This document shows positions 1 through 64,000 of a stretch of DNA of 64,000 nt, piece after piece. Origin of the DNA: Methylobacterium organophilum (GTDB lineage Bacteria; Pseudomonadota; Alphaproteobacteria; Rhizobiales; Beijerinckiaceae). A program made the position numbers and the translations under genes. A model generated the notes under the pieces. It searched no databases. It was not told the DNA's origin and saw only the letters and a list, made by a program, of their open reading frames with translations. The DNA is taken from assembly GCF_022179465.1 (NCBI RefSeq), contig NZ_BPQV01000001.1, positions 372,001 to 436,000 on the forward strand. The letters are read 5' to 3'. Each line of letters begins with the position of its first letter. Positions within the stretch are counted from its first letter, which is position 1.

Positions 1-950
1 TCCACCAGCCAGGACCCGTCCGGGGCGGCGCGCACGAACACGTCCGGCACCAGCACTTCGACGGGATGGGTTCCGAAGGCCCGGCCGGGCTTGGGATCGA
101 GCCGGCGAATCTCGGCGAGCATCTCCACCAGATCCTCGTCGTCCACCCCGCAGAGCCGACGCAGGGCGGCGAGATCGCGCTTGGCGACGAGATCGAGGCG
201 CGAGACGAGGGCCTCCATGGCGGGATCGAAGCGGTTCTGCTCCCGCAGCTGGATGGCGAGGCATTCGGCGAGGTCGCGGGCGGCGACCCCCGGCGGGTCG
301 AAAGTCTGGACGAGTTTCAGCACCCGGGCGACGTCGTCGAGCTTCGCCCCGAGGCGCTCGGCCACGCCCTCGACCGTCTCGCGCAGGTAGCCGGCCTCGT
401 CGACGGAATCGATCAGGAAGCTGCCGATCAGCCGGTCGCCGGGATGAGCGGTGGCGATGTCGAGCTGTGCGGCGAGGTGATCGCGCAACGACGTCTCCGC
501 CGTCAGCGTCGCCTCGAAATCGGGAAGCTCGCCGTCGAAGCTGCCGCCGGTATTGCCGTAGGGCGCGGGCGTCAGGGACAGCATGTCGCCGGCCCCGCTC
601 TCCCGCGGCATCGGGTTCTCGTCGGCGAAGACGTTGTCGAGGCGGGTATCGAGGCGGCTCTCGATCTCCGTGCGGTCGGGGGCCATGTCGTTGGCGAGCC
701 AGGACTCGGCCTCGCCCCCATCCCCGTCGCCGTCGAAGCCGCGATCGGCCTCGCCGGCGGCCTCGGGCGCCTCGCGTTCGCCGCCCTCTCCCTCGATCCG
801 CTCGAGCAGGGGATTGCGCTCCAGCTCGGCATCGACGTAGGCGACGAGATCGAGCTGGGAGAGCTGCAGGAGCTTGATGGCCTGCAGGAGCTGCGGCGTC
901 ATCACCAGGGCCTGGCCCTGGCGCATTTCCAGCCGTTGCAGCAGACTCAT
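1..950 (-). CDS. rpoN: RNA polymerase sigma-54 factor, partial (C-terminus beyond window)
   Basis: Sigma-54 directs core RNA polymerase to -24/-12 promoters and needs AAA+ activators. It usually governs nitrogen, C4-acid and motility genes. The reading frame opens at an ATG (948-950) and stays open to the window edge, giving 316 codons of a protein usually near 500 residues. The N-terminus reads MSLLQRLEMRQGQ and continues with the Gln/Leu-rich activator-interaction region I (TPQLLQAIKLLQLSQ, then ERNPLLE). An acidic stretch follows, and then the core-binding domain, ending around THPVEVLVPDVFVR. The DNA-binding HTH and the RpoN box lie outside the window. It is the last gene of the rnd-lptC-lptA-lptB-rpoN series, an arrangement common in Hyphomicrobiales, but a 339-bp gap from lptB suggests its own promoter. 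Identity is secure. Confidence 0.95.
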   Translation of the reverse strand, partial: MSLLQRLEMRQGQALVMTPQLLQAIKLLQLSQLDLVAYVDAELERNPLLERIEGEGGEREAPEAAGEADRGFDGDGDGGEAESWLANDMAPDRTEIESRLDTRLDNVFADENPMPRESGAGDMLSLTPAPYGNTGGSFDGELPDFEATLTAETSLRDHLAAQLDIATAHPGDRLIGSFLIDSVDEAGYLRETVEGVAERLGAKLDDVARVLKLVQTFDPPGVAARDLAECLAIQLREQNRFDPAMEALVSRLDLVAKRDLAALRRLCGVDDEDLVEMLAEIRRLDPKPGRAFGTHPVEVLVPDVFVRAAPDGSWLV

Positions 951-1289
951 CGCGAAGCCCGATTCCCGATCGACAAGGTGAGAGCGGACCCGGCCGCAGC
1001 TCGGGCCCCGTTAGCGGCACGTTTCTTGCTTTTTTGACCTGTTTAAGACTTAGCCCCAACCGCGGCACAGGTCAAAGCGCCTTTGGGGCTGCCGCCCCGA
1101 ATCCCGTGCATCGCGACCGTGCCGACACAGGTGACCCTTGCGGAGCGGGACTGTCCGATTCGCGCTCTAAGAAAACCTTGCGCGCTTCTGCGACGCGCGC
1201 AGCGGCCGCCTGCGTGGCTCAGGGGAGGTTACCGCGGCCTTACGGCTCGGCACGCGCAGCCCCATTCGAGACCCCGGCGCGACGCATGC
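951..1289. other. lptB-rpoN intergenic region with interleaved inverted repeats
   Basis: This 339-bp gap holds no credible gene. It carries two perfect inverted repeats whose arms alternate. Arms TTTGACCTG (1033-1041) and CAGGTCAAA (1068-1076) enclose the first arm of a second pair, AGCCCCAA (1052-1059) and TTGGGGCT (1083-1090). In RNA of either strand the two stems would be mutually exclusive or form a pseudoknot. The region is the rpoN 5' leader on the minus strand, so a regulatory RNA structure or a promoter/operator are both possible. A loose GC-rich repeat also lies near 1190. No start or coding signal was seen. Confidence 0.5.
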
Positions 1290-2120
1290 TCAGAGCCGGA
1301 AATCCTCGCCGAGATAGAGCCGGCGGGCATCCTCGTTGGCGACGATCTCGTCGGGGGTGCCCTCGGTGAGGATGCGGCCGGAATGGGCGATATAGGCGCG
1401 GTCGATCAGGCCCAGCGTCTCGCGCACGTTGTGGTCGGTGATGAGCACGCCGATGTTGCGGCGCTTCAGATGCTTCACGAGATCCTGGATGTCGCCCACC
1501 GCGATGGGGTCGATGCCGGCGAAGGGCTCGTCGAGCAGGATGAAGGTCGGCGAGGAGGCGAGCGCCCGGGCGATCTCGCAGCGCCGGCGCTCGCCGCCGG
1601 ACAGGGCGATCGAGGGCGACTTGCGCAGGCGCGCGATGTCGAACTCCTCCAGCAGGGAATCGAGCTTGCGCTCCCGCAGCTTGCGGTCGGGCTCGGCCAC
1701 CTCGAGCACCGCGCGGATATTGTCCTCGACGGACAGGCCCCGGAAGATCGAGGCCTCCTGCGGCAGGTAGCCGATGCCGAGGCGCGCGCGCTGGTACATC
1801 GGCAGCCGGGTGATCTCCATGCCGTCCAGGCTGATCGTGCCGCGGTCGGCGGTGACGAGGCCGGTGATCATGTAGAAGATCGTGGTCTTGCCCGCCCCGT
1901 TCGGGCCGAGCAGGCCCACGGCCTCGCCGGTGCGCACCGTCAGGCCCGCCTCGTGCACCACGGTGCGCGCCCCGTAGCTCTTGCGCAGGCCGCGCACGGC
2001 CAGGATGCCGGGGCCGCCCTCGAAGGCCTCGGCGGCGGCTTCCGCGCTTCGGGCGGCCGCCTTGCGGCCGAGGAGGCGGCGCAGGAAGGAGGGCGCGCGG
2101 GAGCGCGCGGCCACCGCCAT
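1290..2120 (-). CDS. lptB: LPS export ABC transporter ATP-binding protein LptB
   Basis: LptB is the cytoplasmic ATPase of the LptB2FG complex, which extracts lipopolysaccharide from the inner membrane and drives it across the LptC-LptA bridge. The 276-residue product has Walker A (GPNGAGKTT), the Q-loop region (YLPQEASIFR), the ABC signature LSGGERRR and Walker B (FILLDEPFAGIDP) followed by the switch His (TDHNVRE). About 35 extra residues precede the usual LptB start, rich in Ala and Arg. I chose the ATG at 2118-2120 because an upstream extension would run into lptA in another frame. The gene lies 71 bp downstream of lptA. Identity is firm; the exact start is less certain. Confidence 0.93.
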   Translation of the reverse strand: MAVAARSRAPSFLRRLLGRKAAARSAEAAAEAFEGGPGILAVRGLRKSYGARTVVHEAGLTVRTGEAVGLLGPNGAGKTTIFYMITGLVTADRGTISLDGMEITRLPMYQRARLGIGYLPQEASIFRGLSVEDNIRAVLEVAEPDRKLRERKLDSLLEEFDIARLRKSPSIALSGGERRRCEIARALASSPTFILLDEPFAGIDPIAVGDIQDLVKHLKRRNIGVLITDHNVRETLGLIDRAYIAHSGRILTEGTPDEIVANEDARRLYLGEDFRL

Positions 2121-2191
2121 GGCGGCACCGGCCGCCGGGGCCGACCCCGTCCGCCAGGACGGAGCGGCCCAGCCTGTCGCGATCGCCTCAG

Positions 2192-3004
2192 TCAATTCGC
2201 CTGCGCCCGCGTCTTGCCGCCGGGGTTCCGGCCCGCGGCCTCGGTGGGCTTCGCGCCCTCGGCGGATTTGGGCGCTTCGGCGGACTTTGCCACTTCGGCG
2301 GACTTGGCCCCCTCCGCCGGCTTCGGGGCGGCCTTGGCCGTGCCCGGCGGGGGCGGGCAGCCCTTGGCGCCGCCCTTGGCATCGTCCTTCTGCCCGGGCA
2401 CGAACATCGCCGAGACGCGCCCGCCGGCCACCGGGTCCATGTTCGCGCGGCCGGTATTCATGTCGTAAACGAGGCGCGAGCCGCGGGTGACGTTCTGGCA
2501 CTGGCTCAGCACGACGTTGCCGGTGAGCACGATGCGCCTGGCGGTCTGGTCGAACACGGCGTTGTCGCCGGTGGCGACCTGGTCCTTCTGCACCACGGTG
2601 ACCGGCCCGGCGCATTCGACCTTGCGGATGCCGTTCTCGGCCATGGCGGCGGCGCTTTCGCCGGAGGAGGCGCTCTCCCCGGCGGCCGCATCCTTATCCT
2701 TGGCAGCGTCCTTCGACGCGTCCTTGCCGCCCTCTTTGCCGCGCTTGTAGAACACGGTCATGGCCGAGCAGCGGATGGTGCTGTCGCCCTGCACGGCGAC
2801 GACGTTGCCGGCGAAGATCGCCTTGCTCTCCCGGTCGAACACGTCGAGCCGGTCGGCGTCGATCTTGATCGGCTCCTTGCCGCCGGCGCCGAAGGCGCCG
2901 AGCCCGGACTTCTTGGCATCCGACTGGGCCTGCACCGCCGCAGGCGCGGCAGCGAGCGACAGCGCGAGCCCGGCAAGGAGCAGACGGAGGGGCAGGCGCG
3001 TCAC
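2192..3004 (-). CDS. lptA: LPS transport periplasmic protein LptA (OstA-like)
   Basis: LptA polymerises in the periplasm to form the beta-jellyroll bridge that carries LPS from LptC to LptD. The 270-residue product has a signal peptide ending near AAVQAQS. The OstA-like domain follows (IKIDADRLDVFDRESKAIFAG, TVFYKR, IRKVECAGPVTVVQKDQVATGDNAVFD, VLTGNVVLSQ). Two insertions are unusual for LptA: a charged Lys/Asp/Ala/Ser segment around residues 89-120, and a C-terminal tail of KSAE/KPTE repeats from about residue 215. Translation starts at a GTG (3002-3004) that overlaps the lptC stop in a 4-base GTGA junction, indicating translational coupling. Function is assigned from domain and neighbours. 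Confidence 0.93.
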   Translation of the reverse strand: MTRLPLRLLLAGLALSLAAAPAAVQAQSDAKKSGLGAFGAGGKEPIKIDADRLDVFDRESKAIFAGNVVAVQGDSTIRCSAMTVFYKRGKEGGKDASKDAAKDKDAAAGESASSGESAAAMAENGIRKVECAGPVTVVQKDQVATGDNAVFDQTARRIVLTGNVVLSQCQNVTRGSRLVYDMNTGRANMDPVAGGRVSAMFVPGQKDDAKGGAKGCPPPPGTAKAAPKPAEGAKSAEVAKSAEAPKSAEGAKPTEAAGRNPGGKTRAQAN

Positions 3005-3720
3005 GGCTGGGCCTCCGCCATGGCGGCGGGTTTGCGGTCGGCCTTGTCGGTGCCGTGGAAGACCGCGTGCACGTTGCCGACGAAGGAGATCACCTTGCCG
3101 TTGTCGACCACGTCGAGGGTGTCGGCGTCGATGCGCCCGCTCGGCACCGTGACGGCCACGGGCTCGGACGATTTCACCGTGCCGGCCTTGAAGTCGACGG
3201 CGGCGGAATTCAGCCGGATCTCCTCGCCCTTGTCCGTCCAGAGCCGGATGTCGTGGTCGAGGGTGAGCGATTCGCGGGCCGAATCGAACAGGCCGTTCTT
3301 CGCCTCGAGATAGGCCAGGCCGCCCTTGTCGTCGGTGGCGAGATGGCCCTTCATGGTCTGCAGCTCGATGAGGGCGGGCTTGCGCACATCCTGCAGAGCG
3401 GCGGTGGCGGTGACCTCGTAGCCGCGGTCGCCCTTGCGGAAGCCCGACAGGCGCGGATTCTCCATGGTCACCTTGGTGCCGGTGACGCTGACCGGCCCGA
3501 GGGTGACGTTGGGCAGCGAAGGGGCCAGGGCGCGATAGGCCACCACGGCGCCGAGCCCGAGCACGGCGATTCCGGCGGCGACCGGGATCACGAAGCGCAG
3601 GGCGCGCACGCGCATGCTGTGGCGGCGCGCCTGCCTATGGGCGCGACGGCGGCGTGCGTTCTCGTTCGCGGCGAGCGCGATGAGGTCGCTATCCATGTCG
3701 AGAGGATCGGCCGCCTGCAT
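3001..3720 (-). CDS. lptC: LPS export protein LptC
   Basis: LptC is the bitopic inner-membrane protein that receives LPS from LptB2FG and hands it to LptA. The 239-residue product starts at the ATG 3718-3720 (MQAADPLDMDSD). It has an Arg/His-rich cytoplasmic segment, one membrane helix (ALRFVIPVAAGIAVLGLGA) and a periplasmic LptC/YrbK domain (SLPNVTLGPVSVTGTKVTMENPRLSGF through GRIDADTLDVVDNGKVISFVGNV). The last motif resembles the OstA repeat that stacks against LptA. The upstream in-frame extension to 3879 has no conserved look, so I rejected it; MDSDLIALA would be another possible start. The stop overlaps the lptA start by 4 bases. Confidence 0.9.
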   Translation of the reverse strand: MQAADPLDMDSDLIALAANENARRRRAHRQARRHSMRVRALRFVIPVAAGIAVLGLGAVVAYRALAPSLPNVTLGPVSVTGTKVTMENPRLSGFRKGDRGYEVTATAALQDVRKPALIELQTMKGHLATDDKGGLAYLEAKNGLFDSARESLTLDHDIRLWTDKGEEIRLNSAAVDFKAGTVKSSEPVAVTVPSGRIDADTLDVVDNGKVISFVGNVHAVFHGTDKADRKPAAMAEAQP

Positions 3721-3941
3721 TCGGACCCCGATGGTGCCTGCGCGCGTCACCGTTGCCGTGTCCCGACAGGTCGGGGGCGGCACCGCGCCTCGAGGCGGAT
3801 GCGTGCGTGCGGTGGCGAAGTTATGACCTTGCGGCAAAGAATTGATCAACGGCCCGCATGTGCGCGTCCACACGCGCAATGCACCGTCATCTTGGAGGCG
3901 ATCCCCGAAAACCGGATTTCTGCGCGGTCAAGCACACCGCC

Positions 3942-4568
3942 TCAGGCATGCGCGAAGATGTCGCTCTCCGACCAGCCGGCGAGGTCGAGCTTGGCCCGGG
4001 TCGGCAGGAAGTCGAAACAGGACCGGGCGAGCTCGGTGCGGCCCTCCCGGGCGAGCATGGTGTCGAGCCGGTCGCGGGCGGCGTGGAGATGCAGCACGTC
4101 GGAAGCCGCGTAGTCGAGCTGGGCCTGGCTCAGGGTGTCCGCGCCCCAATCCGAGGATTGCTGCTGCTTGGAGAGATCGACGCCGACCATCTCGCGCACC
4201 ACGTCCTTCAGGCCGTGCCGGTCGGTATAGGTGCGGGCGAGCTTCGAGGCGATCTTGGTGCAGTAGACCGGCCCCGGCATCACCCCGAGGGCGTGGAACA
4301 GCACCGCGAGGTCGAAGCGGGCGAAATGGAAGATCTTCTGCACGCCCGGATCGGCCAGCACGCCCTTGAGCACCTCCGGCACGGGGCCGCCGGGCACGAT
4401 CTGCACCACGTCGGCGCTGTTGTCGCCCTTGGAGATCTGCACCACGCACAGACGGTCGCGCAGGGGATTGAGCCCGAGCGTCTCGGTATCGACCGCGATC
4501 GCGCTTCCGGGCTCGAAGCTCGCGGGGAGATCGCCGCGGTGGAAGCGGATGGTCGGCGCTGCGGACAT
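3942..4568 (-). CDS. rnd: RNase D-type 3'-5' exoribonuclease, short form
   Basis: This is a DEDD-family 3'-5' exonuclease, probably acting in RNA maturation. The 208-residue product consists of the catalytic fold only and lacks the C-terminal HRDC domains of E. coli RNase D. The short form is common in alphaproteobacteria. The acidic residues are visible in order: VDTETLGL (Asp and Glu, motif I), HFARFDLAVLF (Asp, motif II) and the Tyr/Asp of LDYAASDVLHLH (motif III). I chose the ATG at 4566-4568 (MSAAPTIRFH), where similarity starts; an ATG 48 bases upstream adds only a polar leader. It precedes lptC on the same strand by 221 bp and may be transcribed separately. Confidence 0.88.
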   Translation of the reverse strand: MSAAPTIRFHRGDLPASFEPGSAIAVDTETLGLNPLRDRLCVVQISKGDNSADVVQIVPGGPVPEVLKGVLADPGVQKIFHFARFDLAVLFHALGVMPGPVYCTKIASKLARTYTDRHGLKDVVREMVGVDLSKQQQSSDWGADTLSQAQLDYAASDVLHLHAARDRLDTMLAREGRTELARSCFDFLPTRAKLDLAGWSESDIFAHA

Positions 4569-4686
4569 CGTGTCGGGTCTGCGATCGTTCCGGGGAGACG
4601 ATTCGGCGCCTAGCATCCGGAAGCCCGGAGGGAAAGGCGTCCGACGGCAAGGCCGACGCGCGGACAGCGCCCCGCGCCCTCGTCCC

Positions 4687-6102
4687 CTAGCGTTTCCAGA
4701 CGCCGAGGCGCTCGCTGCGGGCGTGGTCCTCCGCCGCGATCAGCTCCGGCGTGGCCTCCGAGGAGGCACGGCCGCCGCCATTGAACAGCACCACCTCGGA
4801 AAGGTCGCGGCTCTCCACCGTACAGGTATGGGCGCTGCTGCCCGGGGCGGGCAGGCAGGTGACCTCGCGGCCCGCCAGATATTTGGTCAGCTCCTCGGCC
4901 TGGCCGCCGCGGACCCACTCGACGCCGAACAGGTGGACGACCTTGCCCGCCACCCGCAGGGTCGCGGTGTCGATCACCTCCGCCGGGCCGCGCAGCTCGT
5001 TGGGGTTGCGGGACGGGGCGGGCAGCTCCTCGCCCTCGGGCGGCTGCTCCTCGGTATCCGCCGGGGGAGCCTTGGCCTGGGAAGGGGGCTTGGCCTGGGA
5101 AGGGGCCTGGGCAGGGGCCTGGGAAGGAGGCGGAGCAGGCGCCTTGGCCGGCCGCGGCGCCTCCGTCGAGGCCTGCGGCTTCGGTGCCGTCGCCTCCTCT
5201 TCGTCGCCCCCCGAGACCAGCACCGCCGCGACCACCGCCAGGGCCGTGAGGCCGGCGAACCCCGCGAGCAGCGTGCGGCTCCGGCGCGCGCCGTCGCCCT
5301 GGTCGCGCCAGCCGAATCCCTGCGCGCGATCGAGCAGCCGGTGGCGCCCCTCGCGCAGCCGGTCGCCGGCATCGGCGCCCAGGCGGCGCAGGCGCGTCAG
5401 GCCGGCCGCTCCGAGGCCGGGCCGATCGCCCTGCGGCGGAGGCGAAAACGGAGGCGGGCCTTCGAGCCCCTGCGCCGCCGCGGCGGAGGCGACCGGCGGG
5501 GCCTCTTCGGCGGGGGCGGGAACGGGATACGGCGGGGAGGGGGCGAGGCGGCGGTCACGCCGCGCGCGCCAACCCTCGAAGGCCCCGCTCGCCGCGCTGG
5601 CCATCGCCCGGCCCCGTTCCGCAGAGCGGTTCGCGAAGGAGCGCGCCAGGGCGGATTGGGTCTCGACGAACCGGGCGCTCGCGGCCTTCACCTCGGCGAG
5701 AGGGTCCCGGGGCGGCTCGACCGGCTCGGGCGCGGGCTCCGGGATCGGTGCGAACAGCGCCGGATGGCGCGCCCGCAGCTCCGCAACGAGATCCTCGAGG
5801 GTGAAGGGGACGGGCTCGGCCGGCACCGCAGGCGCCGGCCCGGCCTTCTTCCGGCTCTTCTTTTCCTGAAACGGGTCCGCCGCCGGCACGGGGCGCATCC
5901 GCGGCGCGCCGTGCCGGTCGACGACCCGGTAGCCCGGCGCCTCCTCGGTCGGCTCCGTCGCGGCCTCGACCATCAGGGCCAGGGTCTGGCGGGCGAGGGG
6001 ATGAGCGCGCTGGCGATCGAGCTCGGCCAGGATCAGGCCGCGCAGGCGCGCCTCCTCGTCCGCCGTGGGCAGGAAGACTGTGGAGGCGCCAGCACTCGTC
6101 AT
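4687..6102 (-). CDS. Membrane-anchored protein with C-terminal nuclease-like (SNase) domain
   Basis: The 471-residue product begins at ATG 6100-6102. Residues 1-270 are a Pro/Ala/Arg-rich cytoplasmic region with a helical segment (about 135-185). One membrane helix spans about 277-297 (LLAGFAGLTALAVVAAVLV). A Pro/Ala/Gln linker with SQAP/SQAK repeats follows, then a domain from about 365 to the end resembling staphylococcal-nuclease/thermonuclease folds (VIDTATLRVAGKVVHLFGVEW, then EDHARSERLGVWKR). The Arg and Glu expected at the nuclease active site are not obvious, so it may bind rather than cut. The predicted topology places this domain outside the cytoplasm. It lies 20 bp upstream of the next minus-strand stop and probably shares its transcript. 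Function unknown. Confidence 0.75.
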   Translation of the reverse strand: MTSAGASTVFLPTADEEARLRGLILAELDRQRAHPLARQTLALMVEAATEPTEEAPGYRVVDRHGAPRMRPVPAADPFQEKKSRKKAGPAPAVPAEPVPFTLEDLVAELRARHPALFAPIPEPAPEPVEPPRDPLAEVKAASARFVETQSALARSFANRSAERGRAMASAASGAFEGWRARRDRRLAPSPPYPVPAPAEEAPPVASAAAAQGLEGPPPFSPPPQGDRPGLGAAGLTRLRRLGADAGDRLREGRHRLLDRAQGFGWRDQGDGARRSRTLLAGFAGLTALAVVAAVLVSGGDEEEATAPKPQASTEAPRPAKAPAPPPSQAPAQAPSQAKPPSQAKAPPADTEEQPPEGEELPAPSRNPNELRGPAEVIDTATLRVAGKVVHLFGVEWVRGGQAEELTKYLAGREVTCLPAPGSSAHTCTVESRDLSEVVLFNGGGRASSEATPELIAAEDHARSERLGVWKR

Positions 6103-6122
6103 CGCCGCGTCCGGATCCGTTC

Positions 6123-6938
6123 TCAGGCGCCGCGTCCCGGGGCGAGTCCGCTCAGGGTCGGGCCGTAGCGGCGCAGCACGCGGCTCGACTCGCCGACGAT
6201 CAGCGGCCGGCCCTCGGCGAAGCTGACGGTGAGCGTGAGCTCGGCCACGCCGCTGGAGCGGGCGCCCCGGGCAGGGTTCGATGCGGTGAATTCGACCGGC
6301 ACGCGCACGATGCAGGTGGCGGAGGCTGCGTGGCAGGCGGTGCGCATGGCGCGCTCCTGCGGCTCGTAGCGCCGCTCGGGCCAGCGCCGGCCGAAGCGGC
6401 GCTTCTCGGCCATGATCGCCGCGAGGGTCATGGTGCGGCCGTGGAAGCGGACCTGCGGCGCGTAGAAGCGCGGGGCGGCGCCGACGAAGGTGTCGTTGCC
6501 GGAGGAAACGGTGCGCAGGTAATCCGTCGCGACCTGCTGCGTGGTGACCGCCCAATCCGCGAAGCGCGGATCGGAGGCCGGCGCCTCCGCGGGCACGGGG
6601 ACGGGGACGACCAGCGGGGGCGCCATGCGCCGATGCGCCTCGCCCCGGTCGCGCCGGGAGAAGCGCAGCCGGCCCCGGTGCCCCTCGGGGGGGGCCGCCT
6701 CGGCCGCGCGCCGGGCGGGAGTGGTGTGGGCGGCGGGCCTCTCGGTGCGCACCGCGGGGCTGCGCGTCCCCTCGGTCTTCTCCGCCGCGGCCTTCGGCGC
6801 CTCCGCGGGCGTCGCCTTCCCGGGCGCCGGCTTGGCCGGGGGGTCGACCCAGCCTCCGGCCTGCTGCGCCACGGCCGGCAGGGCGCCGCCGAGGACGGCG
6901 AGGAGGACGAGATGGGAATACCCGGCTAGGCGGCGCAT
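6123..6938 (-). CDS. Exported protein of unknown function, possible NTF2/SnoaL-like domain
   Basis: The 271-residue product starts at ATG 6936-6938 with a signal peptide (MRRLAGYSHLVLLAVLGG, cleavage near AVAQQ). A long low-complexity Pro/Ala/Arg/Glu region runs from about 30 to 115. A folded C-terminal part follows (FADWAVTTQQVATDYLRTVSSG, APRFYAPQVRFHGRTMTL, then VPVEFTAS and GVAELTLTVSF). The pattern of a helix, 'FYAPQVRFHG' and beta strands recalls NTF2/SnoaL-like cone folds, but that is a weak resemblance. It is followed by the SNase-like membrane gene 20 bp downstream, so the pair may act together in the envelope. A start 102 bases upstream is possible but would bury the signal peptide. 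Confidence 0.7.
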   Translation of the reverse strand: MRRLAGYSHLVLLAVLGGALPAVAQQAGGWVDPPAKPAPGKATPAEAPKAAAEKTEGTRSPAVRTERPAAHTTPARRAAEAAPPEGHRGRLRFSRRDRGEAHRRMAPPLVVPVPVPAEAPASDPRFADWAVTTQQVATDYLRTVSSGNDTFVGAAPRFYAPQVRFHGRTMTLAAIMAEKRRFGRRWPERRYEPQERAMRTACHAASATCIVRVPVEFTASNPARGARSSGVAELTLTVSFAEGRPLIVGESSRVLRRYGPTLSGLAPGRGA

Positions 6939-7201
6939 GACGTCATCCGATCGCAGCGATAAGGGAACGCGAGACAAACGCCCCCGGGCGCCCGCACGGT
7001 TCCACCCCGCCCGGGAACCCGCGCGGCGTGGCCCGGGCATGCCACGGGAGCGCGAGCCTCGGCAAGCTGAGGGTGTAGGCCCCCGTGCCCCATGTGAATC
7101 ATGGCAAAACCGCGCCGTTTGCCCTTGCCCTCGGCCCCGAAGAGCCCACCTTGAGCGTGCCCCGGGTCCGGGCCCCTCTGGCGGTCGAGGCGTCGGCCGT
7201 G

Positions 7202-8185
7202 ATGTCGGATCCCCGTTGGAGCCAGCGCAGACGCGGCGCGACCCCTGATGCGAGCGGCCCTTTGACCGCCTCTTCGCTGCCCGAGCGGCGCGCCCTCCTG
7301 ATCGTCAACCCGAAGGCGCGCAACGGCGCCGCGCCCTTGGACGAGATCCGCGCCGCGCTCCGCGCGGGCGGCATCACCCCGATCGAGCCCGAGCCCGACG
7401 ATTGCGTGGCGCTGATCGAGCGCCATGCCCGCGCCTGCGACCTCGTCGTCCTCGGCGGCGGCGACGGCACCATGAACCATGCCGCGCCGGCCCTCGTCGC
7501 GAGCGGCCTGCCCCTCGGCATCCTGCCCCTCGGCACCGCCAACGATCTCGCCCGCTCGCTCCAGATCCCCCTCGACCCGGTCGCGGCCGCGCGGACGATC
7601 GTCACGAACGATCCGAAGCCCGTCGATCTCGGCTGGGTCAACGGGCATTACTACTTCAACGTGGCGAGCATCGGCTTCTCGGCGGATCTCGCCGGCGAGC
7701 TGACGGCGGATGCCAAGAAGAAATGGGGCACGGTCGGTTACGCCATCGCCGCCTTCCGCCTGCTCCGCCGCGCCCGCCCCTTCACGGTGACGATCGAGCA
7801 TGACGGCCAGACCGAGAAGGTGGTGACCATCCAGGCCTCGGTCGGCAACGGGCGCCATTACGGCGGCGGCATGACGGTCTCGGAGAGCGCGACCGTCGAC
7901 GACGGCAAGCTGGATTTCTACAGCCTGGAGGTCGCCCATTGGTGGCGGCTGCTCGCCCTGCTTCCGGCCCTGCGGCGGGGCACACAGGGCGAGGCGGCGG
8001 ATGTGCGCGCCTTCCGCACCACGGAGATCCGGCTCACCACCCGCAAGCCGCGGCCGGTGAACACCGACGGAGAGCTGACCACGCAGACGCCGGCCCATTT
8101 CAAGGTGGTGCCGAGGGCGGTGCGCATCTTCGCGCCCGAGCACGGCACGCGCCCGCCCGAAAGCCGCTTCCCGCTTCCCTTCTGA
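7202..8185 (+). CDS. Diacylglycerol/lipid kinase family protein (YegS-like)
   Basis: This is a DAGK-catalytic-domain protein that would phosphorylate diacylglycerol or a sphingoid-type lipid using ATP. The 327-residue product shows the nucleotide-binding start [12 protein letters not shown], the glycine-rich [10 protein letters not shown] motif and the [12 protein letters not shown] motif. The second beta domain follows ([35 protein letters not shown]). I chose ATG 7202-7204, about 11 bases after a GGTCGAGG stretch; an ATG at 7085 would add 39 residues without conservation. It is followed 20 bp later by terC, so the two are probably co-transcribed. The lipid substrate cannot be read from sequence. 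Confidence 0.88.
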
Positions 8186-8205
8186 CCCGAGAGACGAGCC
8201 TGCCC

Positions 8206-8949
8206 GTGGACAGCCTCCTTCAGCTCGCCGCCGACCCCGCCGCCTGGGCGGCGCTCGCCACCCTGATGGTGATGGAGGTGGTGCTCGGCATCGACAACCT
8301 GATCTTCATCTCGATCCTGACCAACAAGCTGCCGCAGGCCCAGCAGGCCACGGCGCGGCGCACCGGCATCGGCCTCGCCCTGATCCTGCGCCTCGCCCTG
8401 CTCGGCACGGTGGCCTGGATCGTCCATCTGACCGAGCCGGTCTTCGCGATCCTCGGCAAGAGCTTCTCCTGGCGCGACGCGATCCTGATCGCCGGCGGCC
8501 TGTTCCTGCTCTGGAAGGCGACCAAGGAGATCCATCACAGCGTCGACCCGGACGGGGGCGAGAGCGGGGAGAAGGGCGCCCCGCTCGGCTTCGCGGCGGC
8601 GATCGGCCAGATCCTGGTTCTGGACCTCGTCTTCTCGATCGACTCGATCATCACGGCGGTGGGCATGACCGAGCACGTGCCGATCATGGTGATCGCCGTG
8701 GTGGCCGCCGTGACCGTGATGCTCGTCGCCGCCGATCCGCTCTCGCGCTTCATCGCGGCCAACCCCACGGTGGTGATGCTGGCGCTGGGCTTCCTCATCA
8801 TGATCGGCATGACGCTGATCGCCGAGGGCTTCGGCGCCCACGTGCCCAAGGGCTACGTCTACACCGCCATGGCCTTCTCGGCGGGCGTGGAAGCCCTCAA
8901 CATGCTGGCCCGCCGCCGCAGGAAGAAGGGCGCGGCGGGGGACGCCTGA
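8206..8949 (+). CDS. TerC-family integral membrane protein
   Basis: TerC proteins are multi-pass membrane proteins tied to metal-ion (especially manganese) efflux, metalation of secreted proteins and tellurite resistance. The 247-residue product has about seven hydrophobic helices and the acidic family motifs [15 protein letters not shown] and [17 protein letters not shown], where the Asp residues are thought to bind the ion. A GTG at 8206-8208 is the best start: no in-frame ATG fits the family N-terminus, and GAGA-type purines precede it. The upstream kinase gene ends 20 bp before. The gene ends just ahead of a hairpin that separates it from the convergent TonB receptor. Confidence 0.9.
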
Positions 8950-8957
8950 GTGGGGCG

Positions 8958-8981
8958 GGGCGCTTCCGAAAGGAGGCGCCC
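8958..8981. terminator. Hairpin between convergent terC and TonB receptor genes
   Basis: A 10-bp stem (GGGCGCTTCC with GGAGGCGCCC, one G-T pair) closed by a GAAA tetraloop lies between the terC stop and the stop of the convergent receptor gene. There is no strong T tract, so it may work as a bidirectional, imperfect intrinsic terminator. Confidence 0.6.
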
Positions 8982-8989
8982 GGCGGTGC

Positions 8990-11218
8990 TTACCAGCGGA
9001 AAATCAGGCTGCCGATCACCGTCGCGGGAGCGCCGCGGTAGCAATAGCCCGTCTGACAGTTCGTGTAGTTTCGGTCGAGGATGTTGTAGCCGTTGATCTG
9101 CGCGCGCCAGCCCTTGTAGCTCGGGTCGATGGCCGCGAAGTCATAGGAGACGAGGGCGTCGAACAGGGTCACGGTCGGATTGCGGACCGTGTTGAAGTCG
9201 TCCGCGAAGCTGTTCGTCGTGAACCGCGTGCCGCCACCGATGGTCAGGCCGGCGAGGGGCGAGGAGGGCGGGAACAGGTAGGTAGCGAAGGCCGTGAAGG
9301 TGTCGCCCGGAATGCCGGAAAGCTGGTTTCCGTCGACCGAGTAATAGCCGCCGCGATTGGGGTCGTAGGCCGTCTGATTGACGAATTGAAAGTTGAGATG
9401 CGTGTAGGACAGCGTCAGGTTGGTGCCGGGCGCGAAATTCGCGATCATCTCCATCTCGAAGCCGCGGGAACTGACCTCGCCGGTCGCCACGGTATTGACG
9501 ACGTTGGTCGGATCCGTACGCAACAGGCTGGATTGCCGGATGTCGAAGCCGGCGACCGCGGCCGTGATGTTCGTGCCCGGGATCTGGTACTTCACGCCGG
9601 CCTCGATCTGGTCGCCGGTCGCAGGCTTAAAGGGTTGGTTCGTAACGATGTTGACGCCGGGCTGCGGCGTGAAGGTCGTCGCATAGCTCGCATAAGGCAC
9701 CAGCCCGGGCGCCAGTACGTAGCCGAGGCCGACGCGCCCGGTGAAGGCGCTGTCGTTCTGGCTGCCCGTGCGCGCGCCCGTGGCATCGAGGCTGTCCTGG
9801 TTGACCCAATCGTGGCGGCCTGTCAGCGTCAAGATGAAGCGATCGAACTTCATCTGGTCCTGCAGGTAGACACCAATTTGGTCCTGTACCTGCCGGGAGG
9901 TATCGCCGAGCAGGGGCGAGGCGATGAACTGCCGCCCGTAGTTCAGATTGACGAGATCAAGATCCGGAGCGGGACCGAATCCGGACCGCGTACCGAAGCT
10001 GTAGTGGGTGTAGTCGAGCCCTGCGACAGCGACATGCTGGATCGGGCCCGTGTCGAAATGGCCCTCGATCTGATTGTCGAGGGTCGTCTGCCGCAGCGCC
10101 TCCCGCAGCCGGCCAACGGAGCGGGTTCCGATCGTGCGTGCATCGTTGATCGAATCGATCGAGGTATACTTGAAATCGACGAACGTGCCGTAGTGCCGGA
10201 AGTTCTGCCGGAAGATCAGGTCCGGCGTGAATTTGTGCTCGAAGGCATAGCCGATCCGGTACTGCTCCTGCTTCACGTCGTTGAAGGCTGCATCGCCACT
10301 GTAGAACCGGCTCACCCGGAAGCCGGGATCGTTGTAAAAGAAGGCCGTGCCCGGCACCGTCGAGGTCTGGTACTCGCTGAGGAAGGTGAAGGTCGTGTCG
10401 GCCGAGGGCTTCCAGGTGAAGGCCGGCGCGATGTTCACGCGGTCGTCCTTGGCACCGGGCAGGAACGTGTCCGACTGGCGGGCGACGCCGGTGAGACGGT
10501 AGGCGAGCGTGCCGTCGCTACCTTGGACCGGGCCGCCGAAATCGAAATTGCCCTGATAGCGGTCGTAGTTGCCCGCCTGCAGGATCATCTCGCCGAATTG
10601 GGTAAAGACCGGCCGCTTCGTCGTCACGTCGAGGATGCCGCCCGGTGAACCCAGGCCGTAGAGACCAGCCGCAGGCCCACGCAGGATGGTCACGGATTCG
10701 AGGCCGTAGGGCTCGATCCGCGGCAAAGTCAGGTTCGCCCCCACCTGGCGCAGGCCGTCACGGAAGATGCCGTTGTAGGTGACGTCGAAGCCGCGGATCG
10801 AGATCGAATCGAAGCGCGGGTCGTAGCCGGCGATGTTGACGGCCGCGCCGGGCGTGTAGGCGAGCGCCTCGCTGAGCGTCTGTACGTTCCGGTCGTTCAA
10901 CTGCTCGCGAGTCACGACGGAGACCGATTGCGGCACTTCGATCAGCGGCGTGTTGGTCTTGGTCGCGGTCGGGCTGATGCGGGCGGTGTAGCCGACGATC
11001 CCGCTTGGGCCGCCGCCGCCGCCACTCGTCGCGGAACCGTCGACCGGGGCCGCCACGTTGCCGGAGCCCTGCGCCGTCCCCTGCGTCCGGCTGCCCTCCA
11101 CGGAGATCGTCTCCAGCGTCGTCGCCTGCTGGGCGAGGGCGGGGCTGGTCAGGGCCGTGCCGAGGAGGAGGAGCGTCGCGAGGGGACGAGGGGCGGCGGG
11201 ACGGATGCGCGACGGCAT
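8990..11218 (-). CDS. TonB-dependent siderophore receptor (FhuA/FoxA-like)
   Basis: This is an outer-membrane 22-strand beta-barrel receptor that would import a ferric siderophore using TonB energy. The 742-residue product has a signal peptide (MPSRIRPAAPRPLATLLLL to ALAQQ) and a TonB-box-like start (LETISVEG). The plug domain follows (VPQSVSVVTREQLNDRNVQTLSEAL, ISIRGFDVTYNGIFRDGLRQ, ESVTILRGPAAGLYG, PGGILDVTTKRP). A barrel then ends in ILDRNYTNCQTGYCYRGAP and the terminal aromatic LIFRW typical of BamA substrates. The plug motifs match the hydroxamate-siderophore receptor subfamily, but the ligand is not determinable. No transporter gene is adjacent; the FecCD-type ABC importer lies 24 kb away. 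The upstream region is AT-rich and carries a possible Irr-type operator. Confidence 0.93.
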   Translation of the reverse strand: MPSRIRPAAPRPLATLLLLGTALTSPALAQQATTLETISVEGSRTQGTAQGSGNVAAPVDGSATSGGGGGPSGIVGYTARISPTATKTNTPLIEVPQSVSVVTREQLNDRNVQTLSEALAYTPGAAVNIAGYDPRFDSISIRGFDVTYNGIFRDGLRQVGANLTLPRIEPYGLESVTILRGPAAGLYGLGSPGGILDVTTKRPVFTQFGEMILQAGNYDRYQGNFDFGGPVQGSDGTLAYRLTGVARQSDTFLPGAKDDRVNIAPAFTWKPSADTTFTFLSEYQTSTVPGTAFFYNDPGFRVSRFYSGDAAFNDVKQEQYRIGYAFEHKFTPDLIFRQNFRHYGTFVDFKYTSIDSINDARTIGTRSVGRLREALRQTTLDNQIEGHFDTGPIQHVAVAGLDYTHYSFGTRSGFGPAPDLDLVNLNYGRQFIASPLLGDTSRQVQDQIGVYLQDQMKFDRFILTLTGRHDWVNQDSLDATGARTGSQNDSAFTGRVGLGYVLAPGLVPYASYATTFTPQPGVNIVTNQPFKPATGDQIEAGVKYQIPGTNITAAVAGFDIRQSSLLRTDPTNVVNTVATGEVSSRGFEMEMIANFAPGTNLTLSYTHLNFQFVNQTAYDPNRGGYYSVDGNQLSGIPGDTFTAFATYLFPPSSPLAGLTIGGGTRFTTNSFADDFNTVRNPTVTLFDALVSYDFAAIDPSYKGWRAQINGYNILDRNYTNCQTGYCYRGAPATVIGSLIFRW

Positions 11219-11307
11219 GCGGAACTCTTGCTTCAGATTAAGGGGCTGGCCGGACGATGTCCGGGCAGCGCCCCCTCCGCAAGAAAAATGACGATATAAT
11301 TCAAATA

Positions 11308-11324
11308 CTTAGACTAATTACAAA
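11308..11324. promoter_or_regulatory. Possible Irr (ICE-box-like) operator upstream of TonB receptor
   Basis: In the AT-rich region about 90 bp upstream of the receptor start is CTTAGACTAATTACAAA. Against the rhizobial ICE consensus TTTAGAA-N3-TTCTAAA it matches 10 of 14 defined positions. Irr regulates iron uptake in this order. The match is imperfect, so this is a suggestion only. Confidence 0.35.
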
Positions 11325-11512
11325 CTGACATTGCGGCGGATTTAGCCTTGCCCGCTCAGGATGTTACGCCCCTCTTTAGAGTCGGACCAGTCAAGCGCGC
11401 CCGTGCGAAGATGATCGTCGTTGTGTTCCGGCAACAGGCGGCCGACGCTAAAGGAGGGAGGGGAGGCCCATGCCCCCTCCCTCCATTCTTCTGGCGCGCG
11501 CCGCCCGGCCCC

Positions 11513-13015
11513 TCACAGGCTGCCCGGCCCCTTGGCGAGCCCCGCGAGGGTGAACAGATCCACCGAGAGCTTTGCGCCGACCACCAGCGTGTCGGGGATG
11601 TTCTTCGGATAGAACGGGAAGCGGGTCTGGTCGGGGTTGATGATGTATTGCAGGTTCGGCGTCAGCCGGATCGCGGGCGTGACCTGGATGCCGTAGTTGA
11701 CTTCCATCATGATCTGCTGGGTCGGGATCGAGCGGGTAAGGCCGATCGCGGCCTGGGCCGCCTCGATGTTGGAGAGCGCCAGCGGGCTGAATTTCTGCGT
11801 GTTGATGACGAAGCCGACCGTGTCGTAGGGCCGGCCGGTGAAGGTGCCGGTCTGCAGGGCGCCGATCTCCAGGAAGTAATCCTCGTTCAGCCGGCCGGAG
11901 GTGCCGGCCATGGCGACGCCGAACAGGGTCAGGCCCTGCACGCCGTTGGGATCGGGCCGCCAGACCATCTGGTCGAAGCGGGCGTAGATCCCGGAGCGGC
12001 CGAAGCGCGTGGCGAGCGGCAGGCCGGTCAGCACGGCGCGGTTGCCGGTGATGTCGCGGACGGGATCCGCATAATCCGAGGCATCGACCCAGCCGCCGAT
12101 GCCGTAATTGCGCGGCAGCGCGTCGTTGGCGAAGGTCGTCGAGTAGCCGAGCTCGAAGGGCACGATGGCGCCGGTCGCCCCCTTGGTCGAGAAATCGAGG
12201 CCGTTATCCCCCGGCTGCTGGTGGAGCGGGTTCACCTCATAGGCGCCGACATGGAAGAACACCTTGTCGGTGAGCCAAGCCTTGGCATGCGCCCCCCAGC
12301 TCGAGACCGGCCAGAAGGTGAAGTTCGAGGTCTTGAAGACGAAGGTCGGGTTGCCGCAGGCGGAATTCGTCTGGAAATTGCAGTAGATCGGCGAGTTCAG
12401 GAAGGCGATATTGGCCACCAGCCGGCCGAACTCGATGTCGAGGCGGTTGTCGAACAGCTTCTGCTGGTAGGAGAACAGCGTCAGCCGGGTGGTCTGGCCG
12501 CCGCCATAGATCTCCTGCACCGAGGTGTTGTTGCCGATGGAATCGTCCGCGAGGCTGCGGCCGTGGCGGTTCGTGACCGCGATGTGGAACGAGCCGCCCT
12601 CGATCCCGGCGAGCCGGTTCAGGTCGCCGTCGATGCCGAAGAAGACCTGGCCCGCCCAGGCCGAGCCCTGGCGGAGGCCGCCGATCGGGTTGATCGCCCC
12701 CTGGCCGGTATAGTTCAGGAGGAAGGAGAGCCCGTTGCCGAGGTCGAGGGTGCCCGGCGGCACGGCCGGCGGCGTCGCGGTCTGGCCGAGGGCGTCGGCA
12801 GCGCCCGCCGCCGTGCTGGCCCCTGCGAAACCCTGGCCATCCCGCGGGCGGCGCGTCCCCCGGACGCCGGCCCGGCGGAGCGCCGGCCGTTGCACCGTGG
12901 CGGGAACGCCGATGCCCGTCCCGGCCGCCGCCGGCGTCTCCTGCGCCTCGGCCACGGATCCCGGCCCCGCCGCGCCGAGGCCGAGCGCGGCCACGACCAA
13001 CCAATGCCCCTTCAT
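11513..13015 (-). CDS. oprB: Carbohydrate-selective porin OprB
   Basis: OprB proteins are 16-stranded outer-membrane porins that admit mono- and disaccharides. The 500-residue product starts at ATG 13013-13015, preceded by a strong AAGGGGGA ribosome-binding site, with a signal peptide (MKGHWLVVAALGLGAAG) cut near AEAQE. Family features include GLSFLLNYTGQG, VFFGIDGDLNRLAGIEGGSFHIAVTNRHG, NNTSVQEIYGGGQTTRL and the ending IRLTPNLQYIINPDQT. A 70-residue disordered Ala/Pro/Arg stretch precedes the barrel. It follows fruA on the same strand with a 149-bp gap, so it is likely the outer-membrane entry point for fructose, either in the fru operon or from its own promoter. Confidence 0.92.
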   Translation of the reverse strand: MKGHWLVVAALGLGAAGPGSVAEAQETPAAAGTGIGVPATVQRPALRRAGVRGTRRPRDGQGFAGASTAAGAADALGQTATPPAVPPGTLDLGNGLSFLLNYTGQGAINPIGGLRQGSAWAGQVFFGIDGDLNRLAGIEGGSFHIAVTNRHGRSLADDSIGNNTSVQEIYGGGQTTRLTLFSYQQKLFDNRLDIEFGRLVANIAFLNSPIYCNFQTNSACGNPTFVFKTSNFTFWPVSSWGAHAKAWLTDKVFFHVGAYEVNPLHQQPGDNGLDFSTKGATGAIVPFELGYSTTFANDALPRNYGIGGWVDASDYADPVRDITGNRAVLTGLPLATRFGRSGIYARFDQMVWRPDPNGVQGLTLFGVAMAGTSGRLNEDYFLEIGALQTGTFTGRPYDTVGFVINTQKFSPLALSNIEAAQAAIGLTRSIPTQQIMMEVNYGIQVTPAIRLTPNLQYIINPDQTRFPFYPKNIPDTLVVGAKLSVDLFTLAGLAKGPGSL

Positions 13016-13164
13016 GGATCGTCCCCCTTCGTCCCGCATGGGCCGGTCTCGCGCCGGTCTGCCACGCGTCAGTTCGAGAATATTTCTACCTTTGATTGCA
13101 TTTCGACCGTATTCCGGGCCGATGATAGTCCGGAAGACTGGTCGGAACCCGTCTCGCGGAGTCC

Positions 13165-14883
13165 TCAGGCTGCCTTCTTCTTGAGGAGGCCGACGAGGAG
13201 CGCCGTGACCAGGGTGCCGACGACCAGGGCGATTAGCGCGCCGGTGACGTTGGTGACCGCATTCGGGATCGGCAGCACGAACAGGCCGCCATGGGGCACC
13301 TTCAGCTCGACGCCGAGGCTCAGGGCGAGGGCACCGGCAATGCCGGAGCCGGCGACCATGGAGGGGATCACCCGCAGGGGATCGGCGGCGGCGAAGGGGA
13401 TCGCGCCCTCCGTGATGAAGGCAGCGCCGAGCACCGCCGCGGCGCCGCCGGCCTCGCGTTCGGGCGCCGTGAAGCGGCCCGGGAACAGGCGGGTGGCCAG
13501 TGCGATGCCGAGGGGCGGCGTCATGCCGCCGAGCATCACCGCCGCCATGGGCGCGTCGACGCCGGAGGAGAGGAGGGCGGCCGCCGAGGCATAGGCCGCC
13601 TTGTTGATCGGGCCCCCCATGTCGACGGCCATCATCCCGCCGAGGATCAGGCCGAGCACCAGGGCGCTCGCCCCCTGCATCCCCTTGAGCCAGCCGGTGA
13701 GGGCGGCGAGCACGGCCGCCACCGGCACGCCGACCACGTAGACCATCAGCAGGCCGGTGATCGTGGTGGCGAGCAGGGGCAGGATCAGGACCGGCTTCAG
13801 CCCCTCCAGGTTCTTGTGCAGGCGGATGTGCCGGTTGAGGAAGGCGGTCGTGTAGCCGGCGATGAAGCCGGCGGCGATGCCGCCGAGGAAGCCCGCCTGC
13901 AGGTTGGCGGCGAGCATGCCGCCGATCATCCCCGGCGCGATGCCGGGCCGGTCGGCGATGGAATAGGCGATGTAGCCGGCCAGCGCCGGGACGATCAGGG
14001 CGAAGGCGGCCTTGGCGCCGATCTGGCCAAGGGCATAGCCCAGGGTCCCGGCATGCTCCGGCTTCATCGCGTCGATGCCGCCGAAGGCGAAGGCCAGCGC
14101 GATGAGCAGGCCGCCCGCCACCACGAAGGGCAGCATGAAGGACACCCCGGTCATCAGGTGCTTGTAGGCGCCGGCCTGCTTCTCCGCCGCCGCCGGCCGG
14201 GCGACGCCCTCGGCGGCCGCCTCGGCCCCGCCCGCCGGTTGGAGCTGACCCTCGGCAAGGGCCGTGGCGATCAGGCCCTTGCCGTCGCGGATCGCGGCCT
14301 TGGTGTTGGTGGCATAGACGCGCTTGCCGGCGAAACGGGCCCGGTCGACGCCCTTGTCGGCGGCGATGATGACGATGTCGGCCGCCGCGATCTCCGGGGC
14401 GGTGAGGGGATCGCGGGCTCCCACCGAGCCCTGCGTCTCGACCCGCACGTCATGGCCGAGCGCCTTGGCCGCGGCCTGGATGCCCTCGGCGGCCATGAAG
14501 GTGTGGGCGATGCCAGTGGGACAGGAGGTGACCGCGACGATTTTTTTCGCGGCGGCCGCGGCCTGGGCCGGGGCCTCGCCGGCCCCGCCCGTCACCCGGT
14601 CGATCACCGCGTTCACGTCGGTGAGCACGTCCTCGATGGCGACCTTGGCCCGACGAAGGGCCCCGAAGCGGCTCTCGCCGAGGTCGCCGGAACCGACGAG
14701 GAGCACCGCCTCCGCCGAGCGGATCGCGGAGTCGGACAGGGGATTGCCGCTTGTGCCGGCGCCCCGCAACTCCAGGGCGATCGGCTGGTTGCGCCGGCTG
14801 GCCGCCTTGCGCAGGGCCTCGACGGCGAGCACGGCATGGGTGGAGAGATCGCCTCCCCCCACGACCGCCAGCAATTGTGCCAT
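13165..14883 (-). CDS. fruA: PTS fructose transporter subunit IIBC
   Basis: This is the inner-membrane fructose permease that takes phosphate from FruB and releases fructose 1-phosphate inside. The 572-residue product has three parts. An N-terminal EIIB-like domain (about 1-100) lacks the catalytic Cys. The true IIB domain (about 113-205) has the phospho-cysteine C121 in VAVTSCPTGIAHTFMAAE. An IIC membrane domain runs from about 235 to the end (MLPFVVAGGLLIALAFAFGG, PGIAPGMIGGMLA, AVDMGGPINKAAY, GGMTPPLGIALA). ATG 14881-14883 follows a GGAGGAGACC ribosome-binding site. It lies downstream of fruK across an 89-bp gap with a strong inverted repeat, and upstream of oprB. Confidence 0.95.
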   Translation of the reverse strand: MAQLLAVVGGGDLSTHAVLAVEALRKAASRRNQPIALELRGAGTSGNPLSDSAIRSAEAVLLVGSGDLGESRFGALRRAKVAIEDVLTDVNAVIDRVTGGAGEAPAQAAAAAKKIVAVTSCPTGIAHTFMAAEGIQAAAKALGHDVRVETQGSVGARDPLTAPEIAAADIVIIAADKGVDRARFAGKRVYATNTKAAIRDGKGLIATALAEGQLQPAGGAEAAAEGVARPAAAEKQAGAYKHLMTGVSFMLPFVVAGGLLIALAFAFGGIDAMKPEHAGTLGYALGQIGAKAAFALIVPALAGYIAYSIADRPGIAPGMIGGMLAANLQAGFLGGIAAGFIAGYTTAFLNRHIRLHKNLEGLKPVLILPLLATTITGLLMVYVVGVPVAAVLAALTGWLKGMQGASALVLGLILGGMMAVDMGGPINKAAYASAAALLSSGVDAPMAAVMLGGMTPPLGIALATRLFPGRFTAPEREAGGAAAVLGAAFITEGAIPFAAADPLRVIPSMVAGSGIAGALALSLGVELKVPHGGLFVLPIPNAVTNVTGALIALVVGTLVTALLVGLLKKKAA

Positions 14884-14928
14884 GGTCTCCTCCCGATCCT
14901 GAATGCGCGCGTCGTTTTGGTTGAGCGG

Positions 14929-14967
14929 GCGGTGAACCCTCCCCGGCAGAGGGAGAGGGTTCACCGC
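14929..14967 (-). repeat. Inverted repeat in the fruK-fruA intercistronic gap
   Basis: Arms GCGGTGAACCCT (14929-14940) and AGGGTTCACCGC (14956-14967) form a perfect 12-bp stem around a 15-base loop that can extend the stem further with a bulge. It sits just after the fruK stop and before the fruA ribosome-binding site. It may stabilise the upstream message, attenuate fruA, or be a small repeated palindromic element. Confidence 0.7.
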
Positions 14968-14972
14968 GGGGC

Positions 14973-15923
14973 CTAGCCCTGCCACTCCACCCGGATGTCC
15001 CGCGCGAGCGCTTCCACCGCGTCGCGCCCCGGCAGGTTCGCACCGGTGCGGCTGAGCTTGCCCGCGGCGAAGGCCAGGGCGCGCCGGGCGAGGTCGGGCA
15101 AGGCGAGGCCGTCATGCAGGCCGGCGACCAGGCCGGCGACCAGGGCGTCGCCCGCCCCGACGGTGCTCGACACCCGGGTCGGCGGCGGCAGCGCCCGAAG
15201 CGCACCCTCGGCGGCGACGAACAGCGCCCCCTCCGCCCCGAGGGAGACCACCACCAGGGGGATGCCGCTTCCCTGAAGCCTCTGGGCCGCCTCCAGGAGC
15301 TGAGACGGGTCGGTCAGGGACCGGCCGGCCCATTCCTCGAGCTCGTGCCGGTTCGGCTTGATCGCGTAGGGCAGGGCCTCCGGCCCGGCGGCAAGCGCCG
15401 CGGCCAAAGGCGGCCCCGAGGCGTCGAGGACGACGCGGGCGCCCCGCGCCTTCAGCTCGCGCCCGAGCCGGGCATAGACGTCCGGCGGGAGCGCCCGCGG
15501 CAGGCTGCCGGCGAGCACGACGAGGCAACCGTCCCCGGCGAGGTCGCCGAGCACGGCGCGCACCGTCTCGAAGGTGCTCGCCCCGACATCGAGCCCGGGC
15601 AGGTTCACGTCCGTGGTTTCGCCGGTGGCGGCATCGAGGATCTTCAGGTTGGTCCGGGTCTCCCCCGGGATCCAGACGAAGCGGTCGTCGATGCCCTTGG
15701 CGGCGAGAAGCTGCTCGAAGGGGGCGGCGTTGCCCTGGCCGAGCACGCCGGTGGCGACGACGGGCAGGCCCCAATCGGCCAGGCAGCAGGCGACGTTCAC
15801 GCCCTTGCCGCCGGCATCGGCCCAGACCGCGCGGGCGCGGTGCACGCCGCCGGGCTTCAGGGCGTCGAGGGTGACGGTCTGGTCGATCGCCGGGTTGAGA
15901 GTGACGGTGACGACGGCACTCAT
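14973..15923 (-). CDS. fruK: 1-phosphofructokinase
   Basis: This PfkB-family kinase converts fructose 1-phosphate to fructose 1,6-bisphosphate, the second step after PTS uptake. The 316-residue product has the N-terminal sugar-binding motif TLNPAIDQTVTL, the signature DAGGKGVNVACCLADWG, VLAGSLPRALPPDVYARL, IKPNRHELEEWAG, and the catalytic anion-hole motif STVGAGDALVAGLVAG with its base Asp. The ATG (15921-15923) overlaps the fruB stop in an ATGA junction, so fruB and fruK are translationally coupled. Gene order and length are typical of fruBKA operons. Confidence 0.96.
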   Translation of the reverse strand: MSAVVTVTLNPAIDQTVTLDALKPGGVHRARAVWADAGGKGVNVACCLADWGLPVVATGVLGQGNAAPFEQLLAAKGIDDRFVWIPGETRTNLKILDAATGETTDVNLPGLDVGASTFETVRAVLGDLAGDGCLVVLAGSLPRALPPDVYARLGRELKARGARVVLDASGPPLAAALAAGPEALPYAIKPNRHELEEWAGRSLTDPSQLLEAAQRLQGSGIPLVVVSLGAEGALFVAAEGALRALPPPTRVSSTVGAGDALVAGLVAGLHDGLALPDLARRALAFAAGKLSRTGANLPGRDAVEALARDIRVEWQG

Positions 15924-18475
15924 GCTCCGGCTCCCTGGCTGGCGGTGTCGAGGGCGCGGACGGCGGCGGCGTCCTCCTGCGCGCAGGCGCGGGCGGCCAG
16001 CGCCCTGAGCTCGGCCATTGCGGAAGCGCGCAGCCGCGCCTTCACGCCGGGCAGGTCCCGGGGCGTCATCGAGAGCTCGTCGACGCCGAGCCCCGCGAGC
16101 AGGCAGGCGCCGAACGGGTCGCCGGCGATGCCGCCGCAGACGCCGACGAAGCGGCCGTGCCGGGCGGCGCCCTCGCAGGTCATGCGGATGAGCCGCAGCA
16201 CCGCCGGATGCAGGCTGTCGGCCTCCGCGGCGAGCTCGGTGTTCTGGCGGTCGATGGCGAGGGCGTATTGCGTGAGGTCGTTGGTGCCGATCGAGAAGAA
16301 GTCGCAGTGGCGGGCGAGCGCATCGGCCTGGATCGCGGCGGCCGGCACCTCGATCATGATGCCGAGCGGCACCTCCGGCGCTCCGATCTCCCGGCGGATG
16401 CCCTCGCAGACGGCGCGCAGGCGCACCACCTCGGGCACCGAGGTGATCATCGGCATCATGAGGGAGAGGGGCGCGTCCTTGCCCCCGGGTGCACCGGCGG
16501 GGACGTGGTCCCGGGCGGCGCGGTAGAGGGCGCGCAGCTGCGGCTCCATCAGGTCGGGGCGGCGCAGGAGCAGGCGGGCGCCGCGCACGCCGAGGAAGGG
16601 GTTCTCCTCCCGGGGCAGATGCAGGTGGGCGACCTGCTTGTCGCCGCCGATATCGAGGGTGCGCACGATCAGGGGGCGGCCGCCGAGGGCCTTCAGCATG
16701 GCCGAATAGGTCTCGTACTGGTCGTCCTCGGAGGGAGTGTCGCCCCGCTCCAGGAACAGGAACTCGGTGCGCATCAGCCCGACGCCCTCCGCCCCCCGGT
16801 CGAGGGCGAGCGGCACCTGCTCGGGATTGTTGACGTTGGCGCCGATGGCGACGCGGTGGCCGTCGCCGGTGATGGCGGGCAGGGCCCGCTCGCGGGCCTC
16901 GGCTTCGGCCTGCTCGCGCTGCTTCGCGCTCCAGGCGCGGGCGGAGGCGAGGTCGGCCTCGCTCGGATCGAGGTAGAGCCGGCCGGTGGTGCCGTCGAGG
17001 ATCGCGGTGGCATGGTTCGGCAGCGCAAGCAGGCCCGGGCCGCCGGCGACGAGGGCCGGGATGCCGAGGGTGCGCGCCAGGATCGCGGTGTGCGAGGTCG
17101 GGCCGCCCTGGGCGGTGGCGAGGCCGATCACCCGGGCCGGGTCGAGCCCGGCGGTGTCGGAGGGGGCGAGGTCCGGGGCGACCAGGATGCAGGGCACGTC
17201 GGGCAGGTCGTGGCCGCTCTTGAGCGAGGGGTCGATCTGGGCGAGCACCCGGCGGCCGACATCGCGCAGATCCGCCGCGCGGGCGGCGAGCACCGGGTTG
17301 CCCAGGGCGGAGAGCTGCCCGGCCATCCGCTCCACCGCCTGGTTCCAGGCATAGGCGACGCCGTGGCCCTCGACCATGAGCTGGCAGGCCAGGGTGATCA
17401 GGTCGGTATCGGCGATGAGCTCCCCTTGCGCCTTGAAGATGCCGGCATCGGCCTTGCCGAGGCGGCGCTCGGTGTCGTCGGCCAGCGCCCGGAGCTGGCC
17501 GGCCGTGGTCTCGAGGGCCGCGTGCAGGCGGTCACCGCCGCGGGTCAGCGGCTCGGGCTCGTCCGGCACCACCAGCTCGGCGGTGGCGAGCACGTGGATC
17601 GGGCCGATGCTGAGGCCGGGGCTGGCGCCGAGGCCCGCGATCACCTGCGGCCGTTCGGCGGGGTTCCAGCCGGCCACGGGGCCGGCGGCCTTCTCCGCCG
17701 CCTCGGCCGCGGCCCGGGCGGCCGCCTTCTCCCCGGCGGAGAGACCCGTCACCACGGAGCAGATCCGGGCGAGCGCTCCGGCCTCGTCGTCGCCCTCGGC
17801 GGAGATCGTCACCTCGTCGCCGCAGCGCAGGCCGAGCTGAAGCAGGGCGATCAGGTTCTTCGCGTCGGCCGCCTCGGAGCCGTGGCGGACCTGGATGCGG
17901 GCGCCGCAGGCGCGCGCCGCCTCGACCCATTGCGAGGCCGGGCGCGCATGCAGGCCGGTCGGGTAATCCACCACCCACTCGAACCGCTGCCGCAAATCCG
18001 CAGCGGGTCCGGAGGCGCCGGGCGCCGCGGCATCCTCGGTGAGGGCCGCGGCGATATCCTCCTTGTGGGTCGTGCTGCGCAGGGCCGAGAGGCGCGCCTC
18101 GTCCTGAATCAGGCGGGTGAGGCGGCGCAGCACGGTGATGTGCGTGTCGGACTGAGCGGCGATGGCCACGACGAGATGGGCCGTCTGGCCGTCATGCCAT
18201 TCGATGCCGCCGGGAATCTGGAGCACGGCGAGACCGCTCTCGCGGACCTGATGCCGGTCGTCGACCATGCCATGGGGGATGACGACGCCGTGGCCGAGAT
18301 AGGTGTTCGCCACCGCCTCGCGTCGCAGCATGCTCGCCTCGTAGGCGGGGTCGATACAGCCCGCGGCCACGAGAAGCTGCGCCGCCTCGCGGATCGCGGC
18401 CTCCTTGCCAGCGGGGGCCGCGCCGAGCCTGACGAGCAGCCGGGGAGACAGGTGCGAAGGGGTCGGTGCGAGCAT
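15920..18475 (-). CDS. fruB: Fructose PTS multiphosphoryl transfer protein (IIA-HPr-EI fusion)
   Basis: This cytoplasmic protein carries phosphate from PEP to FruA. The 851-residue product fuses three modules. IIA-Fru (about 10-150) has phospho-His H68 in HGVVIPHGMVD. HPr (about 165-250) has H176 in YPTGLHARPAS. Enzyme I (about 275-850) has H462 in GGPTSHTAILARTLG and the PEP-binding motifs LMRTEFLFLERGD and SIGTNDLTQYALAIDR. The HPr part reads AKNLIALL where the regulatory Ser46 normally sits, so HprK-type control is unlikely. ATG 18473-18475 is preceded by GGGAGGAG; an ATG 48 bases upstream is rejected. It is first in fruB-fruK-fruA and lies 33 bp from a perfect palindromic operator. Confidence 0.96.
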   Translation of the reverse strand: MLAPTPSHLSPRLLVRLGAAPAGKEAAIREAAQLLVAAGCIDPAYEASMLRREAVANTYLGHGVVIPHGMVDDRHQVRESGLAVLQIPGGIEWHDGQTAHLVVAIAAQSDTHITVLRRLTRLIQDEARLSALRSTTHKEDIAAALTEDAAAPGASGPAADLRQRFEWVVDYPTGLHARPASQWVEAARACGARIQVRHGSEAADAKNLIALLQLGLRCGDEVTISAEGDDEAGALARICSVVTGLSAGEKAAARAAAEAAEKAAGPVAGWNPAERPQVIAGLGASPGLSIGPIHVLATAELVVPDEPEPLTRGGDRLHAALETTAGQLRALADDTERRLGKADAGIFKAQGELIADTDLITLACQLMVEGHGVAYAWNQAVERMAGQLSALGNPVLAARAADLRDVGRRVLAQIDPSLKSGHDLPDVPCILVAPDLAPSDTAGLDPARVIGLATAQGGPTSHTAILARTLGIPALVAGGPGLLALPNHATAILDGTTGRLYLDPSEADLASARAWSAKQREQAEAEARERALPAITGDGHRVAIGANVNNPEQVPLALDRGAEGVGLMRTEFLFLERGDTPSEDDQYETYSAMLKALGGRPLIVRTLDIGGDKQVAHLHLPREENPFLGVRGARLLLRRPDLMEPQLRALYRAARDHVPAGAPGGKDAPLSLMMPMITSVPEVVRLRAVCEGIRREIGAPEVPLGIMIEVPAAAIQADALARHCDFFSIGTNDLTQYALAIDRQNTELAAEADSLHPAVLRLIRMTCEGAARHGRFVGVCGGIAGDPFGACLLAGLGVDELSMTPRDLPGVKARLRASAMAELRALAARACAQEDAAAVRALDTASQGAGA

Positions 18476-18508
18476 GGCGTGCTCCTCCCTGGATCTTATT
18501 GTGGCGAC

Positions 18509-18522
18509 TGAAAACGTTTTCA
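18509..18522. promoter_or_regulatory. LacI-family operator 1 (fruB promoter)
   Basis: TGAAAACGTTTTCA is a perfect 14-bp palindrome with the central CG typical of LacI/GalR-family operators. It lies 33 bp upstream of the fruB start and is likely the main operator for repressing fruBKA by the divergent regulator. Confidence 0.85.
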
Positions 18523-18621
18523 TTGCCTATGTCAATCGCTGCCGGCGAAATAGTGCAAAAGAGAACACTCGGACAGCTTGCTTTAAGGCGCGATGCGGTG
18601 GCAGAACACCTGTCATGCAAG

Positions 18622-18635
18622 TGAAAACGTTTCCC
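18622..18635. promoter_or_regulatory. LacI-family operator 2 (regulator's own promoter)
   Basis: TGAAAACGTTTCCC shares 12 of 14 positions with operator 1 and ends 5 bp before the regulator start, where a ribosome-binding site would lie. The two centres are 113 bp apart. Binding here would give autoregulation and perhaps looping with operator 1. Confidence 0.8.
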
Positions 18636-18640
18636 AGAGC

Positions 18641-19639
18641 ATGACCGTCGGTATCCGCGACGTGGCCCGTGCGGCGGGCGTCTCCACGGCGACGGTCTCC
18701 CGCGCCCTCGGCAACGGCCCGGTGAGCGAGAGCCTGCGCCAGCAGGTCGAGGAGGCGGTGCGGGCGACCGGCTACCGGCCGAATCTCTCGGCCCGCCGCC
18801 TGCGCTCGCAATCGACCCGGACCGTCGGCCTGATCGTCGCCGATATCCGCAACCCGTTCTTCACCGCGGTCAGCCGGGCCGTGGAGGACGCGGCCTATGC
18901 CGCCGGGATGCGGGTGATCCTCTGCAACACCGACGAGGATCCCGAGCGGGAGCGGATGTATCTGCGGCTGATGGAGGAGGAGCGGGTCAGCGGGGTGATC
19001 TTCGCCCCCACCCGGGCGACCGCCGATTCGATGAAGCAGGGGCTCGACGTCCCGGTCGTGTTCATCGACCGCGCCGGGCCGCCGGGGGCCCATGACAGCG
19101 TGGTGCTCGACAATGCCGCGGCGAGCGCCGCCCTCGTCGACCACCTCGCCGAGGAGGGCTACCGGCAGATCGCCGGCCTGTTCGGTGCCACGAGCTCGAC
19201 CGCCCAGGAGCGGCGGATGGGCTACGAGGCGGCCATGGCCCGGCACGGCCTGCGGCCCGCATCACGCATCGTGGCCCCCAATGCGGTCGCGGCGGAAGCG
19301 GCGATCCGCGACTGGCTCGCGCCCGAAGCGGCGGGGGCGTCGCGCCCCGACGCGCTGCTCCTCTCGAACGGCCTGATCCTGATGGGCGCCTTGCGGGCGG
19401 TGCGGGGGCTCGGCCTCGCCGTGCCCGGCGACGTGGCGCTCGCGGGCTTCGACAACGAGCCCTGGACCGATCTGATCGAGCCCGGGCTCACCGTGATTGA
19501 GCAGCCGGTCGCCGAGATCGGCAGCCAAGCGATGGCCCTGCTGTTCGACCGGCTGAAATCCCCGACCCAGTCGGTGCGCAAGGTCGTGCTGAGCGGGCGC
19601 CCGGTGATCCGGGGCTCCTCCCGCCGCAGGGAGGGCTGA
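18641..19639 (+). CDS. LacI-family transcriptional regulator of the fructose operon
   Basis: This is a probable fructose-operon repressor. The 332-residue product has an N-terminal LacI HTH (IRDVARAAGVSTATVSRALGN) and hinge helix (LSARRLRSQ). A periplasmic-binding-protein-like effector domain follows (VGLIVADIRNPFFTAVSRAVED, VVFIDRAGPPG, DVALAGFDNEPWTDLIEPGLTVIEQP). ATG 18641-18643 is the start because the HTH begins at once; an ORF start at 18593 would overlap operator 2. It is transcribed divergently from fruBKA over a 165-bp region containing two matching palindromes. By analogy with FruR/Cra-type proteins the inducer would be fructose 1-phosphate or 1,6-bisphosphate, but that is inference. 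It could be called fruR, but it is not necessarily orthologous to enteric FruR. Confidence 0.9.
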   Translation: MTVGIRDVARAAGVSTATVSRALGNGPVSESLRQQVEEAVRATGYRPNLSARRLRSQSTRTVGLIVADIRNPFFTAVSRAVEDAAYAAGMRVILCNTDEDPERERMYLRLMEEERVSGVIFAPTRATADSMKQGLDVPVVFIDRAGPPGAHDSVVLDNAAASAALVDHLAEEGYRQIAGLFGATSSTAQERRMGYEAAMARHGLRPASRIVAPNAVAAEAAIRDWLAPEAAGASRPDALLLSNGLILMGALRAVRGLGLAVPGDVALAGFDNEPWTDLIEPGLTVIEQPVAEIGSQAMALLFDRLKSPTQSVRKVVLSGRPVIRGSSRRREG

Positions 19640-19661
19640 GCCCTCCCCGCCGCGACGCGTC

Positions 19662-20945
19662 TCAGAGCCCGGTCGGGCGGCCGGCGGCGACCACGAGCAT
19701 CTTGCCGTCGCCGAGGGTGCGCGCCCCGGCCCGGCGGATATCGGCCTGGGTCACGTTGGCGACCATGTCGTTGCGCCGGGCGATGTAGTCCATGCCGAGG
19801 CCCTCGAAGGCGATCTGCACGAGCTGGTTGGCGATCTTGGTCGAGGTGTCGAAGCCGAGGGCGTAGGAGCCGGTCAGGTAGTCCTTGGCCTTCTGCAGCT
19901 CGTCGTCGGAGGGACCTTCCGTGATGAGGCGATGGATCTCGTCACCGATCACGTCGAGGGCCTCGACCACGCGCTCGTTCTTGGTGGCGGTGTAGCCCCA
20001 GGTCATCGCCACGGCCCGGTGGCTGGTGAGCGAGGTGCCGACCGAATAGGCGAGGCCGCGCTTCTCGCGCACCTCCTGGAACAGGCGCGAGGTGAAGGCG
20101 CCGCCGCCCAGGATGTGGTTGAGCACGTAGGCCGGGATGAAGTCGGGATCGCGCCAGGCCACGCCGGAGAGACCGAAGCGGATCACCGATTGCGGCACGT
20201 CGAGATCGACCACGATGCGCCGGCCGCGCTCGTGGATATGGGTCGGCGGCACCGGGTCCAGCGGTTGGGCCTCGGGCAGATGGCCGAAGGCGCGCTCGAT
20301 CATCGCGGCGATCTGGTCGGTCTCGAAGGCGCCCACCGCCGCAACCTTGAGGCCGCCCCGGCCGACGAGCCGGCGATGCATCGCCACGAGATCGTCGCGG
20401 GTGATGGCCGACACGCTCTCGATCGTGCCGGCGGAGGGGCGCCCGTAGGGATGGCTCGGGAAGGCCTCGCGGAAATAGCGGCGGGAGGCGAGCACGCCGG
20501 GATCGTTCTGCTGATAGCGCAGGCTCGCGATCATCTGCGCGCGCACGCGCTCGATCGCCGTCGGCTCGAAGCGCGGCTCGGCCAGGGCCAGGGCCAGCAG
20601 GCGGATCGCCTCGTCGGCATGGCTGAGCAAGGTTTTCAGCGAGCCGCCGAGGGAATCGGGACCGGTGTGGAAACTCAGCTCGATCGCCCGCGCCGCCAGC
20701 GCCTCCTGGAAGGCGTCGGAGGAGAGGTCGCCCGCGCCCTCGTCGAGGAGCCGGGAGAGCATCTGCACGGTGCCGCTCTTGCCCTCGGGATCCTGCGCGG
20801 CACCGCCCTCGAAGGTGAAGGCGATCGCGATCATCGGCACAACGGGCGAGGGCACCTGCCAGGCCTCGATGCCGGGGGCAGCCGGCACCGGCAGCGCCTG
20901 CGTCGGCGAGGGCGCGGTGCGGGCGCCAGTCTCGGCCAAGTTCAT
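19662..20945 (-). CDS. M16-family peptidase-like protein, non-catalytic subunit
   Basis: This is an M16 (pitrilysin/processing-peptidase) fold protein of 427 residues without the zinc-binding HxxEH motif. The corresponding region reads GTVQMLSRLLDEGAG. It keeps the second-half features, such as ILGGGAFTSRLFQEVREKRGLAYSVGTSL, the Arg/Tyr substrate-binding motif of M16 beta/alpha pairs. It follows the catalytic M16 gene by 80 bp on the same strand, so the two probably form a heterodimer like mitochondrial MPP or PqqF/G, with this one as the helper. No signal peptide is clear. The substrate is unknown. Confidence 0.88.
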   Translation of the reverse strand: MNLAETGARTAPSPTQALPVPAAPGIEAWQVPSPVVPMIAIAFTFEGGAAQDPEGKSGTVQMLSRLLDEGAGDLSSDAFQEALAARAIELSFHTGPDSLGGSLKTLLSHADEAIRLLALALAEPRFEPTAIERVRAQMIASLRYQQNDPGVLASRRYFREAFPSHPYGRPSAGTIESVSAITRDDLVAMHRRLVGRGGLKVAAVGAFETDQIAAMIERAFGHLPEAQPLDPVPPTHIHERGRRIVVDLDVPQSVIRFGLSGVAWRDPDFIPAYVLNHILGGGAFTSRLFQEVREKRGLAYSVGTSLTSHRAVAMTWGYTATKNERVVEALDVIGDEIHRLITEGPSDDELQKAKDYLTGSYALGFDTSTKIANQLVQIAFEGLGMDYIARRNDMVANVTQADIRRAGARTLGDGKMLVVAAGRPTGL

Positions 20946-21025
20946 CGGGGTCCTCGTCGATTCTTCCGAAATGCCGGAGGCCGCCCTCGGCGGGCGGCGC
21001 GGCGGGTCGTGTTCAGCCGGAACGG

Positions 21026-22420
21026 TCAGGCGGCGGAGGCGATCACCGGCGCGTCGAATTCCTGCGCCTTGGTGAGGTAGCCCGTCACGGAGCGGGCCGG
21101 GGTCAGATAACGCGCGGCGACCTCGGCGATCCGCGCCTTCGTCACCGCCTCGATTTCCTGCGGCCAGCGGCGCACCTCCTCGACGGTCTCGCCGATGGCG
21201 AGCGCCGAGCCGTAGATGCGGGCGAGCGAGGACTGGCTGTCGGAGGAATAGACCGTCTCGGCGACGAGCCGAATCTTGGCCCGCTCGATCGCCACCGGGT
21301 CGAGGGCCTCGCCGAAGCCACGCAGGGCGCGGTCGACCGCCTCCTCGAGGGCTTCGAGGGTCACGCCCTCCGCCGGCACCGCGTAGACCGCGAAGCGCGT
21401 GTCGTCGATGGCCGCGCCCATGTACCAGGCGCCGGCATTCACGGCGACGCCGGTCTCGAGGACGAGCTTGCGGTAGAGATAGGAGGTGGCGCCCCCTCCG
21501 ATCACCTCGGCGAGCACTTCGAGGGCATGGGACTCACCGTCCCGCGCAGTCATGCAGGAGGGGGTCAGGTAAAGGCGCTGGAAGGTGGGCTGCTCGACCT
21601 TGGGGTCGGCCACGGCGATGCGGCGCATGGCGCGCGGCTCCGGCTCCCGCGGGCGCAGGCGCTGCGGCCGGGTCCCCTGCGGGGCGACCTTGCCGTAGGT
21701 GTCTTCCGCGAGACGGCGCACCTCGTCCGGGGTCACGTCGCCCGCCACGACGAGGATCGCGTTCTCCGGGGTGTAGAAGCGCTTGTAGTAGTCGATGGCA
21801 TGGTGCCGGTTCAGGCCCTCGATCTCGTGCATCCAGCCGATGATCGGGATGCCGTAGGGGTGGTGCACGAACAGCGAGGCGGCCATGGCCTCCGAGAGCT
21901 GCGCGCTCGGGTCGGTCTCCACCCGCATGCGGCGCTCCTCCAGCACCACGTCGCGCTCGGGCGCCACCACGTCGTCCGCGAGCACGAGGCCGTTCATCCG
22001 GTCTGCTTCGAAAGACATCATCGTGGCGAGGTGGTCGCGGGCCACGCGCTGGAAATAGGCGGTGTAGTCGTAGCTCGTGAAGGCGTTCTCCTGGCCGCCC
22101 AGGCCGGAGACGGCCTTGGAGAAGGCGCCGACCGGATGGGTCTCGGTGCCCTTGAACATCAGATGCTCGAGGAAGTGGGCGATGCCGGACTGGCCGATCG
22201 GATCATCCGCCGAGCCATTGCGGTACCAGATCATGTGGGTCGCCACCGGCGCCCGGTGATCGGGCACCACCACCACGTCGAGCCCATTGTCGAGCACGAA
22301 GGCGGAGACCTCGGGTCCGCCGGCCTCGGAGCGCCCGAACGGCGCGGCGTCGAGGCGGCCGGCATTGCCGTGACCGCGCACCGGCCCGAACGGGGCGATG
22401 GCCTTGCGAGAGAGGTACAT
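21026..22420 (-). CDS. M16-family zinc metallopeptidase, catalytic subunit
   Basis: This insulinase/processing-peptidase-type zinc protease has 464 residues. The inverted zinc motif is present: AHFLEHLMFKGT (H82, E85, H86), with the downstream Glu in VVLEERRMRVE. The C-terminal half has VIGGGATSYLYRKLVLETGVAV, the M16 substrate-binding motif. ATG 22418-22420 (MYLSRKAIAPFG) is preceded by a GAAGGAA about 10 bases upstream; the longer ORF to 22462 lacks support. Similar M16 pairs sit after lspA in many alphaproteobacteria. It probably degrades or processes small peptides, in the cytoplasm or periplasm; no clear signal peptide is visible. Confidence 0.9.
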   Translation of the reverse strand: MYLSRKAIAPFGPVRGHGNAGRLDAAPFGRSEAGGPEVSAFVLDNGLDVVVVPDHRAPVATHMIWYRNGSADDPIGQSGIAHFLEHLMFKGTETHPVGAFSKAVSGLGGQENAFTSYDYTAYFQRVARDHLATMMSFEADRMNGLVLADDVVAPERDVVLEERRMRVETDPSAQLSEAMAASLFVHHPYGIPIIGWMHEIEGLNRHHAIDYYKRFYTPENAILVVAGDVTPDEVRRLAEDTYGKVAPQGTRPQRLRPREPEPRAMRRIAVADPKVEQPTFQRLYLTPSCMTARDGESHALEVLAEVIGGGATSYLYRKLVLETGVAVNAGAWYMGAAIDDTRFAVYAVPAEGVTLEALEEAVDRALRGFGEALDPVAIERAKIRLVAETVYSSDSQSSLARIYGSALAIGETVEEVRRWPQEIEAVTKARIAEVAARYLTPARSVTGYLTKAQEFDAPVIASAA

Positions 22421-22553
22421 CCTGAAAAATTCCTTCGCGCGGCCGCCTCGGCAGCCGTCCAAAACCTGCAGCCCGATCCGCCATTGTCGCGGGGTTTGCC
22501 CTCAAGGGCAAATCCTGTACCGGCTTCGGGATCCCCGAAAGCCGGTCCGCCGG

Positions 22554-23219
22554 TCAGCGTCCGCTCTGCGAACGCATATAGGCGCGCGGGTCGGCCTCCG
22601 CATTGTCGCTGATCGGACCGCCGACGGGCCCGCCCTGCGGCGCAACGACCTTCACCGGGGCCTTGCGGTAGCCGTTGGGGGGGTCGGTCAGCATGTCGCG
22701 GGACGGCTCGACGATGGAGGGCTCCGTCCGCTCCTCGCCGGTGAACAGCTTGAGCGGGTCGAGCCAGGTCGATTCACGGGTGTCGCCGTCGCCGGGGCGA
22801 CCCGCCGGGCCGTTGAGGGCACCGGCCCCGGCCTTGCGCCCGGCATCCATCTCGTAGACCGACAGGGTCTCGTTGTTGTCGTTCATGCGCCCCTGGGCGC
22901 CGCGCACGACGGGCTTCTTGGCCTCCACCGCGGCGCGCTCGCGCCGGGAGATCTCGGGATCCTTCGGCCATTGCGGCGAGGTCTCCCGGACCTGGGGCGG
23001 GGGCAGGGCGGTGCCGTTGAGCTTGGGCGGCATGGCGAGCGGGGCGCGCTCGCGATAGGTGATGGCCGGGCGCTCGGGCTCGATCAGGCCGAGATTGCTC
23101 AGCGTGTCGCGCATGAACTCGCCCTCGGCGGCCCGGGCGAGGCCCGGAAGGGCGGTGGCTCCAAAGGCGACGAGCAGAGTCCCCAACGCCGCGGAACCGA
23201 GTTTGCGCTTCCCGCCCAT
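22554..23219 (-). CDS. Exported protein, BamF-like (DUF3035-type) candidate
   Basis: The 221-residue product starts at ATG 23217-23219 with a signal peptide (LGSAALGTLLVAFGATALPG, cut near ARAAEG). A mostly disordered region follows, beginning LGLIEPERPAITYRERAPLAMPP and LNGTALPPPQ. This Arg/Pro-rich 'APLxMPP' pattern, and the position between lspA and an M16 peptidase gene, fit DUF3035 proteins described as BAM subunit BamF in other alphaproteobacteria. Unlike BamF it has no lipobox Cys at the signal cleavage site. Function as an outer-membrane assembly factor is therefore only a hypothesis. Codon use and composition match the neighbours. Confidence 0.6.
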   Translation of the reverse strand: MGGKRKLGSAALGTLLVAFGATALPGLARAAEGEFMRDTLSNLGLIEPERPAITYRERAPLAMPPKLNGTALPPPQVRETSPQWPKDPEISRRERAAVEAKKPVVRGAQGRMNDNNETLSVYEMDAGRKAGAGALNGPAGRPGDGDTRESTWLDPLKLFTGEERTEPSIVEPSRDMLTDPPNGYRKAPVKVVAPQGGPVGGPISDNAEADPRAYMRSQSGR

Positions 23220-23397
23220 GCTGCCCCACTTGATTGTTCGATGACCGGGGCTTGCCGGACCCTGTTTTCGTCCGAGTCGTCGGCATCGCCGCAGGCTCCG
23301 ACCTGAGCCCGGTTTCGGGCAAAGGTATGGCGCCGGAACCGGCGGGCGCAACGGCTTCGGGCAGCCCCGGCGGCGCGCCGGCGCCGCTGCCCACAGA

Positions 23398-23901
23398 TCA
23401 GGCTTCGCGCTGCGGATCCGCCTGCGGCTCGGCACGCCGGCGCTCCGTGGCGGCGTCGAGGACGAGGCCGACCACCCCGGCCACGATGGCCGCGTCGGCC
23501 ACGTTGAACACGTACCAGGACCAGTCGCCGACATGCAGGTGCACGAAGTCGAACACCGCCCCGTAGGCGATGCGGTCGACGGCGTTGCCCAGCGCCCCGC
23601 CGACGATCAGCCCGAGGGCGAGGGCGAGCAGCCGCGAGCTCGCGCGCAGCATCCAGACGCTCAGGCCGATGGCGGCGGCGAGGGAGAGGCCGACGAGCAG
23701 CCAGCGGCCGAGATCGCCCCGCTGCTGGAACAGCCCGTAGGAGATGCCGTGGTTCCAGACCACGAGGAAATCGGCATAGGCGTTGATCCGCCAGGGCTGC
23801 GTCAGCACGAGATCCGTGCCGAGATACAGCCCGAGCTTCGAGGCCTGGTCGAGGACCAGGGTGACGAGCGCCGCGCCGAGGCCGAGGGTGGGGGCTCTCA
23901 T
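23398..23901 (-). CDS. lspA: Signal peptidase II (lipoprotein signal peptidase)
   Basis: LspA cleaves prolipoprotein signal peptides in the inner membrane after diacylglyceryl modification. The 167-residue product has four hydrophobic helices and both catalytic aspartates, in [11 protein letters not shown] and [12 protein letters not shown]. The early [10 protein letters not shown] motif (the conserved Asp-x-x-x-K stretch) and the NHGISYGLF loop are also visible. ATG 23899-23901 (MRAPTLGLG) gives the usual length; the longer ORF to 23976 adds a non-conserved basic leader. It lies 43 bp downstream of ileS, an ancient pairing. Confidence 0.95.
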
Positions 23902-23944
23902 GCCGGCCCCCTCCCGCGCCCGCTCGGTCCGTCCTCCCGGACGA

Positions 23945-26926
23945 TCACGCGGCGCTCGCGTCGGGATGCGCCGCATCCCATTCGCGCAGCGCCTGGGCGT
24001 CCCGGGGCGTCACGTCCGGATAGGCGGGGTCGGCCCCCACCTCCGGCGAGACCCGCCAGGAGCGGGCGCATTTGCGGCCCTGGGCGAGACCCGGCACCAC
24101 GGCGACGCCCTTCACCTCGTCGAGCCGGAAGGCCTCAGCCGGTCCCTCGCCGGGCAGCACGTCGATGCTGGAGGTGATGCAGACCTCCGCGAAATCGACG
24201 CCGTCGAGGGCAGCGCGCAGATCCGCCTCCGCCACGAACACGGTCGGGGACGCCTCCAGGCTCGCCCCGATCCGCTTGGCCGCCCGCTCGATCTCCAGCG
24301 CGCCGGTCACGACCCGGCGCACCCGGCGGATCTTCTGCCAGCGCTCCGCCAGGGCCGGGTCGCGCCAGCTCTCCGGGGTCTCCGGCAGGGTCTGCAGATG
24401 CACCGAGCCGTCCTCGGACGGGTAGCGGTCGAGCCAGGCCTCCTCCGCCGTGAAGGCGAGGATGGGGGCGAGCCAGATCGTGACGCGCCGGAAGGTCTCG
24501 TCGATGACCTGCAGGGCGGCCCGCCGCGTCACCGAGGAGATCGGGTCGCAGTAGAGCGCGTCCTTGCGCACGTCGAAGTAGAAGGCCGAGAGGTCGCCGG
24601 TCATGAAGCCGTTGAGCAGGGCCACGACCCGCTTGGTGTCGTAGCTCCGGTAAGCCTCGCGGATCTCGCGGTCGAGCTCCGCGAGCCGATGCAGGATCAG
24701 CCGCTCCAGCTCCGGCATTTCGGCCAGGGCCACGTCGTCGCCGGGGACGCGGTGGGCGAGGGAGCCGAGCATCCAGCGCAGGGAGTTGCGCAGCTTCCGG
24801 TAGGTCTCGGCGAAGGTCTTCACGATCTCCGGCCCGATGCGCAGGTCGTCCGCGTAATCGGAGGCTGCCACCCAGAGGCGCAGGATGTCGGCGCCGGATT
24901 CCTTGATGACGCTCTGGGGCGCGACCACGTTGCCGCGCGACTTCGACATCTTCTCGCCCTTGCCGTCGAGGACGAAGCCGTGGGTGAGCACGATGTCGTA
25001 GGGCGCCCGGCCACGGGTTCCGGCGGATTCGAGCAGCGAGGACTGGAACCAGCCGCGATGCTGGTCGGAGCCCTCCAGATACATCACCCGGTCCCGCCCG
25101 CCGTCGCGGATGCGCGTCACGCCCGAGAGCCCGGGGAAGGAGTCGGGGTCGTCCAGCACGAAGGCGTGGGTCGAGCCGGAATCGAACCACACGTCGAGGA
25201 CGTCGGTCACCTTCTCGTAATCGGCGGGATCATGCTCCGGCGCGAGGAAGCGTGCGGCCGCCTCGTCCGAGAACCAGGCATCGGCGCCCTCCTGCGCGAA
25301 GGCCTGCGCGATCCGGGCATTCACCCGCTCGTCGCGCAGCACCTCGCTCGTGCCCTTCCGGACGAAGACCGTGATCGGCACGCCCCAGGCACGCTGGCGC
25401 GAGACCACCCAGTCCGGCCGGTTGCCGACCATGCCGTTGATGCGGTTCTTGCCCTGGGGCGGCACCCATTCGGTGTCCTCGATCCCCTGGAGCGCGACCT
25501 CGCGCAGGGTGCGGTTGCCGAGCGCGTCGACCGGCTTGTCGAGGGCGATGAACCATTGCGGCGTGTTGCGGAAGATCACCGGCTTCTTCGAGCGCCAGGA
25601 ATGCGGGTAGCTGTGGCGCAGCATCCCGCGGGCGATCAGCGCGCCGGCCTCAGTGAGGGCGGCGATCAGCGCCTTGTTGGCGTCGCCCTTCTCGCCTTTG
25701 TGCGTCAGCACGAGTTTTCCCGTGAAACCGGGCGCCTCCTGCGTGTAGGCGCCATCCGCATCCACCGTGTAGGGGATGCGGGTCTCGATGCCGGCCTGGG
25801 CCAGGGCCCGGCCATTGGCCATCCAGAGTTCGAAATCCTCGCGGCCATGGCCCGGCGCCGTGTGCACGAAGCCCGTGCCGGCATCGTCGGTGACGTGGTC
25901 GCCGTCGAGCAGCGGCACGACGAAGTCGTAGCCGGGGACATGCCCGGAGAGCGGGTGGTGCAGGCGCGTGCCGGCCAGCAGATCCGGCGCCACGTCGGCG
26001 ACGCGCTCGAAGGCCTCGACGCGGGCGGCCTTGAAAACCTGCTCGGCCAGGGCATCGGCGAGGATGTAGGTCTCGCCGGGCTTCGCCCAATTCTCCTCCG
26101 GCGCCGCCGTGACCCGGTAGAGCCCGTAGGCGATGCGCTTCGAATAGGCGACGGCGCGGTTGCCCGGGATCGTCCAGGGCGTGGTGGTCCAGATCACGAC
26201 CCGGGCCTCGCCGAGGGCGGCCGGCGCGCCCTCCCGCAGGCGGAAGGCGCAGAAGATCGTGTCGCTGACGTGATCCTCGTACTCGACCTCGGCCTCGGCC
26301 AGCGCGGTCTTCTCCACCACCGACCACATCACCGGCTTCGAGCCGCGATAGAGCTGGCCGGACACGGCGAACTTCATCAGCTCGGCGGCAATGGCGGCCT
26401 CGGCCGGATAGGCCATGGTGGAATAGGGATGCCCCCAGTCGCCGGTGACGCCGAGGCGCTGGAACTCCTCGCGCTGCACGTCGAGCCACTGCGCGGCGAA
26501 GGCGCGGCATTCCTTGCGGAATTCCAGCACCGGCACCTCGTCCTTGTTCTTGCCCTTGGCGCGGTACTGCTCCTCGATCTTCCACTCGATCGGCAGGCCG
26601 TGGCAGTCCCAGCCGGGCACGTAGTTGGCGTCGTGCCCGAGCGCGCCCTGGGAGCGGACGATCACGTCCTTGAGGATCTTGTTGAGGGCGTGCCCGATAT
26701 GGATGTTGCCGTTGGCGTAGGGCGGGCCGTCATGCAGCACGAATTTCGGGCGGCCGGCGGCGTCCCGGCGGATTCGCCCGTAGAGGTCGTTGCGCGCCCA
26801 ACGCTCCAGGAGCAGCGGCTCCCGGGTCGGCAGCCCGGCCCGCATCGGGAACTCGGTCTTGGGCAGGAACAGCGTCTTCGAATAGTCGCGGCCCGTCGGG
26901 GCGGCGGAAGAGGCGGAGTCGGTCAT
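23945..26926 (-). CDS. ileS: Isoleucyl-tRNA synthetase
   Basis: This class I synthetase charges tRNA-Ile. The 993-residue product starts at ATG 26924-26926 ([19 protein letters not shown]). It has the HIGH motif at residues 76-79 ([15 protein letters not shown]), the CP1 editing domain ([33 protein letters not shown]) and the KMSKS loop ([12 protein letters not shown]). The anticodon-binding domain follows. The C-terminal zinc ribbon, normally four Cys, is reduced to a single Cys ([15 protein letters not shown]) and ends [14 protein letters not shown]; this seems to be a lineage trait. The extension to 27265 is low-complexity and rejected. The lspA gene follows 43 bp downstream. Confidence 0.97.
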
Positions 26927-27369
26927 CGGCGTGAAAGTCTCGAAGGCTCGGCGGGCGAGTCGAATGCGAAGCGGGCGAAAGGCGGGATCCCGGCGTTCCG
27001 CACGCGCCGCAGCGCGGCGGCGCTCAGGCGGAGGCCGGGCCGGTAATTCGAATTCGGCGGGCGAGGGCGCCGTCGGGCGCGCGGACGGCGAGCATCCCGC
27101 GCTTCTAGCAGCGGCGGAAACCGCGCGCCAGCAGAACAGTCGGCCGCTGCGAACGAGGCTTTCCGGCAACAGGCCCGGCGCCGAATTCACGACGTAGAAT
27201 TTCACCCACCCCGGCGATGCCACCAAAAGGAAGCTCGGCCGTTGTCTGTCCGATGCGCGTCGCACCCGACTTGGACGAGCCTTCGGATCGGGGCGGAGAC
27301 TTCGATCGGGCCGAGACTTGGACGAGCCCTCCGACGACGCAGAACGGAAAGAAGAAGAGGCGTACCGTC
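26927..27369. other. Intergenic region between ileS and a divergent small-protein gene
   Basis: These 443 bp contain no convincing gene; in-frame extensions on both strands are Arg/Gly/Ala-rich with no domain. The region carries the promoters for ileS (minus) and the small exported protein (plus). A 14-bp direct repeat GACTTGGACGAGCC occurs at 27268-27281 and 27315-27328, upstream of the small gene. ribF, often next to ileS in related bacteria, is absent here. Confidence 0.5.
27268..27328. repeat. 14-bp direct repeat pair upstream of small exported-protein gene
   Basis: GACTTGGACGAGCC occurs twice, starting at 27268 and 27315, 47 bp apart and within about 100 bp of the start at 27370. It could be a tandem regulator-binding site or a remnant duplication. 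Confidence 0.5.
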
Positions 27370-27648
27370 ATGAGGAAATTGCTCGCTGTCACTCTCCTGT
27401 CCCTCTCCGCCATCGCGTTCTCCGGCGTCGCCGAGGCGCAGGGCATCCCGGAGGGCATGCGGCGCGGCGCGAACGAGGGGAACCGCGTCGGCGGCCCGGT
27501 CGGCGGCGTGCTCGGCGGTGCCGTGGGCGGCGCGGTCGGCGGAGCGGCGGGTGTGCTCGGGGTCGATCCCGGCCGCCGCGGCTACCGCACCAGCCTGCCG
27601 AGCCGCCGCGGCTATCACCGCCACCGCCGTCACCGGCACCACCACTGA
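27370..27648 (+). CDS. Small Gly- and His/Arg-rich exported protein
   Basis: The 92-residue product has a clear signal peptide (MRKLLAVTLLSLSAIAFSG, cut near AEAQG). A Gly/Val/Ala repeat of glycine-zipper type follows (GGPVGGVLGGAVGGAVGGAAG), and then a His/Arg-rich end (RRGYHRHRRHRHHH). GAAAGAAGAAGAGG precedes the ATG by a few bases. Glycine-zipper segments often insert in or associate with membranes, and the His tail could bind metal. It is similar in style to the other small secreted proteins of this window. No function is assigned. Confidence 0.75.
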   Translation: MRKLLAVTLLSLSAIAFSGVAEAQGIPEGMRRGANEGNRVGGPVGGVLGGAVGGAVGGAAGVLGVDPGRRGYRTSLPSRRGYHRHRRHRHHH

Positions 27649-27674
27649 GGACGAGGCGCGGTCCGCGCGCCCGG

Positions 27675-28595
27675 TCAGCCCCGTCGGCGTGACCAGCGCG
27701 CGGCATCCTCGGCCAGGAGCACGAGGCCGGAGGCGACGATGATCGCCGCCCCGGCCAGCGTCCAGACGCTCGGCCGGTCGCCGAACACGAGGAAGCCGAG
27801 GGCCACCGACCAGAGCAGCTGCGTGTAGAGGAAGGGCGCGAGCACGTTGGCCGGCGCCCGGGCATGGGCGAGCACGATCAGCCAATGCCCGGCGGTGCCG
27901 AACAGCCCCACCGCGAACAGCATGGTCCAGGCAAGAACGGAGGTCGGCGCGCTCCAGATCCAGGGCAGGAGCGGGCTCATCAGGGTGAGGCCGGCGAGCC
28001 CCGTATAGAACACCGTCGTCGCGCTCGAGTCGTAAGCCGCGAGCTTGCGGGTCACGATGACGTAGGCGGCGTAGAAGCCGACATTGCCGAAGCAGTACAG
28101 CATGGCCGGCTGGAAGCTGTCGGCACCGGGCCTCACGATCACGAGGACGCCGAGGAAGCCCACCGCGATCGCCGCGAGCCGCATGCGCGAGGACCACTCG
28201 CCCAGGATCGGCCCGGCCAGCAGGGCGACGACCAGGGGCGCGGTGAACTGGATCGTCACCGTCTCGGCGAGCTGGAGATGCTGCAGCGCCAGGAAGTTGC
28301 AGCCCGTGGAGCCGAACAACAGCAACGAGCGCAGGATCTGCAGGGGCAGGCGCCGGGTGCGGGCGACGCCGGGCCGCGTCACCGGGTTGAGGAAGGCCGT
28401 CACCAGGGCGACATTGACCGCGTAGCGCATGAAGGTGGTCAGCAGCGGGTCGGTGCCGGTGCGGGCGAGCGTCTTGCCGGCGGCGTCGAGGCTCGCGAAC
28501 ATGATCGGCGCCAGGCACATCAGCCCGATCCCGATCAGCCGCTGGCGCCGCTCGGCGCGCTGCGGCGCCAACCCGGTCTCCTGATTCTCGCTCAA
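27675..28595 (-). CDS. EamA/DMT-family transporter
   Basis: This is a drug/metabolite-type inner-membrane exporter of 306 residues with about ten hydrophobic helices in two EamA repeats. Examples are IGIGLMCLAPIMFASLDAAGK and LPLQILRSLLLFGSTGCNFLAL in repeat 1, and AMLYCFGNVGFYAAYVIVTRK with LFGTAGHWLIVLAHARAPA in repeat 2. No in-frame ATG precedes the first helix except far upstream at 28751, so I prefer TTG 28593-28595 (LSENQETG) after a GGGGAGACC stretch. The 28751 start would give 358 residues with an Arg/Pro-rich leader. The solute is unknown; amino acids or nucleosides are typical of the family. Confidence 0.82.
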   Translation of the reverse strand: MSENQETGLAPQRAERRQRLIGIGLMCLAPIMFASLDAAGKTLARTGTDPLLTTFMRYAVNVALVTAFLNPVTRPGVARTRRLPLQILRSLLLFGSTGCNFLALQHLQLAETVTIQFTAPLVVALLAGPILGEWSSRMRLAAIAVGFLGVLVIVRPGADSFQPAMLYCFGNVGFYAAYVIVTRKLAAYDSSATTVFYTGLAGLTLMSPLLPWIWSAPTSVLAWTMLFAVGLFGTAGHWLIVLAHARAPANVLAPFLYTQLLWSVALGFLVFGDRPSVWTLAGAAIIVASGLVLLAEDAARWSRRRG

Positions 28596-28814
28596 AACGT
28601 CCGGTCTCCCCGCGCGGCGCCGGGCTCGGGCCGCACCCGGTGCCGGGACGCACGCAAAAGGGGCGGCAGCGCGGCCGGTCTCGGGAAATGCGTGCGCGGC
28701 GACACCGCGGCCCGGCGCGGGACGGCGTCTAAGGCGGGTCCATCGGCCCATGCGAGAGCGGCCGGCAGGACGGCGCCAGAAGGCTTCCCGCCCTGAAACC
28801 AGGGAGATGCCGCC

Positions 28815-29087
28815 ATGATCAGGAAGACCGTCACCGCAGGGCTTGCCGCCCTCACCCTCGTCGCCGCCCTCGGCGCATCCGTGAATTCCGCCCAGGCCGG
28901 CTGGCGCGGCGCCGCCGTCACCGCCGGAATCCTCGGCCTCGCCCTCGGGGCCGCGGCCGCCGCCTCGGCCCGCCCGGCTTATCCCGAGCCGGTCTACGAT
29001 TACGGCTATGGCTGCGGCTATGTCTACGAGCCGGTCTACGACGTCTATGGCGAGCAGGTCGGCTGGCGCCGCGTGCTCACCTGCTGA
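28815..29087 (+). CDS. Small exported protein with Tyr/Pro-rich C-terminus
   Basis: The 90-residue product starts at ATG 28815 behind a GGGAG ribosome-binding site. A signal peptide (MIRKTVTAGLAALTLVAALG, cut near AQAGW) and a second hydrophobic glycine/alanine helix (AVTAGILGLALGAAAAAS) precede a Tyr-rich tail (YDYGYGCGYVYEPVYDVYGEQVGWRRVLTC) with two Cys. Small proteins with such a Tyr-rich ending are common in Methylobacterium and Bradyrhizobium envelopes. The function is unknown. Confidence 0.8.
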   Translation: MIRKTVTAGLAALTLVAALGASVNSAQAGWRGAAVTAGILGLALGAAAAASARPAYPEPVYDYGYGCGYVYEPVYDVYGEQVGWRRVLTC

Positions 29088-29154
29088 GGACGCCGCCTCC
29101 TGCCGCGCGCGATGCCCCCGGCCGGAACCGCGGCCCGTCGCCCGTGCCCATCCC

Positions 29155-31911
29155 TCACGCGGCGCGGAGCTCCGGGCCGTATGCGCTCTCCCGAAGCGCC
29201 GCGATGCTCTCGGCCATCAAGGCTCGAAGGGCGGCGACCGGCGGGCCATCCGGGATCGGCGCCCCGCTCCGGGCCGCCTGCTCGATGGCTTCGAGGGCGT
29301 GGGCGAGGCGGGCGAAGCCGATGTTGCAGCTCATCGATTTGAGGGCGTGGGCGGCCCGCGCCGCCTCCTCCGGGCAACCCGCTTCCAGGGCGGCCGAGAG
29401 GTTCTCCAAAGCCTCGGCCGCCTGGTCGCGATAGATCGCGAGCAGGCGCTGGATCAGCGGGGCCTCGCCGGGCGCCGTCATCGCCGAGAGACCATGCAGG
29501 GTGGCGAGATCGAGGAGGGGCGCCGCTTCAGGCGCGCCCGCCTGAGCCGCCACCGGGTCTTCGCGCCGGAGGGTCTCGGCCTGCCGGAGGATCCCGGCGA
29601 GCCGGGCCAGGGTGAAGGGCTTGGTGAGCACCCCGTCCATCCCCGCCGCCCGCCAGGCCTCGGCGGCCTCGCCGATGACATGCGCGGTCAGGGCGAAGAT
29701 CGGGACCGGCGGGCGGCCCTCGGCGGCTTCGCTGGCACGGATGCGCCGGCTCGCCTCGAAGCCGTCGCAGTTCGGCATGTCCCCGTCTATCAGGATCGCG
29801 TCGAAACCTTCCCGGCGCGCCCGCTCCACCGCTTCGAGGCCATCGACAACCAGGGTGACGTCGCGGACCGCGAGTCGGCGCAGGGCTTCGAGAGCCACCT
29901 CCCGGTTGACCAGACCGTCATCCGCCACCAGCACGCGCAATCCGGCGAAGGAGGGCAGCGCCTCCGCTTCGGCGCCCGGACGGGCGGCCTCGTCGAGGGA
30001 GGCTCCGGCGGACAGGGCCGCCAGCACCGGGCGCCACTCGCTCTGGGCCAGGGGCCAGCGGATCACCGCATCCGCCCAGCCGCGGTGCAAGGCCTCGGCG
30101 CCGACGGCATCGCCCATCGGGCAGAGGGCGATGACGCGCTCCGCCCCTTCGGGCCGTGCCGAGAGGCGGGCGAGATAGGCCGCCGAGACGATCCACGGAC
30201 CGGGTCCCGCCATGGCGTTGGGCCGAATCGTGAAATCCGCCGCCTCCAGGCCGACGCGGAGCGCCGCCTCCGTCGCCGCACCGAGCCCGGCAAGGCGGAT
30301 GGCGGGGGTCACTCCCGCGGCGCGCGGGAGAGGGGCCTCCTCCGGCTCCGCGCCCCGCATCGGGATCTCGGCCCAGAAGGTCGAACCCTGCCCCTCCCGA
30401 CTCTCGACCCCGACCGCCCCACCCATGGCCGCGACGAGCTGCCGAGCGATGGAGAGGCCGAGGCCGGTGCCGCCGAAGCGGCGGGTGGTGGCGCTGTCGG
30501 CCTGGGAGAAGGCTTCGAAGATGGCTCCGAGCTTGTCGGCGGGAATGCCGATACCGGTATCGCTGACGGCGAAGCGGATCCGGCCGGTTTCGGAACGGCA
30601 GGAGACCCGCAGGACGACCTGTCCGCTCTCGGTGAACTTGAGCGCGTTGCTCACGAAATTGCCGATCACCTGGTTGAGCCGGGCCGGGTCGCCGAGGATC
30701 CGGCGGGGCAGGCCGGGCTCGATCACCGCGGCGAGGTCGAGCGCTTTGCTGTGGGCACGCTCGCCGAACAGGGTGACCACGGTGTCCGCCACGTCGCGCG
30801 GATCGAACGACACCTCCTCCAGGCTCACCTTGCCGGCCTCGACCTTCGCGAAGTCGAGGATGTCGTTGAGGATCGCGAGCAGGCTGTGGCCCGACTGGGC
30901 GATGACCTCCGCGTAGCGCTTCTGGCGGCTCGGCAGCTCGGAGGTGACGAGCAGCTCCGCCATCACCAGCAGGCCGTTCATCGGCGTGCGGATCTCGTGG
31001 CTCATCGTCGCCAGGAAAGTCGACTTGGCGCGGTTGGCGGCTTCCGCGTGATCCTTGGCGACGCTGAGCTCCGCGGTGCGCGCGGCGACCTGCGCCTCCA
31101 GGGTCCGACGATGCTCCGCGAGCATCCGGTCGCGCTGATTCACGGCGGCGAGAAGGTCGTTGAAGGTCTCGGCGAGAAGGCCGACCTCGTCCTGCGTGGT
31201 GACCTCGGCACGGATCGCGTAGTCGCCAGTGCGGTGCACCGTCTCCATGGTGGCGGTGAGCGCGCGCAACGGTCCGGTCAGGCTCGCCTGAAGCCGATAG
31301 GCGATCATGAGGCCGATCGTGAGCGCGAGCAGGGCGGCACAGCCCGACGTGATCGCCGCGGAGCGGATTCGTTCGGCGAGATCGGCGGTGTTCGCCATCA
31401 GCACCACCGATCCCACGGCGATCCCGCCGGCCGTTACCGGCACGCGGACACGGACGGTGCGGGTCGAGAGCAGGCGCAGGGGGCCGATTTCCGTCTCCGC
31501 ATCGAGGTCGAGATCACCGTCGAGCCGTGCGCCGAGCCCCTGATCGGCAAGGACGGAGCCGTCGGCGAGGAGGATCGCCGCGTATTCGATGCCACGCTGG
31601 CCGCCGATCGCCCGCAGCATTGCGGTCGCGGACGCGGCATCGGCCGTCTGGGCGGCAGCCGCGCCGGCGCTCGCATAGATCCGGGCGATGTTGACGAGCT
31701 CGTTGCGCTTGTCGGAGGCGTAGCGGTCCACGTCGCGCCACACGGTGAAGCCGAGGGCCGCCGCGAGGGCGATCAGGACCGCCCCGGCGACGACGGAGCC
31801 GATGCGCCAGCTCAACGAGGATGGCCTCCCGAGCGGACGCCGCTTCCGGCTCGCGGCCATGATCCGCCTCATCGCCTCCGCCCTGTGCCCCACCCGGCAG
31901 CCTTCCTTCAT
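29155..31911 (-). CDS. Hybrid sensor histidine kinase (sensor-HAMP-HisKA-HATPase-REC-HPt)
   Basis: This 918-residue membrane kinase runs a complete internal phosphorelay. Two membrane helices (about 38-58 and 186-206) flank a 125-residue periplasmic sensor domain. HAMP covers about 207-260. HisKA has H305 (ATMSHEIRTPMNG), and the ATPase has N, G1 and G2 boxes (GNFVSNALKF, DTGIGIP, GGTGLGLSIAR). A degenerate receiver-like segment occupies about 535-645. The true receiver spans about 657-775 with D709 (DAILIDGDMP). An HPt domain ends the protein with H855 (AARAAHALKSMSCNIG). It lies 170 bp downstream of the HD-GYP gene on the same strand, a plausible phosphate acceptor. The signal sensed is unknown. 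Confidence 0.93.
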   Translation of the reverse strand: MKEGCRVGHRAEAMRRIMAASRKRRPLGRPSSLSWRIGSVVAGAVLIALAAALGFTVWRDVDRYASDKRNELVNIARIYASAGAAAAQTADAASATAMLRAIGGQRGIEYAAILLADGSVLADQGLGARLDGDLDLDAETEIGPLRLLSTRTVRVRVPVTAGGIAVGSVVLMANTADLAERIRSAAITSGCAALLALTIGLMIAYRLQASLTGPLRALTATMETVHRTGDYAIRAEVTTQDEVGLLAETFNDLLAAVNQRDRMLAEHRRTLEAQVAARTAELSVAKDHAEAANRAKSTFLATMSHEIRTPMNGLLVMAELLVTSELPSRQKRYAEVIAQSGHSLLAILNDILDFAKVEAGKVSLEEVSFDPRDVADTVVTLFGERAHSKALDLAAVIEPGLPRRILGDPARLNQVIGNFVSNALKFTESGQVVLRVSCRSETGRIRFAVSDTGIGIPADKLGAIFEAFSQADSATTRRFGGTGLGLSIARQLVAAMGGAVGVESREGQGSTFWAEIPMRGAEPEEAPLPRAAGVTPAIRLAGLGAATEAALRVGLEAADFTIRPNAMAGPGPWIVSAAYLARLSARPEGAERVIALCPMGDAVGAEALHRGWADAVIRWPLAQSEWRPVLAALSAGASLDEAARPGAEAEALPSFAGLRVLVADDGLVNREVALEALRRLAVRDVTLVVDGLEAVERARREGFDAILIDGDMPNCDGFEASRRIRASEAAEGRPPVPIFALTAHVIGEAAEAWRAAGMDGVLTKPFTLARLAGILRQAETLRREDPVAAQAGAPEAAPLLDLATLHGLSAMTAPGEAPLIQRLLAIYRDQAAEALENLSAALEAGCPEEAARAAHALKSMSCNIGFARLAHALEAIEQAARSGAPIPDGPPVAALRALMAESIAALRESAYGPELRAA

Positions 31912-32081
31912 GGCCGCCCCGTCGCCAGGATGCCCCGAGGGGGTGAAGATTCCCTTGAATGCTTTTCGTGCGAGGCACTTGCCCCTAGGCGTCCACAGGG
32001 GCGCATGGCTTTCATGAGCCGGCTATGAAACGGCGTGACTCCCGACGCGCCCCTGTGTTTCCCGCGTTCCCTCCGCTCCGC

Positions 32082-33116
32082 CTAAAAAGCATCTTTCGCG
32101 AAGCAGGCGATGTCCTGCCACCGGGTCAGGAAGGCGTCCACGCAGGCCGGGTCGAAATGACGGCCGGCATTGGCGACGAGATGAGCCCGCGCCGCATCGA
32201 GGCTCCAGGCCGCCTTGTAGGGGCGGGCCGAGGTGAGCGCGTCGAACACGTCGGCGACGGCGACGATACGGCCGCCCAGGGGAATGGCCCCGCCGGACAG
32301 TCCCAGCGGATAGCCCGTCCCGTCCCAGCGTTCGTGATGGCTCCGGGCGATTTCGGCGGCGATCTTCAGAACCTCGGAATTGCTGGAGCCGAGGATGGCG
32401 TAGCCGCGCTCGGTATGGAGCTGCATCTCGGCCCGTTCGGCCTCCGTCAGGGGGCCGTTCTTCAGGAGGATGGCGTCGGGCACGCCGATCTTGCCGACAT
32501 CGTGCATGGTCGAGGCGAGCGACAGCATCCGGCACGCCTCGGGATTGAGGCCCAGGGCCTCCGCGATGAAGGTGACGTAGGTGGCGACCCGCTCGATATG
32601 GTCGCCGGTATCGCTGTCCCGGCATTCCGCCGCACGCATCAGCGCGGCCACGATCTCGCGCTCCCGCGCCTCGATGGTCTCCACGGCCGCGGCGACCTCC
32701 CGGGAGAGCCAGGCGGAGCGGTCCTGCTCGGCCCGCAGGAGCTTGCGCAGCTTCAGGAGGTTGTGCACCCGCGTGCGGACCTCGACCGGATCGCAAGGCT
32801 TGTTGAGGAACTCCGTCGCCCCCGCTTCCAACGCCTCGTGGCGCAGGCAGCGGGCCGTCATCGAGGTCACCATGACGATCGGGACGGCCTCATAGCCCGG
32901 GGAGGCCCGCACGGCCTTGATCAGCTCGACCCCGTTCATGCCGGGCATCTCGTAATCGACCACGATCACGCCGACCCGCTCGCTTTGCCCGTGCAGCGCG
33001 GCGAGCGCCTTGAGCGGATCGGTGAAGGCCCGGGCTTCGCCCTCCGAGACGCCCTTCAGCGCCTCGGACATGATCAGGTTGTTCATGCGGTCGTCGTCGA
33101 CCAGGATGATCATCAT
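32082..33116 (-). CDS. Response regulator with HD-GYP c-di-GMP phosphodiesterase domain
   Basis: This RpfG-type protein of 344 residues hydrolyses c-di-GMP when its receiver is activated. REC (1-120) has D54 (VGVIVVDYEMPGMNG) and a Lys in FLNKPCDP. A coiled linker follows (AWLSREVAAAVETIEARE). HD-GYP (about 155-340) has the metal/catalytic HD pair H205-D206 (STMHDVGKIGVPD) and the GYP motif (SHHERWDGTGYP). It starts 15 bp after the TadG-like gene stop, so the two are one transcript, and the hybrid kinase lies next. It is likely the output of that kinase and the regulator of the adjacent envelope protein. Two adjacent ATGs are possible starts. Confidence 0.94.
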   Translation of the reverse strand: MMIILVDDDRMNNLIMSEALKGVSEGEARAFTDPLKALAALHGQSERVGVIVVDYEMPGMNGVELIKAVRASPGYEAVPIVMVTSMTARCLRHEALEAGATEFLNKPCDPVEVRTRVHNLLKLRKLLRAEQDRSAWLSREVAAAVETIEAREREIVAALMRAAECRDSDTGDHIERVATYVTFIAEALGLNPEACRMLSLASTMHDVGKIGVPDAILLKNGPLTEAERAEMQLHTERGYAILGSSNSEVLKIAAEIARSHHERWDGTGYPLGLSGGAIPLGGRIVAVADVFDALTSARPYKAAWSLDAARAHLVANAGRHFDPACVDAFLTRWQDIACFAKDAF

Positions 33117-33131
33117 CGCAGACGCTCCGGC

Positions 33132-34478
33132 TCAGCGGGTCATCAAGACACGCCCGCTGATCGGGCCGACGCCCTCGGGCACGGGCACGTTCGATCGGTC
33201 GTAATCGGCGTTGAGGTACAGGTTCGGCCCGTCGTAGAGATTGATCTGATCCGCCACGATCACGGTGTAGGCGGACTGGTCCGCCACGGGCCGGCTCGCA
33301 TCGATCACGAGGCGGCCGCGGGGCAGGTAGATGGTGCCGAGCAGGGTCCGGGCATTGTCGCTGATGATGCGGTAGAGGCGAAGGGGCTTCTGGATGCCGC
33401 CGGGCGGCGGCGGCGGGGGCGGCGTGACGAGCGGATTCGTCGGCGGCGGGACGGGATCGGCGACCTGTCGCTCCTCGAACAGCAGCAATCCCGCCATCGG
33501 ACCGTTCGTCGGTGCGGCCAGACTGATGGCGGTGTGCCGGTCGAAGAGGAGGCCGCCCCGGTTGCCGGTGAAGTAGAAGCCGACGCCCGTCCCGGACAGG
33601 GTGGCGTGTGCGTCGACGATGAGCGGGCCGTCCTTCATCACGTAGACGCCCGGCTTGAGCGTGACGACGGCCTTGTCCGTGATCCACAGGCCGCCGCAAT
33701 AGGTGCCCGGCTCCAGTTCGCGGCTCTTCCGGACGATGTTGGGCCTCCCGTCACCGCTGCCGGGCGGATCCGGGAAGCGGACGCAGTCGCCGACCGGCGG
33801 GGGTGCCCGGTTCGCGAGGGGATCCGGAATGACGGGGCAATCCGTCACCGGGGTGGGATTGAAGTTGGCTCTCTCGCCGCTGTAGCCGCCCGCCGAACAG
33901 ATCACCTGGGCGTAAGCCGTGGCGCGGCTCTTCCCGAGCAAGCCCTTCGCATGCGTCGAGTTCGAGTAGAGCGAGCAATCCTTGGCCGTGACCAGGGAGT
34001 CGTGTTCCAGGGAGATCGCGCCCATGAGCATCTGGTCGAGGGCGAGCATGCAGAGCCGCATCCGGCCGACCACGGACGCCGTCGCCTGAACCGACACCTC
34101 CATCGTGGAGCGCCCGAGGAACGGCCCGAACAGGAGCTGCACCGTTTCCGAGACGCTGACCGCGAGCTGCCGCCGGTCGGCGCTCACCGAAGGCTTGATC
34201 GTGAGCGCATGCTTTGCAGGCGTCCCGGCGTTGTCGCGCACCATCTGCTCGGTGAGGACGAGGACGAGCTGGGGATCGGGCGTCGCCATCTTCAAGGTGT
34301 TCGCGCCGCTCAGCACGGCGGTGTCGGCGGCGACCTGAAGCGCGTTCCGGCGCAGAAGGACATGCGCGTAGTCGATCGCGGCGCCTCCGATCGCCAGGAG
34401 CGCCGGCAACGCCACCGCGAAGGAGATCGCCACGTTTCCGGAGCATGGCTTCAGCCGGGCAAAGGCATTCGCTCGCAT
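33132..34478 (-). CDS. TadG-like pilus/envelope protein
   Basis: The 448-residue product has a TadE/TadG-like N-terminus (CSGNVAISFAVALPALLAIGG, one membrane helix) with the conserved 'GNVA' and AIDYA motifs and two further Arg-flanked segments. A long external region follows with several Cys (CMLALDQ, AKDCSLYSN, VICSAGGYSG, TDCPVIPDP, YCGGLWITD) and a proline run (PPPTNPLVTPPPPPPPGG). Repeated TLSGTGVGFYFTG, TIYLPRGRLVID and QINLYDG motifs look like a beta-helix or adhesin-type fold. ATG 34476-34478 fits TadG; an ATG at 34524-34526 would add 16 residues. No tadABC or flp genes are nearby. It starts a putative operon with the HD-GYP gene. Confidence 0.75.
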   Translation of the reverse strand: MRANAFARLKPCSGNVAISFAVALPALLAIGGAAIDYAHVLLRRNALQVAADTAVLSGANTLKMATPDPQLVLVLTEQMVRDNAGTPAKHALTIKPSVSADRRQLAVSVSETVQLLFGPFLGRSTMEVSVQATASVVGRMRLCMLALDQMLMGAISLEHDSLVTAKDCSLYSNSTHAKGLLGKSRATAYAQVICSAGGYSGERANFNPTPVTDCPVIPDPLANRAPPPVGDCVRFPDPPGSGDGRPNIVRKSRELEPGTYCGGLWITDKAVVTLKPGVYVMKDGPLIVDAHATLSGTGVGFYFTGNRGGLLFDRHTAISLAAPTNGPMAGLLLFEERQVADPVPPPTNPLVTPPPPPPPGGIQKPLRLYRIISDNARTLLGTIYLPRGRLVIDASRPVADQSAYTVIVADQINLYDGPNLYLNADYDRSNVPVPEGVGPISGRVLMTR

Positions 34479-34524
34479 TGAAGCCGTCCGCTTCCAGAGC
34501 AGGCATAACAACTTCAAATTGAGC

Positions 34525-34537
34525 ATAGAATTTCTAT
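34525..34537. promoter_or_regulatory. Perfect 13-bp palindrome between TadG-like gene and ABC importer
   Basis: ATAGAATTTCTAT is a perfect palindrome around a central T. It lies in an AT-rich island (about 34500-34560) in the divergent promoter region. The half-site TAGAA resembles half of the Irr ICE box but with 1-bp instead of 3-bp spacing. It may control the importer, the TadG operon or both. Confidence 0.5.
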
Positions 34538-34712
34538 ATTCTACACAGGTTGCACAACTATAGTGCCGGAAATAACTGTCGCGAATCTTAAACCGACTCG
34601 AAAAACCGACTGTGCACTCGAAGACAATTCGCAATGCGCTCTTCGGAGGCGCCGAACACGGCGTTGGCCGCCGAGGCTGGGCGGAACGTCCCGCCGGTGG
34701 CATGCTGGATCC

Positions 34713-35843
34713 ATGTACGCTCGGCCCCCGTGCGCTCGCCGCCTTCCCTGGACCCTCCCGCTCCCCGCCGCCGGGAACGGGGAGGGCCTTCCGTCGGAAC
34801 GCCGCCGCGGAAGATCCGTCCTCCGGGCGCTGATCGCGCTTCCGATGCTGGCGCTCGCCTTCGCGGCACAGGCACGTCCCTTCCTCGACGCGGCCGGCCG
34901 CACGGTCGAGGTTCCGGAGACGGTCGGACGCGTGCTCGCCGCCGGTCCGCCGGCCGGCGTGCTCCTCTACACCCTGGCCCCCGGCAAGATGGCCGGGTGG
35001 GTCAGCGCCCCGAGTGCCGAGGCCATGCCCTTCCTGGCGGCCGGGACCCGCGCGCTTCCCGCCTTCGGGCGCCTGACCGGGCGCGGCGGCTCGGCCAATG
35101 TCGAGTCGGTGCTGGCGGCCAGGCCCGACCTGATCGTCGATGTCGGCAGCACGGGGCCGACCTATGCCTCCCTGGCCGACCGGGTGCAGGCGCAGACCGG
35201 CATCCCCTACATCCTGCTCGACGGCGCCTTCGCGAAAACGCCGGAGGTCTATCGCCGGCTCGGAGCCCTGCTGGGTGAGGACGGGCGCGGCGCAGAGCTG
35301 GCCGAAGCGGCCCAGGCGCTCATGGGCGAAGTCGCGGGCAAGGTGGGTCATCTGCCCGCCGAGTCTCGGCCCAGGGTCTACTACGCCCGGGGTCCGAAGG
35401 GGCTCGAGACCGGGCTCGCCGGCTCGATCAACGTCGAGATCCTCGGGCTGGCCGGTGCCCGCAACGTCGCGGACGCCGCGGGGCCCGGTGGGCTCGCCAC
35501 GGTCTCTCCGGAGCAGGTGCTCGCCTGGAACCCGGACGTGATCCTGACCGTCGACGATGCCGTCGCCAGGATGTTTCGCGAGGATCCGCTCTGGAGCGGC
35601 CTGGAAGCGGTGAAGGCGGGCCGGATCTACCGCGCGCCCGCGCTCCCCTTCGGCTGGTTCGACGCGCCGCCGGGCGTGAACCGCCTGATCGGCCTGCGCT
35701 GGCTCGCCGGGCAACTCCATCCCGACCTGTTCCCGCAGCCTGTCGGCGAGGCGGTGCGCGACTTCTACCGCCGCTTCTACCATGTCGAGCTCGATCCGGC
35801 GGGGGTGGAGGCGCTGCTGGCCGGCGCCGACGGACACCCGTGA
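34713..35843 (+). CDS. Metal-chelate ABC transporter, periplasmic substrate-binding protein
   Basis: This is a BtuF/FecB-type periplasmic-binding protein of 376 residues. The signal segment (SVLRALIALPMLALAFAAQA) lies some 35 residues in from ATG 34713, so the true start could be later or the leader unusually long. The two lobes show PFLDAAGRTVEVPETVGRV, ANVESVLAARPDLIVDV, YYARGPKGLETGLAGSINVEILGLAGARNV and VSPEQVLAWNPDVILTVD. It is followed by permease and ATPase genes in overlapping order, forming a three-gene importer. The ligand (ferric siderophore, heme, B12 or an oxyanion) is not determinable. The facing Mop protein gene hints at molybdate, since the family includes such examples (MolA), but iron is the default. 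Confidence 0.87.
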   Translation: MYARPPCARRLPWTLPLPAAGNGEGLPSERRRGRSVLRALIALPMLALAFAAQARPFLDAAGRTVEVPETVGRVLAAGPPAGVLLYTLAPGKMAGWVSAPSAEAMPFLAAGTRALPAFGRLTGRGGSANVESVLAARPDLIVDVGSTGPTYASLADRVQAQTGIPYILLDGAFAKTPEVYRRLGALLGEDGRGAELAEAAQALMGEVAGKVGHLPAESRPRVYYARGPKGLETGLAGSINVEILGLAGARNVADAAGPGGLATVSPEQVLAWNPDVILTVDDAVARMFREDPLWSGLEAVKAGRIYRAPALPFGWFDAPPGVNRLIGLRWLAGQLHPDLFPQPVGEAVRDFYRRFYHVELDPAGVEALLAGADGHP

Positions 35844-36880
35844 TGCGCGCCGCCGCCGTGACCCTGCGCCGGGCGGCCGGCATTCCCGCCGCGCTCCTGG
35901 CCCTCGCCGCGCTTCTCCTGCTGGCACTCGTCTCCCTCTCCATCGGCCGTTACGGGGTCGCGCTGCCGGACGTGGTGGCGGTGCTCGCCGGCGGACTGAC
36001 CGGGCAGGACGCCACCGTCGACCCGACCGCCCGCACCGTGGTGCTGCAGGTGCGTCTGCCGCGGGTCGTGGGCGCCGTCGTCGTCGGGGCCGCGCTCTCG
36101 GCGGCAGGCGCCACCTATCAGGGCCTGTTCCGCAATCCCCTCGTCTCGCCGGACATCCTGGGCGTCTCGGCCGGGGCGAGCCTGGGAGCGGTGCTCGGCA
36201 TCTTCCTCGGTCTGCCGGTCGTGGCGATCCAGGCCCTCGCCTTCGCCGGAGGCCTGATGGCGGTCGGGGCGGTCTACGCGGTCGGGGCCGCGGTGCGCCG
36301 GCACGATCCGGTCCTGACGCTGGTTCTGGCGGGCGTCGCGGTGGGCGCCTTGCTCGGGGCCGGCATCTCTCTCCTGAAGGTGCTCGCCGATCCCTACAAC
36401 CAGCTGCCCGCCATCACCTACTGGCTGCTCGGCAGTCTCGCCTCGGTGACGCTGTCCGATCTCGGCGCCATCCTGCCGGCGATCGCTCTCGGCCTCGCGC
36501 CCCTCGTCCTGCTGCGCTGGCGGGTCAACCTGATGAGCCTGGGCGACGAGGAGGCCCGGGCCCTCGGCGTCGAGACGCGCTGGCTGCGTCCCCTGCTCGT
36601 GGTCGGGGCGACTCTGGTGACCGCGGCGGCAGTCTCGGTGACGGGGGTGATCGGCTGGATCGGGCTGATCGTGCCCCATCTCGCCCGCCTGCTGGTCGGG
36701 CCGGATTTCCGCCGGCTGCTGCCGGCCTCCCTGCTGCTCGGAGCGGGCTATCTCACCGCGGTCGATCTCGTCGCCCGCAATGCGGCGCGGATCGAGGTGC
36801 CGCTCGGCATCCTCACCGCCCTGATCGGTGCCCCCTTCTTCCTCTGGCTCCTCGCCTCGGGCCGGAGGGGCTGGTCGTGA
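35843..36880 (+). CDS. FecCD-family ABC transporter permease
   Basis: This inner-membrane permease has 345 residues and about ten helices, of the BtuC/FecCD type. Motifs include RLPRVVGAVVVGAALSAAGATYQGLFRNPLVSPDILGV, the family signature of the RLPR/GA..QG..RNPL/P.LLG pattern, YWLLGSLASVTLSDL, and VTGVIGWIGLIVPHLARLLVG, the EAA-like coupling loop. The upstream gene stop TGA overlaps the start; ATG 35843 (TGATG junction) or GTG 35840 are both possible. The ATPase gene follows 10 bp after the stop. It is the transmembrane partner of the flanking importer genes. Confidence 0.93.
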   Translation: MRAAAVTLRRAAGIPAALLALAALLLLALVSLSIGRYGVALPDVVAVLAGGLTGQDATVDPTARTVVLQVRLPRVVGAVVVGAALSAAGATYQGLFRNPLVSPDILGVSAGASLGAVLGIFLGLPVVAIQALAFAGGLMAVGAVYAVGAAVRRHDPVLTLVLAGVAVGALLGAGISLLKVLADPYNQLPAITYWLLGSLASVTLSDLGAILPAIALGLAPLVLLRWRVNLMSLGDEEARALGVETRWLRPLLVVGATLVTAAAVSVTGVIGWIGLIVPHLARLLVGPDFRRLLPASLLLGAGYLTAVDLVARNAARIEVPLGILTALIGAPFFLWLLASGRRGWS

Positions 36881-36890
36881 GGGCTGCCCC

Positions 36891-37658
36891 ATGCTGAGCG
36901 TGGAGGGCCTGTCCTTCGGCTATCCCGGCCGCACGGTCGGGCGCGACGTGAGCTTCGCCCTGAAAGCGGGAGAGGTGCTCTGCCTGCTCGGGCCGAACGG
37001 GGGCGGCAAGACCACTCTGTTCAAGACGGTGCTCGGGCTGCTTCCGGCCCAGGCGGGGCGCGTCAGCCTCGATGGGCAGGACATCGCCCGCTGGTCCCGG
37101 GCGCAGGTCGCCCGCGCCCTGGCCTACGTGCCCCAGGCCCATGCGGCCTTCTTTCCCTTCAGCGTCCGCGAGGTCGTGCTGATGGGCCGTGCCAGCCGTC
37201 TGCCGCCCTTCGCGAGCCCCGGGCCGTCCGACCACGCGGCGGCGGAGCAGGCGCTCGCGCGCCTCGGCATCGGCCATCTCGCCGGCCGGATCTATACGGA
37301 GATCAGCGGGGGCGAGCGGCAGATGGCCCTCATCGCCCGGGCGCTCGCCGGAGAGCCGCGCATCCTGGTGATGGACGAACCCACCGCGAGCCTCGATTTC
37401 GGGAATCAGGCCCGGGTGCTGTCGCAGGTGCGGCGGCTCGCGGCCCGGGGCATCGCGGTGATTCTCTCCACCCACGATCCCGGCCACGCCTTCCTCTGCG
37501 CCGACCGGGTTCTCGCCCTGCACGAGGGCCGCCTCGCGGCCGCCGGGCCGCCCGCGGAGACGGTCACCCCGGAAATCCTGCGCCGGCTCTACGGGGTGGA
37601 GGTGACGGTGGCGCCGCTCCCGGGGGGCCTGGCCGCCTGCGCGCCGGTCCTGTCCTAG
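36891..37658 (+). CDS. Metal-chelate ABC transporter ATP-binding protein
   Basis: This is the FepC/BtuD-type ATPase for the preceding permease, 255 residues. Walker A is GPNGGGKTTLF, the Q-loop AYVPQAHAAFF, the signature EISGGERQ, and Walker B ILVMDEPTASLD with the His switch (STHDPGHAF). ATG 36891 follows the permease stop by 10 bp, with a GAGGG ribosome-binding site overlapping the end of the previous gene. Its stop is 55 bp from the facing Mop gene stop. The substrate is that of the binding protein. Confidence 0.93.
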   Translation: MLSVEGLSFGYPGRTVGRDVSFALKAGEVLCLLGPNGGGKTTLFKTVLGLLPAQAGRVSLDGQDIARWSRAQVARALAYVPQAHAAFFPFSVREVVLMGRASRLPPFASPGPSDHAAAEQALARLGIGHLAGRIYTEISGGERQMALIARALAGEPRILVMDEPTASLDFGNQARVLSQVRRLAARGIAVILSTHDPGHAFLCADRVLALHEGRLAAAGPPAETVTPEILRRLYGVEVTVAPLPGGLAACAPVLS

Positions 37659-37713
37659 AGACGCAGGAGCCGGAGAAGCGCCCCTCCGCGAGGAAGGGCA
37701 CCGGTGTTCTGTT

Positions 37714-37923
37714 TTAGTCGACGGCGATCATCACGTCAGAGGCCTTGACCACGGCATAGGCCTCGCCGCCGACGGTGAGCTTGAGGCTGTCCACCGCCTC
37801 GTTGGTGATGGCGGAGGTGACGACCTGGCCCGGCCCGACCTCGATCTTCACATGGGCGGTGGTCGCGCCCTTCTCGACCGAGACGATCTTGCCCTTGAGC
37901 ACGTTGCGCGCGCTGATCTTCAC
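37714..37923 (-). CDS. Molybdate-binding Mop (TOBE) domain protein, molbindin-like
   Basis: A 69-residue single Mop/TOBE domain protein of the molbindin family, which binds molybdate or tungstate as a hexamer for storage or homeostasis. The whole product is one domain (MKISARNVLKGKIVSVEKG, VKIEVGPGQVVTSAITNEAVDSL, AVVKASDVMIAVD). Translation starts at GTG 37921-37923, preceded by AGGAGGAAC, a strong ribosome-binding site. It is convergent with the ABC importer, so a link to that transporter is possible but not proven. Confidence 0.9.
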   Translation of the reverse strand: MKISARNVLKGKIVSVEKGATTAHVKIEVGPGQVVTSAITNEAVDSLKLTVGGEAYAVVKASDVMIAVD

Positions 37924-38154
37924 GGATGTTCCTCCTGTGATTGAGCCCCGCGCCGCCTATAGACCGGGGCTCCGCGCGGTGCCAGGAAAACGCCGTTGCT
38001 TGAGCATCGCAGCAATCCATCGACCGCACTAGCCAGGCCCGCGCGAGGCCGCTATAAGCCGCGCCTCGAATCTCCGTTTGCAGCACGGTGCCGATGGTGA
38101 TCCCGCAGGATGCGGGAGCCGCCCAGGCGCCTTTTTTGCCGTAGGATCCTTCCC

Positions 38155-38343
38155 GTGGCCGTTCCGAAGCGAAAGACCTCCCCCTCCCGCCGCGGCATGC
38201 GCCGCTCCGCCGACGCCCTCAAGGCCCCGACCTATGTCGAGGACAAGGACTCGGGCGAGCTGCGCCGTCCGCACCACATCGACCTGAAGACCGGCATGTA
38301 CCGTGGCCGTCAGGTCCTGAAGGTGAAGTCGGCCGAGGCCTGA
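38155..38343 (+). CDS. rpmF: 50S ribosomal protein L32
   Basis: L32 is a small zinc-free or zinc-ribbon ribosomal protein of the large subunit. The 62-residue product ([20 protein letters not shown], then [17 protein letters not shown]) matches L32 with the non-Cys form. It starts at GTG 38155-38157; no ATG fits the invariant A-V-P-K start. No plsX is adjacent. Upstream, a small CCCGC/GCGGG hairpin lies in the leader. Confidence 0.95.
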
Positions 38344-38391
38344 TTCCGCGCTTCCGGCGCGCTCGTCACGGGCGCGCCGCGCCGCTCTCTT

Positions 38392-38628
38392 CTATCGACC
38401 CGATCGTCCGCCGGCCGCCCGCGCGTAATGCGCGGCTGCGGCCTTCTGGCGTTCCGGGCGCGATGGAAACGGGGCCGGCTCGCTGTTGACGAGGAGCTGG
38501 GCCAGGAAGCTCGCCCGCGGCCTTGGACCGACGAGGCGTACACCGCCCCGGTCCGGGCCTGCTTGGCCGGACACGAGGGCGCGGCCTTGGCCGGTCACCC
38601 GATCGTCGTCGTCGTTCCCGCCACGCAA
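38392..38628 (-). CDS. Hypothetical small protein
   Basis: A possible 78-residue protein on the minus strand between rpmF and phaR. Its second half (RASFLAQLLVNSEPAPFPSRPERQKAAAAHYARAAG) has the look of a short Rhizobiales protein class with an 'FLAQL' motif and a Tyr/Ala-rich end. The first half (MRGGNDDDDRVTGQGRALVSG) is charged and Gly-rich. I could not identify a family. Overlapping Arg-rich ORFs in other frames are weaker. The start and even the coding status are uncertain. Confidence 0.42.
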   Translation of the reverse strand: MRGGNDDDDRVTGQGRALVSGQAGPDRGGVRLVGPRPRASFLAQLLVNSEPAPFPSRPERQKAAAAHYARAAGGRSGR

Positions 38629-38857
38629 AGCCGGCCACTCCTTCGGCGCCCGCCTTCATGAAATGAGCAAGACACCGCTAGCGGCAACGGTTTTTTAACG
38701 CCTCCGTTCCGGCAGCCCGAGGGCACACCCCGCGCGCACATCCATCCAAGCCATTGATCGGTCTCGTGTTCCGACCCGAATCGATGGGCGGTCCGGCGAG
38801 AGGCGATCGCGCAACCGGGTAGTCTTTACGGAGTGGTTGCCGACCCGCGCCGACCCG

Positions 38858-39442
38858 TTATTTCTTGGCGAGGGCCTCAAGACGGGCCTGCATCTCGGCC
38901 ATCTGCCGCTTCAGGTCGTCCAGATCGCCACCGGGTGCCGGCGCCTGCGCCGCGGGGGCGTTGGGGGCGGGGGCCTGGCCGAAGCCGCCCGTGAACATCT
39001 TCATCGCATCGCCGAAGAAGCTCATATTGGCCCGGACCTGCTCCTGCAGCGCCTGCTGGAAGGCCGCGGGCCCGAAGCTCTGCGCCATCTTCTCGCGCAG
39101 CCCGTCCTGGTCCTTGGCGAAATTCGCCATGGAGAATTCGAGGAAGCTCGGCACCATGGTGCGCATGCTGTCGCCGTAGAAGCGGATCAGTTGCCGCAGG
39201 AAGGCGACGGGCAGCAGGTTGTCCTCGCCGGCCTTGTTCTCCTGCTCGAAGATGATCTGGGTGAGCACCGCGCGGGTGATGTCGTCCCCCGAGCGCGCAT
39301 CGTACACGACGAAATCCTCGCCGCTCTGCACCATGCCGGCCAGATCCTCGAGCGTGACGTAGGTCGAGGTGCCCGTGTGATAGAGGCGACGGTTCGCGTA
39401 TTTCTTGATGACGGTCTGATGCCCCTTGCCGTTCTCGGCCAT
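38858..39442 (-). CDS. phaR: Polyhydroxyalkanoate synthesis repressor PhaR
   Basis: PhaR binds PHB granules and DNA, and releases phasin and PHB-gene promoters when polymer accumulates. The 194-residue product starts at ATG 39440-39442, which follows GGGAGGTG; the longer ORF to 39481 has no such signal. The PHB/PHA-accumulation DNA-binding domain is at the start (TVIKKYANRRLYHTGTSTYVTLEDLAGMVQSGEDFVVYDARSGDDITRAVL). The accumulation domain (QIIFEQENKAGEDNLLPVAFLRQLIRFYG) and a Gln/Leu coiled tail (LDDLKRQMAEMQARLEAL) follow. It is divergent from phaA across a 312-bp gap with a TGCAGTGCA site. Confidence 0.96.
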   Translation of the reverse strand: MAENGKGHQTVIKKYANRRLYHTGTSTYVTLEDLAGMVQSGEDFVVYDARSGDDITRAVLTQIIFEQENKAGEDNLLPVAFLRQLIRFYGDSMRTMVPSFLEFSMANFAKDQDGLREKMAQSFGPAAFQQALQEQVRANMSFFGDAMKMFTGGFGQAPAPNAPAAQAPAPGGDLDDLKRQMAEMQARLEALAKK

Positions 39443-39754
39443 CCCCGCGGCACCTCCCGCTCCGTTGACGATCGCGCGCAAAGCCTTCTCGCTCCGCTTC
39501 CGCCGTGGTCCCGCAACCGCGGAACCCTCCCGTGACGGCCGACCTTAAGGCACTCTCGCGGTGGCGAAAACAGCAATTTTCCAAGCGATCCGCAGAATAA
39601 TGCAGTGCAGGTGGGTTCGGCTGCTTTGGATCGGCCCGCCTCCACCCTCGGCACGCTTGACTTCACAGGTCTCAGGGCTTTCTTCCGATGAACGGCAGGC
39701 CGCGCGCAACGACGATCCAACAAGGTCGCGCCGCCGGATGAGGAGAACGTCACG
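39443..39754. other. phaR-phaA divergent promoter region
   Basis: 312 bp with no gene. It contains a TGC-N3-GCA palindrome at 39601-39609 in a moderately AT-rich stretch (39560-39620), about 155 bp from each start, that suits PhaR or phasin regulation. The phaA ribosome-binding site GAGGAG ends near 39744. Confidence 0.5.
39601..39609. promoter_or_regulatory. Candidate PhaR operator (TGCAGTGCA)
   Basis: TGCAGTGCA is a 9-bp TGC-N3-GCA motif near the middle of the phaR-phaA gap. TGC/GCA palindromes of this kind are described as PhaR-binding sequences in other alphaproteobacteria. It would serve autoregulation of phaR and control of phaA. It is short and could be fortuitous. Confidence 0.4.
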
Positions 39755-40939
39755 ATGGCAGCCAGCGAAGATATCGTCATTGTCGGAGCCGCGCGCACGC
39801 CGGTGGGTTCGTTCGCAGGCGCCTTCGGCAGCGTGCCCGCCCACGAGCTCGGTGCGGTGGCGATCAAGGCGGCGCTGGAGCGCGCCGGCGTCTCCCCCGA
39901 CGAGGTGGACGAGGTGATTTTCGGTCAGGTGCTCACCGCGGGCGCCGGCCAGAACCCGGCCCGCCAGGCGGCGATCAAGGCCGGCATCCCGGAGAAGGCC
40001 ACCGCCTGGGGCCTCAACCAGGTCTGCGGCTCGGGCCTGCGCACCGTCGCCGTCGGCATGCAGCAGATCGCCAACGGCGATGCGAACATCATCGTGGCCG
40101 GCGGCCAGGAATCGATGTCGCTCTCGCCCCACTGCCAGTATCTGCGCGGCGGCCAGAAGATGGGCGACATCAAGCTCATCGACACGATGATCAAGGACGG
40201 CCTCTGGGACGCCTTCAACGGCTACCACATGGGCCAGACCGCCGAGAACGTGGCCCAGGCCTTCCAGCTCACCCGCGAGCAGCAGGACGCCTTCGCGACC
40301 CGCTCGCAGAACAAGGCCGAGGCCGCCCGCAAGGAGGGCCGCTTCAAGGAGGAGATCGTCCCCGTCACCGTGCCGGGCAAGAAGGGCGACACCGTCGTCG
40401 ACACCGACGAGTACATCCGCGACGGCGCCACGATCGAGGCGATGGCCAAGCTGAAGCCCGCCTTCGCCAAGGACGGCACGGTCACCGCCGCCAACGCCTC
40501 CGGCCTCAATGACGGCGCCGCCGCCATCGTGCTGATGTCGGCCTCCGAGGCCGAGAAGCGGGGCCTCAAGCCGCTCGCCCGGATCGTGTCCTGGGCGACC
40601 GCGGGCGTCGATCCGAAGGTGATGGGCACGGGCCCGATCCCGGCCTCGCGCAAGGCGCTGGACAAGGCCGGCTGGAAGCCCTCCGACCTCGACCTGATCG
40701 AGGCCAACGAGGCCTTCGCCGCCCAGGCCCTCGCCGTGAACAAGGACATGGGCTGGGACGACGAGAAGGTGAACGTCAATGGCGGCGCCATCGCCATCGG
40801 CCACCCGATCGGCGCGTCCGGCGCCCGCGTCCTGGTCACCCTGCTGCACGAGCTGAAGCGCCGCGACGCCAAGAAGGGCCTCGCCACGCTCTGCATCGGC
40901 GGCGGCATGGGCGTCGCGATGTGCGTCGAGCGCGTCTGA
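39755..40939 (+). CDS. phaA: Acetyl-CoA acetyltransferase (beta-ketothiolase)
   Basis: PhaA condenses two acetyl-CoA to acetoacetyl-CoA, the first step of PHB synthesis; the same step feeds the ethylmalonyl-CoA pathway. The 394-residue product has the acyl-enzyme Cys C91 ([13 protein letters not shown]), the NEAFAAQAL motif, the [17 protein letters not shown] His, and the second catalytic Cys in [21 protein letters not shown] ribosome-binding site precedes the ATG. It is followed by a T-rich hairpin terminator, so phaB is not in simple read-through. Confidence 0.97.
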
Positions 40940-40951
40940 GGCGCGCCTCCG

Positions 40952-40995
40952 GGGGAGGGGCCGCCCTTCCCCGGCCGTTCCTCAAACGGTTTTTT
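40952..40995 (+). terminator. Intrinsic terminator after phaA
   Basis: CCGTT-CCTCA-AACGG (40975-40989) is a 5-bp stem directly followed by six T (40990-40995). Just upstream a larger near-perfect hairpin (about 40949-40974, GGGGGAGGG/CCCTTCCCC) adds structure. It lies 36 bp after the phaA stop. It implies that phaB is transcribed mainly from its own promoter in the following gap. Confidence 0.75.
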
Positions 40996-41209
40996 GGCAA
41001 AAGCGCTTGAGGCTCCGTAAAATTTAAATGCGATGCGGAGCGCGGCGCCCCCGGCTAAACCGGTCGTCCACGGGGCGGCACGGTCGCCCGCCCACGCCCG
41101 CCTTGCCCGAAAGACCGGTGACAGGACGGCTTTCCTGTGAGCCGCCCGCCTAGCCGGTGTTTCGGAAAGCACAGTAAAAACAGACTCTAACGAGAGCACG
41201 GAGGAAACC

Positions 41210-41938
41210 ATGGCTCAGGAACGCGTCGCCCTCGTCACGGGCGGGACGCGCGGCATCGGCGCCGCGATCTCCAAGAGGCTGAAGGACAAGGGCTACAAGG
41301 TCGCCGCGAATTACGGCGGCAACGACGAGGCGGCCAACGCCTTCAAGGCCGAGACCGGCATCCCGGTCTTCAAGTTCGACGTGGGCGATCTCGCGAGCTG
41401 CGAGGCCGGCATCAAGGCCATCGAAGCCGAGCTCGGCCCGATCGACATCCTGGTCAACAACGCCGGCATCACCCGCGACGGCGCCTTCCACAAGATGAGC
41501 TTCGACAAGTGGCAGGCGGTCCTCAAGACCAATCTCGACTCGATGTTCACCTGCACCCGGCCGCTGATCGAGGGCATGCGCTCCCGCAATTTCGGCCGCA
41601 TCATCATCATCTCGTCGATCAACGGCCAGAAGGGCCAGGCCGGCCAGACCAACTACTCGGCCGCCAAGGCCGGCGTGATCGGCTTCGCCAAGGCGCTGGC
41701 GCAGGAGAGCGCCGCAAAGGGCATCACCGTGAACGTGATCGCCCCCGGCTACATCGCCACCGACATGGTGATGGCGGTGCCGGAGGACATCCGCAACAAG
41801 ATCATCGCGACGATTCCCACGGGCCGCCTCGGCGAGGCCAACGAGATCGCGCAGGCGGTGGAATACCTGGCGAGCGACGAGGCCGGCTTCGTCACCGGCT
41901 CGACGCTGACCATCAACGGCGGCCAGCACTTCGTCTGA
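41210..41938 (+). CDS. phaB: NADPH-dependent acetoacetyl-CoA reductase
   Basis: PhaB reduces acetoacetyl-CoA to (R)-3-hydroxybutyryl-CoA, the PHB monomer. The 242-residue short-chain dehydrogenase has the cofactor motif [24 protein letters not shown], the catalytic Ser (IIISSINGQ), Tyr-Lys (NYSAAKAG) and the substrate-side [21 protein letters not shown] ribosome-binding site precedes the ATG. It lies 270 bp from phaA with an intervening terminator, and its own terminator follows. The gene order (phaR divergent, phaA then phaB, without phaC) matches a monomer-supply locus. Confidence 0.97.
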
Positions 41939-41959
41939 TCCGGCCGTTCGGCTGAGACG

Positions 41960-41991
41960 GGCCGGGGCGATCCTGTCGCCCCGGCCTTTCT
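41960..41991 (+). terminator. Intrinsic terminator after phaB
   Basis: A perfect 11-bp GC-rich stem (GGCCGGGGCGA with TCGCCCCGGCC) with a 5-base loop, followed by TTTCT, lies just after the phaB stop. The convergent cupin gene ends 14 bp later, so it may serve both. Confidence 0.85.
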
Positions 41992-42004
41992 GGTAGGTTG
42001 GGCC

Positions 42005-42448
42005 CTAGCCCCGCGGCGTCGGCCGCCAGTCCGGCGGGGCCATCTCGAAGCCGGCGAAGTCGAAGCCCGGCGACACCGTGCAGCCGACGAGCGTCCAGGC
42101 GCCGAGGCTGGTGGCCGTCTGCCAATGGCCGGCCGGCACCACGAGCTGGGGGCGCTGGCCCCGGGCGAGGTCCGGGCCGAGATGGTGGGCCGAGGCGTCG
42201 TGGCCGTTCGGGCTCAGGGTGATCACCATCGGCGCGCCGGCATACCAGTGCCAGATCTCCGCGGCGTCGACCCGGTGCCAGGCCGAGACCTCGCCGATCC
42301 CGAGCAGATAATAGATCGCCGTGCCGACGGAGCGGCCGTCGATCGCCCGCGGATCGCGGAAGGTCTCGCGGTAATGGCCGCCCTCGGGATGCGGCTGCAA
42401 ACCGAGGCTGGCGATGATCTCCTCGGCGCTCGTCCCCGTCGCAGCCAT
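42005..42448 (-). CDS. Cupin_5-family protein
   Basis: A 147-residue protein of the DUF985/cupin_5 type, with the typical motifs PHPEGGHYRETFRDP, GTAIYYLLG, SAWHRVDAAEIWHWYAG, VVPAGHWQTATSLG and GCTVSPGFDFAGFEMA. The conserved His/Glu residues suggest a metal or sugar-binding cupin pocket. Family members are similar to yeast and plant proteins of unknown or isomerase-like role. ATG 42446-42448 (MAATGTSAEEI) is taken; an upstream start at 42505 has no support. It is convergent with phaB. Confidence 0.88.
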   Translation of the reverse strand: MAATGTSAEEIIASLGLQPHPEGGHYRETFRDPRAIDGRSVGTAIYYLLGIGEVSAWHRVDAAEIWHWYAGAPMVITLSPNGHDASAHHLGPDLARGQRPQLVVPAGHWQTATSLGAWTLVGCTVSPGFDFAGFEMAPPDWRPTPRG

Positions 42449-42523
42449 CGCTCTCCTCCTCTCCACGGCGTCACGCAACGCCCTGACGCCACCGCGGCGC
42501 GGCAAGAATCCCGCGAGCGGCGC

Positions 42524-43384
42524 TCACGGCCTGGGCAGATTGATGTCCGGCAGGGCGCCCTGGGGCAGGGTGCCCTGGGGCAAGGCCCCCTGCGGCAGCT
42601 TGGGGCCGGGCCGGGCGGCGGGCTTGGCGGCCTTCGGCTTGGCCGCCCCCGCCTTGCCGGCACCGGGATCGGCCGGAGCCCCGGCCTCCGCCATCGGGTC
42701 GGGCCGGCGCTTGGGCGGCGGCAGCGCCTTGGCGGCGGGCGCGTCCTCGCAGGCCTTGAAGGCGAGGCGGGCGATCGCGGCGCCGTCCTCGGCGACGAGG
42801 TTCAGGCTGTCGGGCAGGCTCACCAGAGTCTCGTCCCAGCGGACCGTGCCGCCGAGCACGCCTTCCAGCGTCGCCGGCGAGGCGCCCCGGCGCAAAGCCG
42901 TCAGGTCGGGGCCGTAGAGGGTGGCGATCTTCGCCCCGACCACGACCTGGAGCACCCGCGTCTGGTCCGGCGTCAGGGGGCGCAGGGGATTGTCGACGCT
43001 GATCAGGCCGCTGCGGCTCACCCAGAGATCGAGGTTCCTGGCCCCCTCGTAATGCACGGCCTTGCCCGGGTCGCAGGCGACGGGCGGCGCGGCGAAGGGA
43101 GTCGCGGAGGGCGGCGGCGCCTCCGCCTTCGCCGCGGCGGGGGGGGCCGCGTTCTCGGGCTTCGCCTCCGTCCGGCCCTGCGCCTCCGCAGCGGGCGCGG
43201 GCGTGTCCACGGGCTTCTTTTCCGCAGGCCTGGGCCTGGGTTTCGGCTTGGGCCGGGGCGGTTTGGCGGCGGGGGCGGCCTGTTCGGCGGGCGGGGGCGG
43301 CATCTCCGCATCCTGCGCCGCGGCGCCGAGGCTCAAGGCCGCAAGCCCCGCGAGACCCGCCAGAGCGGGGAAGGTCGCTCTCAT
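42524..43384 (-). CDS. Exported proline-rich protein of unknown function
   Basis: The 286-residue product has a signal peptide (MRATFPALAGLAGLAALSLG, cut near AAAQD). A disordered Pro/Ala/Lys/Glu segment (about 25-95) follows. A folded middle (HYEGARNLDLWVSRSGLISVDNPLRPL and DQTRVLQVVVGAKIATLYGPDL) carries the only recognisable structure. A C-terminal repeat LPQGALPQGTLPQGALP ends the protein. It overlaps the upstream 101-residue membrane gene by 4 bases (ATGA), so they are translationally coupled. No known family. Confidence 0.72.
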   Translation of the reverse strand: MRATFPALAGLAGLAALSLGAAAQDAEMPPPPAEQAAPAAKPPRPKPKPRPRPAEKKPVDTPAPAAEAQGRTEAKPENAAPPAAAKAEAPPPSATPFAAPPVACDPGKAVHYEGARNLDLWVSRSGLISVDNPLRPLTPDQTRVLQVVVGAKIATLYGPDLTALRRGASPATLEGVLGGTVRWDETLVSLPDSLNLVAEDGAAIARLAFKACEDAPAAKALPPPKRRPDPMAEAGAPADPGAGKAGAAKPKAAKPAARPGPKLPQGALPQGTLPQGALPDINLPRP

Positions 43385-43686
43385 CGGTTTCGTCGGTCCT
43401 CTCGTTCCGTCCGCCCCCCCTCCGCGCGATGATCCTCCAGCGCCCGCCGGACCGGCTCCGGATCGATGATCTCCAGATCGAGAATCTCCGCCTGCCGGTC
43501 GATCGGGCTCTCCCGCGCCGGCCGGATCGCGTCGATCGCCGCGTCCTCGTCCCGGGCGTCGAGGGCGAGTCGCTCCTCCTGTGGCAGGCGCAGGGGTTCG
43601 CGCTTGGCCCGGCCGTTCATCACGGCGAAGGCCGCGCAGGCGGCCACAAGGGCCGCGCCGGCGAGCAGGAACAGGAGCGTGTCCAT
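43381..43686 (-). CDS. Small membrane-anchored protein of unknown function
   Basis: A 101-residue protein with one N-terminal membrane helix (MDTLLFLLAGAALVAACAAFAVM) and an acidic/basic cytoplasmic tail (EERLALDARDEDAAID, QAEILDLEIIDPEPVRRALEDH). The frame is embedded in a much longer ORF (to 46791) that is a shadow of the PEPC-like gene, so only the part after ATG 43684-43686 is real. It is coupled to the following exported-protein gene by an ATGA overlap. The layout recalls an anchor or regulator of that protein. Confidence 0.6.
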   Translation of the reverse strand: MDTLLFLLAGAALVAACAAFAVMNGRAKREPLRLPQEERLALDARDEDAAIDAIRPARESPIDRQAEILDLEIIDPEPVRRALEDHRAEGGRTEREDRRNR

Positions 43687-43881
43687 CGTCGCCCCGAGCG
43701 TTAATGCGATTTCGGGCGCAGGGGAAACGATCCGCGCCAACATTTCTGCCGTAGCCGCCGCCCTCCGCCGAGGCCGCGCAACGGGCGGGACACCGAGGAA
43801 CGGTCCTTGCGTCGGAGGCGCAAGGGTGAAAACACCGCTGCTGCGGCGCAGCACCGGCCGCCGAAGGTGTGAGGAATCGCG

Positions 43882-46812
43882 ATGCCCCTGGAGGACCGCC
43901 CCGAGACGCACCGGATCGCCGATGAGGGTGCCGGCGGGTCCACCGTCCCCGATTCGCCCGACGCGCTGGAGAAGGCGCTGCTCGACCTCATCGCCCAGTC
44001 GCGCGGCCAGGCGGCGGAGGATCCGTTCCGCAACCCGGTCCTGGCGGTGACGCTCGCCATCACCCGGCGCCTCGACCGGGGCGAGATCGGGGAAGAGGAT
44101 CTCGATGCCCTGTTCGTGAGCCTGCGCCGCCACGCCCTCACGGAGCGGGCCGCCCGCCTGCGCGGCTATGTCGGGCTCGACGGGGACACCGCGGAGACGA
44201 TCGCCGACCTCGCCGAGCGCCTCGTCGCGGCGATCCCGAAGCGCTCGGGCGATTTCGAGACGTTCCGCGACCTCGTCGGGCGCACGGCCTTCGCCGTGGT
44301 CTTCACCGCGCATCCCACCTTCGGCATGCCCAAGGCCGTGGCCGAGCTGATCGCCGCGGCGGCCTCGGAGCGGGACGAGGCGGCCCGTGTGCCCCTGATC
44401 GAGAAGGCGGCCCAGCGCTCGACCCGGCCCGATGCCCGCATCAGCCTGGACGACGAGTTCGCGCAGGCCTGCCTCGCCGCCAATAACGGCCGCCTCGCCC
44501 TGGACGCCTTCAACGGCGCCCTGATCGATGCGGCCCAGAGGCGCTGGCCCGACCGCTGGACCGAGCTGGTGCCCCGGCCCTTCGCCATCGCGAGCTGGGT
44601 CGGCTGCGACACCGACGGGCGCACCGATATCGGCTGGTGGGACACCCTGCGCTACCGCCTGATCTCCAAGCGCATGCAGCTGGAGCGCCTGCAGCGCGAC
44701 CTGCCCGACGTGCCCGCGACCCGGGTGGTGCGCGAGCTGGCCGCGGGGGCGCTGGCCGCGGTCAACCGCCAGCTCGCCGGGGCGCCCCTGCTCGGCACCA
44801 AGCCGTCGCTGGAGAACGTCCACCGCTTCGCCCTCGCCCTCATCATCGAGCGCGAGCGCGCCCAGCTCGATGCCGGCCCGATCCTCGCCGGGCTCGCGGC
44901 CGCCCTCGGCGCCGCCGAGACCGATGCCGACCGGCGCGCCATCGCGGTGCTGCGCTCGGGCGTGGCCGCCCACGGCCTCTCCAACGCCCTGCCGCATTTC
45001 CGGCTGAACGCCAGCCAGATCCACAACGCCGTGCGCCGGGTGATCGACCTCGAGGGCGAGCCGACGGATGCCGCCCAGCGCCGCACCCATCTCTCGGCGA
45101 TCCACACGCTGCTCAACGACGTGAAGCCCGTGGCGGTGGATTTCGGGGCGCTCGCCGCCGAGCGCGCCTCCGCGGCGCGCCTGATGATGACGATCGCGCA
45201 GATCCTCAAGCACGTCGACGGCTCGCACCCGGTCCGCTTCCTGATCGCGGAGACGGAGACCGGCTACACCCTGCTCGCCGCCCTCTGGCTCGCCCGCCAC
45301 TACGGCATCGCCGACAAGCTCGAGATCACCCCCCTGTTCGAGACGGCGAGCGCCCTGGAGCAGGGCATCCGCGTGCTCGACGATGCCCTGCGCAACCCGC
45401 ATTGGCGCACGCATCTGAAGCGCCTCGGCCGGCTCTCCGTGCAGTTCGGCTACTCGGATTCCGGGCGCTATGTCGGCCAGCTCGCCGCCACCTTCTGGAT
45501 CGAGCGCCTGCGCCTGCGCATCACCGAGATGATGGCGCAGAACGACCTGAAGGATGTCGAGCTCGTCATCTTCGACACCCACGGCGAGTCGATCGGCCGG
45601 GGCGCCCACCCGACCTCCCTGCGCGACCGCCTCGCCTATCTCGCCCCGGAGGATGCGCGCCGCCGCAACCGGGCGGCGGGGCTGCGGACGCGGCTCGAAT
45701 CGAGCTTCCAGGGCTCGGACGGCTACCTGATGTTCGGCACCCCCGCGCTGGCCGCGGCCTCCGTCTCGCGCATCGCCGAGCACGTCTTCGCCGACGACCT
45801 GCGCGAGGACGACGCCTTCTCCGACTACGTCCTGACGGAGGCGGGCACGAAGGCGGGCAGCGACGAGGATCCGATCTACGCCGAGCCCGACTTCGCCGCC
45901 GAGTTCTTCCGCTCCGCCCGGCAGGACATGGAGGCCCTGGTCGAGGATCCGGGCTACGCGGCCCTGCTCGGCACCTTCGGCCCGAGCCTGATCGACCGGA
46001 CCGGCTCGCGCCCCGTCGCCCGCCAGTCCGATTCCGGCGGGCCGGCCATGATCACCCATCCCCGCCAGATGCGGGCGATCCCCAACAACGCCATCCTGCA
46101 GCAGTTGGGCTTCCTCGCGAATTCCCTGCACGGCATGGGCCGGGCCGCGCATCGCGCCCCGGAGACCTTCCGGCACATGCGCGAGGAATCCGTGCGCTTC
46201 TCCCGGGCCTTCCGGCTGGTGCAGCACGCCGCGAGCGTCGGCGATCTCGACGTGCTGCGCGCCTATATCGACACGCTCGATCCCGCCGTGTGGCTGGAGC
46301 GGGCGCGCCGGACGCAGCGCGAGGGACGGCGCGAGGAACTGCTCACCGTGGCGGGCGCCCTCGACCGGCTGAACCTCGCTCCGGATCTGCGCCGCCTGTT
46401 CGGGCGGCTGACCCGCGACTGGCTCTACCTGCAGGCGGCCGCGCCCGACCTCGCAACCATGTCGCCGCGCCTGACCCTGCTCCACGCGATCCGCCTCGCC
46501 CTGATCCACCGGATCTGGTTCCTGGCGGTGCATATCCCGAGCTTCCGGCCCCAGGCCGGCATCACCCGCGAGATGCTGCTGGAGCGCTTCCTGCGGCTCG
46601 ACATCGACGGCTGCCTGCAGCTTCTCGGCGAGATCTACCCGATCACCCCGGACCCGACCCTGGGCCTGAATTTCGGCGAGCCCCCCGGCCCGCGGGATGT
46701 CGGCACCTACGAAGCCGAGCATGCCACCCTGTTCCAGCCGATCCGGGGGATGTTCGAGCGGGTGCGGGAGCTCTCCGGCATCATCCAGCACGAGGTCGGC
46801 GCCTTCGGCTGA
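43882..46812 (+). CDS. Phosphoenolpyruvate carboxylase-like protein, divergent active site
   Basis: PEPC adds bicarbonate to PEP to form oxaloacetate. This 976-residue protein is PEPC-like over its length (SRPVARQ and RQMRAIPNNAILQQLGFL near the C-terminal half, and TAHPT with H144). Key motifs differ from functional PEPC. TAHPTE has Phe in place of Glu; the usual GWVGGDRDGNP reads SWVGCDTDGRTDIGW. GYSDSxKD reads GYSDSGRYVG (R529 for the Lys). FHGRGG reads FDTHGESIGRGAHP (D565 and H567 replace the His and Arg). The C-terminal QNTG is missing (it ends EVGAFG). It may be a second, altered carboxylase or a non-carboxylating paralogue. The ClC gene follows 77 bp later. Confidence 0.85.
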   Translation: MPLEDRPETHRIADEGAGGSTVPDSPDALEKALLDLIAQSRGQAAEDPFRNPVLAVTLAITRRLDRGEIGEEDLDALFVSLRRHALTERAARLRGYVGLDGDTAETIADLAERLVAAIPKRSGDFETFRDLVGRTAFAVVFTAHPTFGMPKAVAELIAAAASERDEAARVPLIEKAAQRSTRPDARISLDDEFAQACLAANNGRLALDAFNGALIDAAQRRWPDRWTELVPRPFAIASWVGCDTDGRTDIGWWDTLRYRLISKRMQLERLQRDLPDVPATRVVRELAAGALAAVNRQLAGAPLLGTKPSLENVHRFALALIIERERAQLDAGPILAGLAAALGAAETDADRRAIAVLRSGVAAHGLSNALPHFRLNASQIHNAVRRVIDLEGEPTDAAQRRTHLSAIHTLLNDVKPVAVDFGALAAERASAARLMMTIAQILKHVDGSHPVRFLIAETETGYTLLAALWLARHYGIADKLEITPLFETASALEQGIRVLDDALRNPHWRTHLKRLGRLSVQFGYSDSGRYVGQLAATFWIERLRLRITEMMAQNDLKDVELVIFDTHGESIGRGAHPTSLRDRLAYLAPEDARRRNRAAGLRTRLESSFQGSDGYLMFGTPALAAASVSRIAEHVFADDLREDDAFSDYVLTEAGTKAGSDEDPIYAEPDFAAEFFRSARQDMEALVEDPGYAALLGTFGPSLIDRTGSRPVARQSDSGGPAMITHPRQMRAIPNNAILQQLGFLANSLHGMGRAAHRAPETFRHMREESVRFSRAFRLVQHAASVGDLDVLRAYIDTLDPAVWLERARRTQREGRREELLTVAGALDRLNLAPDLRRLFGRLTRDWLYLQAAAPDLATMSPRLTLLHAIRLALIHRIWFLAVHIPSFRPQAGITREMLLERFLRLDIDGCLQLLGEIYPITPDPTLGLNFGEPPGPRDVGTYEAEHATLFQPIRGMFERVRELSGIIQHEVGAFG

Positions 46813-46889
46813 GGCGCGCGGAGCGGGCGCGGCAGGTGTGGTAAGGCGCCTCGACGCTCCGCCCGCCTGCCCCGGGATTCGACGCCGCG

Positions 46890-48716
46890 ATGAAGCCCCT
46901 TCCCCTCCGTCCCGCCCGGGCTCTGGTGCACGCGCCCGCCCGGCTGCGGGCGCTGGTGCGGGGCAACGAGGTCGGGCTCGTCCTGCTCGCCGCCGTGACC
47001 GGCTGCCTCGCCGGGCTCGCCGTCGCCGGCATGAGTGCGGCGACGCAGGGCCTGCGCGAAATCCTCTACCGCCTGCCCGACGGCACCCGGCTCAGCGCAG
47101 TGAGCGAATTGCCGCTCTGGCTCCATGGCGGGCCCGCCCTCGGCGGGCTGATCCTCGGGCTCCTGGTGATCCTCGCCGGGCGGGTCCGCCGGGGCCGGCG
47201 CCGGGCGGTGGTGGATCCGATCGAGGCCAACGCCCTGCATGGCGGACGGATGTCGCTGCGCGATTCCGCCTATGTCGCCCTGCAGAACGTCCTCTCCAAC
47301 GGGTGCGGCGCCTCGGTGGGGCTGGAGGCCGGCTACACCCAGATCGCCGGCGGGATCGCCTCGCGGCTCGGCATCGCCTTCGAATTGCGGCGCTCGGACC
47401 TGCGGACGCTGGTCGGCTGCGGCTCGGCCGCGGCGATCGCGGCGGCCTTCGGCTCGCCGCTCACCGGCGCCTTCTACGCCTTCGAGCTGATCATCGGCAC
47501 CTACACCATCGCGACCCTGACGCCGGTCGTGGTCGCGGCCCTGTGCGGCAGCCTCGTCGCCCGGGCGCTGGTGACGCAGGCCGCCTTCGTGGACGTGAGC
47601 GGGCTCGCCGCCACCGCGACCGGGCGCATCACCGCCGCCGACACCCTGCCCTGCCTGGTGCTCGGCCTCGTCTGCGCCCTGCTCGGGATCCTCCTCATGC
47701 GCGGGGTCGCCCTGGTGGAGCGCGCCTTCGAGGCCACCCGCCTGCCCGGGGTGCTGCGGCCGATGCTCGGGGGCGCCTGCGTCGGGGCGCTCGCCTTCGC
47801 CACGACGCCGCAGGTGCTTTCCGGCGGGCACGGCGCCCTGCATCTCCACCTGGAACACGCCGCCGCGCTCTCGGGCGCCGGGGCCCTCGCCGGGCTGCTC
47901 GTCGCCAAGGCGGCGGCCTCGGCGATCTCGATCGGCTCCGGCTTCCGCGGCGGGCTGTTCTTCGCCTCGCTGTTCCTGGGGGCGCTCGCCGGCAAGCTCT
48001 TCGCGGTTCTCGCCCCGCTGGCATGGCCGGGCTTCGAAGCCTTCGCGTTGACGCCCGTCGCCTATGCCGTTGTCGGCATGAGCGCGCTCGCCGTCGCCAT
48101 CATCGGCGGCCCGCTCACCATGACCTTCCTCGCCCTCGAAATGACCGGAAGCTTTCCCGTGGCCGGCCTTGTGCTTGCCGCCGTGATCGCATCCTCGCTG
48201 ACCGTGCGGAAGACCTTCGGGTATTCTTTCGCCACCTGGCGGTTCCACTTGCGCGGCGAGAGCATCCGCTCGGCCCACGATGTCGGCTGGATCCGCAACC
48301 TCAGCGTCGGGCGCCTGATGCGCAAGGACATCCGGCCCGTCCCCCTCGATACCCCCCTCTCCGTCTTCCTGCGGGAGCATCCCCTCGGCTCGCCCTCCCG
48401 CGTCGTGGTGGTGGACGGAAAGGGGCGCTATGCCGGCATCGTCCTGGTCCCGGAGGCGCATGCCCTCGTCGGCAGCGGGGAGGAGGCGCCGGCCCTGAGC
48501 GACGTGGTGCGCTACGCCGACACCTTCCTCGAGCCGCAGATGAACGCCAAGCAGGCGGCAGCCGCCTTCGACCACGCCGAGAGCGAGGCGCTGGCCGTGG
48601 TCGAGAGCCGGGACAGCCGCAAGGTCATCGGCCTGCTGACGGAGAGCCACACCCTGAAACGCTACAGCGAGGAACTCGACCGCCAGCGCCGGGCGATGGT
48701 CGGGGAGACGGTATAG
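46890..48716 (+). CDS. ClC-type chloride channel/antiporter with C-terminal CBS region
   Basis: The 608-residue product has about ten membrane helices of the ClC fold (to about 440), then a soluble region with CBS-like sequence (SVGRLMRKDIRPVPLDTPLSVFLREHP, RVVVVDGKGRYAGIVLVPE). The selectivity motifs differ from the norm. The first reads GCGASVGLEAGYTQIAG where GKEGPxxH/GREGP is expected, retaining E146 but losing Arg and Pro. The GxFxP motif reads GSGFRGGLFFASLFLGA. This subgroup is known as voltage-gated ClC-type channel proteins in Methylobacterium and others. The ion and coupling (channel or H+/Cl- exchange) cannot be predicted. It follows the PEPC-like gene and precedes a tartrate dehydrogenase gene. 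Confidence 0.88.
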   Translation: MKPLPLRPARALVHAPARLRALVRGNEVGLVLLAAVTGCLAGLAVAGMSAATQGLREILYRLPDGTRLSAVSELPLWLHGGPALGGLILGLLVILAGRVRRGRRRAVVDPIEANALHGGRMSLRDSAYVALQNVLSNGCGASVGLEAGYTQIAGGIASRLGIAFELRRSDLRTLVGCGSAAAIAAAFGSPLTGAFYAFELIIGTYTIATLTPVVVAALCGSLVARALVTQAAFVDVSGLAATATGRITAADTLPCLVLGLVCALLGILLMRGVALVERAFEATRLPGVLRPMLGGACVGALAFATTPQVLSGGHGALHLHLEHAAALSGAGALAGLLVAKAAASAISIGSGFRGGLFFASLFLGALAGKLFAVLAPLAWPGFEAFALTPVAYAVVGMSALAVAIIGGPLTMTFLALEMTGSFPVAGLVLAAVIASSLTVRKTFGYSFATWRFHLRGESIRSAHDVGWIRNLSVGRLMRKDIRPVPLDTPLSVFLREHPLGSPSRVVVVDGKGRYAGIVLVPEAHALVGSGEEAPALSDVVRYADTFLEPQMNAKQAAAAFDHAESEALAVVESRDSRKVIGLLTESHTLKRYSEELDRQRRAMVGETV

Positions 48717-48789
48717 ACATGGGTGGTTGACGCCGGGCTCGGTCCGCGTCACGCGGTGCCGCAAAAATGAGCGGCCCAAGGGAGGTTTC

Positions 48790-49869
48790 ATGTCCGGATC
48801 GAACCGCAATTACCGCATCGCGGTGATCCCCGGCGACGGCATCGGCAAGGAGGTCGTGCCCGAGGGCGTGCGGGTGCTGGAACAGGCGGCCAAGCGCCAC
48901 GGCTTCACCCTGAGCCAGGACTGGTTCGATTTCGCCTCCTGCGACTATTACGAGCGGCACGGGCGGATGATGCCCGAGGACTGGAAGGCGCGGATCGGCG
49001 GCCATGACGCCATCTTCTTCGGCGCCGTCGGCATGCCGGACCGCGTGCCCGACCACATCTCGCTCTGGGGCTCCCTGATCCAGTTCCGGCGGGAATTCGA
49101 CCAGTACGTGAACCTGCGCCCCGTGCGCCTGATGCCGGGCGTGCCCTGCCCGCTGGCGGGCCGCAAACCCGGCGACATCGATTTCTGGGTCGTCCGGGAG
49201 AACACGGAGGGCGAGTACTCGAATGCCGGCGGCCGGATGTTCGCCGGCACCGAGCGGGAATTCGCCGTGCAGGAGAGCGTCTTCACCCGTCACGGCGTCG
49301 ACCGGGTGCTGCGCTTCGCCTTCGATCTCGCCCGCTCGCGGTCGAAGAAGCACCTGACCTCGGCCACGAAGTCAAACGGCATCTCGATCACCATGCCGTA
49401 CTGGGACGAGCGGGTGCGCGAGATCTCGGAAGCCTATCCGGACGTGCAGTGGGACCAGTACCACATCGACATCCTGACCGCGCATTTCGTGCTCAACCCG
49501 GACCGGTTCGACGTGGTGGTGGCCTCGAACCTCTTCGGCGACATCCTGTCCGATCTCGGCCCCGCCTGCGCCGGCACGATCGGCATCGCGCCCTCGGGCA
49601 ACATCAATCCGGAGCGGAAGCACCCCTCCGTGTTCGAGCCGGTGCACGGCTCGGCCCCGGACATCGCGGGCGCCGGGATCGCCAATCCGATCGGGCAGAT
49701 CTGGTCGGGGGCGATGATGCTGGAGCATCTGGGCGAGCGTGACGCCGCGGCCGAGATCGTCGCCGGCATCGAGCGGGTGCTGGCCGAGGGGACCCTGCGC
49801 ACCCGGGACCTCGGCGGCAGCGCGGATACCGAAGCCTGCGGAAAGGCGGTCGCGGAAGCACTGGGCTGA
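48790..49869 (+). CDS. Tartrate dehydrogenase/decarboxylase or D-malate dehydrogenase
   Basis: This NAD-dependent isopropylmalate-dehydrogenase-family enzyme of 359 residues oxidises tartrate or D-malate, with decarboxylation. The start MSGSNRNYRIAVIPGDGIGKEVV is typical of TtuC/DmlA. Other motifs are DFWVVRENTEGEYSNAGG (substrate Arg/Glu/Tyr), SATKSNGISITMPYWDE (catalytic Lys), VASNLFGDILSDLGP (Mg-binding Asp) and HGSAPDIAGAGIANPIGQIWSGAMML. ATG 48790 follows GGGAGGTTTC. It may make oxaloacetate or glycerate from imported acids. The VOC gene follows at 25 bp. Confidence 0.9.
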   Translation: MSGSNRNYRIAVIPGDGIGKEVVPEGVRVLEQAAKRHGFTLSQDWFDFASCDYYERHGRMMPEDWKARIGGHDAIFFGAVGMPDRVPDHISLWGSLIQFRREFDQYVNLRPVRLMPGVPCPLAGRKPGDIDFWVVRENTEGEYSNAGGRMFAGTEREFAVQESVFTRHGVDRVLRFAFDLARSRSKKHLTSATKSNGISITMPYWDERVREISEAYPDVQWDQYHIDILTAHFVLNPDRFDVVVASNLFGDILSDLGPACAGTIGIAPSGNINPERKHPSVFEPVHGSAPDIAGAGIANPIGQIWSGAMMLEHLGERDAAAEIVAGIERVLAEGTLRTRDLGGSADTEACGKAVAEALG

Positions 49870-49893
49870 GGCCGAAGACGGGAGGGATCCGCG

Positions 49894-50319
49894 ATGGCGT
49901 CGACACCGCCGCCCCTCGGAGGCGTGCTCGAGACCGCCCTCTACGTGGACGACATGGAGCGCGCCCGCGCCTTCTACGAGGACGTGCTCGGGTTGAGGCC
50001 CATGGTCGCCGACCATCGGCTCGTGGCCTATCCCGTGGGCACGGCCTGCGTGCTCCTGCTGTTCCGGCGCGGCAGCACGCTCGGTCCGGTGACCCTGCCC
50101 GGCGGCGTGCTGCCGCCCCATGACGGGTCTGGACCGCTCCATTTCGCGCTCCGCATCGCCCGCGCCGACCTCGACGCCTGGATCGCGCATCTGACAGCGA
50201 GCGGCGTACCGATCGAGAGCCGGATCGATTGGCCGAAGGGCGGTGCGTCCCTCTATCTCCGCGATCCCGACGGGCACCTTGCCGAGCTCGCCACGCCGGG
50301 CCTCTGGGCGAATTACTGA
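49894..50319 (+). CDS. VOC/glyoxalase-family protein
   Basis: A 141-residue vicinal-oxygen-chelate protein with two betaalphabetabetabeta repeats (LETALYVDDMERARAFYEDVLGL, LHFALRIARADLDAWIAHL) and the metal/ligand residues His (GPLHFALRI) and Glu (DGHLAELATPG). A GGGAGGATCC ribosome-binding site precedes the ATG. It follows the tartrate/malate dehydrogenase at 25 bp and probably shares its transcript. The substrate is unknown; glyoxalase, bleomycin-resistance or dioxygenase-like roles are all possible. Confidence 0.85.
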   Translation: MASTPPPLGGVLETALYVDDMERARAFYEDVLGLRPMVADHRLVAYPVGTACVLLLFRRGSTLGPVTLPGGVLPPHDGSGPLHFALRIARADLDAWIAHLTASGVPIESRIDWPKGGASLYLRDPDGHLAELATPGLWANY

Positions 50320-50520
50320 CGCTGGAGGCCCGTGCCGCGGCGCGGGCCGAAGCCAAGCTCCCAGTATAGCCGGGACAAATATCAATACAGGATAAGACCC
50401 CCCCAACAAAACACAATCCCTGGATGCAATCTGGAACGCTTTTCTCCGCCTGATCGTTGCGAGCCCGGTTTCGGCGCCCATCACGGCGTTCGACGCAATC
50501 GCAGCAGGGAGAAACGAACC

Positions 50521-51351
50521 ATGACGAAGCTCCTTCGGGGTACAGCCACGGCGGCCATTCTGGTGCTCGGCGTCGCCACCGCCCTGGCACAGGGTGGCGG
50601 TGCGGGGGGTGCGGGCGGCGGGGCCGGTGGTGCCGCTGGCGGTGGGGCCGGCGTGGGCGCCGGTGGCGGAGCCGGTGGGGGCGCAGGCGGTGCGGGCGGT
50701 GGCGCCCGCGGTGGCGGCGGCGAGATGGGCGGCGGGGCGGCGGGAGGCGCCGCGGGTGGCGCGGCCGGCGGCGGAGCGGCCGGTCCTCGGGGCGGTGCCG
50801 GCGAGGCCGGCCAGCGCGGCGGCGCGGCCGGGCGCGAGGAGGGTGCGGCCGGCCAGCCGGGGGAACGCGGCGGCCGCGAGGGCGCCGACAAGGCAGGCCA
50901 GGGCGAGCGCGGACAGCCGAACCGGACCGAGCCGGGTCAGCGCAACGGGCGCGATGCGGCGGGCGAGCGCGGTGGCCGGGAGGGCGCCGGGGAACGCGGC
51001 GGCAAGGCCGATGGCAAGACCGAGGGTCGGGGCGAGCGGGGCGCGGCCGGCGAGCGCAGCGGCGGAGCCCGGTCCACGGAGGCGCGCGGCGCTTCCCGGA
51101 GTCTGAACACGACGCAGCGCACGGAATTCCGCCAGTCGATCACCCGCACCAACGTGCAGCGGCTCAGCAACGTGAACTTCTCGGTGAATGTCGGCACGGC
51201 CATCCCGCGCTCCGTCCACCTGCATCCGCTCCCGCCGGCGATCCTGACCCTGGTGCCGGCCTATCGCGGCTTCCAGTTCATCCTGGTCGGGGACGACATC
51301 GTCATCATCGATCCCGATACCTACGAGATCGTGGACGTGATCCCGGCCTGA
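50521..51351 (+). CDS. DUF1236 exported protein with Gly/Ala-rich repeats
   Basis: The 276-residue product has a signal peptide (MTKLLRGTATAAILVLGVA, cut near ALAQ). A very Gly/Ala-rich repeat region (about 24-90) follows, then GERGGREGA and similar Gly-Glu-Arg repeats. A DUF1236-type C-terminus ends it (RTEFRQSITRTNVQRLSNVNFSVNVGTAIPRSVHLHPLPP, then PAYRGFQFILVGDDIVIIDP). ATG 50521 is preceded by GGGAGAAACG; the ORF start at 50332 is a longer, non-conserved leader. DUF1236 proteins are common secreted proteins in Hyphomicrobiales, of unknown role. The region is compositionally unlike its neighbours. Confidence 0.85.
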   Translation: MTKLLRGTATAAILVLGVATALAQGGGAGGAGGGAGGAAGGGAGVGAGGGAGGGAGGAGGGARGGGGEMGGGAAGGAAGGAAGGGAAGPRGGAGEAGQRGGAAGREEGAAGQPGERGGREGADKAGQGERGQPNRTEPGQRNGRDAAGERGGREGAGERGGKADGKTEGRGERGAAGERSGGARSTEARGASRSLNTTQRTEFRQSITRTNVQRLSNVNFSVNVGTAIPRSVHLHPLPPAILTLVPAYRGFQFILVGDDIVIIDPDTYEIVDVIPA

Positions 51352-51372
51352 TCGGCAGGGCTTGCGTCACGG

Positions 51373-51399
51373 CGGCCGCGGAGCGATCCGCGGCCGTTT
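51373..51399. terminator. Bidirectional terminator between DUF1236 gene and hrcA
   Basis: A perfect 10-bp palindromic stem (CGGCCGCGGA with TCCGCGGCCG) and GCGA tetraloop, followed by TTT, separates the convergent genes. Confidence 0.8.
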
Positions 51400-51404
51400 C
51401 GCGT

Positions 51405-52499
51405 TCAGCGCCCGCGGTCGAGCAGGCCCGAGACGACGCGGGCGGTGTAGTCCACCATCGGCACAATCCGGGCATAGTTGAGCCGGGTCGGTCCGATCAC
51501 CCCGACGACGCCCACGATCTTCTGGTCGCCGTCCCGGAAAGGCGCGGCGATCAGCGAGGAGCCGGAGAGCGAGAACAGCTTGTTCTCCGAGCCGATGAAG
51601 ATGCGCACGCCGTCCCCCTCCTCGGCGCGGGAGAGGAGCTCGATCACGTCCTTCTGCGTCTCGAGATCGTTGAACAGCAGGCGGATGCGTTCGAGATCCT
51701 CGACCGCCCGCAGATCTTCCAAGAGGTTGGCCTGGCCGCGTACGATGAGCTGGCGCGCCTCGGAGGGTCCCACCGTGGTGGCGAGCCCGGCATCGACCAG
51801 GCGCTCGGTGATCGCGTCGAGCTCGCGCTTCATTGCCTGGCGGCCCGCCTCGATCTCCGCCCGCAACAGGTCGAGGCTACGCCCGTTCAGGCGGGCGTTG
51901 AGGTAGTTCGAGGCCTCCTGCAGCGCGCTGGCCGGCAAGCCCGGCGGCAGGTCGAGCAGGCGGTTCTCGACCGAGCCGTCGACCGAGACCAGCACCACCA
52001 GGGCCCGGTGAGGATCGAGCCGCACGAACTCGATATGCCGGAGGCCCGCATTCGCCTTCGTGGTCAGCACCACGCCGGCCCCGCGGGAGATCCCCGAGAG
52101 CAGGCTGGAGGCCTCGGTCAGGGCGCTGTCGAAGGTGTGGCGCGAGGCTGCCGCCCGCATCTGCGCCTCGATGCGCCCCTTCTCCTCCTGGCCGACATCG
52201 CCGAGTTCCATGATCGCGTCGACGAAGAAGCGCAGGCCGTGCTCCGTGGGCAGCCGGCCGGCGGAGGTGTGGGGCGCGAAGATGAGCCCGGACTGCTCCA
52301 GATCCGACATCACGTTGCGGATCGAGGCGGGCGACAGCCCCATCGGCAGGATGCGCGCGAGGTTGCGCGAGCCCACCGGCTCACCCGTGGTGAGGTAGCT
52401 CTCGACGATCTGGCGAAAGATCTCCCGCGCCCGGTCGTTCATCTGCGCGAGCGCGTGGCTCTGGAGCGGGGGGAAAGGGGAGGAGAAGGAATCGGACAA
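51405..52499 (-). CDS. hrcA: Heat-inducible transcriptional repressor HrcA
   Basis: HrcA represses chaperone operons (groESL, dnaK) by binding the CIRCE element, and is stabilised by GroEL. The 364-residue product has the winged-helix start ([30 protein letters not shown] and [39 protein letters not shown]), the GAF-like middle, and a C-terminal [17 protein letters not shown] and [28 protein letters not shown]. The start may be TTG 52497-52499 (MSDSFSSP) or ATG 52440-52442 (MNDRAREIF); neither has a good Shine-Dalgarno. No grpE gene is adjacent and no CIRCE element was found nearby. Confidence 0.95.
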
Positions 52500-52697
52500 G
52501 GTGGGAAACGGACAGGCTCTTCAGGGCGGCGGCCGATTGTGTCCGCTCACCGCCCCGCGATCAATCCGGACGCTGCGCCGCTACGGCAGCGGGGATGATC
52601 CGCGTCGCTCGCGCGTCTCACAGAGGTGAGGAACGCCCGGACAGATCCCGCCCGGCCCGATCCCGAAGACCGGTCATCGACAGGAGGAAGACCCACC

Positions 52698-52985
52698 GTG
52701 ACAGCGACCTTCAGGAAGCTCGCCCCCCGGCTCGTGGCGATCGCGATCGGCCTCGGCGGCATCGGGCTCGCCGCCGCGCCGCGGCCGGCGGCGGCCGCCC
52801 CGATCGCCGTGCCCGCCGACGCGCTGGCGCAGGAAGGCCCCGCCATCGAGATCCAGCACCGGCGCTGGCACCGGCATCATCGCCGTCACCGTCATCTCTG
52901 GCACCGCCATCCCCGGCATCATTGGCACCGCCATCGCCATCATCGCCACTGGCAGCGTCCGGTCCACCGCAAGCACTGGCGCTGA
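52698..52985 (+). CDS. Small His-rich exported protein
   Basis: The 95-residue product starts at GTG 52698-52700 behind an AGGAGGAAGACCC ribosome-binding site. A signal peptide (LVAIAIGLGGIGLAAAPRPAAA) precedes a mature end that is extremely rich in His and Arg (about 17 His in the last 42 residues), a likely metal-binding tail. It lies between divergent hrcA and rph. A hairpin with a T-rich tail follows. No family is recognised; it may be a periplasmic metal buffer. Confidence 0.75.
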   Translation: MTATFRKLAPRLVAIAIGLGGIGLAAAPRPAAAAPIAVPADALAQEGPAIEIQHRRWHRHHRRHRHLWHRHPRHHWHRHRHHRHWQRPVHRKHWR

Positions 52986-53007
52986 CGCGACCGCTCCGCC
53001 CGACCGG

Positions 53008-53040
53008 GAGCCGCCATCCGCGAAGGATGGCGGCTCTTTC
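53008..53040 (+). terminator. Intrinsic terminator after His-rich gene
   Basis: A perfect 12-bp stem (GAGCCGCCATCC with GGATGGCGGCTC), GCGAA loop, followed by TTTCC. It lies 22 bp after the stop of the His-rich gene and separates it from rph. Confidence 0.85.
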
Positions 53041-53121
53041 CGTTTCCGAAGGCCGGGTTGCCGCCCGGGGCGGCAGCGCCTATGAGCCCGGGCTTCGGAT
53101 TTTGGGACGGAGAACTTCAGG

Positions 53122-53835
53122 ATGCGGCCTTCCAAGCGCGCGCCCGACGAGCTGCGCAAGGTCAGCCTGGAGCGGGCGGTGGCCCGCTACGCGGAGGGGT
53201 CGTGCCTCGTCACCTTCGGCGAGACCAAGGTGCTCTGCACCGCCTCCCTGGAGGAGCGCGGGCCGCCATGGCTGCGCGGCTCCGGCAAGGGCTGGGTGAC
53301 GGCCGAGTACTCGATGCTGCCCCGCGCCACCCACGAGCGCACCCGCCGCGAGGTGAATTCCGGCAAGCCCTCCGGCCGCACCCAGGAGATTCAGCGCCTG
53401 ATCGGCCGTTCGCTCCGCGCCGTCACCAATCTGCCGGCGCTCGGCGAGCGCCAGATCACGGTCGATTGCGACGTGATCCAGGCCGATGGCGGCACCCGCA
53501 CCGCCGCGATCACCGGCGCCTGGGTGGCCCTGCACGATTGCTTCTCCTGGATGCGCACGCGTTCGATCATCTCGGTCGATCCCCTGCGCGACCATGTCGC
53601 CGCCGTGTCCTGCGGCATCTACAAGGGCAACCCGGTCCTCGATCTCGAATACGCCGAGGATTCCGCGGCCGAGACCGACGCCAATTTCGTGATGACCGGC
53701 AAGGGCGGCATCGTCGAGGTGCAGGGCACGGCCGAGATGGAGCCGTTCTCGGAGGAGCAGTTCCTGGAGCTGCTCCGCCTCGCCCGCGGCGGCATCGAGC
53801 AGCTCGTCGCCCTGCAGAAGCAGGCCCTCGCGTGA
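53122..53835 (+). CDS. rph: Ribonuclease PH
   Basis: RNase PH trims tRNA 3' ends by phosphorolysis. The 237-residue product shows [31 protein letters not shown], the [22 protein letters not shown] signature, [43 protein letters not shown] and [20 protein letters not shown]. It is the first gene of an operon with rdgB; the stop overlaps the rdgB start (GTGA). It is separated from hrcA by the His-rich gene. Confidence 0.97.
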
Positions 53836-54467
53836 GCGGCCACCGCCTCCTGTCCGGCAAGGTCGTCATCGCGACCCACAATGCCGGCAAGCTCGTGGAG
53901 ATGCGCGAATTGCTCGCGCCCTTCGGCGTCGAGGCGGTCTCGGCCGGCGAGCTCGGCCTGCCCGAGCCCGACGAGACCGGCACGATGTTCTCCGAGAACG
54001 CGGCGATCAAGGCCCTCGCCGCGGCGGAGGCCTCCGGTCTGCCGGCCTTCGCCGACGATTCCGGCCTCTGCGTCGATGCCCTCGACGGCGCGCCGGGCCT
54101 GTTCTCGGCCCGCTGGGCCGGCCCGTCCAAGGACTTTTCCGGCGCGATGGCCCGGATCGAGGCGGAGCTCGTCAAGCGCGGGGCCGAGAGCCGGCGGGCG
54201 CATTTCGTCTCCGCCCTCGTGCTCGCCTGGCCCGACGGCCACACCGAGTTGTTCGAGGGCCGGGTCTTCGGCGATCTCGTCCCGCCCCGCGGCAGCCTCG
54301 GCTTCGGCTACGACCCGATGTTCAAGCCGGACGGCCTCGACCGGACCTTCGGCGAGATCTCGTCCGAGGAGAAGCACGGGGTCGACTGGCAGAGCGGGGC
54401 CGCCCTCTCGCACCGGGCGCGCGCCTTCGTGGCGCTCGCCGCCGCCTGCCTGCGGCGGCCGGGCTGA
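53832..54467 (+). CDS. rdgB: dITP/XTP pyrophosphatase (RdgB/HAM1)
   Basis: RdgB hydrolyses non-canonical purine nucleotides (dITP, XTP) to monophosphates, preventing their incorporation. The 211-residue product starts at GTG 53832 ([21 protein letters not shown]), overlapping rph by 4 bases. Motifs are [41 protein letters not shown], and [17 protein letters not shown] with [10 protein letters not shown]. It is followed at 15 bp by hemW, in an order common across Hyphomicrobiales. Confidence 0.96.
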
Positions 54468-54482
54468 CGCCGGACGCCGGGC

Positions 54483-55658
54483 ATGGTTCAGGAAGCTCCG
54501 GATCATCCTACCCGCGATGTCGGGTTCGGGGTCTACCTGCACTGGCCGTTCTGCGCCTCCAAATGCCCCTATTGCGACTTCAACAGCCATGTCCGGCACG
54601 CGCCCGTCGATGAGGCGCGCTTCCTCGCCGCCTTCCGGCGCGAGATCGCCCATGTCGCCGGCCTGACGCCGGGGCGGCGCGTCTCCAGCATCTTCCTCGG
54701 CGGGGGAACGCCCTCGCTGATGCGCCCGGAGACGGTCGCGGGGCTCCTCGAAGCCGTCTCCGAAGCCTGGGGGTTCGCGCCTGGGATCGAAGTCACGCTG
54801 GAGGCCAATCCGACCAGCGTCGAGGCGACCCGCTTCCGCGGCTACCGCTCCGCAGGCGTCAACCGGGTGTCGCTCGGCGTGCAGGCCCTGAACGACGCCG
54901 ACCTGAAGGCCCTCGGGCGCCTTCACAGCGTCGCCGAGGCGATCGAGGCCGTCGAAACGGCCGCAGCACATTTCGAGCGCTTCTCCTTCGATCTCATCTA
55001 TGCCCGGCCCGGCCAGACGCCGCAGGCCTGGGAGAAGGAACTGCGCGAGGCCATCGCCCGCGCCGCAGAGCATCTCTCCCTCTACCAGCTCACCATCGAG
55101 CCGGGCACGCCCTTCTTCGGCCTCGCCAAGGCCGGCAAGCTGGTGCCACCGGACGACGAGGTGGCGCGAGCCCTCTACGACGTCACGCAGGAGGTCTGCG
55201 AGGCGGCGGGCCTGCCGGCCTACGAGATTTCGAACCATGCCCGGACCGGCGCCCAGTCGCGCCACAACCTGCTCTACTGGCGCTACGGCGAATATGCCGG
55301 CATCGGTCCGGGCGCCCATGGACGCCTCGTCCTGCCGGGAGGCCGCACCGGCACGGTGACGGAGCGGGCGCCGGAAGCCTGGCTGGAGCGGGTCGAGCGC
55401 GAGGGCCACGGCATCCGCGAATGGGAGCCGCTTTCCCTGCCCGATCAGGCCGACGAGTTCCTGATGATGGGCCTGCGCCTCGCCGAGGGCATCGACCCCG
55501 CCCGCTACGCCGTGCTCAAGGGCAGTCCCCTCGACGAGGGCCGCCTTGCGGATCTTGCGGCGGAGGGGCTGATCGCCCGGCGCGAAGGCGGGCGGATCGC
55601 CGCCACGCCCCGGGGGGCACCGGTGTTGAACGCGCTCGTGGCAGCGCTCGCCGCCTGA
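54483..55658 (+). CDS. hemW: HemW, radical SAM heme chaperone (formerly oxygen-independent coproporphyrinogen oxidase-like)
   Basis: HemW carries heme for insertion into respiratory proteins. The 391-residue product has the radical SAM iron-sulphur motif C24-C28-C31 (WPFCASKCPYCDFN), and GGGTPSL with LEANPTSVE. NRVSLGVQALNDADLKALGR and YEISNHARTGAQSRHNLLYW, the HemN_C/HemW marks, follow. It lacks the extra Cys after the SAM motif of HemN proper. It follows rdgB at 15 bp and precedes the EamA gene at 8 bp; the four genes form a probable operon. Confidence 0.95.
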   Translation: MVQEAPDHPTRDVGFGVYLHWPFCASKCPYCDFNSHVRHAPVDEARFLAAFRREIAHVAGLTPGRRVSSIFLGGGTPSLMRPETVAGLLEAVSEAWGFAPGIEVTLEANPTSVEATRFRGYRSAGVNRVSLGVQALNDADLKALGRLHSVAEAIEAVETAAAHFERFSFDLIYARPGQTPQAWEKELREAIARAAEHLSLYQLTIEPGTPFFGLAKAGKLVPPDDEVARALYDVTQEVCEAAGLPAYEISNHARTGAQSRHNLLYWRYGEYAGIGPGAHGRLVLPGGRTGTVTERAPEAWLERVEREGHGIREWEPLSLPDQADEFLMMGLRLAEGIDPARYAVLKGSPLDEGRLADLAAEGLIARREGGRIAATPRGAPVLNALVAALAA

Positions 55659-55666
55659 GGCGCCTT

Positions 55667-56497
55667 ATGGATCCGGCGACTCTCGGCCTCGTCCTCCTCG
55701 CCGCCTTCCTTCACGCCGCCTGGAACACGCTTCTGCGCGGCGGCGCCGACCGGCTCTGGTCGATGGCCGTGATGAACCTCGTCATGGGGCTGGCCGGGCT
55801 GGCCGGACTTCTTGCCTACGGCCTGCCGGCCCCCGCGAGTTGGCCCTGCGCCGTGGCCTCCGGCGCCCTCCACCTCGCCTACAACCTTCTCTTGGTCGCA
55901 ACCTACCGCACCGGCGATCTCGGGCAGACCTATCCGATCGCCCGCGGATCCTCGCCCGCCATGGTGACGCTGGGCGCGGGCTTCGCCGCGGGGGAGCATC
56001 CCGGCCTGCTCGCCACCTGCGGTATCGTGCTCGTCAGCGGCGGCATCCTTTCTCTGGCTCGGGAGCGCGGCGGCCTCGGCCGTGCGACCCTCGTGCCGGC
56101 GCTGGCGACCGGCGTCGCCATCGGCGGCTACACCCTGGTCGACGGAATCGGCGTACGGCAGGGAGGCGACTGGCGCGCCTATGCCGCGGCGATGTTCGTG
56201 TTCCACCTCATCCTGCCATCCTGGCTCGCATTGCGGCGCGGAACGGCCGTGCTGCGCGTGCCTGCCCCCGAGATGATGAAGGCAGCCGGAGGCGGCGTGA
56301 TCTCTTTCGCCGCCTACGCCGCCGTGGTCTGGGCGATGCAGCGCGGCGCCATGGGTGCCGTCTCGGCCCTGCGGGAGACCAGCGTCGTCTTCGCGGCCCT
56401 CCTCGGCCGCATCGTCCTCGGCGAACGCCTGACGCCCCACCGGATCGCGGCCTGCCTCGTCATCGCGCTCGGAGCAGCGGCAATCGGAAGCGCCTGA
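55667..56497 (+). CDS. EamA/DMT-family transporter
   Basis: A 276-residue membrane protein with about ten hydrophobic helices (MDPATLGLVLLAAFLHAAWNTLLRG, TYRTGDLGQTYPIARGSSPAMVTLG, LRETSVVFAALLGRIVLGERLTPHR). It starts at ATG 55667 after the hemW stop by 8 bp, so it is likely the last gene of rph-rdgB-hemW-eamA. The motifs DLxQxYPIARG and VSALRETSVVFAALxG are characteristic of one EamA subfamily. The substrate is unknown; it is not related to the other EamA gene of this window. Confidence 0.9.
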   Translation: MDPATLGLVLLAAFLHAAWNTLLRGGADRLWSMAVMNLVMGLAGLAGLLAYGLPAPASWPCAVASGALHLAYNLLLVATYRTGDLGQTYPIARGSSPAMVTLGAGFAAGEHPGLLATCGIVLVSGGILSLARERGGLGRATLVPALATGVAIGGYTLVDGIGVRQGGDWRAYAAAMFVFHLILPSWLALRRGTAVLRVPAPEMMKAAGGGVISFAAYAAVVWAMQRGAMGAVSALRETSVVFAALLGRIVLGERLTPHRIAACLVIALGAAAIGSA

Positions 56498-56654
56498 AGG
56501 CAAAGCCCGAATTCGGGAGAGCGCCCCGTCATCGCTCTGAGCGCGCTCATGCTTTTCAGAGCATGCCAGCCATGTAATCGCCTGATTGTCCCGCGGCGAT
56601 CATTGCTGTAGCGGAGCGCCGGATAAATAATTTTTGCACGAATCGAAAAATAAA

Positions 56655-58379
56655 ATGATGCCGGAAGAGAAAGTGCACGATCAGGGCGGGCGCATGCAGC
56701 ATAATTCCCTGCCGATGAACCGGCGGCAGATCATCGGAGGCGCCCTGGCCGGGCTTGCAGCCTCGACCCTGCCGAGTGCTCCGCTCCTCGCTGCCGGCGA
56801 GACCACGAAGGTCGATGTCCTCCTGATCGGCGGCGGCATCATGAGCGCCACGCTGGGTGTGTGGCTGCGCGAGCTCGAGCCGGATTGGTCGCTCGCCATG
56901 ATCGAGCGGCTGGACGGGGTGGCGCTCGAGAGCTCCAACGGCTGGAACAACGCCGGCACGGGCCATTCGGCGCTGGCCGAGCTGAACTACACGCCGGTGG
57001 ATTCCAAGGGGAAGGTCCGGATCGAGCAGGCGATCAAGATCAACGAGGCCTTCCAGGTCACCCGTCAGTTCCTGGCCTGGCAGGTCCAGCGCGGGGTGCT
57101 GAAGAATCCCCACTCCTTCATCAATTCCACGCCCCATATGAGCTTCGTCTGGGGCGACGAGAACATCGCGTATCTGAAGAAGCGTCACGAGGCGCTGCTG
57201 GCGAGCCCGCTTTTCGCGAGCATGCAGTACTCGGAGGATCCCGAGCAGCTCAAGAAATGGGTCCCCTTGATGATGGAGGGGCGCGATCCCAAGCAGCGGA
57301 TCGCCGCGACCTGGACGCCCGTAGGCACCGACTGTGAATGGGGCGAAGTCACGCGTCAGTACGTCAGCGCCCTGCAGAGCCAGCCGAAGTTCGACCTGCG
57401 TCTCTCGACCGAGGTCGAGACCATCGAGCGCAATTCCGATGGCACCTGGCGCGTGACCTCCAAGAACCTGAAGGATGGCAGCCGGAAATCGCTGGACGCC
57501 AAGTTCGTGTTCATCGGCGCGGGCGGCGGTGCTCTGCACCTGCTGCAGAAGTCGGGCATCCCGGAAGCCGACGACTATGCGGGCTTCCCCGTGGGCGGCT
57601 CGTTCCTCGTCACCGAAAACCAGGATGTGGCGCTGCGTCATCTCGCCAAGGCCTATGGCAAGGCCTCGGTCGGCTCGCCCCCGATGTCCGTGCCGCATCT
57701 CGACACCCGCGTGATCGGCGGCAAGCGGATGATCCTGTTCGGACCCTTCGCCACCTTCTCGACCAAGTTCCTGAAGGAGGGCTCCTATTTCGACCTGCTC
57801 TCCTCCACCACCACCAGCAACGTTTGGCCGATGATGCGCGTGGGCTGGGACGAGTACCCGCTGGTCGAGTATCTCGCCGGGCAGCTGATGCTCTCCGACG
57901 AGGATCGCTACCAGGCCCTGCGCGAGTACTTCCCCAACGCGAAAAAGGACGATTGGCGGCTGGTCCAGGCTGGACAGCGCGTCCAGATCATCAAGCGCGA
58001 TCCGGAGAAGGGCGGGGTGCTCAAGCTCGGCACCGAGGTGGTGAGCGCCAAGGACGGCAGCATCGCCGCCCTGCTCGGGGCCTCGCCGGGGGCCTCGACC
58101 GCCGCGCCGATCATGCTGAACGTGCTGGAGAAGGTCTTCGCGCAGAAGGTGGCCAGCCCCGAGTGGCAGGCCAAGATCCGCCAGATCGTGCCGAGCTACG
58201 GCACGAAGCTGAACGACGATCCGCAGAAGGCCTACCAAGAGCTCGCCTACACGGCCGAGCACCTGCAGCTGACCCCGCCGCCCCCGCTCGCCGCCGCGCC
58301 GGCGCAGCCCGTGGCGAACGGCACCGCCACCAATACCGAGCCGGGCATCATCAAGCCGGTCCCCGACATGGCGCCCTGA
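56655..58379 (+). CDS. mqo: Malate:quinone oxidoreductase with Tat-type leader
   Basis: Mqo oxidises malate to oxaloacetate and passes electrons to quinone. The 574-residue product has an unusual N-terminus: [20 protein letters not shown], a Tat-type twin-arginine leader. The FAD motif [19 protein letters not shown] follows, then the family marks [52 protein letters not shown] and [19 protein letters not shown]. The C-terminus carries a Pro/Ala-rich tail. The start may be ATG 56655, 56658 or 56694. A hairpin follows the stop. It probably sits at or outside the membrane, not in the cytoplasm, if the Tat leader is real. Confidence 0.93.
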
Positions 58380-58387
58380 CACCGGGC

Positions 58388-58419
58388 CTCCCGCCGAAGC
58401 GATCACCCTTCGGCGGGAG
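58388..58419 (+). terminator. Hairpin after mqo
   Basis: A perfect 12-bp stem (CTCCCGCCGAAG with CTTCGGCGGGAG) with an 8-base loop lies 9 bp after the mqo stop. No T tract follows, so its termination strength is uncertain. Confidence 0.7.
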
Positions 58420-58604
58420 ACACCGAGCGATCAGGACCGAAGCCGCGCGCGGATGCGCGCCTCCGGGCAGAGGGGGGCTGGCATGCGGGTCAAGAGTCAG
58501 ATCGAGGGCGGCCTTGTCTCGCGTTACAGCGGCCGAAGGAATGCCCCTCTCGACGCGGCCATGCCTTCCGGCCTCTCCGCTTTTCCGGAGCGGGGCGGGC
58601 GTCC

Positions 58605-59441
58605 TTAGTGCGCCTCACGCATCAGGCGCTCGGCCACCCGCTTCACCGGGGGCCGGCCGCGCCCGAGCAGCACGGCGAAATGCGAATCCTCCGGATCGCT
58701 CTCGAAACGGGTGCGCAGCCAGGCCGCCAGGAACTTCACGTATTCACCGACGAGCAGCCGGGCCGTCGCCGGCTCGGCCCACCAGCGCCCGACATCGATC
58801 CCGTCCGTGACCACGGGGTAGGGGACGAGGGATTCGGTCTCGTCCAGGGCATTGCCGAGCTCCACCAGGGTGCGGGGCATGTGGTAGTTCGAGGTGACGA
58901 CGGCGATCGTCCCGAAATGATGGCGGCGCATCCAGCGCCGTGTCTCGATGGCGTTGCCGATGGTGTTGCGCGCCCGGTAATCGAGGTCGATGCAGCAGGC
59001 GATCAGGTGGCGCTGGCTCGGGTTGAGCCGGGCGATCTCCTCGCGGCTGGTGCGCTCGTTGACGCCGGAGATCAGCAGCCTCCGGCCATGGCCGGAGGCG
59101 AGCAGCTCGATCGCATCGCCGATGCGCTGCGCCCCACCGGTCAGGGCGACGATGCCGTCGACGCTCGCATCCTGCGGACGCTCCGCCCGCTCGATCGTTC
59201 CGACAAACGCGAGGAAGCCGCCGGCGAACAGGGCCGTCGACAGCGCGGCGGCGGCGCCGAGGACGCGGACCGGGAAACGGGAACGTCCGCTCTTCGGGAT
59301 GGGCAAGGACAGCCGCAAGGATCCCCGCTTGAGTGCTCCGCCCTGCCGCATCGGCCCGGCGCCAGCCGAACCCTCCTGCCAGGCCCAGCCGAACGCCTCG
59401 AAAGGCGTCGGTGCGGCCGGCTTTGCCAGGTTCCGGAACAT
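58605..59441 (-). CDS. YdcF/ElyC/SanA-family (DUF218) protein
   Basis: A 278-residue membrane protein of the DUF218 type, involved in envelope integrity. One membrane helix (about 56-84, RVLGAAAALSTALFAGGFLAFVG) precedes a soluble domain with DGIVALTGGAQRIGDAIELLASGHGRRLLISGV, IDLDYRARNTIGNAIETRRWM and VTSNYHMPRTLVELGNAL. The conserved TGG, SG and TSNYHMPR motifs are typical. It follows ftsX 120 bp downstream on the same strand, an arrangement seen in related bacteria, and probably acts in cell-wall or division biology. Confidence 0.87.
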   Translation of the reverse strand: MFRNLAKPAAPTPFEAFGWAWQEGSAGAGPMRQGGALKRGSLRLSLPIPKSGRSRFPVRVLGAAAALSTALFAGGFLAFVGTIERAERPQDASVDGIVALTGGAQRIGDAIELLASGHGRRLLISGVNERTSREEIARLNPSQRHLIACCIDLDYRARNTIGNAIETRRWMRRHHFGTIAVVTSNYHMPRTLVELGNALDETESLVPYPVVTDGIDVGRWWAEPATARLLVGEYVKFLAAWLRTRFESDPEDSHFAVLLGRGRPPVKRVAERLMREAH

Positions 59442-59561
59442 GGGCCTAAACCTTAGCCTCGATTGCGGTTTTGCCGTGACGAAGCATTTCCCCCCTGAAA
59501 CGTTGACGAATGGTTAACGGGCTGTGCCCACACCCGCAAGCCGGCTGGCGGGTCAGTGCTT

Positions 59562-60527
59562 TCAGCTTAGGAACCGGCGCACGGTGACGCGGGAGACGAT
59601 CCCGGTCACGACCGAGGCGATCACCCCAATCAGGGCGATGACCAGGTAGCCGCGCCAGCCGATCTGGAAGCTGCCGAACAGTGCCTCGATCTCGTCGCCC
59701 GCGGCACCCGAGCGCCAGAACCGGGAAAGAAGGCTCGCCAGGAAGAAGGCGAGAAAAGCGAGCCCCGCACCGATGGCGCCCCCGCGCAGGCCGAGCCGGA
59801 AGAAGCGGCTCTGGAAGGCCCGGGCGATGTAGTCGTCTCCGGCCCCGACGAAATGCAGCACCTCGACGACCTCGCGGTTGCCGGCCATGGCGCCGCGGGT
59901 GGCGAAGACCACCGCGAGGCCGGTCGCCACCAGCACCAGCCCGACGATGCCGACGCCGATGCCGACGAAGGTATGCGCCATGGTCGAGAGGCGCTGCAGC
60001 CAGAGGGCATGGTCGTCGAGGCTGGCGACGCCGGGCAGCGCCTCGGTGAGGTTCGCCCGCAGGGCCTTCAGGTCGGGGGAGGGGCTGTCCGACAGCTTCA
60101 GGGTGATGAGCCGGGGCACCGGCAGGTCCGACAGGTCGAGGCCGCTGCCGAGCCAGGGCTCGAGCAGGTGCTCGGATTCGGCCTTCGAGAAGACCCGCGT
60201 CCCGGCGATTCCGGGGGCGGCCTTCGCGATTCCGTCCGCCTTGGCGATGTCGGCCTCGATGTCACGGCCTGGACCCGGGCGTACCTGCACGGTGACCTCC
60301 TGGGCCACCGTGCCCTGCCACTGCGCAGCACTGGAGGCGACGATCTCCGCCGCCCCGGCGCAGAGGGCCGCGAGGAAGGTCAGGATCGCGATGACAGCGG
60401 CCAGCGCCCGGCTCGCTGCGGAATCGGTGGGGACCAGGGGCGCATTGCGCCGCAGGGTCGGCGGCAGCGGGCTCTCGGCCGCATCCGACAGGGCGGTCGC
60501 GCGGGGCGGATCGGGGATCTGGTTCAT
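59562..60527 (-). CDS. ftsX: Cell division protein FtsX
   Basis: FtsX is the membrane half of the FtsEX complex that activates peptidoglycan hydrolases during division. The 321-residue product has an N-terminal cytoplasmic segment and a first helix (AVIAILTFLAALCAGAAEI). A large periplasmic loop follows (VTVQVRPGPGRDIEADIAKADGIAKAAP, VPRLITLKLSDSP). Three further helices include GIGVGIVGLVLVATGLAVVF, with the FtsX/ABC2-like MAGNREVVEVLHFVGAGDDYIARAFQ coupling region. The ATG overlaps the ftsE stop by 4 bases (ATGA), so translation is coupled. Confidence 0.95.
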   Translation of the reverse strand: MNQIPDPPRATALSDAAESPLPPTLRRNAPLVPTDSAASRALAAVIAILTFLAALCAGAAEIVASSAAQWQGTVAQEVTVQVRPGPGRDIEADIAKADGIAKAAPGIAGTRVFSKAESEHLLEPWLGSGLDLSDLPVPRLITLKLSDSPSPDLKALRANLTEALPGVASLDDHALWLQRLSTMAHTFVGIGVGIVGLVLVATGLAVVFATRGAMAGNREVVEVLHFVGAGDDYIARAFQSRFFRLGLRGGAIGAGLAFLAFFLASLLSRFWRSGAAGDEIEALFGSFQIGWRGYLVIALIGVIASVVTGIVSRVTVRRFLS

Positions 60528-61219
60528 ACGCCCTCGACCCGCAGACGCCCCTCGCCCAGCACCAGCCGGGGTGCCTCGACGAGATCCATCAGACCGAAAT
60601 CATGCGTGGCGATCACCACCGAGGTGCCGAGGCGGTTCAGTTCCAGGAAGAGTCGCAGCAGCCGCCGGGCAAGGCTTGGATCGACATTGCCGGTCGGCTC
60701 GTCGGCGAGCAACAGCTCGGGCCGGGCGATCAGGGCACGGGCGATGGCCGCGCGCTGCTTCTCGCCGCCCGAGAGCAGGGGCGGCAGCACATGCATGCGC
60801 TCGCCGAGCCCGACCCAGCGCAGAAGCTCGACCACCTCCGCCCGATAGCTCGTCTCCGCTCGCCCCTGCACGCGCAGGGGCAGGGCGACGTTCTCGTAGG
60901 TGGTGAGATGGTCGAGCAGCCGGAAATCCTGAAAGACCACACCCATGCGTCGGCGCAGGCCGGTGAGGGCCGCCCCCGAGATGCCGCTCACCTCCGAGCC
61001 GAACACGGAGACGAGGCCGCGGGTCGGGCGCACCGAGAGCAGGATCAGGCGCAGGAGCGTGGTCTTGCCCGCCCCCGACGGTCCCGTGAGGAACTGGAAG
61101 GAATGGGGCGCGATCGAGAAGCTCACATCGCTCAGCACCTCGGGCCCGAGCCCGTAGCGCATGCCGACATTCTCGAATCGCACCACCGGCTCCTCCGCCC
61201 CGGTGAGCAGGCTGCCCAT
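60524..61219 (-). CDS. ftsE: Cell division ATP-binding protein FtsE
   Basis: FtsE is the cytoplasmic ATPase of FtsEX. The 231-residue product has Walker A (GPSGAGKTTLL), the Q-loop (MGVVFQDFRLLDHLTTYENVALPLRV), the signature LLSGGEKQRAAIARAL, Walker B (LLLADEPTGNVD) and the His switch (TSVVIATHDFGLMDL). I chose ATG 61217-61219 (MGSLLTGAEE); a GTG at 61250-61252 would add 11 residues. It overlaps ftsX by 4 bases and is divergent from the zinc-ribbon gene across about 165 bp. Confidence 0.95.
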   Translation of the reverse strand: MGSLLTGAEEPVVRFENVGMRYGLGPEVLSDVSFSIAPHSFQFLTGPSGAGKTTLLRLILLSVRPTRGLVSVFGSEVSGISGAALTGLRRRMGVVFQDFRLLDHLTTYENVALPLRVQGRAETSYRAEVVELLRWVGLGERMHVLPPLLSGGEKQRAAIARALIARPELLLADEPTGNVDPSLARRLLRLFLELNRLGTSVVIATHDFGLMDLVEAPRLVLGEGRLRVEGV

Positions 61220-61383
61220 CTTCGCCCCGCCGGCCAAATCTCCGTGCTCCACCTCAGATTCCGCCGCCTCACGCCCGGTCCGCGACCGGGGATTTCACGC
61301 CGGATTAACCGCGATCCGCGAAAAGCGGTGTGAGTTTTTTTCCGGCCCACGGCAACCCGCCGTCAGGCCCCGAGCGGGTCGCC

Positions 61384-62244
61384 ATGCTGATCGTCTGCCC
61401 GAGTTGCGCCAGCGAATACCGGATTGACACGGATCGCGTCGGCCCGGCCGGCCGCTCCGTACGCTGCGCCGCCTGCCGCGAGACCTGGTTCATCGGACCC
61501 GACGACGTCGCCGCGGCCCGGGCCGCGGAGATCGCGGAGGAATTCGGCCTCAGTCCCTCCGCAGAGGCTGCGTCGCCGGTCCCCACGGCGCCGGCCGGCT
61601 TCGAGGCTCTGCCATCCGAGGACGTCCCGAACGCTCCCGCCGAGGACGCGACCGTCATCGATCAGCCGACGCCGCCCCGGCGCGGACCCCGCAAGCCGGC
61701 GGGCCGGACCAAATCATTCCGCAGTCGGAAAGGGAGCACCGCGCTCCTTCCCCGGCGGCTCTCGCCGGGCCTCGCGGCGGCGCTGGCGATCTGCGCCCTG
61801 ATGCCGCTCGCAATCCTCGGCCGCAGCACGGTGGTCCGCGCCATGCCGCAAAGTGCGGCGGTGTTCGCGAGGATCGGCCTGCCGGTGAACCTGCGCGGCA
61901 TCGAGATCCGTGACGTCCACGCCTTCCAGACGCCCGCGCAAGGGGGGGCCCCGGCTCAGCTGGTGATCGAGGGCGACCTCCTCGGCATCGCCCGGCAGCG
62001 TGTCGACGTGCCGCCGATCGAGATCGAGATCCACGATGCGAGCGGCGCGCCGCTGCATCGCTGGACCGTCGCGCCACCCCGTGCGGGGCTGGAGCCGCAG
62101 GATTTCGCCCGGTTCCGCGCGACCTTGTCCGACCCGCCCGCCCAGGGTCGCCGGATCGAGGTGCGCTTCGCCGCCGCGGGCGCTTCCGCCGAGCCGGCCG
62201 AGACCGCGACCCGAACGTCAGCCCAGCCCCCGGCGCATCACTGA
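61384..62244 (+). CDS. MJ0042-type zinc-ribbon membrane protein
   Basis: The 286-residue product starts MLIVCPSCASEYRIDTDRVGPAGRSVRCAACRETWFIGP, a CxxC-CxxC zinc ribbon of the MJ0042 family. A low-complexity Pro/Glu/Ala linker (about 45-130) and one membrane helix (SPGLAAALAICALMPLAILG) follow. An external domain has GLPVNLRGIEIRDVHAFQTPAQGG and LVIEGDLLGIARQ, a DUF3426-like region. ATG 61384 is chosen since it begins the zinc ribbon. Such proteins are often near ftsEX in this order. It probably senses or binds something at the membrane; the function is unknown. Confidence 0.87.
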   Translation: MLIVCPSCASEYRIDTDRVGPAGRSVRCAACRETWFIGPDDVAAARAAEIAEEFGLSPSAEAASPVPTAPAGFEALPSEDVPNAPAEDATVIDQPTPPRRGPRKPAGRTKSFRSRKGSTALLPRRLSPGLAAALAICALMPLAILGRSTVVRAMPQSAAVFARIGLPVNLRGIEIRDVHAFQTPAQGGAPAQLVIEGDLLGIARQRVDVPPIEIEIHDASGAPLHRWTVAPPRAGLEPQDFARFRATLSDPPAQGRRIEVRFAAAGASAEPAETATRTSAQPPAHH

Positions 62245-62297
62245 TCCCCGTCCTGAACGGCGCTGGCAGAGGCCGGCCCGCATGCTATGAGAGAGGC

Positions 62298-62867
62298 ATG
62301 ACGACTGCATCCCGCCGTGTCCGTGTGCTCTTCGACGAAGCTGCGATCGCCCGCCGCAACGAGGAGATCGCCGCCGAGATCGTGAAGGCCGCCCCCGAGA
62401 ACCTGCTCGTCGTGGCGGTGCTGAAGGGCAGCTTCATGTTCGCCGCCGATCTGCTGCGCTCGCTCCACCATGCCGGCCTCTCGCCGCAAGTCGAGTTCGT
62501 GCACCTGTCGAGCTACCGGACCTCCACCGTATCCTCGGGACAGGTCGAGATCCTGCGCGACGTCCAGAGCGAGGTGCGCGGGCGCGACGTACTGCTCATC
62601 GACGACATTCTCGAATCCGGCCGCACCCTGGTCTTCGCGAAGGACCTGCTGATGGCCCGCGGCGCCAAGCGCGTGCTGACCGCAGTGCTCCTGGAGAAGC
62701 CGGGCAAGCGTGCCGTGACCATCGACGCGGATTTCGTCGGCTTCGTCTGCCCTGATGTCTTCGTGGTCGGCTACGGCATGGACGCGGCGCACGCGTTCCG
62801 CCAGCTGCCCTTCGTCGGACTCGTCGATTACGAGAGCACCGATCCCGATCTGTTCGGCGGCACCTGA
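62298..62867 (+). CDS. hpt: Hypoxanthine phosphoribosyltransferase
   Basis: Hpt salvages hypoxanthine/guanine with PRPP to IMP/GMP. The 189-residue product has RVRVLFDEAAIARRNEEIA, the LKGSFMFAADLLR loop, FVHLSSYRTST and the PRPP-binding motif VLLIDDILESGRTLVFAK. VGYGMDAAHAFRQLPFVGLV, the base-binding end, follows. It starts at ATG 62298 after GAGAGG. It follows the zinc-ribbon gene at 53 bp; the order hpt then cpdR is shared by related genomes. Confidence 0.95.
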   Translation: MTTASRRVRVLFDEAAIARRNEEIAAEIVKAAPENLLVVAVLKGSFMFAADLLRSLHHAGLSPQVEFVHLSSYRTSTVSSGQVEILRDVQSEVRGRDVLLIDDILESGRTLVFAKDLLMARGAKRVLTAVLLEKPGKRAVTIDADFVGFVCPDVFVVGYGMDAAHAFRQLPFVGLVDYESTDPDLFGGT

Positions 62868-63018
62868 CCCGGTTGACCCGCAGAGCACGTGGTCCGTTCA
62901 AGATCCGGACATATTTCGCGTTTTTCAGAACCCTGCGGCACGATGGAACTTGACACCGCGGCATCGCGCTTGCGTCAGTGAGTGATTGGGCAGAGCAGAG
63001 GAGCCGAAGTCCGTTCAG

Positions 63019-63384
63019 ATGGCGCGCATTCTGCTCGTCGACGACGAAGAAACGGTCCGTGGCTTCCTGAAGAGAGGCCTCGAGCTCGACGGTCACGATG
63101 TGACGATCGCGGTCGACGGCAGCGATGGCCTCGACCGTCTGATGGAGTCGGAGGGTCGCTTCGACCTGATGCTGACCGATATCCGCATGCCGCTGATGGA
63201 CGGCATCGCCCTCGCCCTCGCGGCCAAACGCGACTATCCCGATCTCACCATCCTGCTGATGACCGGCTTCGCCGACCAGCGCGAACGCGCCCGCGGTCTC
63301 GACGCCATCGTGACCGACGTGCTGACGAAACCTTTCTCCCTGTCGGACCTGCGCAACACGGTGACCCGGGCGCTGGCGGCCTGA
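63019..63384 (+). CDS. cpdR: CpdR-type single-domain response regulator
   Basis: CpdR is a receiver-only protein that, when unphosphorylated, recruits ClpXP adaptors and substrates to control the cell cycle; phosphate comes from the CckA-ChpT relay. The 121-residue product has the acidic pocket (ILLVDDEETVR), the phospho-Asp D54 (LMLTDIRMPLMDGIALALA), the Thr/Phe (ILLMTGFADQRERARGLDAI) and the Lys (VLTKPFSLSDLR), and ends RALAA. ATG 63019-63021 begins MARILLVDD; an upstream start at 62986 has no support. It is followed by a perfect 20-bp terminator and a convergent CheZ-like gene. Confidence 0.9.
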   Translation: MARILLVDDEETVRGFLKRGLELDGHDVTIAVDGSDGLDRLMESEGRFDLMLTDIRMPLMDGIALALAAKRDYPDLTILLMTGFADQRERARGLDAIVTDVLTKPFSLSDLRNTVTRALAA

Positions 63385-63400
63385 CGCCCCTCCTGCGCAC

Positions 63401-63444
63401 CACGAACGAGCCCGCCGGCAGGACTGCCGGCGGGCTCGTTCGTG
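63401..63444. terminator. Perfect 20-bp bidirectional terminator hairpin
   Basis: The arms at 63401-63420 and 63425-63444 are perfectly complementary over 20 bp with a GGAC loop; the outer part is CACGAACGAG. It sits between the convergent cpdR and CheZ-like genes, 16 bp after the cpdR stop and 19 bp before the other stop. Confidence 0.9.
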
Positions 63445-63463
63445 TTCGGATCCTGGCAAGCCG

Positions 63464-64000
63464 TTAATCGAACAAGGCGTCGATCGCGTCCTGGGCCGTG
63501 GCCGGTCCCCCGAGCTGCGGCCCGTTGAGGAGGAGGTTTTCCTGGCGCTCGCGGCGCTGCGCTTCCTCGGGCTCGATGTCGTGCGCGTCGCGCGTCCGGA
63601 CCACCGCAGCGAATCGTGCCAAGCGGCCTTCGAGAAGGCTCATCGACTCGGCGACCTTGGCGATGCGCTGACCGGTAATGTCCTGGAAGGTACAGGCTTC
63701 GAAGATCGTGAAGATCCGCGCCTCCACCTCGGCGCGGTAATCCTCGCTTTCGGGCAAGGCGAGGATTGCCTCGGCGGCTTCCATGATCGTGTTGGTCGCC
63801 CCAGCCGTCGCCGCCACCACCTCCCCGAGTTCGCCATGCACCATCGGCAAGCGGTCCCGGGTCAGTTCGTTCGTCTTCAGCAGCGCGATCGCTTCCCGGA
63901 GACTGGCGATGTAGTCGGCAATCTCGATCAGCTCCCGCACGATCGGGGCAGTGCCCTTATCGGGTCCCCGACGCGTCGATGCTTCCGCCGTCATGCCCAT
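63464..64000 (-). CDS. cheZ: CheZ-like protein phosphatase (chemotaxis), possibly truncated at window edge
   Basis: A 178-residue helical protein with the CheZ catalytic-like motif FQDITGQRI (Asp and Gln equivalent to E. coli D143 and Q147) and long helices (ADYIASLREAIALLKTNEL, EVEARIFTIFEACTFQDITG). CheZ dephosphorylates CheY-P. In alphaproteobacteria this type is often near cell-cycle regulators. The first ATG coincides with the window end (63998-64000), so the true start may be upstream, although an internal ATG at 63992-63994 is also possible. It is convergent with cpdR and separated from it by the 20-bp hairpin. Confidence 0.82.
   Translation of the reverse strand: MGMTAEASTRRGPDKGTAPIVRELIEIADYIASLREAIALLKTNELTRDRLPMVHGELGEVVAATAGATNTIMEAAEAILALPESEDYRAEVEARIFTIFEACTFQDITGQRIAKVAESMSLLEGRLARFAAVVRTRDAHDIEPEEAQRRERQENLLLNGPQLGGPATAQDAIDALFD

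Follow-up and report, generated by a model that had tools for sequence, protein, structure and literature searches.

The gene at 43882..46812 (+ strand) of the window, the 64,000-nucleotide stretch of Methylobacterium organophilum DNA analysed here, very probably encodes a functional phosphoenolpyruvate carboxylase (PEPC) of an ancient, alphaproteobacteria-centred branch, with an active site unlike that of the E. coli and plant enzymes. It is a PF00311-superfamily protein that most likely works as a PEPC. To all appearances it is a second form of the enzyme that works, neither broken nor repurposed, since the changed active site is common, residue for residue at key positions, to a large alphaproteobacterial family. 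Two residues held to be central to PEPC (K546 and R581 of E. coli Ppc) are replaced throughout this widespread, functional-looking branch, which is thus a natural experiment in which their roles can be tested directly.

The protein and its active site

The open reading frame is intact and encodes 976 aa from an ATG, with an AGGA motif 6 bases on its 5′ side. The sequence-only reading had described a PEPC-like protein across 976 residues between these same ends, and this description holds. Pfam PF00311 matches at 74.4 bits (gathering cut-off 22.4), over residues 354–578 only, and in the structural model the PEPC fold extends along the entire chain. When the model is superposed on E. coli Ppc (1jqn), as had been proposed, the alignment reaches model residue 974 and chain residue 881. 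The catalytic histidine and two metal carboxylates of the PEPC superfamily are all present (H144, E487 and D526). The PEPC equivalog NF000584 scores 77.2 bits against a cut-off of 815, and identity is 25.0% to E. coli Ppc (801 aligned residues) and 25.8% to the canonical Ppc of the same genome (822 aligned residues). Lacking the defining features of the canonical equivalog and of the serine-cycle Ppc1 clade, the protein is placed outside both. There is a warning here for annotation: the equivalog model misses the window protein, and one branch member is labelled ‘hypothetical protein’.

Residue equivalences were taken from a MAFFT alignment to E. coli Ppc containing 59 branch rows and 34 canonical PEPCs. 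Of the 55 genomes from other genera that carry the branch, 52 are represented (all but G105, G309 and G336, with broken contigs); four further rows come from a genus-covering search and three are genus members. All of the motifs that follow lie on the + strand. The catalytic H138 is kept as H144 in TAHPTF (residues 142–147; 44305..44322), and histidine is found in 58 of the 58 branch members with letters at this position. R396, E506 and D543 are kept as R374 in HFRLN (residues 372–376; 44995..45009), E487 in PLFET (residues 484–488; 45331..45345) and D526 in GYSDSGR (residues 523–529; 45448..45468), each in 59/59 members. R396 is assigned to the PEP phosphate, and E506 and D543 are metal ligands. 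Four further arginines are kept throughout (59/59), of which R587, R699 and R713 belong with R396 to the PEP/bicarbonate arginines: R587 as R573 in FDTHGESIGRG (residues 564–574; 45571..45603), R699 and R703 as R710 and R714 in GSRPVARQ (residues 708–715; 46003..46026), and R713 as R731 in MRAIPNNA (residues 730–737; 46069..46092). The retained histidine, the GSRP and MRAIP arginines and R573 had all been picked out from the sequence, and the alignment bears them out.

The alignment equally upholds the motif changes recognized earlier, from TAHPTE to TAHPTF, GYSDSxKD to GYSDSGRY and FHGRGG to FDTHGE. E141 is replaced by F147, and phenylalanine is present in 58 of the 58 branch members with letters there. 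K546 becomes R529 (Arg in 59/59 branch members, Lys in 34/34 canonical) and R581 becomes H567 (His in 59/59, Arg in 34/34 canonical); in E. coli these residues are considered to bind bicarbonate and the PEP phosphate. G583 becomes E569, the branch having Glu in 57 of 59 members and Asp in two, while W717 becomes Asn735 at a position that is His in 35 members, Asn in 18, Gln in six and Trp in none. These five replacements are fixed in the branch and coordinated. The remaining replacements are D547 by Y530, H579 by D565 and G580 by T566, and position 545 (Ala in E. coli, Asn in 33/34 canonical sequences) is G528. A conserved, branch-specific FQGSDGY (residues 609–615; 45706..45726) aligns its QG with that of canonical TEQGE. 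In the predicted model pLDDT is below 50 at residues 568–572, so that the FDTHGESIGRG stretch is probably a mobile loop, and also at residues 707–721 in the GSRPVARQ loop.

A missing C-terminal QNTG had also been remarked upon. The tetrapeptide is absent, GAFG (residues 973–976; 46798..46809) replacing RNTG, but this is not special because 12 of the 34 canonical sequences, including one truncated sequence, also lack an RNTG or RNSG end. Nine end in GATG, among them the serine-cycle Ppc of the window genome, which thus has no terminal Asn. The aspartate inhibitor-site residues K773, R832 and N881 align to V786, D846 and A974, the alignment being uncertain around R832, and the N881 equivalent is also missing from 12/34 canonical rows. 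K620 aligns to E606 with MAFFT and to M617 with HHalign; since the aligners disagree it was not used as a marker.

Distribution and origin of the branch

A profile built from six members detects the branch, mostly at full length, in 57 of the 385 class genomes searched; this count is without G267 (49 bits, a cross-hit to a canonical PEPC) and includes G378 (row L177, 430 bits), the most divergent member, which has no listed PF00311 match. In a phylum draw of 398 genomes there were 29 matches, all in class-mates or closer relatives, an unstated number of the draw lying outside the class. Beyond the Alphaproteobacteria there is a copy in a betaproteobacterium, on a plasmid of Burkholderia pyrrocinia; a few branch records labelled Nitrosovibrio, Acidobacteria and Solirubrobacterales could be binning errors. 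The proteins of two class-mates, G242 and G393, are identical to those of Stella sp. and Acetobacteraceae bacterium. No published description of the branch was found in the literature searched, subscription papers being outside its reach. A review of the PEP–pyruvate–oxaloacetate node (PMC8100219) gives four main PEPC types and makes no mention of such a branch in the 12 of its 15 matching places that were covered.

A scan of named genomes gave at least 585 confirmed relatives, of which 80 were kept and 79 yielded an open reading frame. All 79 carry SD(S/A)GR, (D/N/S)THGE and GRGxHP, and none has FHGRGG; the changed motifs are therefore no accident of one sequence. The motifs TAHPTF, SD(S/A)GR, THGE, GRGxHP, GSRxxxRQ and RAIP are present in 78, 79, 79, 79, 78 and 77 of the 79, the first of these counts not being independent because loci and reading frames were picked partly by TAHPTF. 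The window protein has all six. In a 117-row tree (from a rapid LG+G4 search in which long branches were flagged) a single branch with 100% support separates 83 rewritten-motif proteins from 34 canonical PEPCs, E. coli Ppc and the serine-cycle Ppc of the window genome among them. The proposal of a distinct PEPC branch is thereby supported, and in the comparison with serine-cycle Ppc that had been suggested the window protein falls outside the Ppc1 clade, as that branch separates all canonical PEPCs, Ppc1 included. A serine-cycle Ppc with unusual motifs was considered and is ruled out by this split together with the separate canonical Ppc1 in the genome.

That the protein is a pseudo-enzyme or decayed paralogue is extremely improbable. 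It does differ at sites where canonical PEPC never varies (34/34), but the active-site letters fixed in the branch span 33 GTDB families, whereas weak, decayed-looking PF00311 proteins elsewhere in the class show a scattered loss of motifs.

Most carriers have one form of PEPC or the other. In four genomes of the window's order (G037, G038, G044 and G047) the branch form is the sole PF00311 gene. For the class draw a genome was called ‘canonical’ if its top PF00311 score reached 500 bits; 38 genomes did so, and the next stood at 148 bits. Genomes with weak or odd matches (G363, G223, G170, G070, G443, G106, G367, G204 and G231) were counted on neither side. Outside the genus both forms occur together in no genome against 5.2 expected (p 0.003), and with the genus included p is 0.056, phylogeny being ignored in both cases. 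Six other GTDB families hold some genomes with one form and some with the other. Among 12 named genomes 11 have only the branch form and a Methylopila MAG has both (canonical at 795 bits); the hosts of both forms are read as methylotrophs. A hidden alternative in the form of archaeal-type PEPC (PF14010) or one-chain pyruvate carboxylase was rejected, as 0/22 genomes exceeded either cut-off, the one sub-threshold PF14010 match (19 bits) being in G017. Partial biotin-carboxylase matches are present in 22/22 genomes, and since the model covers the one-chain enzyme, a two-subunit pyruvate carboxylase may be present.

The genome of the window contains two PF00311 genes: a canonical gene scoring 802 bits, and the window gene, which scores 64. 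From translated reading frames the former lies in the run mtdA–fchA–mtkA–mtkB–ppc–malyl-CoA lyase, which we take to be the serine-cycle arrangement. Both forms are present in 10/10 genus genomes searched with PF00311. The window gene was found in 36/36 genus-mates searched, at 71–85% identity (a M. bullatum record, at 80%, is within this range), although the copy in G019 is in three pieces in different frames (70–84% identity). It is present in 0/7 listed genomes of other genera of the same GTDB family in the phylum draw. The genus clade is sister (99%) to one consisting mainly of Acetobacteraceae and Roseomonadaceae, inside which lie Stella, the Methylopila MAG and the Burkholderia plasmid copy. 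This position, and the absence from the listed sister genera, suggests that the genus ancestor gained the gene by transfer from an Acetobacterales-like donor.

With canonical Ppc1 available for carboxylation, the genus copy alone might have drifted to a regulatory or low-activity role, which we consider unlikely. The general presence of both forms in the genus, the position of Ppc1 within the serine-cycle run and the fragmented G019 copy are in keeping with such a drift, as is the listing of M. extorquens Ppc as methylotrophy-specific by mutational analysis (PMC2680597). From that listing a second PEPC, if M. extorquens has one, is unable to take the place of Ppc1 during growth on C1 compounds. 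Expression or regulation may account for this, as might a lower activity of the genus copy. Against drift, none of the 17 active-site positions examined varies among the 36 genus copies compared (a set without those of G007 and G019), and the gene is retained in 37/37 genus genomes searched, counting the pieces in G019. Its dN/dS is low and similar to that of Ppc1; with NG86 in a GC-rich genome these values are comparative only, and two of the eight canonical values (0.44 and 0.45) look inflated, perhaps from untrimmed starts. A duplicate in G017, which shares its gene run with enolase and pyruvate kinase genes, also argues against drift.

Gene neighbourhoods and function

Upstream of the window gene is a proline-rich hypothetical protein (42524..43384, − strand) that marks its conserved position in the genus, being found at 36 of 38 genus loci including that of the window. 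Downstream are a ClC-type channel or antiporter with a CBS domain by Pfam (46890..48716, +) and a tartrate dehydrogenase (48727..49869, +; TIGR02089, 596 against 470 bits, start uncertain). The ClC gene had been pointed out as a neighbour. It does adjoin the PEPC gene, but this is uninformative since the adjacency occurs at 1/38 genus loci, that of the window itself; a functional linkage was rejected on this ground, and the two are probably unlinked. No downstream neighbour is common to most of the 36 genus loci compared (mostly with 1.5 kb of flank), and at two of the 38 the downstream flank is shorter than 1 kb.

A gene related to the tartrate dehydrogenase is located in the gene run of the second genus copy, in L040. 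The second copy in the genus-mate G017, 77% identical to the window protein, ends a one-strand run of tartrate dehydrogenase (492 bits, cut-off 470), a glycerate 2-kinase type gene (217, below the cut-off of 550), pyruvate kinase (646, cut-off 623) and enolase (682, cut-off 300). From the gene content this run reads as a putative route from tartrate through glycerate, 2-phosphoglycerate and PEP to pyruvate or oxaloacetate. In G037 the branch gene follows an aminotransferase (573 against 650 bits) and a malyl-CoA lyase type gene (184 against 443), both below the model cut-offs, and then mtkA (716 against 604, malate-CoA ligase) and mtkB (434 against 336, succinate-CoA ligase alpha subunit). An mtkA/sucC–mtkB/sucD pair is directly 5′ of the branch gene in four genomes of another family and in Phyllobacterium zundukense. 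In three sphingomonad-like genomes it is preceded by edd and glk; in the one tested these score 867 against 708 and 245 against 240 bits, ∼0.5 kb before the PEPC reading frame. On a Sphingobium plasmid enolase is two genes upstream. Such informative neighbours are a minority, 6/66 loci having mtkA/mtkB-like genes and 2/66 an enolase (with a small reference set), plus the three with edd and glk; at the 80 named loci, that of K. xylinus among them, no match to the mtk, enolase or lyase references turned up.

A 1969 paper by Benziman, cited in PMC5259782, reportedly describes the carboxylation of PEP in A. xylinum, and the branch provides a candidate gene for this old activity. The single PF00311 gene of K. 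xylinus K2G30 is of the branch form; PF14010 gave no match in this genome, and no one-chain pyruvate carboxylase exceeded the cut-off. A. pasteurianus, A. tropicalis and one further Acetobacter likewise have the branch form only. PMC4047042 reports PEPC activity and PEP-to-oxaloacetate flux in Gluconacetobacter xylinus CGMCC 2955 and a mutant; these strains differ from K2G30, and the coupled kit assay is weak evidence. According to PMC5259782, aspartate and malate inhibit the PEPC purified from Acetobacter. Since these three Acetobacter genomes hold only the branch form, that enzyme may belong to the rewritten-motif branch. In this case its inhibitor site must differ, because the residues of the E. 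coli site seem not to be conserved; either the site differs or the product purified was another enzyme.

A loss of carboxylation, the use of a different substrate and a regulatory role had been put forward as possibilities for the protein. These are disfavoured: the rewritten residues are fixed in the branch, the form is usually alone in its genome, the informative neighbours, where found, make or consume PEP and oxaloacetate, and K. xylinus, a species with reported PEPC activity, has only this form in the genome tested. The replacement of both K546 and R581 in every branch member could point to the whole branch using some other substrate or carboxyl donor, such as a different enol phosphate, or dissolved CO2 rather than bicarbonate. 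The neighbouring enolase, pyruvate kinase, malate thiokinase-like and edd–glk genes, the six GTDB families that swap one PEPC form for the other, and the activity reported in G. xylinus make this very unlikely.

A working PEPC would follow the usual chemistry, in which PEP and HCO3− give carboxyphosphate and enolate, and attack on CO2 then gives oxaloacetate and Pi. Arg529 would do the job of K546, and the loop containing His567 and Glu569 would take part of the phosphate clamp of R581. Having been acquired from its Acetobacterales-like donor, the gene would have been kept alongside serine-cycle Ppc1, to serve as a PEPC for anaplerosis or for C3 acids (tartrate/glycerate). More tentatively, the branch could be a second, independently tuned solution to PEP carboxylation, in which an Arg–His–Glu loop (R529, H567 and E569) replaces the Lys–Arg pair (K546 and R581) in handling bicarbonate and carboxyphosphate, and in which the kinetics, the preference for inorganic carbon or the control by effectors is altered. 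It might then be the main PEPC of the acetic acid bacteria and many other alphaproteobacteria, and act as the serine-cycle carboxylase where it lies in certain gene runs of the serine-cycle type. Its enzymes, perhaps differently regulated, are on offer for C1 and C4 engineering.

Comparison with known PEPC systems

The window protein is ∼25% identical to canonical bacterial and plant PEPC (E. coli Ppc, PF00311/NF000584), from which it differs by K546R, R581H, E141F, G583E and W717N. The ‘non-regulated’ serine-cycle Ppc1 of Methylobacterium and Methylosinus acts at the same pathway node, and the branch resembles it in that G037 and four genomes of a single family have mtkAB-like genes as neighbours of the branch gene. 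Unlike the window protein, Ppc1 has canonical motifs and lies on the canonical side of the tree; the window genome holds both, and its Ppc1 shares with the window protein the absence of the terminal Asn. An anaplerotic role is proposed in common with the regulated Ppc2 of Methylosinus trichosporium, but in PMC3615186 Ppc2 is described as well conserved relative to characterized PEPCs, which the window protein is not. Archaeal-type PEPC (PF14010; 3odm) has about 500 aa against 976, and PF14010 gave no match at E 0.001 anywhere in the window genome. The Acetobacter/Komagataeibacter xylinus PEPC belongs to the same branch, has the same motif set and is 47% identical to the window protein. It is an Acetobacterales enzyme that stands alone in its genome (K2G30), unlike the copy in the window.

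Divergent and possibly degenerate PEPC-like sequences

The most divergent member of the rewritten-motif PEPC branch lies at 7872–10970 of locus L177 (genome G378). Its branch in the tree is long and falls outside the group formed by the remaining members, and no match to the Pfam PEPC family PF00311 is listed for it at E 1e-5. It may mark an intermediate or additional sub-branch.

Elsewhere in the class, locus L178 (genome G443) carries two adjoining PEPC-like ORFs on the minus strand, of 1109 aa (about 4086–7412) and 1158 aa (about 7514–10987). Both match PF00311 weakly, and a scan for the PEPC motif set found no catalytic motif in either; the pair are candidates for real pseudo-PEPCs. Locus L179 resembles L178. 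Loci L180–L182 retain the motif set in part only.

Within the genus, the orthologue in genome G019 (locus L043, about 5700–8600) is divided into three adjoining pieces in differing frames. The genome is a single contig, and either the gene is broken or the sequence contains errors.

Neighbours in the window and its order

The window PEPC gene is closely followed on the same strand by the ClC gene (46890–48716) and then a tartrate dehydrogenase gene (48727–49869). The PEPC–ClC arrangement is found in none of the 37 other genus loci. In two genomes of the window's order (loci L033 and L036) the PEPC gene and a phosphoglycolate phosphatase (gph)-like gene are divergently oriented.

Plasmid-borne members of the branch

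On the Sphingobium plasmid AP027342.1 (locus L189) a branch member at 9587–12331 is annotated merely as 'hypothetical protein', with an eno_2-annotated gene two genes upstream and folD2 and purU within 8 kb. The betaproteobacterial copy on Burkholderia pyrrocinia plasmid NZ_CP150851.1 (locus L187, ∼50% identity to the window protein) lies between genes for an RraA-family protein and D-glycerate dehydrogenase, and was probably gained by transfer. On Phyllobacterium zundukense plasmid NZ_CP104969.1 (locus L186) a sucC/sucD-annotated pair directly precedes the rewritten-motif PEPC, which is located within an oxalate-use cluster comprising frc, a TPP-binding protein and oxlT; this placement suggests an oxalate assimilation route that requires PEP carboxylation.
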